The position numbers and the translations under genes are program-made. A stretch of DNA of 64,000 nt from Acidihalobacter prosperus. GTDB taxonomy: Bacteria; Pseudomonadota; Gammaproteobacteria; DSM-5130; Acidihalobacteraceae. Below, one piece after another: positions 1 through 64,000 of this stretch (the first letter of the stretch is position 1; every line of letters starts with the position of its first letter). The stretch is from the NCBI RefSeq assembly GCF_000754095.2, contig NZ_JQSG02000006.1:294637-358636 (forward strand). The letters run 5' to 3'. The notes beneath the pieces were generated by a model. It had not been told where the DNA came from, searched no databases, and saw nothing but the letters and a program-made list of their open reading frames with translations.

Positions 1-331
1 CCACCAGCCGCCGCAGCTTGGCTGGGTCCTGAAACTTGTTCTGCGACTTGTTGAAGATCAGCCCGAGCAAGCCCTTCTGGTTGCCCAGCGCCTCCAGCGT
101 GTGGCGGTAGTGATCGAACAGATCGTCGCCGTCCTTCTTCATCAGGCTCGGCCAGTTGTATTCGTCCGGCACCGGGCTCTTCTGGTGGTACGGGGCCCGG
201 GTGCGCTCGTCCGCCATCTTGAGGAACAGCAGATAGGTCAACTGCTCGACGTAATCGCCATAGCTCATGCCGTCATCGCGCAAGACGTTGCAGTAGTTCC
301 AGAGTTTTTGGACGATGGTCGCGGTGTTCAT
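1..331 (-). CDS. hsdM: Type I restriction-modification methyltransferase subunit HsdM, N-terminal part (gene runs off the left edge)
   Basis: Only the first ~110 codons are present. The start reads MNTATIVQKLWNYCNVLRDD and continues with the helical N-terminal domain typical of HsdM, the N6-adenine methyltransferase subunit that pairs with HsdS. The SAM-binding and NPPF catalytic motifs would lie outside the window, so activity cannot be judged. The ATG at 331 has AGGA six bases upstream. The gene follows hsdR, hsdS and an ATPase gene on the same strand but is separated from them by 167 AT-rich bases, so it may have its own promoter. This would allow methylation to be expressed independently of cleavage, which is an inference. 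Confidence 0.85.
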   Translation of the reverse strand, partial: MNTATIVQKLWNYCNVLRDDGMSYGDYVEQLTYLLFLKMADERTRAPYHQKSPVPDEYNWPSLMKKDGDDLFDHYRHTLEALGNQKGLLGLIFNKSQNKFQDPAKLRRLV

Positions 332-394
332 TCGTACATCCTGGTATCTCAACACGCAAATACAGCAGTTAGAAGCTGTTTCATTGATAGTTTT

Positions 395-419
395 TTGATA
401 CATCCGAATAGATGATCAA
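395..419. promoter_or_regulatory. Inverted repeat in the AT-rich leader upstream of hsdM
   Basis: The 167-base gap upstream of hsdM is strongly AT-rich compared with its surroundings. It contains TTGATACATC (395-404) facing GATGATCAA (411-419), arms that pair with a single bulged base. A second interrupted palindrome, AAACGA/TCGTTT, lies at 462-478. These could be a repressor site or leader hairpin controlling hsdM. No clear -35/-10 pair was found, so the promoter is not placed. Confidence 0.3.
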
Positions 420-498
420 TAAAATCCCTTTTAAAAACTTAGAGTTATTTTCACGCCCTTAAAACGAGCTAGTCGTTTACGCCTTGTTTTATTGGTAC

Positions 499-2166
499 CT
501 ACTTTCCAGCTATCAAAACCCATTGAGAGAAACGGCGACTCCCCTCGTTCCGAATAACCCCATCTCTGGCGAGCTGCCGTAGCAGGTTGTGAATTTTGTT
601 GAGCTTTTGCTCCTGAGACAGCATCTCGGGCAGCTTATCCAGCAGCAACGTATCGATGTCCGTCCTGGAGACAGGCTGATGTTCTTGCACCAGGGCGACA
701 ATCAAGTCGCGATAGTACTGGCTGTCGAAGCCGCGATTGCGAATGTGCCGCGCCTTCTCGCCGGTCGCCGCAGCCACCCGGCCGGCAACGATCAGGTTCG
801 GGTAACGACCTTCCACTAGCTTCACCGCCCGGAGACGCTTAGCCGCGTCGGCGGGAATACGCTGCCCTTTCTGTACCCTGTCCAGGAGGATGATGGTGGT
901 CAGGTCCAGATCGGTCTGCGCCATGAGAATCCGGGTGTAGCGCTCATCAAGAATGCGTCCGCGCAGCATCACCATCACCCGTTCCGGCTGCGACAGGTCA
1001 TAGTCCGGCATCGGGAAGAAGCGCTCCCGCTGCTTCAGGAACATGCGTTTGATGCCGCCGCCCTGCGTGTCGATCATGTTCAGGTTCACCATCGCTTCAG
1101 CCAGAAATGGGTTGCGATAGATTTCCAGCGGCGCGTCCTGCTCGATCACCTTTTCCACCCGTCCCGGCAGAAAACCGCCAACGTTGGTCAGCAACAGGCT
1201 GTCTGGCGTTTCCACCACCTGTATACGGCCGCGCAGGAGATAGTCCTGGTGGGCAATGCAATTGTGCAGAGCCTCACGGATTACCCAGGGGTCGTATTGC
1301 GTCAATTCGACCGGGAACAACGTGCCGTCAGGCAGTTCCCGCACCGTCAGATTACGGATGCGTGCGAGTACCTTGTCGACATTGAGCAGGAAAGGCGGGC
1401 CAAAATGCTCGTAGTCCAGCTCCTCATTACGGTCGTTCTTCAGCATCCAGCTGATGCGCGCCACCGCCGGCGCCAGCAGCGCCGAGGCTTCCGGTCGGCC
1501 CAGCAGCAGCAAGGCCGCATGGGTCACCGCGCCGCGTATCGTCAGCCGCACCTTGTTGAGAAAGGTCGCATCGTCCCAACCTGTCAGTTCCCCCTCCTGG
1601 CGGGGGAACTTGGTCGCGTACTCCTGCCGCGCCTTGGCAATTGCCTCAGGGGCAAGATCGGCCAAGGTCGCCTGCTCACAGAGCTGGGCACTCCAGTCCA
1701 CGCGGCGGCTCCAGATCGCGCGCTCTTTCTCCGGATATTTCGTTAGCTCGGTCTTGCTCGTGCCGTCGCGCACATAAGCCTTGCCGTAGAACTTCACCGG
1801 TCGGTCGAAGGCCGGATGGACCTCGAACAGCACCACCCGCTGGTCGTGGTAGGTAAAGGTGTGAGTCTCGAATCCGACGTTGGGCTGCAAACCGAGGGAA
1901 AGCCAGAGCGGCAACAACTGCTCGCCCTTACCTTTTTCGGCTTGAGGATCGAAGGTTGTGCCCACCACCGCATGGCTGCCGTCCTTGATGCCGAACACCA
2001 GGTAGCCGCGCGGCATACCCAGCAGGCAGGCCGAGTTCGCCAGCGCCGACAGATATTCCCCCAACACCTGCGGCTCGTAGCGGTTGGCCTTGAACTCCAG
2101 CCACTCGGTCTCGTGTGGCTCGTCGCGCAGACGGTCAAGCAAGGCGGTGAGCTCGGCGGTGTTCAC
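499..2166 (-). CDS. AlbA_2 (Schlafen-type) DNA-binding domain plus HATPase protein within the hsd operon
   Basis: A 555-residue protein. Residues ~15-130 form an AlbA_2/Schlafen-like domain (ETEWLEFKANR and RGYLVFGIKDG). Residues ~270-400 resemble the HATPase_c_4 domain of COG2865 proteins (EALHNCIAHQDY, TNVGGFLPGRVE, TQGGGIKRMF). The C-terminal part looks like a winged-helix region. The GTG start at 2166 overlaps the hsdS stop by four bases (GTGA), so translation is coupled to hsdS. Such genes occur inside type I R-M operons, but their role is not settled; regulation of the system or an added defence function are both possible. Family placement is firm, function is not. Confidence 0.75.
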   Translation of the reverse strand: MNTAELTALLDRLRDEPHETEWLEFKANRYEPQVLGEYLSALANSACLLGMPRGYLVFGIKDGSHAVVGTTFDPQAEKGKGEQLLPLWLSLGLQPNVGFETHTFTYHDQRVVLFEVHPAFDRPVKFYGKAYVRDGTSKTELTKYPEKERAIWSRRVDWSAQLCEQATLADLAPEAIAKARQEYATKFPRQEGELTGWDDATFLNKVRLTIRGAVTHAALLLLGRPEASALLAPAVARISWMLKNDRNEELDYEHFGPPFLLNVDKVLARIRNLTVRELPDGTLFPVELTQYDPWVIREALHNCIAHQDYLLRGRIQVVETPDSLLLTNVGGFLPGRVEKVIEQDAPLEIYRNPFLAEAMVNLNMIDTQGGGIKRMFLKQRERFFPMPDYDLSQPERVMVMLRGRILDERYTRILMAQTDLDLTTIILLDRVQKGQRIPADAAKRLRAVKLVEGRYPNLIVAGRVAAATGEKARHIRNRGFDSQYYRDLIVALVQEHQPVSRTDIDTLLLDKLPEMLSQEQKLNKIHNLLRQLARDGVIRNEGSRRFSQWVLIAGK

Positions 2167-3533
2167 GCGGAAAAGGCCTTGCTCAGGATGGACTGGCGAA
2201 AGCGCCCGGCGCGCTGGAGGTTGGCGTCCACCTGGGCCTCGGTTCCGCGCAGGAGGGAGAGACGGCGGTCGACTTCGGCGACGATGCGGTGTTGTTCTTC
2301 AATTGGCGGCAAAGGGAGCGGCATCTTCTTAATTTCCCCGCCAGCTATACCCTGCTGCCCAGCAGTTGTCTTTATCAAGACATCGACATGCTCTCGCGAT
2401 TTACCAACATTTGCTGCCAGCACTAGGTAACTCGGTGAAATTAACAAATCACAGACTACACGTCCGCGAATAAGCTTATCTGGGTATAGAACCACACCGG
2501 ACACTTCATTCACTAACGCGCACGCACCAACAAGATCTTTCGTCCCGTTATATCGGACAAAAAGTACATCCCGTAACTTTAACTCGTATTCTTCGACATG
2601 CTCACTAGGCAACGGTCTGTAGAAGCGTTTATCCGTTATATCCAGTTCCAGTGGACGAACAGCAGAAATACGAAGGATTGGAATCCCTGGTCCAGAATCT
2701 TCCGGTTTCTTTGACAAGCCATTCCGCAAAGACATGAATAACTGGTCAACCGTTGCCCACACCCACCCCTCCGGCAAACCGGGCAGGTCAGTGGTGACGG
2801 GTGCGGTGGGTTCTTTGTATTTGCGCTTGCCTTGCCACTGGCTGCGGCGGGTTTCGAGGATGCGTTGCAGGAGTTGTTCGCCGGTCTCGTAGCTGCGGCC
2901 TTCACGTCGTGCAATCTCGGCTTCGGTTTCGACGAGGCGGCCTTCGACGGCGGCTTTGAGGACGGCGGCCTTGTAGCGCTTGAGGTTGGCCTTGACGCGC
3001 TTGAGGTTGGCGACGGCTTCGTCGAGGCGGGAGAATTGTTTTTCGATTTCCACGACGATGCGTTTTTGTTGCTCGAGGGGGGCTAGCGGAAATTCATACG
3101 GCGCTAACTGATCAAAGTCGACACGCGGACGGTCTCCGGTGTTGAGATGGGACGCAAAAGAGACGAACGTCGACGAATTCAGGAAATATTGCAGGTAGCG
3201 GCTGTCCACACCTTCCGTCTTCGGAAAGACGATGAATTCAGCGGAACAGAGCCCTTCAAAATCCGGCCGATATACCTTGTTCAGATACGGACGTAGACGG
3301 CCATAGAGAACATCGCCCGGCTGGAAGTGAACCGCCGAGCTTTTCATGGTGCCGGCGGGCACTGTACCCAACAGCTTCATCGTATGGGCTTCAACGTGCT
3401 CCATTCCAATGAATGGTAGGCCCGGTTTTTCCGACGGCTTAATGCGTGGGCGAGTTGGCTTAACGACCTCACCGAGCGGGCGGATCTCCCAACCTTGCGC
3501 CACAACATCCTCGCGCTTCGCGATCGCACTCAT
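2163..3533 (-). CDS. hsdS: Type I restriction-modification specificity subunit HsdS
   Basis: A 456-residue HsdS that sets the bipartite DNA target of the HsdM/HsdR complex. It has two target-recognition domains, each followed by a conserved helical spacer: APLEQQKRIVVEIEKQFSRL near residue 150 and LPPIEEQHRIVAEVDRRLS near residue 410. The duplicated design and length are normal for the family. It overlaps hsdR upstream and the AlbA-type gene downstream by four bases each. The second recognition domain (about 2320-2720) is visibly richer in A+T than the flanking spacer-coding DNA, which suggests domain exchange by recombination. The target sequence cannot be read from the protein. Confidence 0.92.
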   Translation of the reverse strand: MSAIAKREDVVAQGWEIRPLGEVVKPTRPRIKPSEKPGLPFIGMEHVEAHTMKLLGTVPAGTMKSSAVHFQPGDVLYGRLRPYLNKVYRPDFEGLCSAEFIVFPKTEGVDSRYLQYFLNSSTFVSFASHLNTGDRPRVDFDQLAPYEFPLAPLEQQKRIVVEIEKQFSRLDEAVANLKRVKANLKRYKAAVLKAAVEGRLVETEAEIARREGRSYETGEQLLQRILETRRSQWQGKRKYKEPTAPVTTDLPGLPEGWVWATVDQLFMSLRNGLSKKPEDSGPGIPILRISAVRPLELDITDKRFYRPLPSEHVEEYELKLRDVLFVRYNGTKDLVGACALVNEVSGVVLYPDKLIRGRVVCDLLISPSYLVLAANVGKSREHVDVLIKTTAGQQGIAGGEIKKMPLPLPPIEEQHRIVAEVDRRLSLLRGTEAQVDANLQRAGRFRQSILSKAFSA

Positions 3534-6349
3534 GCCGCCAACGTCTCGTTCAGTCCTTCAATGATCGTATTCAGCTTGTCGCCGAACAGTTGATGCACCT
3601 TGCCGAGGCCGCCGTGTTGCGAGAACGGGGCGTACTCGAAATCGTCCGGCTCGATGCCGAGATTCGCGGCGATGTGGTCGCGGATCATTTCCAGCCAACG
3701 TCGCTGTTCCTCGTTGAACTGCTTGCCACTGCTTTCCTGTCCCATCAGCCATGCCCGGAAATTGATCTCGACGCGCTCGGGAAAGGGGATGAGTTCGTTG
3801 TCCTGGTGGATGGCGAATCTGACCAGCGAGACGAGGTCGGTGAGGATGCGGCGGCCGCTGGCGCCCTTGACCTTGTCCCTTTCCAGCGCGGCATAGGCGT
3901 TCCAGAGCTGGGCTTCGCTCCACAGGTAGGGCGGCTGCTCGATTTTGTCGGCCAGCTCCTTGACCGCCTCGAAGGTGAGGCGCTGGCGGTAGGGCTGGCT
4001 GTAGAGCACCTGCAGGGCGGTGATTTCGTCCTTGTTGTCGGCGATGAACCGCTCGAAGGAGTGGATCATGCCACGGGCGCGGTCGAGGGCGTCGCGCGAG
4101 AAGGTGGCTTCGAGGACTTCGTCGGCGCTGACGGTGTCGATGACGACTTCGTTCTTCTTCTTGATCTGGTCGATGGCTTCGCGCAGGTCGGGATCGTGCA
4201 GCGGCTTGACGGCGTCGAGCACGATGCGCTGGCGCGCGGCGGCAAGGGCCTGTTCGCTGAGCGGGCGGTCGTCGTCCGGCGCGAGACCGAGGTCGACCCT
4301 GGCCTGTTCGAGGTGGCGGTCCGGGTCGAGCGCGGCGACGATGCGGTGGCTCAGGTCCTTGACGCCCAGGCCGCCGGCGAGCGCGCGGATGCGCTGGTCG
4401 TCTTCGGCGCTCATGCGGTGCTCCATGCGCGCGAGGCGGCCGGCAAGCGAGGTGAGGACGTCGTCCTCGGTGTTGCCGAAGGCGACGGCCTGCATGAGCT
4501 TTTCGAAGCTGACGGTGGGCTTCTGCTCCATGGGGCGGGAGTCGGTCTTGTCCTGCTCGCAGACGCCGACGGCGTCGACGATGACGAAGTGGTCCTTGAC
4601 CCTGGCGTCGCGGGTGACGCTCTGCAGGTCGTCGGGCTTGATGACGCGCACGCCGCGGCCCTTCATCTGCTCGAAGAAGGCGCGGGATTTGACGGCGCGC
4701 AGGAACATGACGATTTCCAGCGCCTTGATGTCGGTGCCGGTGGCGATCATGTCCACGGTGACGGCGATGCGCGGCATGGCGCTGTTCTGGAAGGCCTTGA
4801 TGAGGTCCTTGGGCTTGGCGCCGGTGGTGCGGTAGGTGATCTTCTGGGCGAAGTCGTTGCCCTTGCCGAATTCCTCGCGAACGATCTCGACGATGTTTTC
4901 GGCGTGGGCGTCGTCCTTGGCGAAGATGAGGGTCTTGGGCACCCACTCGCGGCCGGGAAAGATTTCGGTGAACAGCTTGTCGCGGAAGGTGCGGATGACG
5001 GTGCGGATCTGGTCCGGCGCGACCACGGCGCGGTCGAGCTGGTTGGGGTCGTAGGCGAAGTCGTCGTCGAGCTGTTCCCAGCGCTTCTTGCGCGTGTCGC
5101 GCTCCTGAATCTGCACGGAGTATCCCGCCTCGACCCTGGAGCCGTGCTCGGTGATGGCGGTGCGGATGCGGTAGACGTCGTAGTTGACGTTGACGCCGTC
5201 GGCCACGGCCATCTCGTGGTTGTATTCCATCACCAGGTTCTGGTGGAAGAAGCCGAAGGTCTGCTTGCTGGGCGTGGCGGTGAGGCCGATGAGGGTGGCG
5301 TCGAAGTATTCCAGCACCTGCGCCCAGAGGTTGTAGATGGAGCGGTGGCATTCGTCGGTGACGATGATGTCGAACTGCTCGATCGGGATATTGGGGTTGT
5401 ACTCGATCGGCTCGGGCTGCTTGAACAGGCCGCCGAGCTGGTCGGCGGATTCCTCGTCCAGCTCTTCGGGCAGCTCCCTGCCCTTGAGCATGGCGTACAT
5501 GCGCTGGATGGTGCAGATGCTGACCTTTGCCACGGGATCGAAGGCGTTGCTGCTCAGACGCTGTACGTTGTACTCCTCGGTGAACTTGAAGTTGTTGTAG
5601 GGCGAGGTGTACTGCTGGAATTCCTTGAGCGTCTGGTCGCCGAGGTTGCCGCGGTCCACCAGGAACAGCACGCGCCGCGCGCCGGCGAACTTGATCAGCC
5701 GGTAGATGAAGGAGATGGCGGTGAAGGTCTTGCCCGAGCCGGTCGCCATCTGGATCAGCGCGCGGGGGCGATTGGCCTTCAGCGATTCTTCGAGCCGCTG
5801 GATGGCCTGAATCTGCGCGGGCCAGAGGCCTTCGGTGCGCAGCGGCGGCAGGTGTTGCATGCGGGCGAGGAAGGTGTCGCCCCGGCTGGCGTAGTCCGGC
5901 GCCGTCTCGCGCACGCCGTCCGCCAATTCGCCGAGCCAGCCGGCCAGCAGCGCGGGCGTGTGGAAGGCGAACACCTGACGCGAGCGCGGCTGGGGATCCA
6001 GCCCGTTGGTGAAGCGGGTTTCGATGCCGGTGGACTGGTAGGCGAAGGGCAGCGGATCGCGCCAGCGCGGCAGGCCGTCCGGCAGGCCCTGGGTGTATTT
6101 GTCGGACTGGGTTTCGACGCCGGTGAGCGTGACGCCCTGCTTCTTGGCCTCGATCACGCCCGCGGCCTTGCCGTCGACATAGAGCAGGTAGTCCGCGAAG
6201 CCGTGGCCGGATTTGAGCGGAAACTCGCGAATCGCCACGCCCTGCGCGGCGTGGATGTTGGCTTGCGCAGCGTCCTGCACCGCCCAGCCCGCCGCCTGCA
6301 GCAGCCGGTCGATGTCTTCCCTGGCTTGTTGTTCGGGTTGTGGCGTCAT
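3530..6349 (-). CDS. hsdR: Type I restriction enzyme HsdR (translocase and endonuclease subunit)
   Basis: A 939-residue motor and nuclease subunit. The N-terminal PD-(D/E)XK-type nuclease is visible as GFADYLLYVDGKAAGVIEAKK (positions ~50-70; catalytic D and E-A-K). The superfamily 2 helicase core follows: Walker A ATGSGKT near 205, the DEAD-box-type motif DECHRSIYN near 330, motif III LTATPS, and motif VI in the region of MKGRGVRV. The C-terminal helical domain is present. All key motifs appear intact. It is the first gene of the hsdR-hsdS-ATPase-hsdM run, an order different from the classical R/M/S arrangement. The ATG at 6349 is the first in-frame start. Confidence 0.93.
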   Translation of the reverse strand: MTPQPEQQAREDIDRLLQAAGWAVQDAAQANIHAAQGVAIREFPLKSGHGFADYLLYVDGKAAGVIEAKKQGVTLTGVETQSDKYTQGLPDGLPRWRDPLPFAYQSTGIETRFTNGLDPQPRSRQVFAFHTPALLAGWLGELADGVRETAPDYASRGDTFLARMQHLPPLRTEGLWPAQIQAIQRLEESLKANRPRALIQMATGSGKTFTAISFIYRLIKFAGARRVLFLVDRGNLGDQTLKEFQQYTSPYNNFKFTEEYNVQRLSSNAFDPVAKVSICTIQRMYAMLKGRELPEELDEESADQLGGLFKQPEPIEYNPNIPIEQFDIIVTDECHRSIYNLWAQVLEYFDATLIGLTATPSKQTFGFFHQNLVMEYNHEMAVADGVNVNYDVYRIRTAITEHGSRVEAGYSVQIQERDTRKKRWEQLDDDFAYDPNQLDRAVVAPDQIRTVIRTFRDKLFTEIFPGREWVPKTLIFAKDDAHAENIVEIVREEFGKGNDFAQKITYRTTGAKPKDLIKAFQNSAMPRIAVTVDMIATGTDIKALEIVMFLRAVKSRAFFEQMKGRGVRVIKPDDLQSVTRDARVKDHFVIVDAVGVCEQDKTDSRPMEQKPTVSFEKLMQAVAFGNTEDDVLTSLAGRLARMEHRMSAEDDQRIRALAGGLGVKDLSHRIVAALDPDRHLEQARVDLGLAPDDDRPLSEQALAAARQRIVLDAVKPLHDPDLREAIDQIKKKNEVVIDTVSADEVLEATFSRDALDRARGMIHSFERFIADNKDEITALQVLYSQPYRQRLTFEAVKELADKIEQPPYLWSEAQLWNAYAALERDKVKGASGRRILTDLVSLVRFAIHQDNELIPFPERVEINFRAWLMGQESSGKQFNEEQRRWLEMIRDHIAANLGIEPDDFEYAPFSQHGGLGKVHQLFGDKLNTIIEGLNETLAA

Positions 6350-6438
6350 TCACTGACGGCTCGTTGATGGACCGGGATGAAATTAACACAAGCCGTGGGG
6401 TTTGCGGGGCGCCGCCGCGCGCGGGCGGGCTGAGCGGG

Positions 6439-7314
6439 TCAGCCGCCCAGGAACAGGCGGCCGACGTCGGGGTCTTCGAGGAGGGCGTCGCCGGGGCCGG
6501 CGAGCGCGAGCTGGCCGGAGACGAGGACGTAGGCCAGGTCGGCGAATTCGAGGCCTTTCTTGGCGTTTTGCTCGACCAGGACGACGGTCTTGCCCTGATC
6601 GCGCTGCAGTTCGCGCAGGATTTCGAACACGGCGTCGATGTAGCGCGGCTCCAGGCCGATGGAAGGTTCGTCCACGAGCAGCACGCGCGGCCGCATGATG
6701 AGCGCGCGCGCGATTTCGAGCAGGCGGCGCTCGCCGCCGGAGAGGGTGCCGGCGGCGGCCCGGCGGCGCTGGGAGAGACGCGGGTAACGCGCGAGCACGT
6801 CGGCCGCGGCGGCGCGCGCGGCCTCGCGGCCGGGCAGCAGATAGCCGCCCATGAGCAGGTTTTCCTCCACGCTCATGCGCGGAAACACGGAGTTGTCCTG
6901 CATGACGTAGGCGATGCCGGCGTCGCGCAGTTTCTGCTCGGGGGTGAGCCCGCCGATGGCGCGGCCGTCCAGCTCGATGGCCCCGCCGATGATGCGGGTG
7001 AAGCCGTAGATGGAGTGCAGGACGGTGGATTTGCCGGCGCCGTTGGGGCCGATGAGGCACAGCGACTGGCCGGCGGCGACGTGCAGATCGAGGCCGTGGA
7101 GGATCTGCATGCGCCCGTAGCCGGCGTCGAGCGCGCGCAGGCTGAGCAGCGGCGCATCCCCGGCGAGCGCGCGCAGGGCGGCATCGTCCGGCCGGCGCGC
7201 GCCCAGCGTCGCGGCCTCGCGCGCGACGGCCTCGACGGACATGACGAGATCGACGCCGCCCTCGCCGTGGCCGGAGACGCGGGGCGGCTTGGGCGGATTC
7301 CAGCGCGGCTGCAT
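6439..7314 (-). CDS. livF: Branched-chain amino-acid-type ABC transporter ATP-binding protein LivF
   Basis: A 291-residue ATPase of the HAAT importer family. Walker A is GPNGAGKST (about residue 93), the signature is LSGGERR, Walker B is VLLVDEPSIGL, and the H-loop histidine position carries glutamine (VLVEQNAK), as is usual in LivF. The protein carries about 55 extra residues ahead of the usual LivF start (the ABC domain begins near LLSLRALDAGYG). A downstream start such as the methionine at residue 25 is possible, but the ATG at 7314 forms a TGATG junction with the livG stop, which supports it. It is the last gene of the operon. Confidence 0.88.
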   Translation of the reverse strand: MQPRWNPPKPPRVSGHGEGGVDLVMSVEAVAREAATLGARRPDDAALRALAGDAPLLSLRALDAGYGRMQILHGLDLHVAAGQSLCLIGPNGAGKSTVLHSIYGFTRIIGGAIELDGRAIGGLTPEQKLRDAGIAYVMQDNSVFPRMSVEENLLMGGYLLPGREAARAAAADVLARYPRLSQRRRAAAGTLSGGERRLLEIARALIMRPRVLLVDEPSIGLEPRYIDAVFEILRELQRDQGKTVVLVEQNAKKGLEFADLAYVLVSGQLALAGPGDALLEDPDVGRLFLGG

Positions 7315-8060
7315 CAGGCGGCTCCCAGGTAGGCGTCGATCACGCGCTGGTCGCTGCGGATGGCCTCGGGCGGGCCGTCGGCGAGCATGCGGCCGTGGGC
7401 GAGGCAGTAGATGTGCTCGGCGAGGTTCATGATGACGCGCATGTTGTGCTCGATGACCAGCAAAGTGATGCCGAAGGTATCGTTGGCGCGGCGCAGGCGG
7501 TCGATGAGGCCGTTGATCAGGGTGGGATTGATGCCGGCGGTGGGCTCGTCCAGCAACAGCATGCGCGGGCGATTCATCAGCGCCATGGCGAATTCGAGCA
7601 GCTTCTGCTGGCCGAAGGAGAGTTCGCCGGCGCGCAGATGGCGCTTTTCGTAGAGGCCGACGAAGGCGAGCAGCTCCTCGGCCTGGGCGTCGGTTTCGGG
7701 GTCGAAGCCGCGGAACAGGCCGCGCAGGCCTGCGTGGACGGCGGGCGTGGAGATGCGCATGTTGGCCATGCAGTCCATGCCGACGTAAACGCGGGTCTGC
7801 TGGAAAGTGCGCAGCAGGCCGCGGCGGGCGATGTCGCCGACGCGCAGGCGCGACAGCTCGGCGCCGTCGAAGCGCACGCTGCCGGCGTCGATGGGGTGAT
7901 AGCCGACGATGGCGTTGAACAGGGTGGTCTTGCCGGAGCCGTTGGGGCCGATGAGACCGTAGATCGCGCCCTCGGGCACGCTGAGGCAGACGCCGTCGTT
8001 GGCGATCACGCCACCGAATGTCTTGCTGACGCCGGCGACGTCGAGCAGCACGCGGCTCAT
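7314..8060 (-). CDS. livG: Branched-chain amino-acid-type ABC transporter ATP-binding protein LivG
   Basis: A 248-residue ABC ATPase. It shows Walker A GPNGSGKTT, Q-loop TFQQTRVY, the signature LSFGQQKLLE in place of LSGGQ, Walker B MLLLDEPTAGI and a switch region with LVIEHNM. The glutamate-histidine ending is typical of LivG. The start at 8060 overlaps the livM stop by four bases. It should form the ATPase heterodimer with LivF and power the LivH/LivM channel. The imported substrate is not revealed by the ATPases. Confidence 0.9.
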   Translation of the reverse strand: MSRVLLDVAGVSKTFGGVIANDGVCLSVPEGAIYGLIGPNGSGKTTLFNAIVGYHPIDAGSVRFDGAELSRLRVGDIARRGLLRTFQQTRVYVGMDCMANMRISTPAVHAGLRGLFRGFDPETDAQAEELLAFVGLYEKRHLRAGELSFGQQKLLEFAMALMNRPRMLLLDEPTAGINPTLINGLIDRLRRANDTFGITLLVIEHNMRVIMNLAEHIYCLAHGRMLADGPPEAIRSDQRVIDAYLGAA

Positions 8061-9091
8061 GAGCGGTCCTCCTGGGTTTCGGACGCGGGCGCGCCGCCGA
8101 AGCGCGCGGGGAAGCGCTCGCGCAGCCAGCCCATGATGCCTTCGGGGAAGAACACGACGATGATCACGATCAGCGCGCCGAGCATCACGCGCTGCCAGCC
8201 GAGGAAATAGGTCCAGGTGACCTCCTTGGCGGCGTAGAACAGGAAGGCGCCGATCAGCGGCCCCCACAGCGTGCCCTTGCCGCCGAGGATGGCCATGAGA
8301 ATCATCCATACGCCGAAACTGGCGCCGGCGAAGGCGACGTCGATGGGGTCGATGAAGCCGACGAGATTGCCGACGCCGCCGCCGGCGAGCGCGAGCAGCG
8401 CGGCGGACACGGCCCAGGCGGTGGTCTTGTAGGCGACGGTGGGCAGGCCCATGGCCTCGGCCTTGTCCTCGTTGTCGCGGATGGCGTTGAGCGCCAACCC
8501 GAAGCGGCCTGCATACAGCCGCGACAGCAGCCACAGGGCGAACAGCGCGAGCAGCATGAAGAAGGCGTAGTAGAAGATTTCCTTGCCGGGCAGGCCGGCC
8601 GGCATCAGCGGGGTGACCATGCCGGAGCCGGCGCCGATGAAGTCGACGCCGGTGGCGATTTCGCCGGCGGCGATGCCGAGGCCGAGGGTGCAGATGGCGA
8701 AATAGTGACCGCGCATGCCGAGGATCTGCGAGCCGAGCAGAAAGGCCAGCGCGACGGCGGCGACCACCCCGGCGACGAGCCCGAGGCCGAGGCCAATGAG
8801 GTATTGCGGCGCGGTGAGCACGAGCTGCGCCTGCCCGCTGGCGACGCCGTGCCAGAGGTCGCGCTGGACCACGGCGCAGGCGTACATGCCGATGCCGAAG
8901 AAGAAGATGTTGCCGAAGGAGTTGTAACCCATCTGGCCGCCGCAGATGTCCCACGACAGGGCCAGCACGACCATGCACCAGGCGAAGGCGAACACGGTGA
9001 GGTGGTGCGGAAACAGCCAGGGCACGACGAGGCCGGCGACGATCAGCCCCGTCCAGGCCGGCGCGGACAGGCGCTGCAGGCGGGCGCTCAC
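8057..9091 (-). CDS. livM: Branched-chain amino-acid-type ABC transporter permease LivM
   Basis: A 344-residue inner-membrane permease with about nine hydrophobic segments. The conserved LivM core is visible as the GQMGYNSFGNI segment and the EAA-like coupling loop NAIRDNEDKAEAMGL. The GTG start at 9091 overlaps the livH stop (GTGA). An in-frame open stretch extends further upstream inside livH, but it lacks LivM-like sequence and is rejected. The C-terminus ends in a short hydrophilic tail. Confidence 0.9.
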   Translation of the reverse strand: MSARLQRLSAPAWTGLIVAGLVVPWLFPHHLTVFAFAWCMVVLALSWDICGGQMGYNSFGNIFFFGIGMYACAVVQRDLWHGVASGQAQLVLTAPQYLIGLGLGLVAGVVAAVALAFLLGSQILGMRGHYFAICTLGLGIAAGEIATGVDFIGAGSGMVTPLMPAGLPGKEIFYYAFFMLLALFALWLLSRLYAGRFGLALNAIRDNEDKAEAMGLPTVAYKTTAWAVSAALLALAGGGVGNLVGFIDPIDVAFAGASFGVWMILMAILGGKGTLWGPLIGAFLFYAAKEVTWTYFLGWQRVMLGALIVIIVVFFPEGIMGWLRERFPARFGGAPASETQEDRS

Positions 9092-9990
9092 GACAGATAC
9101 TCGCGGCGGCGGCGCAGCCAGGCGTTGCGCACGATCAGGATGACCACCAGCAGGCTGAACACGAAGGCGGACTGGAATTCGGCGCCGAGCACGAAGCCGG
9201 CGATCTGCTCCAGCGCGCCAAGGCCGAGGCCGGTGGCGAACACGCCGGGCAAGTTGCCCAGGCCGGCGACGATGACGATCATGAACGAGCGCACGGTGTA
9301 GGTCAGGCCGATGAAGGGATGGATCACCCAGATCATCACCACCAGGCTGCCGGCCATACCGCAGAGGGCGGCGTTGAGGGCGTAGGTGGCCGCGTAGACG
9401 CGATCGGTGTCGACGCCGAGCACGCGCGCGGCGCGGGCGTTCTGCGCGGTGGCGCGAATCGCCTGACCCAGCCGCGAGTAGCGCAGCCCCGCCACCAGCA
9501 GCGCCGCGATCGCAAGCACCACGCCGAAGGCGAGCAGCTTGGCGGTGGGCACGGTGACGGCGTTGCCGAGGAAGTACCAGGTGGGCATGCCGGCATCGAC
9601 GCTGACCACGTCCGGCCCGAACAGTTCGTTCATAAGCTGCTGCAGCAGGATGGAGATGCCGAAGGTGGCGAGCAGGGAGATGAACATGTCGCGGCCGACG
9701 ATACGGTGGATCACCACCCGGTAGAGCAGCAGCCCGAGCAGAAACAGCGCCAGCCCGGCGATCGGCAGGCCGAGCAGCGGATGCAAGCCGAACTGGCGGA
9801 ACAGGAAGTAGCTGATGTAGCCGCCGAGGATGACGTATTCGCCCTGGGAGACGTTGATGATGTTCATCACGCCCCACACGAGGGCCATGCCGTAGGCGGC
9901 CAGCGCAAACACGGCACCGACCAGCAACCCGTCGACGACGAGCTGCAGCAGTATGGTCGGCGCCTGATACAGCAGCAGCAGATTGTCCAT
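9088..9990 (-). CDS. livH: Branched-chain amino-acid-type ABC transporter permease LivH
   Basis: A 300-residue membrane permease with about eight hydrophobic helices. The LivH hallmark NIINVSQGEYVILGGY lies near residue 42, and the coupling-loop region reads GQAIRATAQNARAARVLG. It pairs with LivM to form the channel. The ATG at 9990 is preceded by a GGGGGAGA ribosome-binding site. It is separated from the upstream binding-protein gene by 62 bases of GC-rich sequence. Confidence 0.9.
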   Translation of the reverse strand: MDNLLLLYQAPTILLQLVVDGLLVGAVFALAAYGMALVWGVMNIINVSQGEYVILGGYISYFLFRQFGLHPLLGLPIAGLALFLLGLLLYRVVIHRIVGRDMFISLLATFGISILLQQLMNELFGPDVVSVDAGMPTWYFLGNAVTVPTAKLLAFGVVLAIAALLVAGLRYSRLGQAIRATAQNARAARVLGVDTDRVYAATYALNAALCGMAGSLVVMIWVIHPFIGLTYTVRSFMIVIVAGLGNLPGVFATGLGLGALEQIAGFVLGAEFQSAFVFSLLVVILIVRNAWLRRRREYLS

Positions 9991-10052
9991 GCGGTCTCCC
10001 CCGGCGGCTGGACGGCCGGCGCCGCGGGCGGCGCCGGCGGGCGGTCAGGCGT

Positions 10053-11264
10053 TCAGGGGTGCGGCCACTCCAGTTTGCCGGTGGCCCATTTGCTCGGCGC
10101 GACCACCACGTAGGCGCCCTTCTGTATCTGGCGCAAGACCATGGGCTTGGCGATGTTCTTGCCGGTCGCGTCGAAGCGGATGTTGCCGTAGAAGGTCTGC
10201 ATGTCGGTCGCGGCGATGGCGTCGCGCACCTTCTTCGGGTCCAGCGAGCCGGCGCGATGGATGGCGTCGGCGTAGATCTCCACCGCCGCCGAGGACTCGG
10301 CCGCCTGGTACGGCGGCACGTAGCCGTAGGTCTTTTCGAACAATTTGGCGTAATCGGCGGCGCTGCCGAAGAGGTTGTCGCGATAGGTCATGGTGGGCGC
10401 CCACTGCGAGGCGCACAGCGTGCCCTCGGCGTGATGGCCGAACTTCTCCTGATCGGTGATCTGCGCGGACTCGCAGTGCGTCAGCGCGACCATGGGCACC
10501 TTGACCTTCATTTCCGGCATCTGCCGCGTCACCAGCGCGGCCCCCTTGGAGTGCCCGGAGGCGACGAGGATGTCGGGACGCAGGGCGCGCACCTTGACCA
10601 GGGTGGCCGTCATGTCGCTGAGGTCGCGCGGGAACTTGTCATCGACCACGATCTTCATGCCGTAGGACTTGGCGTTTTCCAGCACCCCGGCGCGGATATC
10701 CTGCGAGAAGGGGTCATTTTCGGTGGCCACGGCGACGCGCACGTCGGAGGGCTTCCTGCCCTGCTTCTCGGCCTGCTCGGCGGCGAGGTTGATCGCCTCC
10801 TGCAGGTACTGCTCGGAGGTGGAGAGCACGGCGAAGAGGTATTTGTAGCCCTTGTCGAACAGCGCGCGCGAGGCGCCGTTGGCCTCGATCATGGGCACCT
10901 GATACATCTCGGTGACCGGCGCGATGGCCTTGGTCAGGCCGGAGCTGTACGGCCCGAGCATGAAGCGCACGCCGTCGCGCTTGATCAGGCGTTCGGCCAG
11001 CTCGGCGGCGCGCGCGGGCGTGGATTCGTCATCGTAGTACTGCACCGCGATGTTGTAGGTTTTGTCGCCGACCTTGACTCCTCCGTGCTGGTTGATGCGG
11101 GCCACGGCGAGGTCGTAGCCGCGCTTGGTGTGGGTGCCGGCGGTGGAGTATTTGCCGGTAAGCGAGACGGCGGCGCCAAGCACGATGGTGCCGTCGGCGG
11201 CGAAGGCTCCGCCAGCAGCGAGCAAGCCGGCAACGAGCGCCAGACCCTTGGTGAGTGGGTTCAT
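10053..11264 (-). CDS. livK: Periplasmic substrate-binding protein of the Liv-type ABC transporter
   Basis: A 403-residue periplasmic binding protein of the type 1 (Peripla_BP_6) fold. The signal peptide is clear: MNPLTKGLALVAGLLAAGG with an AFA-A cleavage site. The mature protein begins DGTIVLGAAVSLTGKYSTAG, the ligand-binding loop typical of the family. The start at 11264 is fixed by GGGGGAG and by the signal peptide; the open frame upstream is not signal-like. It is the first gene of a tight operon with livH, livM, livG and livF. The ligand could be branched-chain amino acids, another amino acid, an aromatic acid or urea; the sequence does not decide. Confidence 0.9.
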   Translation of the reverse strand: MNPLTKGLALVAGLLAAGGAFAADGTIVLGAAVSLTGKYSTAGTHTKRGYDLAVARINQHGGVKVGDKTYNIAVQYYDDESTPARAAELAERLIKRDGVRFMLGPYSSGLTKAIAPVTEMYQVPMIEANGASRALFDKGYKYLFAVLSTSEQYLQEAINLAAEQAEKQGRKPSDVRVAVATENDPFSQDIRAGVLENAKSYGMKIVVDDKFPRDLSDMTATLVKVRALRPDILVASGHSKGAALVTRQMPEMKVKVPMVALTHCESAQITDQEKFGHHAEGTLCASQWAPTMTYRDNLFGSAADYAKLFEKTYGYVPPYQAAESSAAVEIYADAIHRAGSLDPKKVRDAIAATDMQTFYGNIRFDATGKNIAKPMVLRQIQKGAYVVVAPSKWATGKLEWPHP

Positions 11265-11290
11265 GGTTTTCTCCCCCTGGTCGATGGTCG

Positions 11291-11307
11291 AGCCGCTGAC
11301 AGCGGCT
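11291..11307. promoter_or_regulatory. Perfect palindrome in the leader of the liv operon
   Basis: AGCCGCTGACAGCGGCT has eight-base arms around a single central base. It lies 27 bases upstream of the binding-protein start and downstream of an AT-rich TATATAAA stretch (read on the minus strand, near 11328-11336) that could be a -10 region. It could be an operator or a 5' leader hairpin. No regulator gene is adjacent. Confidence 0.4.
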
Positions 11308-11362
11308 TCTTCTGCTTCTGTGTTCCGTTTATATAGCACGCGCGCGGCGCGCCGACCGGACC

Positions 11363-12508
11363 TCAGGCTGCGCCAGCCGACGGCATGCGCCACAGCGTGG
11401 CGCCGACCAGGATCAGCAGCGCGAACAGCAGCAGGCTGTAGGGCACCCAGCCGGCGTGCTCGTAGACCACGCCGGGCAGATAGGAGCCGACGGCGCCGCC
11501 GCTGTAGTAGCTGGACACGTACAGTCCGTTGACCAGGCCCTTGCGACGCGTTTCAAGGTGGTTGAGATAGGCGGAAAGCACACTGTGCAGGGTGAACATG
11601 CCGGCGGCGAACACGAACATACCGAAGTAGACCCAGGGCAGCCCGCCGAAGGCGAGCATCGACAACCCGACGAGATACACCGCGCAGCCGGCGAGCAGGG
11701 TGCGCCGCTCGCCGCCGAGGCGGCGGATGAGCCACAGCGAGGACAGCGGCACGACGACGCCGACGAGGTAGCCGGCGTAGACCCAGGCGACCGCGCCCTG
11801 GGTGATGCCGGGGTCGAGCTGGTGCATGCGAAACGGCAGGAAGTTCATCATCGCGGCGAACACGAAGAACAGCAGAAAGGCCGCCGCGAAGCCCAGCCGG
11901 TTGACCGGCCGCGCGATCAGCGCGCGCACCTCCGGCCAGCGCACGCGGCCGAGATCGGCGCGCGGGTCGGTGGCCAGCCAGCGCGTCGACAGCAGCGCCA
12001 GCGCGGCCAGCGCGGACCACATCCAGAACGCGGCCTGCCAGTCCAGGTAGCTGGCGACCACGCCGGAGAAGGTGCGCCCGCTGAAGCCGCCGACGATGGT
12101 GGCGGCGATGTAGAGGGTGATCGCGCGGCGCGCGCCGGCCGGGCCGCCGATGGCGGAGCTGTAGGTCATCAGCGCGGTGAGCACGGCGGGCAGGATGAGG
12201 CCCTCCAGGCCACGCAGCAGCAGAAAGGCACCGTAGCCTGGCCCCTGCGCGAGCACGAACTGCACCGCGGTGAGCACGCCGAGACCGAGCACCAGCAGGC
12301 GGCGGGCGGAGACGCGTTCAAGGACGTAGCCGTAGACCAGCGGCGCGACCGCCAGCGGGGTCATGGTGACGGTGGTGAGCAGGGCGACGTCCGCCGGGCT
12401 GACGCCCCATTGGCGCGCGAACAGCGGCAACAGGGCCTGATGCTCGTAGAGAATCGCCACCGACACCACGGTGCAGTACAGCACGATGAGACTGTTGCGC
12501 AGGCGCAT
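11363..12508 (-). CDS. Major facilitator superfamily transporter
   Basis: A 381-residue inner-membrane protein with about twelve hydrophobic segments and the loop 2-3 motif region GYVLERVSARRLL typical of MFS carriers. The second-half loop is SLWLIRRLGGERRTLL. The start at ATG 12508 (MRLRNSLIVLYC) is chosen because the upstream in-frame residues are arginine-rich, low complexity and unlike an MFS N-terminus. It resembles the predicted arabinose-efflux group of MFS permeases, but the substrate is unknown. It is transcribed divergently from the P-loop gene at 12670. Confidence 0.82.
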   Translation of the reverse strand: MRLRNSLIVLYCTVVSVAILYEHQALLPLFARQWGVSPADVALLTTVTMTPLAVAPLVYGYVLERVSARRLLVLGLGVLTAVQFVLAQGPGYGAFLLLRGLEGLILPAVLTALMTYSSAIGGPAGARRAITLYIAATIVGGFSGRTFSGVVASYLDWQAAFWMWSALAALALLSTRWLATDPRADLGRVRWPEVRALIARPVNRLGFAAAFLLFFVFAAMMNFLPFRMHQLDPGITQGAVAWVYAGYLVGVVVPLSSLWLIRRLGGERRTLLAGCAVYLVGLSMLAFGGLPWVYFGMFVFAAGMFTLHSVLSAYLNHLETRRKGLVNGLYVSSYYSGGAVGSYLPGVVYEHAGWVPYSLLLFALLILVGATLWRMPSAGAA

Positions 12509-12552
12509 GGGCGGGCGACTTTTCACGACGGCGGAAGCGATCGCGTCACGAT

Positions 12553-12588
12553 AGCGGCCGGCGGCACCGCCGGCAATCGCCGGCCGCT
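12553..12588. promoter_or_regulatory. Eleven-base perfect inverted repeat between divergent genes
   Basis: AGCGGCCGGCG (12553-12563) faces CGCCGGCCGCT (12578-12588) across 14 bases. It lies in the 161-base gap between the divergent MFS and P-loop genes and is followed by further CCGGC repeats up to about 12610. It could be a shared operator, a transcript hairpin, or a REP-like repeat. Neither promoter is clearly placed. Confidence 0.4.
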
Positions 12589-12669
12589 GCCGCCGGCGCG
12601 ACAAGGCCGGCGCTTCCCGCCGACACCGACGATGCCGGATAATGGCCTCTTTTCGACAGGGAGCGAAGC

Positions 12670-13512
12670 GTGAAATTCAGCGTCGACGAATTCCGCCGGT
12701 GGCCGCACAAGCGCGTCACCCTGATCGGCATGTCGGGGGTGGGCAAGACCTACCTGTCGTCGCTGCTGCGCGAGCACGACTGGTTCCACTACGCCGGCGA
12801 CTACCGCATCGGCACGCGTTATCTGGACGAGGCGATCCTCGACATGATCAAGGCGCAGGCGATGCAGGTGCCCTTTCTGCGCGACCTGCTGCGCAAGGAC
12901 TGGATCTACATCCGCAACAACATCAAGATCACCGATCCCGGCCCGGTGCTGTCGTTCGTCGGCAAGCTCGGCAATCCGGACCTCGGCGGCGTCGAGCTGG
13001 AGGATTTCCACCGCCGCCAGGCGGCCTACCGCGAGGGCGAGATCCGCGCGATGTACGACGTGCCGGACTTCATCGACAAGGCGCAGCGGATCTACGGCTA
13101 CCGGCATTTCGTCAACGACGTCGGCGGCTCGCTGTGCGAGCTGGACGAACCCGGCGTGATCGACCTGCTGGTGGAGCACACGCTGATGCTCTACATCAAG
13201 GTCACCGACCAGGACGAGGAGGACACCCTGATCCGCCGCGCCCAGGAGGCGCCCAAGCCGCTGTACTATCGGCGCGAGTTCCTGGAGGCGCAACTGGCCG
13301 AATACCTCGCCGAGCACGGCCTGGAGTATGCCGCGCAGATGGACCCCGACGATTTCACGCGCTGGATCTTCCCGCGCCTGTTCCGCTCGCGCCTGCCGCG
13401 CTACGAGGCGCTGGCGCGCCACGGCTACACGGTAACCTCGAAGGAGGTCGCCGCCGTGCGCGACGAGCAGGACTTCCTCGCTCTGCTCGAAACGGCGATC
13501 GCGAGGGGCTGA
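12670..13512 (+). CDS. P-loop ATPase of unknown role, upstream of metA
   Basis: A 280-residue soluble protein. A P-loop lies at residues ~17-26 (LIGMSGVGKTYLSSLL), followed by YAGDYRIGTRYLDEAI, which recalls the substrate-handling part of small-molecule or nucleotide kinases. Further conserved-looking blocks are VNDVGGSLCELDE and YYRREFLEAQLAEYL. The GTG at 12670 has GGGAG eight bases upstream. The stop at 13512 lies two bases before the metA start, so the two are almost certainly co-transcribed. I do not recognise a named family. A kinase-like role linked to homoserine or methionine metabolism is only a guess from context. Confidence 0.7.
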   Translation: MKFSVDEFRRWPHKRVTLIGMSGVGKTYLSSLLREHDWFHYAGDYRIGTRYLDEAILDMIKAQAMQVPFLRDLLRKDWIYIRNNIKITDPGPVLSFVGKLGNPDLGGVELEDFHRRQAAYREGEIRAMYDVPDFIDKAQRIYGYRHFVNDVGGSLCELDEPGVIDLLVEHTLMLYIKVTDQDEEDTLIRRAQEAPKPLYYRREFLEAQLAEYLAEHGLEYAAQMDPDDFTRWIFPRLFRSRLPRYEALARHGYTVTSKEVAAVRDEQDFLALLETAIARG

Positions 13513-13514
13513 GG

Positions 13515-14588
13515 GTGCCGATCGTCGCCCACAACGGCCTGCCGACCTTCGAACGCCTGCGCGCCGAGGGGCTGGGCATCCTGTCGCCGCACCGCGCGCG
13601 CAACCAGGACATCCGCGAGCTGCACATCGGCCTGCTCAACATGATGCCGGACAAGGCGCTGGCCGCCACCGAGCGCCAGTTCCTGCGGCTGGTGGCGCAG
13701 AGCAACCCGATCGCGCAGTTCTACGTGCACCCCTTCACGCTGGACGAGCTGCCGCGCGGCGAGGACGCGCGCGAGCACATCGCGCGCTACTACGAGCGCT
13801 TCGAGGACCTGCGCGAGCAGGGGCTGGACGCGCTGATCATCACCGGCGCCAACGTGACCGGGCCGGAGCTGTCGACCCAGCCGTTCTGGGAGCCGCTGAG
13901 CCAGGTGATCGAATGGGCCTGGGGAAACGTGACCTCGACGCTGTGCTCCTGCCTCGCCACCCACGCGGTGCTGGAGCGGCGCCACGGCCAGCGCCGCCAG
14001 CCGCGGCCGGCGAAGATCTGGGGCGTGTTCCCGCACCGCGTGATCGACCCCGGGCACCCGCTGGTGGACGGCATCAACACGCGCTTCGACGTGCCGCATT
14101 CGCGCTGGAACGCGGTATCGCGGGTGCAGTTCCGTGAGGCCGGGCTGCGCGTGCTGGCGGAAAGCGAGGAGATCGGGGTGCATCTGGCGACGAGCGCGGA
14201 CGGCATCCGCTTCGTGTTCTTCCAGGGCCACCCGGAGTACGACACGATCTCGCTGCTCAAGGAGTACAAGCGCGAGCTGCGCCGCTACGCCACCGGCGAG
14301 CTCGACGCCTACCCGCCGTTCGTGGCGAACTACTTCGACAACTGGTCGCAGGCGGTGCTGCGCGAGTATCGCGCGCGCCTGGAACAGGCCCGGCGCGCCG
14401 GCGAGGCGGCGCCGCCGCTGCCCGAGGCCCTGCTGGTGCCGCGTCTGGACAACACCTGGCACGACACCGCCGAGGCGGTGGTCGGCAACTGGATGGGGCT
14501 CGTCTACCAGCTCACCGACCGCGACCGCCGCAAGCCCTTCATGGCCGGCATCGATCCGCAGAACCCGCTCGCCGGGCTGCGCGGCTGA
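13515..14588 (+). CDS. metA: Homoserine O-acyltransferase, MetA type (probably O-succinyltransferase)
   Basis: A 357-residue enzyme that acylates homoserine at the first committed step of methionine synthesis. The class I amidotransferase-like fold is recognisable: HIGLLNMMPDKALAATERQF near residue 35, the nucleophile region LCSCLATHAVL, and the catalytic FFQGHPEYDTISLLKEYKRE with His and Glu. A C-terminal extension of about 45 residues goes beyond the ~310-residue E. coli MetA. The GTG start at 13515 immediately follows the upstream gene; in-frame open sequence further upstream is only its shadow. Succinyl versus acetyl specificity cannot be assigned with certainty. Confidence 0.88.
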   Translation: MPIVAHNGLPTFERLRAEGLGILSPHRARNQDIRELHIGLLNMMPDKALAATERQFLRLVAQSNPIAQFYVHPFTLDELPRGEDAREHIARYYERFEDLREQGLDALIITGANVTGPELSTQPFWEPLSQVIEWAWGNVTSTLCSCLATHAVLERRHGQRRQPRPAKIWGVFPHRVIDPGHPLVDGINTRFDVPHSRWNAVSRVQFREAGLRVLAESEEIGVHLATSADGIRFVFFQGHPEYDTISLLKEYKRELRRYATGELDAYPPFVANYFDNWSQAVLREYRARLEQARRAGEAAPPLPEALLVPRLDNTWHDTAEAVVGNWMGLVYQLTDRDRRKPFMAGIDPQNPLAGLRG

Positions 14589-14600
14589 GCGCCGACGGGC

Positions 14601-16127
14601 TCAATCGGAGTCGTCCGCGCGCGCGGCGACCTCGAATTCCGCGGCGGTCAGTCGGCGGGTCTCCTCGGTCAAGGGGCCGAGCGGCTCGATCTCGGTGTCC
14701 GCCGCCACGGTCTTGAGGTCGCGGAACTTGCGCGCGCTGGGCAGCACGCGGCGTTCCAGCGTCCCCACCGATTTGTTGTAGGCATCCACTGCCTGGTCGA
14801 GCCGGCTGCCGACCGCCTCCCAATGCTTCGCCAGCGTGGCGATGCGGTCGTACAGCTCCTTGCCGAGCGCGGCGACCTCGACCGCGTTGCGCGCCATCGC
14901 CTCCTGCCGCCAGCCGTAGGCGACCGCCTTGAGCAGGGCGATCAGGGTGGTCGGGCTGGCGGGGATCACCCGCTGCTCGGCACCGTATTCGATCAGGCCG
15001 GGATCCTGCGCCAGCGCGGCGGAGAAGAAGGCCTCGCCGGGCACGAACATGACCACGAATTCCGGCGACGGATCGAACTGTTCGAAGTAGCTCTTGCGGC
15101 CGAGCTGGCCGATATGGGTGCGTACCTGCTGCGCGTGGCGCAGCAACGCCGCGTCGCGCGTGACCTCGTCGGCCGCCTCCACCGCGGTCAGATAGGCGTC
15201 GACCGGCGCCTTGGCGTCGACCACGATGCGCCGCCCGCCCGGCAGCCTGACGATCATATCCGGCCGCAGGCGTCCCGCCTCCGTATTCTGATTGACCTGC
15301 TCCTCGAAGTCGCAGTGCTCCAGCATGCCGGCCATCTCGACCACGCGCTTGAGCTGGACCTCGCCCCAGCGGCCGCGCGCGGCCGGTTGGCGCAACGCCT
15401 TGACCAGATTCGCGGTCTCCGCGTGCAGCTGCGGCAGGTGGTGCTTGAGCAGGGATTGGAGCTGCTGGTCGAGCGCGCTGTAGGCCGCCACGCGCGATTT
15501 CTCCAGCTCGCCCAGGGTGCCGTCGACCTTGGTCAGCGATTCGCGGATCGGCCGGGTCAGCTCCTCGATCGCCTTCTGGCGCTGTTCCAGATCGGACTGC
15601 GCACCCTGCTGGAAGCGCTTGAGGTTCTCCTGCGCCAGACGCAGGAAGGATTCGTTGTTGTGCTTGAGGGCGTCGGAAGACAGCGCCTTGAAGGCATCCG
15701 CCAGCTTGACGCGGGCCTCTTCCAGCAGGGCGAGCTTCTCCGCCGAGCCGCGCCGCTCCTGGGTCAGGCGTTCGCGCAGCTCGGCCAGATCGCGCTGCAG
15801 CTCGTTGGTCAGCTCGCGCTCGGCATCCAGCGCCGCCGTGCGCCCCTGCAGTTCCGCGAGCAGCTCGGCCACCCGGCGCCGCTCGCCCTCGCTGCGCCCG
15901 GCGAGCTCGGCGTAGTTGCGCTCGCGTTCGATCAGGCGTTCGTGCAGCTCGTTACGCTGGCGCTCCGACTCGGCGAGCGCCGGACGCAGTTCCTCCACCC
16001 GCGTCTCGGTGGCCTCAAGACGCGACTGCAGCAGTCGGCGCGTACCGATGGCGAACAGGTGGCGCAAGAGCCAGCCCGCGGCCAGGCAGGCAGCGACTAC
16101 GGCTGCGAGATACCAGGGTTCCTCCAC
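14601..16127 (-). CDS. rmuC: DNA recombination protein RmuC
   Basis: A 508-residue RmuC protein, a PD-(D/E)XK-related nuclease-like factor that limits inversions at short repeats. An N-terminal membrane anchor (WYLAAVVAACLAAGWLL) is followed by a long coiled coil rich in E, R and L (residues ~30-190). The RmuC domain has ARGRWGEVQLKRVVEMAGM and the core IVVDAKAPVDAYL. The GTG at 16127 is preferred over the in-frame GTG at 16133 because GGAGG lies eight bases ahead of it. It ends 12 bases past the convergent metA stop, so the two genes nearly abut tail to tail. Confidence 0.92.
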   Translation of the reverse strand: MEEPWYLAAVVAACLAAGWLLRHLFAIGTRRLLQSRLEATETRVEELRPALAESERQRNELHERLIERERNYAELAGRSEGERRRVAELLAELQGRTAALDAERELTNELQRDLAELRERLTQERRGSAEKLALLEEARVKLADAFKALSSDALKHNNESFLRLAQENLKRFQQGAQSDLEQRQKAIEELTRPIRESLTKVDGTLGELEKSRVAAYSALDQQLQSLLKHHLPQLHAETANLVKALRQPAARGRWGEVQLKRVVEMAGMLEHCDFEEQVNQNTEAGRLRPDMIVRLPGGRRIVVDAKAPVDAYLTAVEAADEVTRDAALLRHAQQVRTHIGQLGRKSYFEQFDPSPEFVVMFVPGEAFFSAALAQDPGLIEYGAEQRVIPASPTTLIALLKAVAYGWRQEAMARNAVEVAALGKELYDRIATLAKHWEAVGSRLDQAVDAYNKSVGTLERRVLPSARKFRDLKTVAADTEIEPLGPLTEETRRLTAAEFEVAARADDSD

Positions 16128-16207
16128 GATCACGACCTCCCTTGCGGCCCGGGTTAGCGAGTGGCTCCCGTGCCGAGTATGTACGAATCGCCGTCCGATG
16201 CAGCCCG

Positions 16208-16807
16208 TCACTGATCGGCGACAGCCCCGTTCGCCGGTGACCGGTGCGCCAGCGCATACGCCACCTGCCCGGCGCGCTGCTGGCGAGCGAACGTCAGGCC
16301 CGGCGGCAGCATGGGCGCCGCATGCGTGGACGGATACTCCAGATAGACCGCTGCGCCGGGCTTCAGCCAGCCGCCCTCGGCCAGCGCCGCGAGCGACGGC
16401 TCCAGCAAGGCCTGCGCGAAAGGCGGATCCAGAAACACGATGTCGAACGGCGTCGGCTCGCCTCGCAGATAAGCCTCCGCCGAGCGGTTCACGACCTGCA
16501 CGGGCGCGTCGAGGCGCGCGGCATTGCCGGCGAGTCCGGCCGCAACATGCGGCGAGACCTCCACCATCACGACCTCCGCGGCACCGCGCGAGGCCGCCTC
16601 GAAACCCAGCGCGCCGCTGCCGGCGAACAGGTCCAGGCAGCGACTGCCCGGCAACGACCACTGCAGCCAGTTGAACAGGGTCTCGCGCACGCGGTCGGCG
16701 GTCGGCCGCAGGCCGGGCGCATCGGGAAATTCGATACGCCGGCCTCGCCAGCGGCCACCGATGATGCGCAGCCGATTGTCCGCCCCGCGTCTGCCACCCG
16801 GTGCCAT
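16208..16807 (-). CDS. rsmD: 16S rRNA (guanine966-N2)-methyltransferase RsmD
   Basis: A 199-residue Rossmann-fold methyltransferase. RIIGGRWRGRRIEFP at the N-terminus and LRPTADRVRETLFNWL are RsmD signatures. The SAM site is CLDLFAGSGALGFEA and the catalytic motif is VFLDPPFA. It methylates G966 of 16S rRNA during 30S assembly. It is divergent from ftsY, the common rsmD/ftsY arrangement of proteobacteria. Confidence 0.95.
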   Translation of the reverse strand: MAPGGRRGADNRLRIIGGRWRGRRIEFPDAPGLRPTADRVRETLFNWLQWSLPGSRCLDLFAGSGALGFEAASRGAAEVVMVEVSPHVAAGLAGNAARLDAPVQVVNRSAEAYLRGEPTPFDIVFLDPPFAQALLEPSLAALAEGGWLKPGAAVYLEYPSTHAAPMLPPGLTFARQQRAGQVAYALAHRSPANGAVADQ

Positions 16808-16934
16808 TCAAACGCTCCCTTCGCCGCCCTGCCGCCCGCCTTGTCCGGCACGTTGCGGATTACGCCGGCGGCGCGCTCCTGCTAGCATGTGCATGCTGTT
16901 CCTCTTCTATCACCCGGCCGGGATGCCGCCCATT

Positions 16935-18017
16935 ATGTTCGGTTTCACCAGACGCAAGAAGTCACCGGATCAGGATACCCCCGAAAACGCGCAGCCGTCC
17001 GCGACCGACGACGGCGAATCCGGCCGCGCATCCGACGCCGCGGTGCCAGAACCACCGGCGCCCGCGCAGGCGCCCGCCCGCGGCGGCCTGCTGTCGCGCC
17101 TGCGCGAGGGCCTGTCCAAGACCGGGCGCGGCCTGACCGGCGGCGTCGCCTCGCTGGTGCTGGGCCGCAAGGCGATCGACGATGCCCTGCTGGAGGAACT
17201 CGAAACCCGCCTGCTGATGGCAGACGTCGGCATCGAGGCCACCACGCGCATCATCGACGACCTCACCGCGCGCGTCCGCCGCAAGCAGCTCGGCGATGCC
17301 GAGGCCCTGTTCGCGGCGCTGCACGAAAACATGACCGAAATCCTGCGGCCGGTGACGCAGCCGCTGGTCGTCGACGCGAGCCGGCACCCCTACGTGATCC
17401 TGATGGTGGGCATCAACGGCGCCGGCAAGACCACCACCATCGGCAAACTGGCCAAGCATCTGCAGGGCCAAGGCAAGTCAGTCCTGCTCGCCGCCGGCGA
17501 CACCTTCCGCGCCGCCGCGGTCGAACAGCTGCAGGCCTGGGGCGCGCGCAACGAGGTACAGGTAATCGCCCAGGGCAGCGGCGCGGACAGCGCCTCGGTG
17601 ATCTTCGACGGCCTGCAGGCCGCGCGGGCGCGCGGCATCGACGTGCTCATCGCGGACACCGCGGGACGCCTGCACACGCAGACCAACCTCATGGACGAGC
17701 TGCGCAAGGTCAAGCGCGTGATCGCCAAGCTCGATTCCGATGCGCCACACGAGATCATGCTGGTGGTCGACGCCGGCATCGGGCAGAACGCGCTGATCCA
17801 GGCACGCGAATTCCACAACGCGCTGGGGCTGACCGGCATTACGGTCACCAAGCTGGACGGCACCGCCAAGGGCGGCATCCTGTTCGCGATCGCCCAGCAG
17901 ATCGGCATTCCGATCCGTTTCATCGGCGTCGGCGAGGCCGTCGACGACCTGCGCACCTTCGAGGCCGGCGAATTCGTCTCGGCCCTGTTGGCGGAGCAAG
18001 CCACGACAGACGAATAG
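16935..18017 (+). CDS. ftsY: Signal recognition particle receptor FtsY
   Basis: A 360-residue SRP receptor GTPase. The N-terminus (residues 1-60) is acidic and low complexity, as expected for the A domain. The NG domain follows: [20 protein letters not shown], the G1 loop [31 protein letters not shown], the G3 loop DTAGRLHT and the G4 element [10 protein letters not shown]. The start at ATG 16935 gives MFGFTRRKK. It begins the ftsY-ftsE-ftsX-rpoH series and ends six bases before ftsE. Confidence 0.96.
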
Positions 18018-18022
18018 GGCGC

Positions 18023-18703
18023 ATGATCTTCCTGCAACATGTCGGCAAGCGTTACACGACCGGCCAGGAGGCCCTGGCCGACGTGAGCCTGGAACTCGAC
18101 GCCGGGGAAATGGCCTTTCTGACCGGCCACTCCGGCGCCGGCAAGAGCACCCTGCTCAAGCTGATCGCCATGATCGAACGGCCGTCCCGCGGTCAGATCG
18201 TGGTCAACGGCCGCAATCTGAACAGCATCGGCAACCGCCACATTCCCTACTACCGCCGCCAGATCGGCATGATCTTCCAGGACCACCACCTGTTGCACGA
18301 CCGCAGCGTGGGTGACAACGTGGCCCTGCCGCTGGTCATCGCCGGCCTGCGCCATGCCGAAATCCTGCGCCGCGTGCGCGCCGCGCTGGACAAGGTCGGC
18401 CTGCTGCACAAGGAACGCGCGCTGCCGATCACGCTGTCGACCGGCGAGCAGCAGCGTGTGGGCATCGCCCGCGCGGTGGTCAACAAGCCGCCGATCCTGC
18501 TCGCCGACGAACCCACCGGCAACCTCGATCCCGAGCTGTCGCTGGAAATCATGAGTCTGTTCGACGAATTCAATCGCGTCGGCGTCACGGTGCTGGTCGC
18601 GAGCCACGATCACGAGCTGATTCGCATCATGGACAGGCGCGTGATCGGTCTCTACGCGGGCCGCCTGGAAAACGACCCCACGCACGCGGTACCGCACCGA
18701 TGA
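18023..18703 (+). CDS. ftsE: Cell division ATP-binding protein FtsE
   Basis: A 226-residue ABC ATPase that works with FtsX to control septal peptidoglycan hydrolases. Walker A is GHSGAGKST, the Q-loop IGMIFQDHHLL, the signature LSTGEQQRVGIARA and Walker B ILLADEPTGNLDP. STGEQ replaces the usual SGGEQ in the signature, a small but notable change. The stop overlaps the ftsX start by four bases (ATGA), so the pair is translationally coupled. Confidence 0.95.
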   Translation: MIFLQHVGKRYTTGQEALADVSLELDAGEMAFLTGHSGAGKSTLLKLIAMIERPSRGQIVVNGRNLNSIGNRHIPYYRRQIGMIFQDHHLLHDRSVGDNVALPLVIAGLRHAEILRRVRAALDKVGLLHKERALPITLSTGEQQRVGIARAVVNKPPILLADEPTGNLDPELSLEIMSLFDEFNRVGVTVLVASHDHELIRIMDRRVIGLYAGRLENDPTHAVPHR

Positions 18704-19722
18704 TCGGCCGCCCCGCACGCAGGCGCCCACGCCCGGCGGCGACGGCGAACAAGCCGAAGCCCGCGAAGACGCGCATCGCCCGGCGTGCCGCCGACAGCCA
18801 CACCCGCCCCGGCGCCTGGCTGCTCAACCATGCGCGCGCGCTGTTTTTCAGCCTCGGCAAGCTCTATCGCAATCCCATGGCCAGCGCCATGACCGTGGCC
18901 GTGATCGGTATCGCGCTCGCCCTGCCCGCCGGCCTGTACGTGGTGCTGACCAATATCGAGCAGGTGGCCGGCAGTTGGGACAGGGGCGTGCAGGTGACGC
19001 TGTATCTCAAGTCCGGCACCTCGGATCAGGCCATGACCACTTTGGCCGAACGGTTGCAGACCGACCCGCGCATCGCACGCGTGAAAACGGTCACGCCCGC
19101 GCAAGGTCTGTCCGAGCTCGCCCAGTCGGCCGGGTTTGGCGACGCCCTCGACGCCCTGCCGGATAACCCGCTGCCACCGGTGGTCATCGTCTACCCGCAC
19201 CTGCAGGGACACCAGGCTGCGCAGATACGCGCCCTGCAGCACGATCTGGCGGCCCGCCCTGATGTTGCGGACGCGCAGCTGAATCTGGCCTGGGTGGAAC
19301 GGCTCTACGCCATCGTCACCATCGCGCAACGCACCGTCTGGGTGGTCGGCGGCATGCTCGCGCTGGCGGTGCTGCTGGTGGTCGGCAACACCATTCGGCT
19401 CGACATCCTCAATCGCCGCCAGGAAATCGAGGTCGCCAAGCTGATCGGCGCCACCAATGCCTTCATCCGCCGCCCATTCCTTTACGGCGGCTTCTGGCTG
19501 GGACTGCTTGGCGGCCTGCTTGCCCTGGTCGTACTGACGCTCTCCCTCTGGCTGCTGGCCGGCCCCGTCAACCATCTGGCCGGACTCTACGACAGCCGTT
19601 ACGTCCTCACCGGGCTGGATCTCGGCGCCAGCCTGCGGCTGCTGCTGTTGAGCATCGCGTTCGGACTCGGCGGCTCATGGCTGGCCGTCGGCAGGCATTT
19701 GCGCGACATCGAGCCCAGTTGA
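18700..19722 (+). CDS. ftsX: Cell division protein FtsX
   Basis: A 340-residue permease-like partner of FtsE. An arginine-rich cytoplasmic N-terminus of about 45 residues is followed by a first membrane helix (SAMTVAVIGIALALPAGLYV) and a periplasmic domain (residues ~95-200, with GVQVTLYLKSGTS). Three more helices form the C-terminal half, with the conserved NTIRLDILNRRQEIEVAKLI segment. All expected parts are present. Confidence 0.94.
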   Translation: MIGRPARRRPRPAATANKPKPAKTRIARRAADSHTRPGAWLLNHARALFFSLGKLYRNPMASAMTVAVIGIALALPAGLYVVLTNIEQVAGSWDRGVQVTLYLKSGTSDQAMTTLAERLQTDPRIARVKTVTPAQGLSELAQSAGFGDALDALPDNPLPPVVIVYPHLQGHQAAQIRALQHDLAARPDVADAQLNLAWVERLYAIVTIAQRTVWVVGGMLALAVLLVVGNTIRLDILNRRQEIEVAKLIGATNAFIRRPFLYGGFWLGLLGGLLALVVLTLSLWLLAGPVNHLAGLYDSRYVLTGLDLGASLRLLLLSIAFGLGGSWLAVGRHLRDIEPS

Positions 19723-19801
19723 GGGCACGCGGGTTGACCCCGGTCAGGGACCGGCAACGCATTTGGGATGTATAATGTTGGTGTGGAAAGGGGGCATGGG
19801 G

Positions 19802-19828
19802 CTTGAAATGACCGAGAACCACCCCCAT
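19802..19828 (+). promoter_or_regulatory. Predicted heat-shock (sigma32) promoter upstream of rpoH
   Basis: CTTGAAA (19802-19808) and CCCCAT (19823-19828) are separated by 14 bases. This is essentially the sigma32 consensus, and it sits about 50 bases before the rpoH start in the ftsX-rpoH gap. It implies that RpoH directs transcription of its own gene. A TATAAT hexamer also lies at 19771-19776, but no good -35 element stands in front of it. Confidence 0.7.
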
Positions 19829-19877
19829 TGAGTCTGGTCGAACCGTTTGGCAACCCAGTTCGGACCCGTGCCGAAGG

Positions 19878-20753
19878 ATGAACGAATCGATGAACAATTC
19901 ACTGGCCACCGTCAATAGCACTGCTCTGCCCAGCCTCAACGCCGGCAGCCTGGAGAGCTATATCGCGGCCGTTTACCGTCTGCCCGTGCTCTCCGCCGAG
20001 GACGAGCGCACCCTCGCGCGCCGTCTGCACCAGCAGAACGACCTCGAGGCCGCGCGCAGGCTGGTGCTGCACAATCTGCGCTTCGTTGTTCAGGTCGCTC
20101 GCGGCTACCGCGGCTACGGCCTGCCGCTCGGCGACCTGATCCAGGAAGGCAACATCGGCCTGATGAAGGCGGTCAAGCGCTTCAACCCCGAGATGGGCGT
20201 GCGCTTGGTTTCCTTCGCGGTGCACTGGATTCGCGCCGAGATACATGAGTTTATTCTGCGCAACTGGCGCATCGTGAAGGTGGCGACCACCAAGGCGCAG
20301 CGCAAGCTGTTCTTCAACCTCCGCGGCGCCAAAAAACGCCTCGGCTGGCTGAATCAGGACGAGGTGGAAACCGTCGCGCGCGACTTGGGCGTCAGCCCGC
20401 GCGAAGTGATGGAAATGGAGTCGCGCCTGTCGAACCAGGACACGGCCTTCGATCCGGAGCCCAGCGACGGCGAGGACAAGACCTTCTCGCCCTCCGCCTA
20501 CCTCACCGATGATCGTCCCGATCCCGCCATGCAGCTGGAGGAAGAGGACTGGCAGATGCACCACGAAGCGCGCCTGCAGGCCGCGATGTCCGAACTCGAC
20601 CCTCGCAGCCTGGACATCGTTCGCCGCCGCTGGCTGAACGAACCGAAGGCCACGCTGCATGAGCTGGCAGACGAATACCAGGTGTCAGCGGAGCGCATCC
20701 GGCAGATCGAAAACAATGCCCTGCGCAAGCTCAAGGGCGCAGTCGCCGCCTGA
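19878..20753 (+). CDS. rpoH: RNA polymerase heat-shock sigma factor RpoH (sigma32)
   Basis: A 291-residue sigma32. Region 2 carries [40 protein letters not shown] and [20 protein letters not shown]. The RpoH box region that follows ([20 protein letters not shown]) is diagnostic for the family. Region 4 ends with [18 protein letters not shown]. The ATG at 19878 has AAGG directly abutting it, whereas the in-frame ATG at 19890 leaves a spacer, so the latter could be the true start. It directs heat-shock gene transcription. The predicted sigma32 promoter upstream suggests autoregulation. Confidence 0.96.
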
Positions 20754-20790
20754 AGCACGGGCGCAAAACGGGAAACCGAGCGAGAGAACG

Positions 20791-20815
20791 ACGCCCGCCG
20801 CTTGGCGGGCGTTTT
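20791..20815 (+). terminator. Rho-independent terminator after rpoH
   Basis: ACGCCCGCC and GGCGGGCGT form a nine-base perfect stem with a four-base loop, followed by TTTT. It ends the ftsY-ftsE-ftsX-rpoH series 38 bases after the rpoH stop. Confidence 0.9.
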
Positions 20816-20844
20816 GCCTATGGATGTGCCGCACTAACGACCGC

Positions 20845-20940
20845 CTACAGCCAATAGGCGAACAATACGGACAGAAAACTTGCCCAGCTCAGCGCGATCA
20901 GCGCCACGATGATCACCAGCGGTATGTTCTGTTTGTTCAT
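20845..20940 (-). CDS. Small (31-residue) single-span membrane peptide at the end of the cco operon
   Basis: ATG at 20940 to TAG at 20845, preceded by a strong GGGGGGAG site four bases upstream. The product begins MNKQNIPLVIIVALIALSWA and is one continuous hydrophobic helix with a short polar start and a YWL ending. It lies 54 bases downstream of ccoS on the same strand, so it is probably co-transcribed with ccoI-ccoS. Some cbb3 oxidases contain extra single-helix peptides such as CcoM. This could be a comparable subunit or an assembly peptide, but sequence identity to CcoM is not claimed. Confidence 0.6.
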   Translation of the reverse strand: MNKQNIPLVIIVALIALSWASFLSVLFAYWL

Positions 20941-20994
20941 ACTCCCCCCCGTTTTTCGATTATCTCGCTCTGCGGTCGATTGCCGCCCTTGGTT

Positions 20995-21183
20995 TCACGC
21001 GCGCGGCTTGCCGCGGCGCGCCGCATTGCCCGGCATCCGCGGGTCGTCGTCGTCCATCAACATGCGTTGCGGCGGACCTTCCAGGTCGTCGTACTGCCCG
21101 CTCCTGACCGTCCAGAGAAACGCGGCGATGGCGATAATGGCCAACAGTACGGCGATCGGCAGCAACAGATAGAGTATTGTCAT
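20995..21183 (-). CDS. ccoS: cbb3-type oxidase assembly protein CcoS
   Basis: A 62-residue protein: one N-terminal membrane helix (ILYLLLPIAVLLAIIAIAAF) and the CcoS hallmark FLWTVRSGQYDDLEGPP, followed by a charged tail. CcoS is required for cofactor insertion into CcoN. The ATG at 21183 overlaps the ccoI stop by four bases. The longer open frame upstream lies inside ccoI and is not used. Confidence 0.93.
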   Translation of the reverse strand: MTILYLLLPIAVLLAIIAIAAFLWTVRSGQYDDLEGPPQRMLMDDDDPRMPGNAARRGKPRA

Positions 21184-23672
21184 ACCGCTTCCTCCCGCCC
21201 GCGCCCGTGATCCCCCGGCAGATCGCGCAGTCGCAGCGCGTTCATGACCACCACCAGCGAGCTTGCCGACATGCCGATCGCCGCCATCCACGGTGCAATC
21301 CATCCAGCCGCAGCCAACGGCACCGCAAACAGATTGTAGCCCACCGCCCAGGCCAGATTCTGTCTCACGATGCGCTGACAGCGCCGGGCTACGTCGACCG
21401 CCTGAGGCAGACGCTCCAGACGATCGCTCAGCAACACCATGTCGGCGCTGGCATGCGCCAGCTGCGCGCCCGCCGACAATGCGATCGAAACATCGGCACC
21501 CGCCAGCACCGGCGCGTCATTGATGCCATCGCCGATCATGGCAACGGTCGCACCGCCGGTCTGCAAGCGCCGCAGCGCATCGAGTTTGCCAGCCGGCGCA
21601 AGGTCGCCGATTGCGTCGTCGATTCCGATACGCCCCGCCACCTCGGCAACCGCAGGCTGATTGTCTCCACTGTACACATGCACCTTGATCCCCCGTGCCC
21701 GCAGGGCCGTGACTGCGGCAGCCACGCCGGGGCGCAGGCGGTCGCGCAGGCGGAACGCGGCCAGCACCCGGACTTCGTCGGCCAGCCAGACGATCATGTC
21801 TCCCTCTCCGTCCGCGTCGCTGGCCAGCGGCAAGACGCCCGTTTCCTCACCCGCCACCCATGCGGGACGTCCTATGCGCATGCGTCTGCCTTCGATCACC
21901 CCGGCCACGCCGAAGCCGGGTTCAGCCGCCAGGCCCTCGACCGTCATCGTCGTGGTCACATAGGCCTTGAAGGCCTGCGCGACGGGATGACCGGAATCTC
22001 GTTCGAGCGCGGCCGCCCACTGCAGGCAACGCTCGACGTCCTCACCCTCGGCCACGTCAACGACCACCAGTTCGGGCCGGCCATATGTCAACGTGCCGGT
22101 CTTGTCGAACACAACGTCACTGGTTTTCGACAGCGCTTCCAGTACATGCCCGCGCGCGGCCAGCAGGCCCAGCCGGCTCATGGTGCCCGTCGCGGCCGTC
22201 AGCGCGGCCGGCATCGCCAGCGAGAGCGCACACGGACAGGTGACGACCAGTACCGACAGTGTCACCCAGAACGCCCGCTCCGGATCGTGCCCGTACCAAA
22301 AGGCGAAGACCAAAATCGCCGTCAGCAGCAGGCCGGCCACGAATCCGCCCGCCACGTGGTCGGCCATCACGGCCAAACGCGGCTTTTCGGATAGCGCCCG
22401 GTCAAGCAGGCGCAGGATCGCGGAGAGCGTACTGTCGGGACCCACGGCGGTCACGCTGACCGTGATCGGACTCTCCACATTGATCGCGCCGCCCAACACG
22501 ATATCGCCCGACACACGCCGATGAGGCATGTGCTCGCCGGTCAGCAGCGATTCGTCGACGCTGCTGGTGCCCTCGATCACCCGGCCGTCGGCAGGTATGG
22601 ATTCGCCGGCACGCACGCGCACGCGATCACCCACGCATAGCTCCGAGGCGGCGATGCGTTCTTCGCCTCCCTCCGCATCCAGTCGGCGCGCCATGGCCGG
22701 CTTGAGACGGACCAGCGCTTCAGCTGTCTGTCCGGCGCGATGTCGCGCGAGCATTTCCAGAAATCGCCCGACCAGCAGGAAAAACACGAACATGGTGACC
22801 GAATCGAAGTACACCTCGCCGGTCCCCGAGAGGGTGGCCCAGGTGCTGGCGGCGTATGCGGCGGAGACGGCCAGCGCGACCGGAACGTCCATGCCCAGAG
22901 TGCGACGGCGCAGATCGCGCCAGGCTGCGGCGAAGAAACCGCGTGAGGCATAGAAGACCACCGGCGTGGCGAAGGCGAAGCTGATCCAGCGCAGCAGGCT
23001 GCGCGTGTCGGCCGTCATGCCGCCATGATCGCCGGCGTACAAGCCGATGGCCACCATCATCACCTGCATCATGCCGATACCCGCCACGGCAATCTGCTTG
23101 AGCATGCGTGCGCGCTCGAGCTGGTACATGTCCGCCTGACGGCTGGGATCGAAAGGGTGTGCGCGATAACCGATGGCTGCGATCGCCGCCAGCACGTCGC
23201 TCAGCTTGGTACGGCTCTCATCCCAGCGCAGCCGCGCGCGGTGCGTGGTGTAGTTGACGTTGAAATCGACCACGCCGGGCAATTCCTTGACGTGCCGCTC
23301 GCTGAGCCAGGCGCAGGCGGCACAGACGATGCCCTCCAGAATCAGTGCCGCTTCGCGCTGCTCGCCCTGGCCGCGCACGAAGCTCCGCTGAACCTCCGGC
23401 CGGTCGTAGAGCGCCAGTTCCGACAACGCCTCCGGCACCAGATCGCGCTGCCCTTCCGGCCTGGCCGTGCGATAGCGGTAATAATCCTCCAGCCCACCTT
23501 CGACGATCGCGCTGGCGACCGCGGCGCAACCCGGACAGCACATCTCGCGCCTTTCGCCAAGCACGACGGTCCGATAATCACTGCCGTGCGGAACCGGCAG
23601 ACCGCAGTGGTAGCACGTCGGCTCGCCATGTCCGGCAGGCGGGTGGCTGATATCCTGTGGCCTGGCGTTCAT
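21180..23672 (-). CDS. ccoI: Copper-translocating P-type ATPase of cbb3 oxidase maturation (CcoI/FixI)
   Basis: An 830-residue P1B-type ATPase. The N-terminus carries a CcoI-type zinc-ribbon-like start (CYHCGLPVP, CCPGCAAVA) and a metal-binding domain with the motif GIVCAACAW. Eight membrane helices are expected. The ion-binding motif is CPCALSL, the phosphorylation loop FDKTGTLTYG and the hinge MIGDGINDAP. It exports Cu(I) for the CuB site of CcoN. It sits between the fixH-type gene and ccoS, the usual ccoGHIS order. Confidence 0.95.
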   Translation of the reverse strand: MNARPQDISHPPAGHGEPTCYHCGLPVPHGSDYRTVVLGERREMCCPGCAAVASAIVEGGLEDYYRYRTARPEGQRDLVPEALSELALYDRPEVQRSFVRGQGEQREAALILEGIVCAACAWLSERHVKELPGVVDFNVNYTTHRARLRWDESRTKLSDVLAAIAAIGYRAHPFDPSRQADMYQLERARMLKQIAVAGIGMMQVMMVAIGLYAGDHGGMTADTRSLLRWISFAFATPVVFYASRGFFAAAWRDLRRRTLGMDVPVALAVSAAYAASTWATLSGTGEVYFDSVTMFVFFLLVGRFLEMLARHRAGQTAEALVRLKPAMARRLDAEGGEERIAASELCVGDRVRVRAGESIPADGRVIEGTSSVDESLLTGEHMPHRRVSGDIVLGGAINVESPITVSVTAVGPDSTLSAILRLLDRALSEKPRLAVMADHVAGGFVAGLLLTAILVFAFWYGHDPERAFWVTLSVLVVTCPCALSLAMPAALTAATGTMSRLGLLAARGHVLEALSKTSDVVFDKTGTLTYGRPELVVVDVAEGEDVERCLQWAAALERDSGHPVAQAFKAYVTTTMTVEGLAAEPGFGVAGVIEGRRMRIGRPAWVAGEETGVLPLASDADGEGDMIVWLADEVRVLAAFRLRDRLRPGVAAAVTALRARGIKVHVYSGDNQPAVAEVAGRIGIDDAIGDLAPAGKLDALRRLQTGGATVAMIGDGINDAPVLAGADVSIALSAGAQLAHASADMVLLSDRLERLPQAVDVARRCQRIVRQNLAWAVGYNLFAVPLAAAGWIAPWMAAIGMSASSLVVVMNALRLRDLPGDHGRGREEAV

Positions 23673-23696
23673 CGAAGCTCCGGCGAGGACGCGGCA

Positions 23697-24548
23697 TCAG
23701 CCGCCTTGTGCGGCGGTCGCAGGCTCGACGACGGTCAGGCCGTGCGACTCGTACACATCCGGTCCGCGCCGGATGTCGAGCAACAGTTCCCAACTGCCGG
23801 GATAGGGCAGGGAAACGCTGGCCTGGTAAAGGCCGGGTTCGACTTCATGCATGGTGAAGGCACGATCGTCATCCTCGTTTGAGGGGCGCATGAAACGCCC
23901 GCCGATACGTGCGGCTGACACCGGCCGGCCCTCGCGGTCGCTGACCTTGACCTGAAAGACCTCCTCGCGCCCGGCCACGGGAACCTCCAGGAATCCCTTG
24001 CGCAACGTCCAACCAAGCTGTTTCTGCGCCTCGCGGGCCGCCAGATACCTCGCGTAATCCTCGGCCTTGTCCTGGTAATCATGCGGCACCGTACCGGGGA
24101 AATCCGATCTGACCGCCACATCCTTGCCGGCGGACGGCAGCAACCAGGCGGCGGTGTTCGGCGAAACGCCGTTTTCCGCGAAATTGATGATCACGGCGTC
24201 CACAAACGCCACGATTCCGAGAAAGATCACGATGGTGGCCGGCGCCCAGTTGAACCAACGCTTGCCCATATGCAGCTCACGGTGCCCCTCCCAGTGCGTG
24301 GTGATGATGCTCAGACCGTAGGGGGTCAACAGGTATAGCGCGAGATGGATCGCCAGTACGTCGAGACCCTGCCAATAGAGGATCGCAAAGGGCGTGTAGG
24401 CGAGCAGGACGAGCACCGCGACGATCAAGCCCACCTGCTTGCCGCGCAGCCGGGTGAGACGATAGAGCAGCACGTAGGCGGCAAATGCGAGTCCCACGCC
24501 GATGGCCAGCGTACTCACCAGATCATGAGTCAAGACTTGATCGTCCAT
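23697..24548 (-). CDS. ccoH: FixH/CcoH-type protein with an N-terminal multi-span membrane extension
   Basis: A 283-residue protein where CcoH usually has about 160. The C-terminal half (from about residue 100) is recognisable FixH: a membrane helix (PATIVIFLGIVAFVDAVIIN), then a periplasmic domain with DYQDKAEDYARYLAAREAQK and PYPGSWELLLDIRRG. The N-terminal 95 residues add about three hydrophobic segments, including GLAFAAYVLLYRL and GLIVAVLVLLAYTPFAILYW. The gene takes the CcoH slot between ccoG and ccoI. The extension may be a fused membrane protein; its role is unknown. Confidence 0.82.
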   Translation of the reverse strand: MDDQVLTHDLVSTLAIGVGLAFAAYVLLYRLTRLRGKQVGLIVAVLVLLAYTPFAILYWQGLDVLAIHLALYLLTPYGLSIITTHWEGHRELHMGKRWFNWAPATIVIFLGIVAFVDAVIINFAENGVSPNTAAWLLPSAGKDVAVRSDFPGTVPHDYQDKAEDYARYLAAREAQKQLGWTLRKGFLEVPVAGREEVFQVKVSDREGRPVSAARIGGRFMRPSNEDDDRAFTMHEVEPGLYQASVSLPYPGSWELLLDIRRGPDVYESHGLTVVEPATAAQGG

Positions 24549-24553
24549 GCGCC

Positions 24554-25960
24554 CTACCTCGTGTAGAACTGCGTCGGCAACAATAGCGCCGCGGGTGCGC
24601 CACGCCCCTCGGGCGTCAGCCGGAAACTGAAGGGTATCCGCTTGGGATCGCTCGCCTTCGCCGCATACCGCAGTTTGACATAAACGGTGCGGCTGGCCTC
24701 CGGCGCCAGGATCATTTCCGCGCCGGGCTGAACCTCCAGCCGTGCCCCTGCGAGTCCCTGAATACCGACGCGCAGGGTCAGACGTTGCGTGGACGTGTTG
24801 TTGACGACGATGGCATAGCCGTTCTGGATGCTGCCGTCCGACAGTGTCACCGTCAGCGGCTGACGCGTCTGCTGCACACTCGCGTCGAAGGCGGCGCGCG
24901 TCGCCACGCTACCGATCAACAGCACCACCGCTGCGGTCAGCGCCAGTCCGTAGCCCACGGTCTTGAGCTTGAGAAAGCGGGTACGTCCGCCTGCGAGCGC
25001 GCGCTCGGAGGTGTATCGTATCAAGCCCGATGGCCATCCCAGGTTGCGCATGATGCCGTTGCAGGCATCCACGCACAGGGCGCAGTGTATGCATTCCACC
25101 TGCAGTCCATTGCGGATATCGATGCCGGTGGGGCAGACCTGTACGCAATACCCACAATCGATGCAGTCGCCATGACCGGCCGCCTGACGTGCCTCGCGCG
25201 ACTTCAGCTCCCGCGTCACCTTGCGACGTCCACCCTCGCCTTCTCCGCGAGACCGGTCGTAACTCACGATCAAGGTGTCACGGTCGAACATCACGCTCTG
25301 GAATCGCGCGTAGGGGCACATGTAGGTACAAACCTGCTCGCGCGCCAAACCGGCGAATATATAGGTGGTCGCCATCAGCAGGAACGTGGTCGCATATGCT
25401 GCAAAGGGCGCCTGCAGCTGGAAAAACGACAGCGCCAACCCGGGCGCGTCCGCCCAGTAAAGGGTGAAGGTCAACCCAGTCCAGAAGGCCACGGCCAGCC
25501 ACAGCGCGTGTGTCAGGCCGAGTTTCAACACCCGCTCGCCCGTCCAGCCGTGTTCGCGCAGCCGCATACGTGCGGGCCGTTCGCCCTGTATCCATCGTTC
25601 AATCAGCAGGTAGACATCGGTCCAGAGCGTTTGAAAGCAGAAGTAGCCGCACCAGACCCTGCCGGCAACCCCGGTCACGAAAAACAACAGCAGGGCCGCT
25701 ATGACGAGCAGGATCGCCAGCCAGAAGATGTTCTGGGGGAATACCACCAGATCGAACAGATAAAAATGTCGCTCGGGCAGATCGAACAGTACTGCCTGGT
25801 GCGGCCCGGCGACGCGCGTCCAGCGCAGCCACGGCAACAGAAAAAACACCCCATAGGCCAATATGAGAATGGCATATTTGATGCCGCGAAACCGCCCCTT
25901 TACCGTACGGGGGTAGATTGCGATGCGGCTCTGGTAAGGTTGGGTGGCATGGTCATTCAT
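24554..25960 (-). CDS. ccoG: cbb3 oxidase accessory protein CcoG (polyferredoxin-like)
   Basis: A 468-residue membrane iron-sulfur protein. It has several membrane helices in the first ~250 residues and two ferredoxin-type cysteine clusters (CIDCGYCVQVCP and CIHCALCVDAC). A C-terminal Ig-like periplasmic domain follows. CcoG is implicated in reducing copper for oxidase assembly. It follows ccoP after a 103-base gap in which I see no clear promoter, and runs into the fixH-type gene after five bases. Confidence 0.94.
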   Translation of the reverse strand: MNDHATQPYQSRIAIYPRTVKGRFRGIKYAILILAYGVFFLLPWLRWTRVAGPHQAVLFDLPERHFYLFDLVVFPQNIFWLAILLVIAALLLFFVTGVAGRVWCGYFCFQTLWTDVYLLIERWIQGERPARMRLREHGWTGERVLKLGLTHALWLAVAFWTGLTFTLYWADAPGLALSFFQLQAPFAAYATTFLLMATTYIFAGLAREQVCTYMCPYARFQSVMFDRDTLIVSYDRSRGEGEGGRRKVTRELKSREARQAAGHGDCIDCGYCVQVCPTGIDIRNGLQVECIHCALCVDACNGIMRNLGWPSGLIRYTSERALAGGRTRFLKLKTVGYGLALTAAVVLLIGSVATRAAFDASVQQTRQPLTVTLSDGSIQNGYAIVVNNTSTQRLTLRVGIQGLAGARLEVQPGAEMILAPEASRTVYVKLRYAAKASDPKRIPFSFRLTPEGRGAPAALLLPTQFYTR

Positions 25961-26063
25961 ATCGCACCCGTCTGGTCATCGCCCGCGGCAAGCCACCACC
26001 CGGCTCGCGAGGGTCGGCACGCGCGAGTCCGGCACGGCACGGAGCGCGGCGACGCGTACCGCG

Positions 26064-26996
26064 TTACTGGCCACCCCCAAGCGCATGGACATACACCGCA
26101 AGCAACTTGATCTCGGTCTGACTGAGGCGATGATCCCAAGCCGGCATCTGCCGCTGCACGCCATTGTCGATCACGGAGGCGACTGCCGCGACCTTGGCGG
26201 TATAACTGCTGGCTCCGGGCACATTCGCGATCGTCCACACCTTGTCGGCAAGGTTAGCCGAACCGACAACACGATTGCCCGTGCCGGCCTTGGTGTGGCA
26301 GTAGAAACAACCGCTTTGATCGCTGCGGAACAACTGCGCCCCCCGCTGGATCGCGGCCTCGTTACCACCGGGCGTGCCAGACAAGCTCAGCACGAATTCA
26401 GCCAGATCGGTCACTTCGGTCTGCGTGAAGCTGCCCTTGAATGCCGGCATGAAACCATGATGACCGCGCATGATGGTCTCTCGTATGGCGGCCAGGCTGC
26501 CGCCCCACAACCAGGCATCGTCGGTCAGGTTAGGGTAGTGGCCGAGCACGCCCTGCCCACCCGCGCCATGGCAGGCCGCACAGTTGTCGCCGAATAGTCG
26601 TTTGCCGATTTTCATCGTGAAATCGAGCAGTTGGGGATCGGTTTCCAGCTGCTGCATCGTGGCTTGGGACGCCTTGTCCAGCCAAACTTTCTGCTTCACC
26701 GCTTCCGGCCCGGATTGCATGTCATGTACGAATTCGGCCCGCGTGCTCCAGGGCACCGTCGTCTGCTTGCCGTCCGCCTGGGTGTAGGTGACGGTCTCGA
26801 AGCCTTTGGTGAAGGTCTTGCCAATCGGCCATGCCGGATACAAAAACCAGTACACGACGGCAAATACCACGGTGCCGTAGAAAGCCCATATCCACCAGCC
26901 GGGCAAAGGATTGTTGTACTCCTGAAGATCACCGTCCCAGACATGGCCTGTGGTCTCGACTTCGCCCTCGTCGCCCCTGCCCTTAGGATCACTCAT
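26064..26996 (-). CDS. ccoP: cbb3 oxidase diheme cytochrome c subunit CcoP
   Basis: A 310-residue subunit with an N-terminal membrane anchor (WWIWAFYGTVVFAVVYWF) and two cytochrome c domains with heme sites CAACH and CFYCH. PNLTDDAWLWGGSLAAI is a CcoP signature. It passes electrons from the soluble donor pool to CcoO. The start overlaps the ccoQ stop by four bases. Confidence 0.95.
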   Translation of the reverse strand: MSDPKGRGDEGEVETTGHVWDGDLQEYNNPLPGWWIWAFYGTVVFAVVYWFLYPAWPIGKTFTKGFETVTYTQADGKQTTVPWSTRAEFVHDMQSGPEAVKQKVWLDKASQATMQQLETDPQLLDFTMKIGKRLFGDNCAACHGAGGQGVLGHYPNLTDDAWLWGGSLAAIRETIMRGHHGFMPAFKGSFTQTEVTDLAEFVLSLSGTPGGNEAAIQRGAQLFRSDQSGCFYCHTKAGTGNRVVGSANLADKVWTIANVPGASSYTAKVAAVASVIDNGVQRQMPAWDHRLSQTEIKLLAVYVHALGGGQ

Positions 26997-27211
26997 GCTC
27001 CGTCCCCCCTGCCCTGCTGCTTGTCCTTGCCGTCTGCACCAGATGCCGGCTCGTCCTCGAAGGGCATGTACCGGTAGGATTCCAGGCGCGCGGTTCGGCG
27101 CTTATTGGTATAGGCGTAAATCACGATGCCGATGAAGAGCGGGAACAGCAATCCGAGCAGCGTTGCCTTGTGGCTCGCAAGCTCGACCAGCCATTGCCAG
27201 AAATCAGTCAC
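26993..27211 (-). CDS. ccoQ: cbb3 oxidase subunit CcoQ (FixQ)
   Basis: A 72-residue subunit with one membrane helix (LLGLLFPLFIGIVIYAY) followed by the FixQ motif AYTNKRRTARLESYRYMPFEDE. CcoQ stabilises the interaction of CcoP with the CcoNO core. It lies 33 bases after ccoO and overlaps ccoP. Confidence 0.92.
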   Translation of the reverse strand: MTDFWQWLVELASHKATLLGLLFPLFIGIVIYAYTNKRRTARLESYRYMPFEDEPASGADGKDKQQGRGDGA

Positions 27212-27244
27212 ATCCCCTCCGCATCCACAACCCGCTAGCCACGG

Positions 27245-27979
27245 CTAGCGGAATTTGACGAAATAACCCTCGCCATAGCGATTGAAGTTCACCTCGGTCC
27301 CCAGCACCTGCAGATACGCTACCAGGGCGTCCATCTCGGTCAATCGCGACGGCACGCCATCATAGTCGCCCTGCTGGGCCTGCTGGATCAGATTCGCCTG
27401 CGCGCGATTGATGTCGAGCATATCCGCCATTCTGGCGCCAAAACGCTTGACGTTGGCATCGTATTCGGCCTTGGTCTCCGAATAGGGCACGCCGACATCG
27501 CGCAAGGCGCGCATGCGCGCCGCGATGTGCGCGTAATCAAGATCGTTGCTCAACAGCCAGGGGTAATTGGGCATGATCGACTCCGGCACCACCGAACGTG
27601 GCGCGATCAGATGCTGCACCATCCAGGCATTGGAATACTTGCCGCCCACACGCGCCAAATCGGGGCCGGTACGCTTGGAACCCCAGAGAAACGGATGATC
27701 GTATTCGGACTCCGCGGCAAGGGAGTAATGCCCGTAGCGCAGCGCCTCGTTACGGAAGGGACGCACCATCTGGGAATGGCAGTAGAAACAGCCTTCACGT
27801 TGGTAGATGTCGCGCCCGCGCAGTTCGAGCGGGGTATAGGGATGCACACCCTGCACCGGCTCGACGGTCCCCTTAAGGTAGAACAGGGGCACGATCTCGA
27901 CCAAACCACCGATGGCTACGACCACCAGGGTCAGGATCACCAGCAGACCGGCATTGGTTTCGATGCTTTCATGTTTCAT
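27245..27979 (-). CDS. ccoO: cbb3 oxidase monoheme cytochrome c subunit CcoO
   Basis: A 244-residue subunit. An N-terminal membrane helix ([20 protein letters not shown]) leads to the heme site [28 protein letters not shown] is a strong CcoO signature. The ATG at 27979 ([11 protein letters not shown]) is chosen; the open frame upstream overlaps ccoN. The gene starts 10 bases after the ccoN stop. Confidence 0.95.
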
Positions 27980-27989
27980 GATCGTGCCC

Positions 27990-29489
27990 TCAAACCTTGG
28001 CCAGGCCGGCATCGCCCGCCGGTTGCGTCGAACCGCCGTGACGCGCCTCGCGCTTGGCCTGAGCAATGGTCATGCCCAGGTTGTAGACCATCACGAGAAC
28101 GCCGCTCAGGAAAAAGGCTCCGCCAATCCAGCGCGTAACGTAGGGCTGGTGGAGGAACTCGACGGACTGAACGAAGGTGTAGGCGAGATTGCCGTATTGA
28201 TCGTAGGCCCGCCACATGAGGCCCTGGCCGATGCCCGCCACCCACATCGCCACGATGTAAAGCACGATGCCGATGGTCGCCAGGAAGAAGTGGATATACA
28301 CCAGCCGCTGACTGTAAAGCCGCGTATTCCAGAGCGTCGGCACCATATTGTAGAAGGAACCGAAGGTGATCATGGCCACCCAGCCCAATGCGCCGGAGTG
28401 CACGTGACCGATGGTCCAGTCGGTGTAATGGGACAGGGCGTTGACGCTCTTGAGCGCCATCATCGGGCCCTCGAAGGTGGACATGCCGTAAAACGACAGT
28501 CCAGTTATCAGGAACAACATGATCGGGTCGGTGCGCAGCTTCTCCCAGGCGCCCGACAGCGTCATGATGCCGTTGATCATGCCGCCCCAGGAAGGCATCA
28601 GCAGCAGGATCGAAAAGGTTGCCGCCAGCGTGGAGGTCCAGTCCGGCAACGCGGTCCAGTGGAGGTGGTGAGCGCCGACCCACATGTAGAGGAATATCAG
28701 CGCCCAGAAGTGCACGATCGACAACCGGTAGGAATAGACCGGCCGGCCGGCCTGCTTGGGCACGAAGTAATACATCATGCCCAGAAAGGCTGCCGTCAGC
28801 AGGAAGCCGACCATATTGTGCCCGTACCACCACTGGGTCATGGCGTCCTGAACTCCGGAGAAGAGCGAGTAGGACTTGAAGCAGGTGGGGCAGACGGGGA
28901 CCGCGAGATTATTGAAGATGTGTAACAGCGCCACGGTGATGATGAATGCCATGTAGAACCAGTTGGCGACATAGATGTGCGGCTGTGAACGCCGACGCAG
29001 CGTCTGCAGGAAAACCCACCCGTACACCACCCACACGACAGCGATTGCGATATCGAAGGGCCATTCGAATTCGGCGTACTCACGAGACTGGGTATACCCG
29101 AACAGATAGGAAATCACGCCGAGGGCAATGGTGATGTTCCAGCCCCAGAAGGTGAAATTGGCGAGCGTATCGCTGTACAGACGCGTCTGGCAGGTCCGCT
29201 GAACCACATAATAGGACGTGGCGAAGAGCGCATTGGCGGCAAAGCCGAACAGCACGCTGCTGGTATGAACCGGACGCAGACGTCCGAAGGCGATTTCCGC
29301 AAGACTCAGGTTCAGATGCGGATAGGCCAGTTCGCCCGCTATCCAGACGCCGGCGCTCATCCCGACCACCGCCCACAGCAAGGCCATAAAGGCGAACTTC
29401 TTGACGATGTCGAAATTGTATTGTTCGTGCGCCGCGACCCGCATGCCGACCGCAGACGGATCAGCCCCTGCCACGCTGGTGACTGCCAT
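27990..29489 (-). CDS. ccoN: cbb3-type cytochrome c oxidase catalytic subunit CcoN
   Basis: A 499-residue heme-copper oxidase subunit I of the C family, with about twelve membrane helices. Metal-ligand regions are visible: [17 protein letters not shown] (low-spin heme His), [14 protein letters not shown] (CuB His and Tyr region), [16 protein letters not shown] (CuB His pair) and [17 protein letters not shown] (heme ligands). It reduces O2 to water with high affinity. GGGGGGAGGAG precedes the ATG. It is the first gene of a run of at least eight cco genes. I found no convincing FNR/ANR box upstream. Confidence 0.97.
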
Positions 29490-29607
29490 CAGCTCCTCCC
29501 CCCCGCAACTTTATCAGCAGTTTTATGGTTTTATTTGAAACTACTCTACTGCTCAGGATACAAAAAATCCACACTGGTTGGAACTAAATAAGCATAACCA
29601 CTGTCTC

Positions 29608-29626
29608 AAGCCCTGGCGGGGCTTTT
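29608..29626. terminator. Stem-loop between bioC and ccoN
   Basis: AAGCCC (29608-29613) pairs with GGGCTT (29619-29624) around a five-base loop, with TTTT on the plus strand. On the minus strand, where bioC and ccoN lie, the U tract is weak. It still plausibly separates the bioHC unit from the ccoN promoter region (29490-29607), which is AT-rich and holds no gene. Confidence 0.5.
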
Positions 29627-29639
29627 CTGGCCACGCGAC

Positions 29640-30530
29640 TCAGTCGCGGCGGCGGCTCGCCATCAGTCCCGCCAGCGGGATCCGCACCTCTCCGGGCGAC
29701 TGCGGCGCGATCGATTGCGGCCGTCCCGCCCAGGCGTGGCCGTAAATCACCTCATACGTGGCCGGCAGCAAACCGTCCGCGCGCCGATAGCCCTCGTATG
29801 CCTGCATCATCCCGGCCAACGCGCCGCGCCCGCCGAGACCCGGCGCCCGCCCGGTCGCCGCATTGGTGGCACCGATCGATTTGAGATCGCGCAGCAGCGC
29901 GGTCGCGCTTTCGTAGGTCAGCGTGATCGTTTCAACATCGACCACAGGATCGCGCAGCCCGGCTCGCAGCATGGCGTCGCCGATATCGTGCATATCCATG
30001 AAAACGCTCACGTGCCGACCACCGTCGACACGGGCCCAGCTCTCCCTGAGCTCACGCAGGGTATCCGGCCCCAGGGTCGCGAACATGAGCATCCCCTCTG
30101 GCGCCACGACCCGCGCCATTTCCTGCAGAGCGCGGTCGGGCGGCTGACACCATTGCAGCATCAGACTCGAACAGACCAGATCGAAGGCTTCGGCGGCAAA
30201 CGGCAGGCGCTCCGCATCGGCGGCCACCAGGGCGGCGCGCCGGCGCCAGCGTCCTCGCGAACCGGTCTGCCGCAGCATGCCCAGGGCCATATCGAGCGCG
30301 ATCACGTCGCCTCTGGGGTAGCGCCGCAACAGATCGGCGCTGACGAAACCCGTGCCCGCACCGAGATCAAGCATCCGCCGCGGCGACAAACGCACGATGT
30401 CGAGACGTTCGAGCAAGCGGTACGCCACTTCGGCCTGCAGCACGGCGGCGCCGTCGTAGGTGTTCGCCGCGCGCTCGAAATGCGCCCGCACGGCACGTCG
30501 ATCCAATTCGTGCTGTCGATCCTCGCTCAT
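29640..30530 (-). CDS. bioC: Malonyl-[ACP] O-methyltransferase BioC
   Basis: A 296-residue SAM methyltransferase that caps malonyl-ACP so that fatty-acid synthesis can build the pimelate chain of biotin. Motifs: RAVRAHFERAANTYDGAAVL at the N-terminus (typical BioC), the SAM site MLDLGAGTGFVSADLL, LVCSSLMLQWCQPPDRAL and MFATLGPDTLRELRESW. Its start overlaps the bioH stop by four bases, so bioH and bioC form one unit. Confidence 0.93.
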   Translation of the reverse strand: MSEDRQHELDRRAVRAHFERAANTYDGAAVLQAEVAYRLLERLDIVRLSPRRMLDLGAGTGFVSADLLRRYPRGDVIALDMALGMLRQTGSRGRWRRRAALVAADAERLPFAAEAFDLVCSSLMLQWCQPPDRALQEMARVVAPEGMLMFATLGPDTLRELRESWARVDGGRHVSVFMDMHDIGDAMLRAGLRDPVVDVETITLTYESATALLRDLKSIGATNAATGRAPGLGGRGALAGMMQAYEGYRRADGLLPATYEVIYGHAWAGRPQSIAPQSPGEVRIPLAGLMASRRRD

Positions 30531-31315
30531 TCTTCACGCTCCGGCGCTGCCGGCTCCTGCAGCATATCGGCGATCGTCGCGGCGACCACCTCCTCATGGG
30601 TAATGAAAGGCGCGTGGCCGGCACCCTCGATACGCTCGATACGGATACGCGGCAAGAGTTGCGACAGCGCAGACGACACGCAAGCCGGAATCAACGGATC
30701 GTCGCCGCCGAGCAGGGCGCAGACGGGTCGCCCGCAAGCGGCAAGCGCCGCACGCATATCCGCCTCAAGCAACACCCGCAGCGCCGCCGCAAGTGCCGGC
30801 ACCGCGATCTCGCCATCGCCGAGCAGCGCGCGCAGACGGCGCAGACCTCGCCCGGAATCGACATCGCGACTGAACTGAAGGGCCTGGAACCGCTGCAGCG
30901 TCCGCTCCGGATGTCGTTCGAAGCGCTCCGCAAACCCCGCCAACTCGTCGGCCGACATGGCGCACAGCCAATCGCCAGTCGCCGTGAAGCGCGGGGTTGC
31001 CGCGAGCAGCACCAACCGATCGATCCGATCAGCCTCGCGTGCGCTGGCAGCGATGGCCGCCAGACCGCCGAGAGACCATCCCAGCCAGGCCGCGCGCGGC
31101 GGTGCCGCAGCCAACAGCAAATCGGCCACAGACCCCACGTCATCCGGCCATGCCACGCCCGCGCTGTTGCCATGCCCGGGAAGGTCGACGCAAGTCACGC
31201 GAAAACGCGATGACAGCGAATCGGCAAGCCCGGCAAACACGCCGGCGTGCATGCCCCAGCCGGGGATCATCACCAAATCAGGCCCCGCGCCACGGGTCAC
31301 GCTTGCAAGACTCAA
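30527..31315 (-). CDS. bioH: Pimeloyl-[ACP] methyl ester esterase BioH
   Basis: An alpha/beta hydrolase that removes the methyl group added by BioC. The oxyanion region is VMIPGWGMHAGVFAGL, the nucleophile elbow GWSLGG, the acid region LLGGDDPLIP and the catalytic His lies in EGAGHAPF. Three in-frame starts exist: ATG 31372, GTG 31324 and TTG 31315. TTG 31315 has GGGAG eight bases upstream and gives an N-terminus aligned with known BioH (262 residues), so I use it with reservation. The longer form would leave only about 20 bases to the divergent plsY. Confidence 0.85.
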   Translation of the reverse strand: MSLASVTRGAGPDLVMIPGWGMHAGVFAGLADSLSSRFRVTCVDLPGHGNSAGVAWPDDVGSVADLLLAAAPPRAAWLGWSLGGLAAIAASAREADRIDRLVLLAATPRFTATGDWLCAMSADELAGFAERFERHPERTLQRFQALQFSRDVDSGRGLRRLRALLGDGEIAVPALAAALRVLLEADMRAALAACGRPVCALLGGDDPLIPACVSSALSQLLPRIRIERIEGAGHAPFITHEEVVAATIADMLQEPAAPEREE

Positions 31316-31391
31316 CGGCCACACTCCCTTGGATCGGTTATGATCGCGCTCGAACCGCCTACCGGCGACCACTCACAATACCCGATTGCCC

Positions 31392-32003
31392 ATGCCATAC
31401 GATGTCCTGCTGATTGTCGCCGCTTATCTGCTCGGCTCGCTGTCCACCGCCATTCTCACGTGCAGGCTCATGGGGCTTCCGGACCCCAGGGGCGTTGGCT
31501 CCGGCAACCCAGGGGCCACCAATGTCCTGCGGGCCGGCGGGAAAAAGGCCGCCATCATCACGCTTGCGGGCGACCTCATCAAGGGCGCGCTCCCCGTTGC
31601 CCTCACGCTGGCGTTGGGCCGCGGCCAGGCGACAGCGGCACTGGTCGGGTTCGCCGCCTTCCTCGGCCACCTCTATCCGCTCTACTTCGGCTTCAAGGGC
31701 GGCAAAGGTGTTGCCACCGCCCTCGGCGCGATCTTCGGGCTGAACCCGCTGGCCGGTGCCGCTGTGGCGGGCACTTGGCTCGGCATGGCGCTCGTTTCGC
31801 GGATATCCTCGCTCTCGGCGCTGACCGCATTCCTCTGCGCGCCGGCTTACCTGTATCTGCTGGCACATTCGACCCCGGCCAGCCTGATCATGGCATTCAT
31901 GAGTGCACTGATCTTTTGGCGCCATCGCCGCAATATCCGCAACCTGGCAGCAGGCTCCGAGCCGCGCATCGGGGGCAAGGCGCGGGCCGATTCAACCGAG
32001 TGA
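31392..32003 (+). CDS. plsY: Glycerol-3-phosphate acyltransferase PlsY
   Basis: A 203-residue membrane acyltransferase using acyl-phosphate as donor for lysophosphatidic acid synthesis. Family motifs: [32 protein letters not shown] (catalytic Ser/Arg region) and [15 protein letters not shown]. Five or so membrane helices. ATG 31392 is used; TTG 31386 is an alternative. Its last 12 bases overlap the end of the convergent tsaD gene. Confidence 0.94.
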
Positions 32004-33023
32004 GGCAAGCGGCCAGCGCGGCCGTGAGCGGATGACGAGATCTTCGACTTCCCCAGCCCGCAGCCGCCGGTAGCCGGCATAGGCGATCATCGCGCCATTG
32101 TCGGTACAGTAAGCCGGCCTGGGGAAATACACCCTGACCGAGTGCGCGTTTGCCATATCCTCCAGATGCACCCGCAAACGACGGTTGGCGCTGACGCCGC
32201 CCGCCACCACGAGACGACGGCGGCCGGTCTGCTGCAGGGCCCGCCGGCACTTGATGGTCAGCGTATCGACCACCGCGTCCTCAAAAGCCCGCGCCACATC
32301 CGCCCGCCCTCGCGCATCCTCGCCGATCGACTGCAAGGTGTTCAGCGCGAACGTCTTGAGCCCGCTGAAACTAAAATCCAGGCCCGGACGATCGGTCATC
32401 GGCCGCGGGAAACGAAAGCGCGCGGGGTCGCCATCGCAAGCCAATTTCGCCAGCGCCGCGCCGCCCGGATAAGACAGGCCGAGCAACTTCGCCGTCTTGT
32501 CGAACGCCTCGCCCGCCGCATCGTCCAGGCTTTCGCCCAGCAACGCATAGCGACCCACGTCGGTCACATCGATCAGCATCGTATGCCCGCCCGAAACCAA
32601 CAATGCAACGAACGGGAAATCGGGCGCATCCGCTTCCAGCATCGGCGCCAAAAGATGCCCTTCCAGGTGATGCACGCCGATCGCGGGCACGCCCCAGCCG
32701 AAGGCCAGGCTCCGGCCCACCGACGCACCCACATGCAAGGCGCCGATCAACCCTGGCCCCGCGGTATAGGCCACGCCGTCCGGGCACGCCGCACCCACCT
32801 CATCGAGTACCTCGCGCACCAGCGGCAACAGGCGCCGCACATGGTCGCGCGACGCGAGTTCCGGCACCACGCCGCCATAGCGTGCATGCAGCCCCACCTG
32901 CGTATACAGACGCTCCGCCACCAAACCCTCGGCACCATCGTAAATGGCCACGCCGGTTTCGTCGCAGGAGGTTTCGATCCCCAGCACGCGGCGGCAACCC
33001 ATCTCCATGCTAGCAATTGCCAT
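31992..33023 (-). CDS. tsaD: tRNA N6-threonylcarbamoyladenosine transferase subunit TsaD
   Basis: A 343-residue ASKHA-fold enzyme that, with TsaB and TsaE, makes t6A37 in ANN-decoding tRNAs. Motifs: [17 protein letters not shown], the metal ligands in [22 protein letters not shown] and [13 protein letters not shown]. Start choice is open: ATG 33023 has AGG six bases upstream, while ATG 33002 would give the family-typical short N-terminus. It is divergent from rpsU. Confidence 0.95.
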
Positions 33024-33069
33024 ATGCAACCTATAAAATGTTGGGTTCCGCGGTCAGGGCGCGGCAACC

Positions 33070-33097
33070 TTGGATGCCCGAAACCGCGCATTATCAC
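33070..33097 (+). promoter_or_regulatory. Candidate sigma70 promoter for rpsU
   Basis: TTGGAT (33070-33075) and TATCAC (33092-33097) are 16 bases apart, about 27 bases before the rpsU start. The match is moderate. The placement in the tsaD-rpsU divergent gap supports it. Confidence 0.45.
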
Positions 33098-33123
33098 AGA
33101 TTTCAAGGAGCTAGTGAGTTCAT

Positions 33124-33339
33124 ATGCCGAATGTCCGCGTGAAAGAGAATGAGCCCTTCGAGGTTGCGCTGCGCCGTTTCAAGCGCACCTGCGAGAAGGC
33201 GGGCGTACTGACCGAGGTTCGACGCCGCGAGTTTTACGAAAAGCCCACCGCCGTGCGCAAGCGCAAGGCCGCCGCCGCGGTCAAGCGCCAGGCCAAGCGC
33301 ATCTCGCGCGAGACCGCTCGCCACACACGCCTGTACTGA
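33124..33339 (+). CDS. rpsU: 30S ribosomal protein S21
   Basis: The 71-residue protein has the classic S21 sequence ([20 protein letters not shown], then a basic tail). S21 assists mRNA binding in initiation. AAGGAG lies ahead of the ATG. In many gammaproteobacteria rpsU leads directly into dnaG and rpoD; here it is followed by yqeY and gltD, and dnaG-rpoD lies 20 kb away on the same strand. Confidence 0.97.
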
Positions 33340-33369
33340 TCCGACGAATCATCGCGCACAGGCACGGCC

Positions 33370-33828
33370 ATGAGCACAGGCGCGGACATCAAGTCCCGGA
33401 TCGAGGAGGCGGTCAAAACCGCCCAGCGGCAAGGACATAAGGCGCGTCGAGACGCGCTCAGGCTTATGCTGGCCGCGATACAGCAGGTCGAGGTCGATAC
33501 CCGCAAGTCATTGTCGGACGAGGACGTGCTGGCCATTCTGGACAAGCTCGGCAAGCAACGGCGCGAGTCCATCGAACAGTTCGCCGCCGCCGGGCGGCAC
33601 GAGCTTGAGGCGCGCGAACGGCAGGAGCTCGAAATCATCGCGGAATTCCTGCCCACTCCGCTTGATGATGCGGAGATAGATCGCCTCATCGAGTCGGCCA
33701 TCGCCGATGCGGGCGCAGCCAGCCTGCGCGACATGGGCAAGGTCATGAATGCCCTACGCCCGCAGATGCAGGGGCGCGCGGACATGTCGACCGTCAGCGG
33801 TCGCGTCAAAAGCCGACTGGCCGGCTGA
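33370..33828 (+). CDS. yqeY: GatB/YqeY-domain protein
   Basis: A 152-residue YqeY homologue, related to the tail domain of the amidotransferase subunit GatB. Motifs: KARRDALRLMLAAIQQVEVD, DEDVLAILDKLGKQRRESI, IIAEFLPTPLDDAEIDRLIE and DMGKVMNALRPQMQGRADM. It is widespread next to rpsU and dnaG. Its molecular role is not established; binding or editing of charged tRNA has been suggested. It starts 30 bases after rpsU. Confidence 0.93.
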   Translation: MSTGADIKSRIEEAVKTAQRQGHKARRDALRLMLAAIQQVEVDTRKSLSDEDVLAILDKLGKQRRESIEQFAAAGRHELEARERQELEIIAEFLPTPLDDAEIDRLIESAIADAGAASLRDMGKVMNALRPQMQGRADMSTVSGRVKSRLAG

Positions 33829-33922
33829 GACCGGCCTCGCCGCGCGGGCCCGGCGCATGCAGCGAGATCGCGCGCCGGATGACAACACCATCTAGAGTCC
33901 CCAACCAGGTCCACGGAGTTAG

Positions 33923-35332
<1,410 letters not shown>

Positions 35333-35381
35333 AGCGCGCGTCCAGCCAACGGCCCGCCCGCGATCACTGACCGCTGGCCGA

Positions 35382-35882
35382 TTACTGGTAGCGTGGCATG
35401 TACAAGGGGTAGAGCGTCTGTTCTTCCTTCTTGATCCGCTTGGAGAGCACCGCGCCGATCTGTCCCAGCTCCCCCAGGAAGGTGTCCGCGAGCTCGGGAT
35501 TCTCGGCCAGTTTTTCGTATCGGTCCAGGAAACGCAGTACCACGCGCCCGATCGCGTCCATCTCCTGACGAAAACCCCGGATCAGTTCAGCATTGGTCGC
35601 GTCATGTGCGAACTGCTGTCCGAGATACAGATAGAAACGCACATTCTCGGTCAGCAGATGATCCTGCAGCAGGTACCGGAAATCGCTCAGACGCGCCACC
35701 GTCCCCGGCAGGTCACCCTGTGAAAAATGCGACTCAATGGCTCGGTAGATGACGAGCAGCTCCTGATGATCGGACTTGAGACGCGGGACCAGATCGGCAC
35801 TGTAGCGGATCCCGACAGCTGCCCCGTCATCCGCTTCGATGGACTGATCGGCCTGTTTTTTCTTCTTGAAGAATCCGAACAA
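35382..35882 (-). CDS. Hemerythrin-like protein with a changed metal-binding set
   Basis: A 166-residue, mostly helical protein. It starts with a lysine-rich patch (MFGFFKKKKQ). Hemerythrin-like ligands visible are the His in LKSDHQELL, and the His and Glu in LLQDHLLTENVRFYLYLG. The last helix has RIKKEEQTLYPLY where canonical hemerythrins have a His ligand. The domain may bind a modified di-iron site or none. It lies between gltD and hemE on the opposite strand, so it is a separate unit. Possible roles are O2 or redox sensing or iron handling. Confidence 0.7.
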   Translation of the reverse strand: MFGFFKKKKQADQSIEADDGAAVGIRYSADLVPRLKSDHQELLVIYRAIESHFSQGDLPGTVARLSDFRYLLQDHLLTENVRFYLYLGQQFAHDATNAELIRGFRQEMDAIGRVVLRFLDRYEKLAENPELADTFLGELGQIGAVLSKRIKKEEQTLYPLYMPRYQ

Positions 35883-36019
35883 TGTTCCTTGACCTCCCCA
35901 TCATGGCACAACAGCAGAGATGGGCAATCGAACGGCGAGGCGCGGCGGTTGGATCAGACGCACGCTACCGCTAGAATTGCCCGATCAACCCTAATACTTT
36001 TATCTGCGCATCATAATAT

Positions 36020-37102
36020 ATGCAAATACTTAATAATGATCGGTTGTTGCGAGCCCTGTTGCGGCAACCCGTCGACACGACACCGATCTGGGTGATGCGC
36101 CAAGCAGGACGCTACCTGCCCGAGTATCGGGCCACACGCGCACGCGCCGGCAGCTTCATGCAATTGTGTCGCACGCCAGAACTGGCGTGTGAGGTCACGC
36201 TGCAGCCACTGGCGCGCTTCCCGCTCGATGCGGCCATCCTGTTCTCCGACATCCTGACCGTGCCCGATGCGATGGGGTTGGGCCTGTATTTCGTGGAGGG
36301 CGAAGGACCGCGGTTTGAGCGCGTGCTGCGAAGCGCTGCCGACATCGATGCTTTGCCTCGCCCGGACCCCGAGGAAGCCCTGGCCTACGTCATGGATGCC
36401 GTCCGCATGATCCGCCGCGAGCTTGACGGTCGCGTCCCGCTGATCGGATTTTCGGGCAGCCCATGGACATTGGCGACCTATATGGTGGAGGGCGGTGCAA
36501 ATCGCGAATTCGCCCACACCAAAGGCCTGCTGTACGACCAACCCGCGGTATTGCATCGTCTGCTGACCAGGCTGGCCGACACCGTCACCGACTATCTCAA
36601 CGCCCAGATCCGCGCGGGCGCGCAAGCGGTGATGATATTCGATACCTGGGGCGGCATCCTGACGCCCGCCGCCTATCGCGACTTTTCGCTCGAGTACATG
36701 CATCGCATCGTCGACGGACTCATCCGCGAGCACGAGGGTCGGCGCGTGCCGGTAACGCTGTTCACCAAGGGTGGCGGGCAGTGGCTGGAGGCGATGGCCG
36801 ACACGGGCTGCGATGCACTCGGGCTGGACTGGACCATAGACATCGGCGATGCACGTCGCCGCGTAGGTGACCGCGTAGCCCTGCAGGGCAATCTGGACCC
36901 TGCAGTACTATATGCGGGACCAGAGCGCATTCGCGCGGAAGCCGCCGCCATTGTCTCCGCCTATGGCGGCGGCAGCGGCCACGTGTTCAATCTCGGGCAC
37001 GGCATACATCCGCACATCGATCCAGAGCACGTGGCCGCATTGGTTGACGCCGTGCATCTTGCAGGCGCGACTGCCGGTCGATCGGCCGTTGGCGGCGCCT
37101 AG
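36020..37102 (+). CDS. hemE: Uroporphyrinogen decarboxylase HemE
   Basis: A 360-residue enzyme converting uroporphyrinogen III to coproporphyrinogen III in heme synthesis. Family motifs: [20 protein letters not shown] near the start, [14 protein letters not shown] (catalytic Asp), [19 protein letters not shown] and [16 protein letters not shown]. Its start region is AT-rich. It overlaps the convergent unknown gene at 37099 by four bases. Confidence 0.96.
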
Positions 37103-37707
37103 GCGGGCACGCCGCCGGAAGCCATCAAACGTCTGAGTTCGGCCATATCGGCGCGGCGCATCGGCCGACCATCGACCGGGCTGGGAGGGGCGCGGCGTAA
37201 ACCGTCGGAGGGGAAGACCACCACCTCCACCTCTTCGTCACCTAGCCTGAGCAGCAGTGCCGGGTAGGCCCGCGCCATTCGGCCCTCGCGCAGCACGCGC
37301 TCGGACTCACGATAGCTGATCCGCCGATCCATCAGCACGAAGATGACATCCTCTACCGCCTCCGCGAACACATGGAGCACGGCGCGCGAGCCCAGCCCTG
37401 CCGTACCGTTTAGCGCGGCCCCCACCAAACGCGGCTGGAACCCTTCAAGCAGTTGCATCGCCTGCAGCGCCCTTTCGCGCAACTCATGCAATGCCGCGCG
37501 ATCCTCTTCGTCGAAAAACAATCGCCGGTGATCCTGCATGGCCGCTTCGATTTCGCGGTTGCTCGGCAGGTGACGACGGCCTACCACCCTCAAACGTTGC
37601 GACGCCTTGTGCTTGGCCATCGCGAAATCATGCACGCCCTCTTCCAGCATGATCCGTGCGCATTCCTGTGCCACCAGTATTCTCTGGCGCTCGATGTTGG
37701 CAGACAT
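37099..37707 (-). CDS. Conserved-looking protein of unknown function next to hemE
   Basis: A 202-residue soluble protein; I do not recognise its name. Residues ~12-60 ([40 protein letters not shown]) look like a helical domain. Residues ~90-150 ([40 protein letters not shown]) have the rhythm of a nucleotidyltransferase-like fold, but this is tentative. The ATG at 37707 has GGGGGTGG upstream; the longer open frame enters low-complexity DNA. It is convergent with hemE and upstream of it lies the probable MITE. Confidence 0.65.
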
Positions 37708-37824
37708 TACCACCCCCTCGCTCCGTTCCACAGACAGGACGTTGGATTGACGTTCGCGGTGCTGGTGCTGCAGGTTGCGGGCTGCGTTATCCTCCCTGTT
37801 GATTGCTGTCTTGCACAACTTGTT

Positions 37825-38095
37825 TAGGGCCTGTTTTCCCACGACGGGGTGGCCGTGCTGCCGGAGCCACTTTTCGCGGCTCTGGCAGGCGCCGCGCGCG
37901 GTGTGTCCGGCCGCATGAGCGAGCGGCCACTGCGCGAGATGCGAAAAGCGACCCGGTCCCGCGTGGTGCGGCCGAAACACCGCCACCCGGCGCTGCGCGC
38001 CGCTGATTTGGCAGCACCAAACTACGCTCCTCGCGACTTGATTGGTGGTGTTTCAGTCGCAACAGCATGCCACTCCATCGTGTAAACAGACCCTA
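37825..38095. mobile_element. Putative 267-bp non-autonomous transposable element (MITE) with TA target duplication
   Basis: The left end GGGCCTGTTTTCCCAC (from 37827) and the right end GTGTAAACAGACCC (to 38093) are imperfect terminal inverted repeats; 12 of the first 14 bases of the two ends agree when read inward. Each end is flanked by TA (37825-37826 and 38094-38095), the expected duplication. The interior has no supportable gene but holds hairpins, for example CCGGAGCC/GGCTCTGG near 37860-37886. The GGGYCTGTTT end type recalls IS5-family elements. The right TA forms part of the ponA stop codon. The stretch 37708-37824 shows nothing else. Confidence 0.6.
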
Positions 38096-40654
38096 GTACA
38101 GCTGCTGGGTCAAACCGCGGCTGCCCTGCGGCGTCGCCTCCGAGCCCGATACCGCCGCTGGCGTGTCCGGCTTGGGCAGATGGCCTTCGCGGAATGTCTC
38201 GAAGATCGCATCGGCCTCGCCGGGACTCGCCAGCAGCCCCGTCTTCGGATCGATCTTGACGGTGACGATGCCCTGCGGCTGCGGCATGGTGGCTTCCGGC
38301 TTGCCGGCCAGGGCCGCCCCCATGAAGCCCATCCACATCGGCAAGGCCGCACGCGCACCCGTCTCGGCATGCCCCAGAGGCTGATTGCCGTCGAATCCAA
38401 CCCAGGCCGTCGTCACCAGATCGGAATTGAAACCGCTGAACCACGCATCGACCTGATCATTGGTAGTACCGGTCTTGCCTGCCAGATCGGCACGATGCAG
38501 GCGCAGCGCCGCGCGACCTGTACCCATGCGGATCACGTCCTTCATCATGCTGGTCATTTGATAGGCATTGCCGGCGCTGATCACTCGCATGGCCGGCTTG
38601 ATGGCCGGCACCGATGTCGTGGCGCCGTGAGCGAGCGTGCCCGCCGGCGGCAAAGGTGTCGCGACCGCCGGGCCGGTGGTGTCGGCGGGCAACGGTGCAG
38701 CCGGCGCAGTGGCCGCAGCGGAAGCCGGACAATCGGGCTCACATACCGTGTCCGGCTGAGCCTGGTACAGCACACTGCCATCACCGCCCACGATCCTTTC
38801 AATGTAGAACGGCTTCACGCGATAGCCACCGTTGGCGAACACGGCGTAGCCCGTCGCCATTTCCAATGGCGTCACGCTGGCACTGCCCAACGCCAGTGTG
38901 AGATTGTGCGGCAGACGCGCCGGATCGAAACCGAATCGCGAGGCGTATTTGAGCGCGTAGTCGATACCGATCGACTGCAGTACGCGTATCGATACCAGAT
39001 TGAGCGAATGCACGAGGCCAAGCCTGAGGCGGGTAGGCCCGTTGAAATTACGTTCGTAGTTCTCGGGGCGCCAGACACCCTCCAGGGCCGAGTCCTTGAC
39101 CACCACCGGCGCGTCATTCACCAGCGTTGCGGGCGTATAGCCGTCATGCAGGGCAGCCGAATATACGAAGGGCTTGAAACTCGAACCGGGCTGACGAAGC
39201 GCCTGGGTCACGCGGTTGAACTTGCTGGCGTAGTAGTCGAATCCGCCCACCAGCGCCACGATCGCACCGTTACGCGGATTCAGCGAGACCAGCGCACCTG
39301 CGACCTTGGGCACCTGCGCCAGCGACCAGCGTCCCTGCTCATCGCGCACCCGGATCACGTCGCCCGGCTTGAGCAGGGCATCGACGCGCGTGGGCACCGG
39401 GCCGACCCGGTTGACGCTGATATAGGCGCCGGCCCAGCTCATGTCCTTAAGGTCCAACGTGACCACCTGGCCGCCGTCGAGGTAGACCTGCGCGGTCTTG
39501 TCGCCGGACGCCACCACCAGCGCAGCCGGCAAACCGCCGACCGGCGCGTAGCGGCCCAGCATCGCGTCCCACGCAGGCACGGCCTGACCGCTCGCGGAAG
39601 CACCGGCAGCCGGCATACGCGTCAAATCCGCCCGCCACGCTTTCAAAGCGCCCGCGTCCAGTTTCACCTTCGCTTCCGGGCCACGATAGCCATGGCGCTC
39701 CGTATAGGCGATCAGATCGTTGCGCAGAGCATGCACGGCATCGATCTGATCCCGGGCGAGGATTGTGGTGTATACCTTGAAGCCGTCCGTGTAGGCACGG
39801 TCGCCATACCGGTTGTACATTTCCTGGCGCACCATCTCGGCCAGGTAGGGCGCCGGCGCCTCGATATCGGTGCCATGCAGGCTGGCGGTGATCGGCGCCT
39901 GCATGGCCTGCTGATACTGAGTCCGATCGATGAAACCGAGATCGTGCATCCGCGTCAGCACGTAGCCGCGACGTTCGAGCGCGCGGCTGGGATCCGCGAT
40001 GGGGTTGTACGCCGAGGGCGCCTTGGGCAGGCCGGCAATCATGGCCATCTGGGCAACGCTCAAATCCTTGACGTTCTTGCCGTAATATACGTGTGCCGCC
40101 GCGCCCACGCCGTAGGCGCGATTGCCCAGGTAGATCTTGTTGAGATAGATCTCGAGTATCTGATCCTTGGTCAGCGCCTTTTCGATCTTGAGTGCCAGGA
40201 ACAGCTCACGAATCTTGCGCGAATAGGTCTTTTTATCGGAGAGAAAGAAGTTGCGTGCAAGCTGCATGGTGATGGTGCTGCCACCCTGACGCTTCTGGCC
40301 GGTCTTGATAAGCTCGAAGGTCGCACGCAGGAGTCCGCGTATGCTGACGCCGGGATGTTCGTAGAAGTTTGCATCCTCGGCCGCAAGGAAGGCATGCACC
40401 AGGGTCGGCGGTATCTGATCGAAACGCAGGGGATCGCGGCGCTTCTCGCCATACTCGGCCACAAGCTTGCCATCTGCGCTATATACCTTCAGCGGCACCT
40501 GATACTGGACGTCACGCAGTGCTGCGACGTCGGGCAGATTCGGGGCGAAGTAGAGGTAGGCGAAGGCGGCGGCCAGGGCGCCCACGGTGGCGCCGCCCGC
40601 AATCAATATCAGGAGCCAGCGAACGATCCTGCCGATGAGTCTCATGGCGCTCAT
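38093..40654 (-). CDS. ponA: Penicillin-binding protein 1A (bifunctional transglycosylase/transpeptidase)
   Basis: An 853-residue class A PBP. An N-terminal membrane anchor is followed by the GT51 glycosyltransferase domain (LVHAFLAAEDANFYEHPG, GGSTITMQLARNFFLS, KILEIYLNKIYLG-type region). The transpeptidase motifs are SSFKPFVY (SxxK Ser), an SxN-type region and KTGTTND. An OB-like insert lies between the domains. It polymerises and cross-links peptidoglycan. It is divergent from pilM. The stop TAG at 38095 abuts the MITE; without the element the frame would still stop there (TAA), so the protein is not truncated. Confidence 0.95.
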   Translation of the reverse strand: MSAMRLIGRIVRWLLILIAGGATVGALAAAFAYLYFAPNLPDVAALRDVQYQVPLKVYSADGKLVAEYGEKRRDPLRFDQIPPTLVHAFLAAEDANFYEHPGVSIRGLLRATFELIKTGQKRQGGSTITMQLARNFFLSDKKTYSRKIRELFLALKIEKALTKDQILEIYLNKIYLGNRAYGVGAAAHVYYGKNVKDLSVAQMAMIAGLPKAPSAYNPIADPSRALERRGYVLTRMHDLGFIDRTQYQQAMQAPITASLHGTDIEAPAPYLAEMVRQEMYNRYGDRAYTDGFKVYTTILARDQIDAVHALRNDLIAYTERHGYRGPEAKVKLDAGALKAWRADLTRMPAAGASASGQAVPAWDAMLGRYAPVGGLPAALVVASGDKTAQVYLDGGQVVTLDLKDMSWAGAYISVNRVGPVPTRVDALLKPGDVIRVRDEQGRWSLAQVPKVAGALVSLNPRNGAIVALVGGFDYYASKFNRVTQALRQPGSSFKPFVYSAALHDGYTPATLVNDAPVVVKDSALEGVWRPENYERNFNGPTRLRLGLVHSLNLVSIRVLQSIGIDYALKYASRFGFDPARLPHNLTLALGSASVTPLEMATGYAVFANGGYRVKPFYIERIVGGDGSVLYQAQPDTVCEPDCPASAAATAPAAPLPADTTGPAVATPLPPAGTLAHGATTSVPAIKPAMRVISAGNAYQMTSMMKDVIRMGTGRAALRLHRADLAGKTGTTNDQVDAWFSGFNSDLVTTAWVGFDGNQPLGHAETGARAALPMWMGFMGAALAGKPEATMPQPQGIVTVKIDPKTGLLASPGEADAIFETFREGHLPKPDTPAAVSGSEATPQGSRGLTQQLY

Positions 40655-40735
40655 GTATCCTATCTACGGTGGCCAGAGCGATAGGGCATGCATACTATCA
40701 GACAGCAAAAGCCCCCCGACAAGACACTTTGCATG

Positions 40736-40764
40736 TTTACCAATAACTTTTATAGACTTATACT
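40736..40764 (+). promoter_or_regulatory. Sigma70-type promoter for the pilMNOPQ operon
   Basis: TTTACC (40736-40741) and TATACT (40759-40764) are separated by 17 bases, in the AT-rich 169-base gap between the divergent ponA and pilM genes. The -10 is about 60 bases before the pilM start. Confidence 0.65.
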
Positions 40765-40799
40765 CAATACCTCACGAGAACTATACATAAGAAACATAA

Positions 40800-41876
<1,077 letters not shown>

Positions 41877-41878
41877 CC

Positions 41879-42454
41879 ATGGCCCGTATCAACCTACTTC
41901 CCTGGCGCGCGGAGCTTCGCAAACAAAAGCAAAGCGAGTTTCTCGCACTCGCGCTGTTCATTGCCATCGTCTCCGGCTTCGTGATCTTCCTGGTACACAG
42001 TTATATGACAGGCTTGATCGACTACCAAAATGCGCGCAATCAGTACCTGCGCAACGAGATCACGCTGCTGGACCACAAGATCGCCAAGATCAAGACCCTG
42101 GATGCGACCAAAAAAGCACTACTCAATCGCATGAAGATCGTCGAGCAGTTGCAGGCCAGCCGCCCCGGCGTCGTGCACCTGTTCGACCAGCTGGTCACCA
42201 CAGAGCCGCCAGGCCTTTATCTGACGAGCTTCGTACAGAAGGGCAACACGATCGCCCTGGCGGGACGCGCCGATTCCAACGCGCGCGTCTCGACCTACAT
42301 GCGGCAACTCGACGCTTCGCCCTGGTTCGCCAACGCCAAGCTGGACCTGATCGTCACCAAAAGCACCGAGATCGGCAAGGTCAGTGACTTCAATCTGACC
42401 GTGCAGCAAACCATGCCCAGCACCAAGGGCCATGCCGACAAGAAGGGGCCGTGA
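41879..42454 (+). CDS. pilN: Type IV pilus alignment protein PilN
   Basis: A 191-residue bitopic membrane protein. The N-terminus MARINLLPWRAELRKQKQ is the INLLPWR motif that PilM binds. One membrane helix (FLALALFIAIVSGFVIFLVH) follows, then a coiled region and a periplasmic ferredoxin-like domain. The ATG at 41879 lies two bases after the pilM stop; the longer open frame inside pilM is rejected. Confidence 0.95.
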   Translation: MARINLLPWRAELRKQKQSEFLALALFIAIVSGFVIFLVHSYMTGLIDYQNARNQYLRNEITLLDHKIAKIKTLDATKKALLNRMKIVEQLQASRPGVVHLFDQLVTTEPPGLYLTSFVQKGNTIALAGRADSNARVSTYMRQLDASPWFANAKLDLIVTKSTEIGKVSDFNLTVQQTMPSTKGHADKKGP

Positions 42455-42455
42455 C

Positions 42456-43073
42456 ATGAATCTCAGCAGCCTGCGCGAAATCGATCTCAATGAACTGCGC
42501 CAGATCGATCTCAACAACATCGGTACAGCGCCACGCTGGGTGCGCAACACCCTGCTCCTGGTCCTTTTCGTGGCGATCCTGGCCGCCGGCTACCACTTCG
42601 ACACCAGCGACCAGCGCGTAACGCTCGAGCGCGCAAAGGCACAGGAGACAGCGCTGCGAAACGAGTTGGTCTTCAAGGCCCGGCGCGCCGCAAATCTCAA
42701 GACTTACGAGCAACAGCTGGCCGAAATGAAGCGCTCGTTCGGCAAAATGCTGCAGCAGCTGCCCAACAAGACCGAGATACCGGGTCTACTCGTCGACATT
42801 TCCCAAACTGCGTTGTCTAGCGGATTGGAAATAGACCTGTTTCGGCCCGAGCCCGAGCAAAAGAAGGGCTTCTACGCAATCAAGCCCATTCAGATTCAGG
42901 CCAAGGGCACCTATCCCGAATTCGCGCACTTCGTCAGCCAGATAGCCGCGCTGCCGCGTATCGTGACTCTGGGCGACATCAGCATGCAGCCGATCAAGAA
43001 AGGCTCCCCCATCCTCTCCATGAGCGTCGTGGCCAGAACCTACCGTTATCTGCCCGACCACGGGGATCAGTGA
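42456..43073 (+). CDS. pilO: Type IV pilus alignment protein PilO
   Basis: A 205-residue partner of PilN. The cytoplasmic start contains a short internal repeat (SLREIDLNELRQIDLNNIGT), then one membrane helix (TLLLVLFVAILAAGYHF), a coiled coil and a periplasmic domain (FRPEPEQKKGFYAIKPIQIQ). The ATG at 42456 lies right after the pilN stop. Confidence 0.94.
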   Translation: MNLSSLREIDLNELRQIDLNNIGTAPRWVRNTLLLVLFVAILAAGYHFDTSDQRVTLERAKAQETALRNELVFKARRAANLKTYEQQLAEMKRSFGKMLQQLPNKTEIPGLLVDISQTALSSGLEIDLFRPEPEQKKGFYAIKPIQIQAKGTYPEFAHFVSQIAALPRIVTLGDISMQPIKKGSPILSMSVVARTYRYLPDHGDQ

Positions 43074-43074
43074 C

Positions 43075-43650
43075 ATGACCCAACTCGCCGATACCAGACA
43101 CGATGCCAAGAATGGCCGACCTGCCCACCTGATGCGGGCAGCGAAGCTGGTCGCGACCGCCGCCCTGGCCGCAGGCCTGGCCGGTTGCGGGCATAGCATG
43201 TCCGACCTGCAGCACTGGGTGGCCGAACAGGTGGCGAAGCCCGGAGGCCGCGTACCGCCAATTCCGGAGGTGCCGCCTTACAAGAGCTATACCTATCCCG
43301 GCCACACCAAGAGTCCGTTTGACAGCAAGATCCTGCTGGAGCTTTACAACGCGGCTCACCGCAGCAATGTGAAAATCAACCCGCACCGCCCGCGGCAATA
43401 CCTGGAGCAGTTCCCGCTGGACAGCCTGAAAATGGTCGGCACACTGGTCGACCACGGCACCACCTGGGCGCTCATCCAGACCCCCGACGGCACGATCGAG
43501 AGAACCAAGGTGGGTAATTACATGGGCCAGCACGACGGCAAGATCACTGCCATCACCAGCGACAGCGTCAAACTGCGGGAAATCGTTCCGGACGGCTTCG
43601 GCGGCCTCAAGGAACAACCCGTTTCGATCGCGATGGGCCAGACCAAATGA
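43075..43650 (+). CDS. pilP: Type IV pilus lipoprotein PilP
   Basis: A 191-residue inner-membrane lipoprotein linking the PilNO complex to PilQ. A type II signal peptide ends at the lipobox LAGC near residue 38, preceded by an unusually long charged N-region. The mature part has the PilP pattern FDSKILLELYNAAHRSN, LEQFPLDSLKMVGTL and GNYMGQHDGKITAI. It overlaps the upstream alternative pilQ start by four bases. Confidence 0.93.
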   Translation: MTQLADTRHDAKNGRPAHLMRAAKLVATAALAAGLAGCGHSMSDLQHWVAEQVAKPGGRVPPIPEVPPYKSYTYPGHTKSPFDSKILLELYNAAHRSNVKINPHRPRQYLEQFPLDSLKMVGTLVDHGTTWALIQTPDGTIERTKVGNYMGQHDGKITAITSDSVKLREIVPDGFGGLKEQPVSIAMGQTK

Positions 43651-43661
43651 GGACAACAATC

Positions 43662-45851
43662 ATGTTTCACGCGACGGCTAAGGGGGCCCTCCCCGCCACT
43701 TCGACGCCCCGGTCCAACCGGAGAGCAAGGGGACTGCTCGTCTTCATGGCCGGCCTCATGGCGATTTGCGCATGGCCCGTCATGGCCGCGGCCAACACCC
43801 TGAAATCCATCGAAAGCCACCAGTTGCCGAACAATCAGCTCCAGGTCGTGCTGGATTTCGCCTCGGCTCCAGCCAAGCCGCTTGGTTTCAGTATCGAGAA
43901 CCCCGCCAAGATCGCCCTGGACTTCACCCACACGCGCATGGGGCTGAGTCAGCGGATGTACACCGTCAATACCGGGACCGTCCGCAGCATCGCTGCCGCC
44001 GAAGCCGGCGATCGCACGCGGCTGGTGTTCAACCTGACCCGCCCGGCGCCATACACGACCCGCGTCGAGGGCCACCGCGTCATCGTCACGATCGGACATG
44101 GCGGACAGGAAGGCACGATGGAGACGGCGGCGACGGTGCAGACCACCCGTTTCGGCAGCCAGGAAGATACGTCAAGCGCCAGCCGGTCCAAAATCACCGA
44201 CATCGAATTCCACCGCGGCAAGGACGGAGGCGGGCTGATCACGCTCACGCTGAGCAACCCCAACCAGGTCATCGACCTCACCCAGCAGGCCGGCAAGGTC
44301 GTGGTCGAAGCCCATGACGCCAGCCTCTCCCGGGCGCTGCAGCGCCGCATGGTGGTCACCGACTTCGGGACGCCCGTCGAGCGCATCGATAGTCTGCAGG
44401 ACGGCCGCAACGTCAAGCTGGTGATCGCCGCGAGCGGCGATTACGAGCAGCTCGCCTACCAGGCGGACAACAAGTTCACCGTGGATATCAAGCCCGTGGC
44501 CACGAAGGCCAATGGCGGCGCCGGCTCGCAACCCGTCTACAAGGGCCAGCGCATCTCGCTCAATTTCCAGAACATCCCGGTCCGTTCAGTGCTGCAGCTG
44601 CTGGCCGATTTCACCGGCCTCAACATCGTCGTCAGCGACGCTGTGACGGGCAGCGTCACGCTGCGCCTCAAGAATGTTCCCTGGGATCAGGCGCTGGCCA
44701 TCATCCTGCAAGCCAAGGGGCTCGCCGAAAAGCGCAGCGGCAATGTGATCATGATCGCCCCCGCCAGCGTGATCGAGGCCCAGGACCAGCAGCAGATACG
44801 CGCACAACGGGCCCAGGAGCAGTTGGCGCCACTGCACACCGAAATCTTCCAGGTACGCTATGCCAAGGCCGCCACGCTGGCCGCGCTGCTGCAATCCATC
44901 CGCAGCACGCAAAGCAGCAGCAATACGGGCAACAACACCCAGACCAATACCGGCGTGTCCGGGCTTTCCTCGCGCGGCTCGGTGGTCGCCGATCCGCGCA
45001 CCAACTCGCTGATCATACGCGACACTGACCAGGGGCTGGCCAACGTCGCCAAACTGATCCAACGCCTTGACGTACCAGTCAAGCAGGTGCTTATCGGTTC
45101 CCGCCTGGTGGTCGCCAAACAGGGCTTCAGCCGCGATCTCGGCGTGACCTTCGGTTCGGTCAACAATCCCCAAACCGCGACGACGCCGGGCGGTGGCGTC
45201 ACCATCGGATCGCAACGTTACGGCATCGGCGGCTATCCTGCCGGCAACAATCAGTACAACCAGTTCAACGTCAACCTGCCCGCCGCCAGTCCGACCAGCA
45301 CCTTCGGCCTGACCCTGGTCAAACTCGGGCAGACCTTCAATCTGAGCCTGCAGCTGTCGGCGGCCGAAGCGGAAAATCAGATCCGCCAGATATCCAATCC
45401 GCGCGTGATCACCGCCAACGACACCCAGGCGATGATTCAGCAGGGCGTGCAAATCCCCTACCAGCAGGCCTCCTCCAGCGGCGCCACCAACGTGTCCTTC
45501 AAGACCGCAGCCCTCAAGCTGCTGGTCACGCCGCACATCACGCCGAACAACCGCGTACTGATGGAGCTCGACGTCAGCAATGACAGCGTCGGCGGACTCT
45601 ACAGCGGCGTACCCAGCATCAACACCCAGGAGGTCAAGACACAGGTGATGGTCGACAACGGCCAGACGGTCGTGCTCGGCGGCATCTACCAGCACGACAC
45701 CAGCAAAACCGTCAACAAGGTGCCTTTCTTCGGCGATCTGCCCGTGCTCGGCACCCTGTTCCGCGAGAACAGCACCTCGAACACCAAAACCGAACTGCTG
45801 ATCTTCATCACGCCCAAGATCATCGACAACAATCTCAGCCTGTCGCAGTGA
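43662..45851 (+). CDS. pilQ: Type IV pilus outer-membrane secretin PilQ
   Basis: A 729-residue secretin through which the pilus exits. A signal peptide (GLLVFMAGLMAICAWPVMAA) precedes two AMIN domains that bind peptidoglycan, then STN/N0 and N1 domains (ISLNFQNIPVRSVLQLLADF) and the C-terminal secretin barrel (GGIYQHDTSKTVNKVPFFGD). ATG 43662 is chosen because GAGGA lies eight bases ahead; ATG 43647, overlapping pilP, is an alternative adding five residues. Confidence 0.95.
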   Translation: MFHATAKGALPATSTPRSNRRARGLLVFMAGLMAICAWPVMAAANTLKSIESHQLPNNQLQVVLDFASAPAKPLGFSIENPAKIALDFTHTRMGLSQRMYTVNTGTVRSIAAAEAGDRTRLVFNLTRPAPYTTRVEGHRVIVTIGHGGQEGTMETAATVQTTRFGSQEDTSSASRSKITDIEFHRGKDGGGLITLTLSNPNQVIDLTQQAGKVVVEAHDASLSRALQRRMVVTDFGTPVERIDSLQDGRNVKLVIAASGDYEQLAYQADNKFTVDIKPVATKANGGAGSQPVYKGQRISLNFQNIPVRSVLQLLADFTGLNIVVSDAVTGSVTLRLKNVPWDQALAIILQAKGLAEKRSGNVIMIAPASVIEAQDQQQIRAQRAQEQLAPLHTEIFQVRYAKAATLAALLQSIRSTQSSSNTGNNTQTNTGVSGLSSRGSVVADPRTNSLIIRDTDQGLANVAKLIQRLDVPVKQVLIGSRLVVAKQGFSRDLGVTFGSVNNPQTATTPGGGVTIGSQRYGIGGYPAGNNQYNQFNVNLPAASPTSTFGLTLVKLGQTFNLSLQLSAAEAENQIRQISNPRVITANDTQAMIQQGVQIPYQQASSSGATNVSFKTAALKLLVTPHITPNNRVLMELDVSNDSVGGLYSGVPSINTQEVKTQVMVDNGQTVVLGGIYQHDTSKTVNKVPFFGDLPVLGTLFRENSTSNTKTELLIFITPKIIDNNLSLSQ

Positions 45852-45860
45852 TCGTCGGAC

Positions 45861-45884
45861 GCCCGGCGGGCAGTCCCGCCGGGC
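45861..45884 (+). terminator. Perfect hairpin between pilQ and aroK
   Basis: GCCCGGCGGG and CCCGCCGGGC form a ten-base perfect stem with a CAGT loop, nine bases after the pilQ stop. There is no U tract, so it may only reduce read-through or protect the transcript end. No separate aroK promoter is evident. Confidence 0.5.
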
Positions 45885-45900
45885 ATACGCCCCGCAGCCC

Positions 45901-46422
45901 ATGAATGCAATGCGTAACATTTTTCTGGTCGGCCCGATGGGTGCGGGCAAGACGACCATCGGACGCAAACTCGCACCGGCGCTCGGGCTGTCTTTCTACG
46001 ACAGCGACGAAGCCATCATCACGCGAACCGGCGTCGACATCGCCACCATTTTCGACATCGAGGGCGAATCCGGTTTCCGCGAGCGCGAAAGTCGCATCAT
46101 CGACGAACTCACCCAGCATGACGGCATTGTCCTCGCCACCGGCGGCGGCGCGGTGCTGCGCGCCGACAATCGCGAACACCTCAAGGCACGGGGGCGGGTG
46201 GTTTATCTCACCGTGCCGATCGAGCTGCAGCTCAAGCGCACCCGGCGCGACAGCCAGCGCCCGCTGCTACAAACCGCGAACCCGCGCGAGCGACTGGAGT
46301 CCCTACAGCGCGAACGCGAACCGCTCTACCGTTCCATTGCCGACATCGTGGTCGACACCGCCGCCAACGACAGCCGCCGCCTGGCCCGTGAATTGATCCA
46401 GCGTCTGTCCAGTCCGGACTGA
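45901..46422 (+). CDS. aroK: Shikimate kinase AroK
   Basis: A 173-residue kinase forming shikimate 3-phosphate. Walker A is GPMGAGKTTIG; the shikimate-binding region is FYDSDEAI with Asp and the GFRERES arginine; GGGAVL and the lid region RRDSQRPLL are present. Starts at 45901 (MNAMRN) and 45910 are both possible. It sits in the conserved pilQ-aroK-aroB order. Confidence 0.95.
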   Translation: MNAMRNIFLVGPMGAGKTTIGRKLAPALGLSFYDSDEAIITRTGVDIATIFDIEGESGFRERESRIIDELTQHDGIVLATGGGAVLRADNREHLKARGRVVYLTVPIELQLKRTRRDSQRPLLQTANPRERLESLQREREPLYRSIADIVVDTAANDSRRLARELIQRLSSPD

Positions 46423-46461
46423 ATCTATCCACCCGAACAGACGATGTTTTAGTATGTGCGC

Positions 46462-47544
46462 ATGATTTCACTGAACGTCGACCTGGGCGAACGCACATAC
46501 CCGATCCTGATCGGGCCGAACCTGCTGGACGATCCCGAGCCGCTGCGCCGGGCGATCGGCGGTGTCAGCGCGGTCGTCGTCAGCAACGAGACCGTTGCAC
46601 CGCTGTATCTCGAGCGCGTGCAAGCTCATCTCGCAGGCTTGCGTCACGAGGCCGTCGTGCTGCCGGATGGCGAAGCCTACAAGACCCTCGACATCCTGGA
46701 CCCTATCTACAGCGCGCTGCTCAAAGGCCGCCATGACCGTCACACCACCCTGATTGCATTGGGCGGCGGCGTTATCGGCGACATTACCGGATTCGCGGCG
46801 GCCACCTATCAGCGCGGCGTCAATTTCGTGCAGATTCCAACCACGCTGCTGGCGCAGGTCGATTCGTCCGTCGGCGGCAAGACCGGCGTCAACCACCCGT
46901 TCGGCAAAAACATGATCGGCGCCTTCCATCAGCCTCGCGCCGTCATCATCGACACCCGCACGCTCGACACCCTGCCCGACCGCGAACTAAGTGCCGGCAT
47001 CGCTGAAGTCATCAAATACGGCCTGATCAACGACGCCCCTTTCTTCGAATGGCTCGAACGCCATATGGACGATCTGCTCGCGAGGGAACCCGCGGCGCTC
47101 TCCCATGCGATCGAACGTTCCTGCCTGAACAAGGCGCGTATCGTGGCCGCCGACGAACGCGAGGCCGGCGCACGAGCCCTGCTCAATCTTGGCCACACCT
47201 TCGGCCATGCCATCGAGACCGGTATGGGCTACGGACAGTGGCTGCACGGCGAGGCCGTCGCCTGCGGGATGCTCATGGCCGCGACGATGTCGGCCGAACT
47301 GGGCTGGCTGCCGCATACCGAGGTGGCACGCCTGCGCACGCTGCTGCTGCGTACCCACCTACCGGTCACACCGCCCGCGGAGCTCGCGCCCGAGCGTTTC
47401 CGCGCGCTGATGGCGGTCGACAAGAAGGTCATCGACGGCGCCTTGCGCCTGGTGCTGCTGCGCGCCATCGGGCAGGCGCTGGTCACGGCGGATTTCGACC
47501 CCGCCGCGCTTGAACGCACATTGGCAACCCCAGCCGCCGCATGA
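46462..47544 (+). CDS. aroB: 3-dehydroquinate synthase AroB
   Basis: A 360-residue NAD- and metal-dependent enzyme of the shikimate pathway. Motifs: [40 protein letters not shown] and the metal ligands in [12 protein letters not shown] and [14 protein letters not shown] 46462 is used; GTG 46456 is an alternative. Its end overlaps dgt by four bases (ATGA). Confidence 0.96.
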
Positions 47545-48692
47545 GCATGGCGGCCCAGTCGCTCGCCCCATACGCCGCCCACGAATCCGCGTCCCGCGGC
47601 CGTCGCCACCCGGAACCTGGCCCCGGCATGCGTGGCCAGTTCCAGCGCGACCGCGACCGCATCGTCCACTGCGCCGCCTTTCGTCGGCTTGAATACAAGA
47701 CCCAGGTCTTCATCAACCATGAAGGCGACCTTTATCGCACCCGTCTGACGCACTCTTTGGAAGTCGCCCAGATCGCGCGGACCGCCGCGCGTGCGCTCGC
47801 GCTCAACGAAGATCTCACCGAAGCCATCGCGCTCGCCCACGACCTCGGCCATACGCCCTTCGGGCACGCCGGGCAGGACGCCCTGAATCAGCTGATGCAA
47901 CCCTTTGGCGGCTTCGAACACAATCTGCAGTCGCTACGCGTGGTCGACGCACTGGAAGAGAAATACGCCGAGTTCGACGGCCTCAACCTCTGCTTCGAAA
48001 CCCGCGAGGGCATACTCAAGCACTGCCGCAAGGATGTTGCCGCCGGGCTCGGCGCCCTGGGCGAGCGCTTCATAAGCGGCGGGCAGCCCAGTCTCGAGGC
48101 GCAGCTGACCAATCTCGCCGACGAAATCGCCTACAACAACCACGACATCGACGACGGCCTGCGCGCTGGCCTGATTTTCATCGAGCAACTGCGGCCGCTG
48201 CCCCTGTTCGGCGAAGCCTACGAAACCGTGACCGGTCGCTACCCGGGCCTCGGTGAACGCCGCGTGGTGCACGAGGTCATACGTCGCATGATCGGCCGAC
48301 TGGTCAACGATCTTGTCGAAACCTCGCGCGCGCGCATTGCCGCCGCGGCCCCTCTGGATTGCGACGCGGTACGCGCACAGCGGGAACCGCTGATTGCGTT
48401 CAGCCCCGCCATCCGGGTCGCCAACCTGGCGCTCAAGCGCTTTCTGCACGCTCATCTTTACCGTCACGAGCGGGTCCGCAAACTCACCGACGAGGCCAAG
48501 CGCATCGTCGCCGAGCTGTTCGTCGCCTACCGCACGGCACCCGAGCAGCTCCCCGCCGACACACGCGACAAGCTGCAACGCGCCGTACACGAAACGGCCC
48601 GCGCGCGCGTCGTCGCCGATTACATCGCCGGCATGACCGACCGCTATGCCTACGCCGAACACGCACGCATCCATGCCGCTGCCGATGTCTGA
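47541..48692 (+). CDS. dgt: dNTP triphosphohydrolase (Dgt-like, HD superfamily)
   Basis: A 383-residue HD-domain enzyme that hydrolyses dNTPs to nucleoside and tripolyphosphate. Metal ligands: His in [16 protein letters not shown] and the HD pair in [18 protein letters not shown]; the C-terminal part has [19 protein letters not shown]. The length matches the short dGTPase-like family. It is translationally coupled to aroB and overlaps the DamX-like gene by eight bases. Confidence 0.92.
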
Positions 48693-49617
48693 AGACTATC
48701 TCGACACCCCCGGCCTGGGCATGCTGCGCAACGTGATCCGCGATTATCTCGCGGGGCACTCCCCGCCCATCGTCATACAAGGCGAACCCGGTGCGGGCAA
48801 GACGGCCCTGTTGCGTCGGCTGATGCGCGAGCTCGGCAGCGATTTCGACATCTGCAGCTTCGCCGCGGACCGCCCGGCAGGCGCACCGTCGCTGCACAAA
48901 ACCATCCTCCGGCGGTGGCTGCCCGATGGCCCGCTCGACGCGAGTACACGCCATCTTTTCCAACATCTGTGCGACACGCCCACGGCGCGCGCACGCCTGC
49001 TACTGATCGACGACGCCGAACGCCTTTCGCGCGCTGAAATCAAGGGTGTGCTGGGGCTCAAGCAGGCGCTTGCCCACTACGGCGGCATCCCGTTGGGCCT
49101 CGTCCTGTGCGGAAACGCGACGCTGGAACCACGCGTTGCCGCTCTCGCCGCGGAAGTGACGCCCAACCTGCTTCCCGTCTGTCTCGGATTGCGGCCGTTC
49201 ACGCGCCAGGAATCCGAACAACTGGCGCGCAACCGAGGCTATGAGCCCTCGCCCACCGCCATGGCACGGCTCCATCGCAGCAGCGGCGGCTTGCCCGGCC
49301 AGCTCGTTCATCAACTCGGCGACACGGGCAGGCGGCACACGCCTGGCACGAGGCTGCTACGTCTCCTGCGCCTGTTCGCTGTCGGCGCCATTGCGGCCGC
49401 CTTGCTGCTGCCGTCATCGCCACGATCCGACGCCACTCGGACGCAGTCAATCCCGCTGCCACCGGAAACCGCATCCGCACAGCCGTCCACCGGCACCGCT
49501 GGCAGCGACATTCGTCGCCCCTACGCGTACGGGCGCGCCCCGGGCGCCCTGAGTCGTTACAGCGCCGGCGAATTGAACCCGGCGACAGCCCAGCACTATA
49601 CTGATCGGCCGAATTGA
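48685..49617 (+). CDS. DamX/ExeA-like AAA ATPase with a membrane helix and no visible SPOR domain
   Basis: A 310-residue protein in the usual damX position between aroB/dgt and gltB. An AAA domain occupies residues ~25-230: Walker A VIQGEPGAGKTALLRRLM, Walker B LLLIDDAERLSRAE and LVLCGNATLEPRVAAL. A membrane helix follows (LFAVGAIAAALLLPSS, ~238-255), then a short Pro/Ser/Thr-rich tail (~55 residues). DamX normally ends in a SPOR domain; none is recognisable, so septal targeting by denuded glycan is doubtful. ATG 48685 is used; 48673 is possible. Confidence 0.7.
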   Translation: MSEDYLDTPGLGMLRNVIRDYLAGHSPPIVIQGEPGAGKTALLRRLMRELGSDFDICSFAADRPAGAPSLHKTILRRWLPDGPLDASTRHLFQHLCDTPTARARLLLIDDAERLSRAEIKGVLGLKQALAHYGGIPLGLVLCGNATLEPRVAALAAEVTPNLLPVCLGLRPFTRQESEQLARNRGYEPSPTAMARLHRSSGGLPGQLVHQLGDTGRRHTPGTRLLRLLRLFAVGAIAAALLLPSSPRSDATRTQSIPLPPETASAQPSTGTAGSDIRRPYAYGRAPGALSRYSAGELNPATAQHYTDRPN

Positions 49618-49646
49618 AAAAAACCTAGCATCAGGAGTCGCGAAGC

Positions 49647-54110
<4,464 letters not shown>

Positions 54111-54119
54111 ACACGACCT

Positions 54120-54147
54120 GGCTGGTCGCGGTCCGCCGCGACCAGCC
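54120..54147 (+). terminator. Twelve-base perfect hairpin between gltB and dnaG
   Basis: GGCTGGTCGCGG and CCGCGACCAGCC pair perfectly around a TCCG tetraloop, ten bases after the gltB stop. No U tract follows. It is probably a transcript-end or processing hairpin. It lies at the right end of the gltD...gltB block. Confidence 0.65.
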
Positions 54148-54177
54148 CCGTTATCGTCTCAACAGGGCCTGACGTAC

Positions 54178-55956
54178 ATGGCTCGCATACCGCAGCCGTT
54201 CATCGACGAGCTCCTCGCCCGCGCCGACATCGTCGAGATCATCCATGCGCGTGTGCCGCTCAAGCGCGCCGGCCACGAATTCAAGGCCTGCTGCCCCTTC
54301 CACAACGAAAAAACGCCCTCCTTCTACGTCAGCCCGCAGAAGCAGTTTTATCACTGCTTCGGCTGCGGCGCCCATGGTACCGCGCTTGGCTTCCTGATCG
54401 AACACGACCGCCTCGACTTCGTCGAAGCCGTGGAGACACTGGCTGCCTCCCTCGGGCTTGACGTGCCACGCGAAGGTGGTGCGACCGAGGAACCGGGGCG
54501 GCGCGACGAACGCGAGGCGCTTTACCGCTGCCTGGAGGACGCGGCCGGCTGGTTCAAACAACAATTGCGCAACCATCCACCGGCCATCGACTATCTCAAA
54601 CAACGTGGGCTGGACGGTGAAATCGCCGCACGCTTCGGCCTCGGCTATGCGCCGGCAGCCTGGGAAGCGCTACGCAAGGCGCTCGAACCCCGCCATGGCC
54701 GCCAACGACTGATCGAGGCGGACCTGGTGGTCGCGCGCGAACAGCGCCATTACGACCGATTCCGCGATCGCATCATCTTCCCGATCCGTGATCCACGCGG
54801 CCGCGTCGTCGCATTCGGCGGGCGCATCATCGGCGATGGCACGCCGAAATACCTCAATTCCAGCGAAACGCCGGTCTTCCACAAAGGACAGGCGCTGTAC
54901 GGCCTCTACGAGGCGCGGCAGTCCGGCGCATCGCTGGACGAGATGCTGATCGTGGAAGGCTACATGGACGTGATCGGACTCGCGCAGCAAGGCGTGCACA
55001 ATGCCGTGGCCACTCTCGGCACCGCGACCACCCGCGAGCACGTGCAGCGCTTGTATCGCAGCGCACGCCGAGTGGTGTTCTGCTTCGACGGCGACCGCGC
55101 CGGCAGGACCGCCGCCTGGCGCGCGCTGGAACAGGCCCTGCCCGTGCTCGAGGATGGTCGCGAGGCGGCTTTTCTATTCCTGCCCGAAGGCCAGGACCCC
55201 GACAGCTTCGTGCGCAGCGCCGGCCGCGAGGCCTTCCTCGACGCCTGCGTGCAAGCCACCCCTTTGTCGCAACTGCTGTTGCAGGAACTGCGCAGACGCC
55301 ACCCCGGTGGCGATCTCGAGTCGCTCGCCGGCCTCGCCCACGAAGGCATGACGCTGATCCGCGATCTGCGTGCCGGGGTACTGCGCAGCCGCATCGTCGA
55401 AATGCTCGCGCGCGAAGCCCGAATGGACCCCGCAAGGCTCGAAACCAGCATCGCGCGAGACGAGACGCCGACCGGTACCGCAGCCACACCGGCCACCGTA
55501 CGCCGGCCCCAAGGCATCGACCGCCGGCGCACCGTACGCTGGTCCCCGCTGCGCGCCGCCATCGCCCTGCTGGCCGAGCACCCGACCCTCGCGAGCGAGG
55601 CACCCGCAGCCGATGCGCTTGGCAGCCCGGACAACCCCGGCATCGCCCTCTATGCCGAGCTCCTTGAAACCCTGCGCGCGCACCCCAATATCACCACTGC
55701 CGGCATCCTGGAGCGCTGGCGCGGCCGCAAGGAGGAACTTCACCTTCTGCGTCTGATCGAATCCCGAGATGTCTATTTGGACGCGGACGCCGCCCGGCGG
55801 GAATTTCAGGATGCCGTTGCACGATTGCTAGCCCAGCGCAGCGCGGTACGCTTTGAGGTACTGCGTCGCAAGGCGCTTGACGAAGGCCTGAACCCTGCTG
55901 AAAAAGCCGAGTTCAGCCAGCTTGCGCTGACCGGCGGGCGCGATACGCACGATTGA
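54178..55956 (+). CDS. dnaG: DNA primase DnaG
   Basis: A 592-residue primase that lays RNA primers at the replication fork. The zinc-binding domain has CPFHNEKTPSFYVSPQKQFY then HCFGCGAHGT; the RNA polymerase domain has FRDRIIFPIRDPRGRVVAFG; Toprim motifs are MLIVEGYMDVIGLAQ and VVFCFDGDRAGRTAAWRAL. The C-terminal helicase-binding domain follows from about residue 440. It is followed by rpoD after 72 bases, keeping the dnaG-rpoD pairing. Confidence 0.96.
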   Translation: MARIPQPFIDELLARADIVEIIHARVPLKRAGHEFKACCPFHNEKTPSFYVSPQKQFYHCFGCGAHGTALGFLIEHDRLDFVEAVETLAASLGLDVPREGGATEEPGRRDEREALYRCLEDAAGWFKQQLRNHPPAIDYLKQRGLDGEIAARFGLGYAPAAWEALRKALEPRHGRQRLIEADLVVAREQRHYDRFRDRIIFPIRDPRGRVVAFGGRIIGDGTPKYLNSSETPVFHKGQALYGLYEARQSGASLDEMLIVEGYMDVIGLAQQGVHNAVATLGTATTREHVQRLYRSARRVVFCFDGDRAGRTAAWRALEQALPVLEDGREAAFLFLPEGQDPDSFVRSAGREAFLDACVQATPLSQLLLQELRRRHPGGDLESLAGLAHEGMTLIRDLRAGVLRSRIVEMLAREARMDPARLETSIARDETPTGTAATPATVRRPQGIDRRRTVRWSPLRAAIALLAEHPTLASEAPAADALGSPDNPGIALYAELLETLRAHPNITTAGILERWRGRKEELHLLRLIESRDVYLDADAARREFQDAVARLLAQRSAVRFEVLRRKALDEGLNPAEKAEFSQLALTGGRDTHD

Positions 55957-56028
55957 CAACTCTAGCCCAAGAGGCTTGAGTTGTACTATCATTGCCTGTT
56001 CTATTCGATTCTTTGGGTGTTTCATTCC

Positions 56029-57861
56029 ATGCAGCATGAAGAGCAGCAGTCCCGCCTCAAGGAGCTCATCGCCAAGGGCAAGGAACAAGGGTTCCTGACC
56101 TACGCAGAGGTCAATGATCACCTGCCCGACAGCATCGTCGATCCCGAACAGATCGAAGATATCATCGGAATGATCAACGACATGGGCATCACCGTCCACG
56201 AGGTCGCGCCCGACTCCGACAGCCTGCTGCTATCCGACTCCGACGTCGCCGCCGACGAGGACGTGGCAGAGGAGGCCGTGGCCGCCCTCACCAGCGTGGA
56301 CAGCGAATTCGGACGCACTACCGACCCGGTGCGCATGTACATGCGCGAAATGGGGACCGTGGAGCTGCTCACGCGCGAAGGCGAAATCAAGATCGCCAAG
56401 CGCATCGAGGACGGCCTCTCGCAGGTGCTGTTCGCGCTGGCGCACTACCCACAGGCCATCAGCGGCCTGCTCGCCGAATACGACCGCATTGAAGCCGGCG
56501 ACGCCAAACTCACCGACGTGGTGCAGAGCTTTCTCGACCGCGACGCGATGGAAAACGAAGTCATCCCCACCCCGGCGCAAAAGAGCCAGGCCGCCGCCGA
56601 CAGCGACGACGATGACGACGATGACGAGGAACCGGCCGACACCGGCCCGGACCCCGTCGAGGCGCGCGAGCGCTTCACCAAGCTGCGCGAGCTGTACACC
56701 AAGGCCATGAAGGCGCAGAGCAAGAACCAGAAGGAGAAGTACGACGAGCTCCGCAAGGAGATCGCCACCTACTTCATGGAATTCAAGCTCACCCAGCGCG
56801 TGATCGACGATCTGATCAACCAGCTGCGCACCACCATCGAACTGATCCGCGAGCAGGAACGCCGGATCATGGACCTGTGTATCCGCCGCGCCCACATGCC
56901 GCGCCGCGCCTTCATCGACAGCTTCCCGGGCAACGAAACCCGCATCGAATGGCTCGCCGAACGCCTGGAAGCGCCGAACGCGCAGAAATACGCCGAGGCC
57001 CTCACCGAAGTGGCCGATGAAGTCCGCCACGCGCAGAAGAAGCTCAAGGCCATCGAGACCAACGCCTCCCTGCAGATCGGCGAGATCAAGGAAATCAACC
57101 GGCGCATGTCCATCGGCGAGGCCAAGGCACGTCGCGCCAAGAAGGAAATGGTCGAGGCCAACCTGCGCCTCGTCATCTCCATCGCCAAGAAATACACCAA
57201 CCGCGGCCTGCAATTCCTCGACCTGATTCAGGAAGGCAACATCGGCCTGATGAAGGCTGTGGACAAGTTCGAATACCGCCGCGGCTACAAGTTCTCGACC
57301 TACGCGACGTGGTGGATTCGTCAGGCGATCACCCGCTCGATCGCCGACCAGGCCCGCACCATCCGCATTCCGGTGCACATGATCGAGACCATCAACAAGC
57401 TCAACCGCGTGTCCCGCCAGATGCTCCAGGAAATGGGCCGTGAAGCCACGCCCGAAGAGCTGGCCGAGCGCATGGAAATGCCCGAGGACAAGGTCCGCAA
57501 GGTGCTCAAGATCGCCAAGGAACCGATCTCCATGGAGACTCCCATCGGCGACGACGAGGATTCGCACCTGGGCGACTTCATCGAGGACGGCAATGTCATG
57601 TCGCCCATCGATACGGCCACGCGCGACAGCCTCAGCGAAACCACCCGCGAAGTACTCGGCTCGCTCACCGCTCGCGAAGCCAAGGTGCTGCGCATGCGCT
57701 TCGGTATCGACATGAACACCGACCACACCCTCGAAGAGGTCGGCAAGCAGTTCGACGTGACCCGCGAACGCATCCGCCAGATCGAAGCCAAGGCTCTGCG
57801 CAAGCTGCGCCACCCCAGCCGCTCCGAGCTGCTGCGCAGCTTCCTCGACGCCGAACAATAA
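56029..57861 (+). CDS. rpoD: Housekeeping sigma factor RpoD (sigma70)
   Basis: A 610-residue primary sigma factor. Region 1.1 starts [20 protein letters not shown]; the region 1.2 element is [12 protein letters not shown]; an acidic stretch (residues ~190-205, rich in D and E) lies in the non-conserved region. Region 2 has [20 protein letters not shown] and [20 protein letters not shown]; region 4.2 has [23 protein letters not shown] 56029 is chosen over the TTG at 55981, whose extra residues are unlike any RpoD. Confidence 0.97.
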
Positions 57862-57872
57862 GATAGAGTCGC

Positions 57873-57904
57873 ACGGCCCGCCAAGCCACCTCACGGCGGG
57901 CCGT
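57873..57904 (+). terminator. Hairpin terminator-like structure after rpoD
   Basis: ACGGCCCGCC (57873-57882) and GGCGGGCCGT (57895-57904) form a ten-base perfect stem with a 12-base loop between the rpoD stop and the tRNA. There is no U tract, so it could also be a processing site ahead of the tRNA. Confidence 0.6.
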
Positions 57905-57914
57905 CACACAGTGC

Positions 57915-57991
<77 letters not shown>

Positions 57992-58058
57992 TATAAATCA
58001 ATAGGTTACGAAGTTTAAAAGGGTCAATTTTCTTCTCATAGCTCGATGAAGTACAATT

Positions 58059-58081
58059 TCGGTACAGTCTCAGTGTACCGA
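58059..58081. promoter_or_regulatory. Eight-base inverted repeat just upstream of the integrase start
   Basis: TCGGTACA (58059-58066) faces TGTACCGA (58074-58081) across seven bases, ending nine bases before the GTG start of the integrase. The position fits an operator for an excisionase or repressor, or autoregulation by the integrase. The surrounding 57992-58058 is AT-rich. Confidence 0.5.
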
Positions 58082-58090
58082 GGTGTATCA

Positions 58091-59122
58091 GTGGCGACCA
58101 TAGTGAAGACCCCGTCTGGCACCTGGAAGGCCTTGATCCGGAAACGGGGCTGGCCGACCACCATCAAAACCTTCCGATTAAAACGCGATGCAGAAGATTG
58201 GGCACGCACCACGGAAGATGCGATGGTCCAAGGAGTCTTCGTCTCGCGTGCGGCACCATCGCGGTTTACGGTGGGCGAAGCGTTGGAACGCTACCTTCGA
58301 GAAGTGTCGCCCACCAAAAAGGAGCACACCAGAAAGAAAGAAGGTGTGATTGCCAGACAGCTCAACCGCGCTCTAGGTCAATACAGCTTGGCCTCACTTG
58401 ATGCTGGAAAGATCGCTGAGTACCGAGAAGCTCGGTTATCTGCAGGACTAGCACCAGACACGGTCCGCCTCGAATTGACCCTGCTCGGATCGCTCTTTGA
58501 CGTAGCCATCAAGGAATGGCGAGTCGGATTGGCCATCAACCCCGCCAAGCAGGTGAAAAAGCCAGCAGGTCGTGTTCGCGACCGCCTTCTGTCATGGTCG
58601 GAGATTAAACGCCTTCTGAAGTCCGCTAACGCAGACTCACAACCCATGATCATGCATGCGATACGCCTAGCCATGCAGACCGCAATGAGGCATGGTGAGA
58701 TAGTGGGGTTAAGGGTCCAAGATATCGACTTTGCGCGTCGTGTTCTGTATGTCTACGCGAAAGCGGCTGGGCCTCGCCAGAGGCAAGCGGTGCCGCTCTC
58801 AGCGCGCGCATGCCGCACTCTGCATGAAGCAATCGCCTGTCCTGCAAGACCTCGCGGTGCTGATTTGATTTTTTGCGTAACGCCCCCAAAACCAGGGCAG
58901 CCATTCAAGCCATTTCAGTTACATAAGGCATGGGAGCGAGTGATCAACCGCGCCGACTTGTCAGATGTCCGAATTCACGATTTGCGGCACTTGGCGACCA
59001 CGATCTACGCTAAGCGCGGACTTACTAGCCAGCAACTACAACAACTAACACGGCATAAGACCCTATCCATGCTAAATCGGTATTCACATCTTCAGGCACA
59101 CGATATCGTCGATCTTCTGTAG
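58091..59122 (+). CDS. Tyrosine-type site-specific integrase of the tRNA-borne island
   Basis: A 343-residue phage-type tyrosine recombinase. The N-terminal arm-binding and core-binding domains (MATIVKTPSGTWKALIRKRG, then TVGEALERYLREVSPTKKEH) precede the catalytic domain with Arg in TAMRHGEIVGLRVQDIDF, the HxxR box in IHDLRHLATT, His in LTRHKTLS and the nucleophile Tyr in MLNRYSHL. GTG 58091 has AGG seven bases upstream and a family-like start; ATG 58046 would run through the palindrome. It should insert DNA at the adjacent tRNA 3' end. It lacks an evident IntI-specific insert, so it is not an integron integrase. Confidence 0.9.
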   Translation: MATIVKTPSGTWKALIRKRGWPTTIKTFRLKRDAEDWARTTEDAMVQGVFVSRAAPSRFTVGEALERYLREVSPTKKEHTRKKEGVIARQLNRALGQYSLASLDAGKIAEYREARLSAGLAPDTVRLELTLLGSLFDVAIKEWRVGLAINPAKQVKKPAGRVRDRLLSWSEIKRLLKSANADSQPMIMHAIRLAMQTAMRHGEIVGLRVQDIDFARRVLYVYAKAAGPRQRQAVPLSARACRTLHEAIACPARPRGADLIFCVTPPKPGQPFKPFQLHKAWERVINRADLSDVRIHDLRHLATTIYAKRGLTSQQLQQLTRHKTLSMLNRYSHLQAHDIVDLL

Positions 59123-59134
59123 GTAGAACCGACC

Positions 59135-59201
59135 ACATAACGATGGCGCGATGGCGGCAAGTGCAGCTTGCCGGTAGTCCCTATCCACCGGGAGGTTAAA
59201 T
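59135..59201 (-). other. Candidate attC recombination site after the nuclease cassette
   Basis: Read on the minus strand, ATTTAAC (59201-59195) fits the R'' consensus RYYYAAC and contains the TAA stop of the nuclease gene. GTTATGT (59141-59135) is a near fit to R' (GTTRRRY). Between them CGGCAAG/CTTGCCG (59155-59173) forms a perfect stem, extended by partial pairing towards the boxes. The spacing between the R boxes and the stem is less regular than in the neighbouring site. Confidence 0.5.
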
Positions 59202-60255
59202 TTCCGCGCTCAGCGAGACGTAGCGCCTAATCCAGTCTCGATCTAGCTTAAGACGAACGTTCCGGCGAATCCCACCAATGACGCCAGAAAGATCAATGTA
59301 TGAAAAGAAGTCCTGCTTGATATTTGCGACGGCTATTGGGTTGTCCCAGTTCTCAGCCACTAGATCGGCCATTACCGATGGCAAGCTGAATTCCAACTCG
59401 AACCAGCGAGCGCTACCTCTTGAGACATCAAGCGGAACGAACGTCCATTCGCCACGATTGTTGCCATTAACGCTGCACATGACAATATCATTCTCAAACG
59501 CAGATGACGGAAGCGGTTCGGATCGAAGTAAATGCATTGGCCATCGACCTTGAAGCATTCCAAAGTACGACCCTCCAATCGCGCGGCACGCCTCAGTAAT
59601 AGAGCCCCTAAGAAGCTCAATCCCTTCCTCGCTCAACCGGTTAGTACCACTATCCGCAGGTTCACGCCCCGCCAAGAGGTCGCGGTAATAATTTCTAGCG
59701 GCCGATATCGTTCCCTGACCCCGAACGGAAATGCAGCCTTCATCAAATCGCCGAATGGCCTCAACCAACGGCCGGATTACTGGAACATTCTCGTACTGGA
59801 TGAGAAATATTTGATGAGCGATCGCGTATTCTATTGCACCTCGGGTGAATCCTGAGGTGGAGAATATAGCTGCCGTGTAATTATAGCGCGGGCCCTGAAA
59901 CTCTTGCCCGTGTCTTCGATATGTGAAGTAATTTTCTGAAATATCTTTGAGTACGCCAACGGCGTTTCTCGGAACTCCAACCCCAACCGGCTGATGAACT
60001 TTGTAGCACTTTGCTTCGACTATTAGTCGTAGCGGATACATAAAAGCGGGAGAATGAGGCCACAGCGCGAATGCATCGATCTGATGCCAGGTGCCGCGTC
60101 CACGAATCTCTAGTCCTGAATGGCCAACCCGCATATCATCGCCCGGCCGAAATGCGGGGGGATGTAGGATCGACAACGTCATAGCCCACTTTGCCAAGAA
60201 GGAAAAGTACAGCTTCCTCCAGTAACGCCCCACGAATCTGCGTAATGTTTGCCAT
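59196..60255 (-). pseudogene. Mrr-like restriction endonuclease gene with a frameshift in a G6 run (first gene cassette)
   Basis: The natural start appears to be ATG 60255 (MANITQIRGALLEEAVLFLL), 12 bases after the attC R' box at 60268. That frame stops after about 40 codons. Removing one base from the six-G run at 60156-60161 joins it to the long downstream frame (GHSGLEIRGRGTWHQIDAFA). The latter carries a PD-(D/E)XK-like core: Asp in HQIDAF and LRLIVEAKCYK. The C-terminal ~200 residues are unassigned. As read, only a GTG-initiated 345-residue product (from 60233) lacking the correct N-terminus could be made. It may be a real mutation, phase variation or a sequencing error. Base composition is lower in GC than in the core genes. 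Confidence 0.7.
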
Positions 60256-60267
60256 TTTGAGAATAAA

Positions 60268-60348
60268 AGCTAACGTTCCCGATAAGCCGCGCCGATTCCT
60301 ACGTAAAGCGTAACGCTTCCCGGTGTCGGCTTCATTAGTTGGTTAGGA
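60268..60348 (-). other. attC (59-base-element type) integron recombination site
   Basis: On the minus strand the order is R'' TCCTAAC, nine-base spacer, L'' AAGCCGACACCG, a 26-base variable loop with its own hairpin (AAGCG/CGCTT), L' CGGCGCGGCTT, nine-base spacer, R' GTTAGCT. L'' and L' pair with one mismatch and leave the extrahelical A of L'' unpaired, as in classical attC sites such as that of aadA1, whose L' has the same sequence and whose spacers are also nine bases. The TAA stop of the upstream C39-like gene lies inside R''. Confidence 0.82.
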
Positions 60349-60741
60349 CTGAACGACATACAAATACTGACCCTCGCCCTTTCTCCCGCGATAATGATTC
60401 ACGACCTTAGGCATTCCTGGCTTTGGGTCAAGAATTTTTCGATCTCCAGCGAGAACAACCCAGTGCCAATAATTTCCTGCACGGACATTCACCTTCACGA
60501 TTGCCGGGAAGCACACAGTCTTCCATGAGACGAACTTCCTACGCTTTACCTCGTATCCGAAACTTTCGAGAACATCCATCAAGTCCTTATGAAAGGTGAA
60601 GTACTCACCGTTCGATACCAACCCTCTTTTGTGAAATCTACGCTCAACTTCCTCGTACCGCTTTCCTGTGATCATCGCAACACAGGCAACGCCACAATCG
60701 CCTTTTGTGAATCGCCTTTGTTCTACCCGCTGTATGTCCAC
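60343..60741 (-). CDS. Small C39-like (papain-fold) protein in a gene cassette
   Basis: A 132-residue protein with a likely catalytic set: Cys in KGDCGVACVAMITGKRY near residue 16, His in NYWHWVVLAGD near residue 92 and Asp in KILDPKPG. This matches stand-alone peptidase C39-like domains. There is no signal peptide or transporter domain. The GTG start at 60741 follows a GTTAGGG core-like box (60755-60749), and the stop lies in the R'' box of an attC site, so the gene fills a cassette almost exactly. Its substrate is unknown; a toxin-, immunity- or maturation-type protease is possible. Confidence 0.7.
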   Translation of the reverse strand: MDIQRVEQRRFTKGDCGVACVAMITGKRYEEVERRFHKRGLVSNGEYFTFHKDLMDVLESFGYEVKRRKFVSWKTVCFPAIVKVNVRAGNYWHWVVLAGDRKILDPKPGMPKVVNHYRGRKGEGQYLYVVQS

Positions 60742-60748
60742 TAGTTCA

Positions 60749-60775
60749 CCCTAACGGTAAATGACAAAAGCCGAC
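60749..60775 (-). other. Possible attC half-site between the type III res gene and the C39-like gene
   Basis: On the minus strand GTCGGCTT (60775-60768) followed by GTTAGGG (60755-60749) looks like the L' and R' half of an attC site, but the spacer is 12 bases. I cannot find a matching L''/R'' half in the 3' end of res. It may be a truncated or fused cassette boundary. Confidence 0.35.
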
Positions 60776-60809
60776 TGGTCCGGAAATCCACTTATGCACC
60801 GGTGACGGT

Positions 60810-63542
60810 CTATGCTGTGCACTCAAACCGAAGGAAATCGGAGAGCCTCCTCGATTCAACCACATCGTCGTGCGGAATCAGTAAGTACTTCCAAGGCTTC
60901 GCACCGACACCCGTCGCATAATCCGAAGCGTGTCTACACCACTGCGTTGCAGAAGATGCCTTGGCTTGAACCTCAGTGGTATCGATATCGCCCCGCGCCT
61001 TGGTCTCGATCATGAAAACCGTCGAGTCTGTTTCGGCGACGAAATCCGGGATGTACTCGGGTTGCTCGGTGCCGAGCTGGTAGTAAATCTGGAATTGTCC
61101 CTTCGCAGGCCTGAACCACTTCAGTGCGTCACGTTCCAGTAGCACAGCGAAACGCCGTTCCGTATCCGAGTCGAACTTTTGCAGCGGATATAGACACCGC
61201 GAGAATCCGTCGAACAGCATCTGTTTGATGCGCCCCGTTTCGGTCACGGTTTCTCGATAGTTGTGCGGGGCCTGGCCTGCTGCAGCAGTGTAGTTGCAGG
61301 GCTTTAGTTCCGTGAATCCTCGGCTGACTTGCACCTGGTATTCGGTCGCTTCTTCCCAGAAGTGGTTGATCATCTGCGCGTGGATTTCGCGGGCGATGAG
61401 ACGCCGGTCGCGATCTAGAACCTCGATGGCTTCTTCTTCCGACAAGTAACCACGCAGGTGCTGCACCATCTGGCCAGCCAGGTCGTAGAGCAAGCCGGAA
61501 TGCGTGAAATAGTCGATATCGTCGAAGTCTACCAGGGCGTGAACGATATAGTCCTCAGGACGTCGCTCCTTCAATCCGATTTCCGCGGCCAACGTGAACT
61601 GCTCGTTCGTACGCAGCATTTGGCCAACAATCTCGCGTTGCCCCGGCTGGAGATTAAGCTGGCTCAAATCCAGCGTGAATGGATGAAAGCCGGTCGTCAC
61701 CTCGCCGCTCGGCACCACGGCGATGCGTGGGATGTCGATGGTTTGGTCGATCAGTATTTCGGTGGTCTTGGATACCACCGCGACTAGATCCAACGCCGGC
61801 GTCGATGTGTCCGCGCCGTCCAGCAGACCGGCTTGCATGGGCTTCAGACGCTCGGATACTTCCGTCAGGATTTCCTGCTGCACAGCTTCATCCAGCAGAG
61901 CACGGCTGGTCGGCACCTGTTCGCGCTTCACTTCGTATCTGCCGATGACATCCAGGACGACGCGCGCCGCCTGCTTCTCAACTTCGGTCGAAAAGACTGG
62001 GGCAAGTGTGGCGCTCGCCGCCGGTTCGTCAGTAGACGATGCCTGAAAGCCGCCAACGCCTGGCGTCTCCGTGAGACCAAGACGCACGGCCGCGCCGGGT
62101 GCAACCCGCACACTCACCTTATTGTCATCCGCACTCGGCGCATCGAGGATGACCCGCTGCAATCGAATCGGCGAATCGCCGCGATTGGCTTCGTCGATGA
62201 TTTCCTGAAACTTGTCGTGGGCCACTATGTTGAGCCGATCCACAACCGCTACGCCGGTGCGTTTCCCATAAGGGAGACGCAGACCGCGCCCGATGCTCTG
62301 TTCGATCAACGTGCGGGCGTTGGCAGCGCGCAGAGGTACGATGGTGTAGAGATTGGTCACGTCCCAGCCTTCCTTGAGCATGTTGACGTGAATCACGATC
62401 TCGGTTGGCTCATCCACGCTCTCCACTGCCAGTAAGCGCGTGACCATCTCTTCCTCGGCCGCGCCTGTACGGCTGGAATCGACCTGGATCACCTTGCCGC
62501 TATAACGACCTTCGTAGAAGGCGACGGATTCCAGCAGCGCCCGGAGTTGACCCGCATGCGTGGTGTCCCGAGCAATCACCAGCATGAACGGCTTGACCGG
62601 CTTGACACCGTTCTCGCGGGCGTAGGTCAGCAGTTCCACCTTGGTGGTTTCGTGCAGTCGCACGCCGTCTTCGAGTTTGGTCTTCTCAATTTCCTCTGGA
62701 CTATGCGACTTAGCGTCGAAGTTGCGCTGAGTAACCACCGCCGGCTCTTTGACGAAGCCATCTTCAATAGCCCGCGCCAACGGATAATCCATCACCACAT
62801 TCTTGAAGGGTACCGGTCCACGGCTGGATTCCACGAACGGCGTGGCCGTCACCTCCAGACCGAACAACGGATTCAGTTCATTGATCGCGCGCATCCCGGC
62901 TTGAGCGCGATAGCGGTGCGACTCGTCCATAAGTAGCACCAGATCTGGCAGATTCGCCAGATGATTGAAGTAGCTCTCGCCGAGCACCTCGCGCATGCGC
63001 TTGATGCGCGGCTCCTTGCCGCCACGTACTTCGGAATTGATCTTCGAGATGTTGAAAATGTTGATACGAATCTCGCCGTACAATTCGCCGCCGGTGATGT
63101 TCTGCTGTTCGTAGTTGTCGCCCGTGATCACACGCGGCGCATTGATTGCGAACTCGCCAATGCCCTTGAACACGTACTTCGGTGTATTCGGCGTAAAGTC
63201 GGTGATCAGTTTGTTGTAGATGGTCAGGTTCGGCGCCAGCACGAAGAAGTTGTTGATGCCGTGCGCCAGATGCAGGTAGGCGATGAACGCACCCATCAGG
63301 CGCGTTTTGCCCACGCCGGTCGCCAGGGCGAAGCACAGTGAGGGGAACTCGCGCTCGAAGTCTTCCAACGTCGGGAATTCAGCCTTCAGCGTGGAAAGAA
63401 GTACAGCGACGTCTCGATCTTCATGCCGCAGCATCTTAGGCGCAGCGTCCAGCATCCGCTTCAGACGTTCTAAAGATTCTGCCTGTGGTGGGCGAAGTGA
63501 CAAACGACCGGTAACAGCATGCAGCGTACGAAGGCTCATCAT
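60810..63542 (-). CDS. res: Type III restriction enzyme Res subunit
   Basis: A 910-residue helicase-nuclease. The SF2 helicase core has Walker A ALATGVGKTRLMGAFI (~residue 75), the DEAD-box-type motif LLMDESHRYRAQAG, VTATPF and a motif VI-like SIGRGLRLPYGKRTG. The C-terminal nuclease domain has PEYIPDFVAE and MIETKARGD (PD-(D/E)XK). With Mod it cleaves DNA between two inversely oriented unmethylated sites. It overlaps mod by four bases. All motifs are intact, so cleavage should be possible. Confidence 0.92.
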   Translation of the reverse strand: MMSLRTLHAVTGRLSLRPPQAESLERLKRMLDAAPKMLRHEDRDVAVLLSTLKAEFPTLEDFEREFPSLCFALATGVGKTRLMGAFIAYLHLAHGINNFFVLAPNLTIYNKLITDFTPNTPKYVFKGIGEFAINAPRVITGDNYEQQNITGGELYGEIRINIFNISKINSEVRGGKEPRIKRMREVLGESYFNHLANLPDLVLLMDESHRYRAQAGMRAINELNPLFGLEVTATPFVESSRGPVPFKNVVMDYPLARAIEDGFVKEPAVVTQRNFDAKSHSPEEIEKTKLEDGVRLHETTKVELLTYARENGVKPVKPFMLVIARDTTHAGQLRALLESVAFYEGRYSGKVIQVDSSRTGAAEEEMVTRLLAVESVDEPTEIVIHVNMLKEGWDVTNLYTIVPLRAANARTLIEQSIGRGLRLPYGKRTGVAVVDRLNIVAHDKFQEIIDEANRGDSPIRLQRVILDAPSADDNKVSVRVAPGAAVRLGLTETPGVGGFQASSTDEPAASATLAPVFSTEVEKQAARVVLDVIGRYEVKREQVPTSRALLDEAVQQEILTEVSERLKPMQAGLLDGADTSTPALDLVAVVSKTTEILIDQTIDIPRIAVVPSGEVTTGFHPFTLDLSQLNLQPGQREIVGQMLRTNEQFTLAAEIGLKERRPEDYIVHALVDFDDIDYFTHSGLLYDLAGQMVQHLRGYLSEEEAIEVLDRDRRLIAREIHAQMINHFWEEATEYQVQVSRGFTELKPCNYTAAAGQAPHNYRETVTETGRIKQMLFDGFSRCLYPLQKFDSDTERRFAVLLERDALKWFRPAKGQFQIYYQLGTEQPEYIPDFVAETDSTVFMIETKARGDIDTTEVQAKASSATQWCRHASDYATGVGAKPWKYLLIPHDDVVESRRLSDFLRFECTA

Positions 63543-64000
63543 TCATCCTCACCGCTGCTTTGATCGAAGAGATCAACCTGTGCTACGTCAGCAACGCTTG
63601 CCTTCTTTCCTTTAGTGGGTTCGGCGTTATCTACGGTAGTCGTTCGGTCTTCCTGCTCAACCTCTGCCATAGGCAGATTGGCTACATTAAGGCTGTAATC
63701 GTCGTGGCCCCATTCACAGCGATCCAACACCATCTTAGGAATCTTCTTCAACGTCAGATTCGCCCAGCGGTCGGCGGCCTGCGCGGCGCTCACGCCCCGG
63801 AAGGCCGAGCAACAAATTAGCAGGCTGCGCTCTGCGCCGACTTCGTCGGACAGCGCCTGCAACTGTTCGGCGGAGAGGTTCTGCGTGGTGACATAGATGA
63901 AATCGCGTTCGCTGGAATGCCCGTGCTGCCACCAGAGCGTTTCCGATGGCGCGTAAGTGAAGCCTTCCAGCTTAGCCAACGCCTCGGCCAATTGCGCCGC
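63539..64000 (-). CDS. mod: Type III DNA methyltransferase Mod, C-terminal end (gene enters from the right edge)
   Basis: The last ~153 codons of a gene that begins beyond the window; the frame is open to base 64000. The sequence (LEGFTYAPSETLWWQHGHSS, DFIYVTTQNLSAEQLQALSD) matches the C-terminal tail of Mod-type adenine methyltransferases that precede res. The catalytic DPPY and SAM motifs are outside. The tail ends in an acidic, Lys/Ser-rich segment. The start cannot be seen; Met at 63991 is internal. Confidence 0.75.
   Translation of the reverse strand, partial: AAQLAEALAKLEGFTYAPSETLWWQHGHSSERDFIYVTTQNLSAEQLQALSDEVGAERSLLICCSAFRGVSAAQAADRWANLTLKKIPKMVLDRCEWGHDDYSLNVANLPMAEVEQEDRTTTVDNAEPTKGKKASVADVAQVDLFDQSSGEDE

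Follow-up and report, generated by a model that had tools for sequence, protein, structure and literature searches.

Several families of MITEs have been described in bacteria. MITEPsy1 of Pseudomonas syringae has been shown to transpose (PMC3189936). RUP is attributed to IS630-Spn1, an IS with a different sequence (PMC2229807), and QMITE1 of Coxiella burnetii has no match in other genomes (PMC5896051). The bacterial MITEs compared here are reported from single species, genera or families and have been explained as IS leftovers. The element described below lies behind ponA in Acidihalobacter prosperus, in a stretch of 64,000 nucleotides (the window; contig NZ_JQSG02000006.1, positions 294,637 to 358,636), and is a member of a family that keeps one conserved two-hairpin design in many Pseudomonadota. 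We put at about 0.9 the probability that it is a MITE of old lineage, with IS5-type terminal inverted repeats (TIRs) and two hairpins, which an IS5-family transposase moves to YTAR sites and which is silent on stop codons, hence the pile-up of copies at gene ends.

Positions 37825-38095 are laid out as TA, 267 bp and TA, with imperfect TIRs beginning GGGCCTGTTTT and GGGTCTGTTTACACGATGG (Table 1). The first-pass annotation had proposed a 267-bp MITE with TA on both sides, imperfect IS5-like TIRs and no coding content, and all of this holds. The length and the flanking TAs are exact, the terminal 12-mers (TAGGGCCTGTTT and TAGGGTCTGTTT) are identical at 11 of 12 positions, the ends match those of an IS5-family IS, and the ORFs of 67-93 aa present in the body are broken by indels between copies, leaving no conserved reading frame. 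Allowing at most one mismatch, the element end has two matches in the window, against 0.12 expected. Compared with the family consensus GGGCCTGTTCACACGATG, the left TIR of the ponA copy has two extra base pairs inserted. The 267 bases inserted behind ponA form a genuine mobile element without coding content, a MITE: like bacterial MITEs in general it is short, non-coding and multicopy, with TIRs and a target-site duplication, and it has ends in common with autonomous ISs, these being found in a sister species and in a distant genus and not in its own genome. Its transposition, deduced from the sequence rather than observed, would have depended on the enzyme of another element.

Table 1. Features of the ponA locus, in positions of the window
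Feature	Position	Strand	Remarks
MITE body with TIRs	37827..38093	.	267 bp
Target duplication, left TA	37825..37826	.	other copies also TA-flanked, mostly in CTAG
Target duplication, right TA	38094..38095	.	also bases 1 and 2 of the ponA stop codon
Left TIR, GGGCCTGTTttCCCACGACGGGGTGG	37827..37852	+	2-bp insertion relative to consensus GGGCCTGTTCACACGATGGGGTGG
Right TIR, GGGTCTGTTTACACGATGGAGTGGCA	38068..38093	-	minus-strand reading
Hairpin module A	37860..37954	-	decayed inverted homologue of module B; weak covariance-model match, E=0.034
Hairpin module B	37963..38066	+	104 nt; stem covaries, cap conserved; covariance model E=3e-27
Mini-hairpin TTTGG-CAGCA-CCAAA	38007..38021	+	within the module-B cap
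ponA / mrcA, class A penicillin-binding protein	38093..40654	-	transglycosylase, OB and transpeptidase domains (Pfam, NCBIfam)
ponA stop TAG	38093..38095	-	target TA plus first G of TIR
Next gene on the ponA strand	37099..37707	-	no Pfam or NCBIfam match

The further genomic copies that the annotation had suggested looking for exist. In the 3.36-Mb genome that carries the ponA copy, 11 matches with the element and 21 with the consensus correspond to about 9 elements, and solo-TIR remnants are also present. One sister species (G002) has about 15 copies and the other (G001) a few; two genomes of another genus in the family gave no copies, and the 263-nt genus consensus had no match among plasmids. 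The empty site that had been called for was found as well, the orthologous ponA site lacking the insert in both sister species. There, ponA and the next gene are about 110-125 nt apart instead of 385 nt. A single copy, with no related IS and the same DNA in all relatives, is thus not what these genomes hold. It could still be imagined that the element is immobile, an ancestral intergenic repeat lost elsewhere. Identity among the copies in the genome of the ponA element is indeed no higher than 72-85%, and that genome yielded no DUF4096 IS. This explanation is nevertheless most improbable, given the empty orthologous sites in both sisters and the TA that flanks nearly every complete copy, in sites that read YTAR once restored.

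Several observations were made in passing. The gene behind ponA that has no domain match is conserved in all three species. Around one copy (L175 5089-15080, L165 1-10001), a 10-kb stretch is 99.5% identical between the genome of the ponA element and that of G002, although the two PonA proteins are 82% identical, which would reflect either recent transfer or a shared island. In G001, one family member (L061 576-1640; G001:C1:2569579-2570636) contains, inside a hairpin module, a VapBC-like toxin-antitoxin pair, made of a FitA-like RHH protein of 101 aa and a PIN protein of 139 aa and flanked by the 9-bp direct repeat TCGGCGTTG.

When the flanks of the ponA insert are joined, the gene ends in TAC-TAA. 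The element would have entered the TA of the stop codon, the first G of its TIR giving TAG and leaving the protein unchanged. That ponA passed from TAA to TAG in this way had already been suggested, and the joined flanks agree with it. However, in both sister species the same C-terminal residues, GLTQQLY, are followed by TGA, so that the TAA before insertion is inferred; it is not a shared ancestral state, and a TGA-to-TAA change would first be needed in the insert's own lineage. The accompanying statement that the gene was spared by one base is too weak, since the sparing is built in. All TIRs of the family begin with G, which turns the target TA into TAG, and the target is YTAR; therefore an in-frame insertion in a TAA or TAG stop always leaves TAG.

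With gene ends called by a simple, home-made codon-usage gene finder, a gene ends exactly on the TAG of the TIR in 6 of the 9 elements of the own genome and in 7 of the 14 independent elements of G002, that is, in 13 of 23 independent copies in the genus (57%). All of these gene products but the shortest gave a Pfam match (frataxin, HisB and a redoxin, for example), and wherever both flanks are known the restored stops are TAA or TAG. The solo TIR remnants L184, L185 and L186 also act as stops. Outside coding interiors, over 400 kb of the own genome, stops account for 23% of CTAG sites (26/113) and 13% of YTAR sites (53/412), and the genus value exceeds both (p=0.002 and p=2.5e-6, respectively). 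In other genera, ORFs of at least 150 codons end at the TIR TAG in 10 of 35 elements, against 17/369 YTAR sites (p=2e-5) and 3/53 CTAG sites (p=0.004); at a threshold of 100 codons the class-wide excess over CTAG falls short of significance (p=0.08). The genes concerned, Pfam-confirmed for most, include cysS, uvrC and dprA, and in one case (L251) the restored stop is TAC.

Two further arrangements were noted. At L181 (9901-10082) two convergent genes had overlapping stops in a single CTAG, and insertion there has given each of them a TAG of its own; a 41-bp remnant (L172 5067-5107) consists of two back-to-back TIRs, and one of these supplies the stop of a CTP_transf_like gene.

On the plain reading of the accumulation at stops, the element targets YTAR, harmful insertions are removed and those on stops are silent. 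Insertions in gene interiors would be removed by selection, while those in stop codons, being silent for the protein, would survive and pile up at gene ends. Whether the element itself contributes anything is a separate matter. We consider it rather probable that it has no preference for stops, the bias being due to the rarity of CTAG in genes together with selection against coding insertions. The fact that nearly a quarter of the CTAG sites outside coding interiors are already stops is in line with this; the genus figure is nonetheless well above that background. The class-wide test agrees only at the stricter ORF threshold, and an avoidance of promoter regions would also yield such an excess. 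In the accessible part of the open-access literature, no case of this kind, a MITE or an IS at stop codons, has been described.

A candidate for the autonomous partner was found in G002. Its IS5-family elements, about 800-810 bp long, are flanked by TA and have ends, TAGGGCCTGTTCACACTAAT, that match the local MITEs. Their reading frame is split at a run of A into two ORFs, with DUF4096 (PF13340) and DDE (PF01609) domains and matches to NCBIfam NF033580, transpos_IS5_3 (E=5e-26 and 5e-38). They thus combine a DDE transposase with a TA or YTAR target duplication, as expected of an IS5-family partner, whose subgroup may be IS427. The transposase of such an element would bind the MITE TIRs and insert the MITE at YTAR, usually CTAG, with duplication of the TA. 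A comparable IS5-family IS of about 810 bp, TA-flanked and with ends TAGGGCGTGTTAACACTAAT, is present in a distant genus (G126); these ends are the AAC variant of that genome's own MITEs, so that in both genomes the IS matches the variant, CAC or AAC, carried by the resident MITEs. The full-length IS sharing the MITE's ends that the first-pass annotation had asked for is therefore present in a sister species, but the DUF4096 test detected none in the genome of the ponA copy. With no such IS found there, this copy is probably stranded; the copies of its genome, at 72-85% identity to one another, are probably old. In only 3 of 16 other carrier genomes was a DUF4096 IS found above the family cut-off, and in two of these, G279 and G325, its ends do not match the MITE. 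The G002 IS and the MITE have in common roughly the 16 outermost bp of the TIR, and no more of their sequence, together with a TA target; unlike the MITE, the IS encodes a transposase and has no hairpin modules. With similarity so confined, the IS is at most a candidate ancestor of the MITE. Palindromic repeats of the REP/BIME type, mobilised by RAYT, are marked by GTAG and a TnpA_REP gene. It is unlikely that the present family should be filed with them, because its TIRs are of the DDE type and it duplicates TA.

The body, whose design is shared by many genera and had escaped the first-pass annotation, consists of two inverted hairpins of about 104 nt, 3 nt apart, for a total of about 269 bp including the TAs; clean elements with their TAs measure 268-271 bp in nearly all cases. 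The 104-nt hairpin, common to two further genera, covaries and served as the basis of a covariance model. At E<=1e-4 this model found the hairpin in 58 of 369 genomes of the class and 68 of 398 of the phylum, where well under one is expected by chance. Among the matches listed, a second inverted hairpin lies 3 nt away in 28 of 32 distinct pairs, and one-hairpin forms also exist (L416, L417). Module A, decayed in the ponA copy, matches the model down to E=8e-19 at the same position in other genera. In 38 sequences outside model building, 95.9% of cells pair, compared with about 40% for slid structures; double changes occur in 25 of the 31 stem pairs, and the cap is nearly invariant. Its mini-hairpin is 99% paired in one alignment (A3, columns 48-63) and 98% in another (A6, columns 45-59). 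Beyond their first bases the TIRs differ between genera, while being near-perfect within elements. Matching stretches in Halomonas, Methylophaga, Azotobacter and Pseudomonas plasmids bear no annotated feature, an element of genome G545 had no match among phages, and a search of the open-access literature for the cap sequence returned unrelated papers only. Going by that literature, the two-hairpin family may be new.

One might suppose that the hairpins are kept as RNA, the fold acting in 3' untranslated regions as an mRNA stabiliser, a terminator or a small RNA for which the copies at gene ends are retained. The fold is very stable on both strands (-159.7 kcal/mol and z=-8.1 in the sense of ponA, z=-5.7 on the other strand), the covariation is strong, and gene ends favour the module-B side by 16 to 6, a suggestive value that does not reach significance (p=0.052). 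On the other hand, selection on RNA should favour G-U pairs, and the imperfect cells comprise 14 G-U against 28 A-C (one invariant column excluded). Moreover, no terminator-like or promoter-like site was found in the element, comparison with Rfam 15 gave only matches below the gathering score, and about half of the copies are not on a stop. An RNA role consequently appears unlikely. As G-U is not commoner than A-C, the data point to maintenance of the stems at the DNA level, where they would be kept complementary either by hairpin extrusion of importance to the element or by correction of one arm by the other. A weak match to the sRNA Xoo8 (RF02243, 25.7 bits, below gathering) was noted at L219 578-880, adjoining an element-like repeat of G018.

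Arm-to-arm correction may even suffice without any function, template switching in quasi-palindromes keeping the arms complementary as in any long inverted repeat. Double changes (201 cells) far exceed one-sided ones, as this would predict, G-U is not preferred over A-C, and the inner halves of the TIRs, which differ between genera, are also near-perfect inverted repeats. Such correction alone leaves unexplained the conservation across genera of the cap, of the 3-nt spacer and of the total length, part of which a young age of the copies might account for. We regard a purely functionless covariation as possible, while not expecting it. Returning to the MITE moved by an IS5-family transposase, a more detailed version of that reading is offered tentatively, at something short of even odds. 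The family would be an ancient non-autonomous lineage in which the fixed two-hairpin body (about 265 bp) was kept and the TIRs changed with the IS5-type transposase that they followed; at the DNA level, mobility would require the hairpins in cis or use them as a site for a host factor, and silence on stops would come from the initial G of the TIR.

Among known systems, MITEPsy1 is likewise non-coding, with IS5-type ends and CTAG or YTAA as target; in the features compared, it differs in its 100 nt, its 4-nt duplication and its well conserved copies reported from one genomospecies (PMC3189936). Correia/NEMIS, RUP and ERIC/RU-1 share small size, terminal TA, TIRs and stable folds, but Correia/NEMIS and RUP measure 107-155 bp, the ends of all three differ from those found here, and the accessible part of the source describes no homologous inverted pair of hairpins with covarying stems (PMC2229807). 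QMITE1 and QMITE2 are, like the present family, highly structured gammaproteobacterial MITEs, and QMITE2 is found mainly in intergenic DNA and 3' untranslated regions; QMITE1 is 300-400 bp long with direct repeats of 2-3 nt, QMITE2 150-190 bp long with repeats of 7-11 nt (PMC5896051). MITEAba12 of the Moraxellaceae has a nearly constant length and a known IS partner, but it is 113 bp long, generates 9-bp duplications, has a weak secondary structure and is found in one bacterial family (PMC6382973). The occurrence here of the same two-hairpin body, with the same length and spacing, in many families and with different TIRs suggests that the body itself matters, and an end that regenerates a stop codon offers an explanation, simple and open to test, for the harmless build-up of a mobile element at gene ends.
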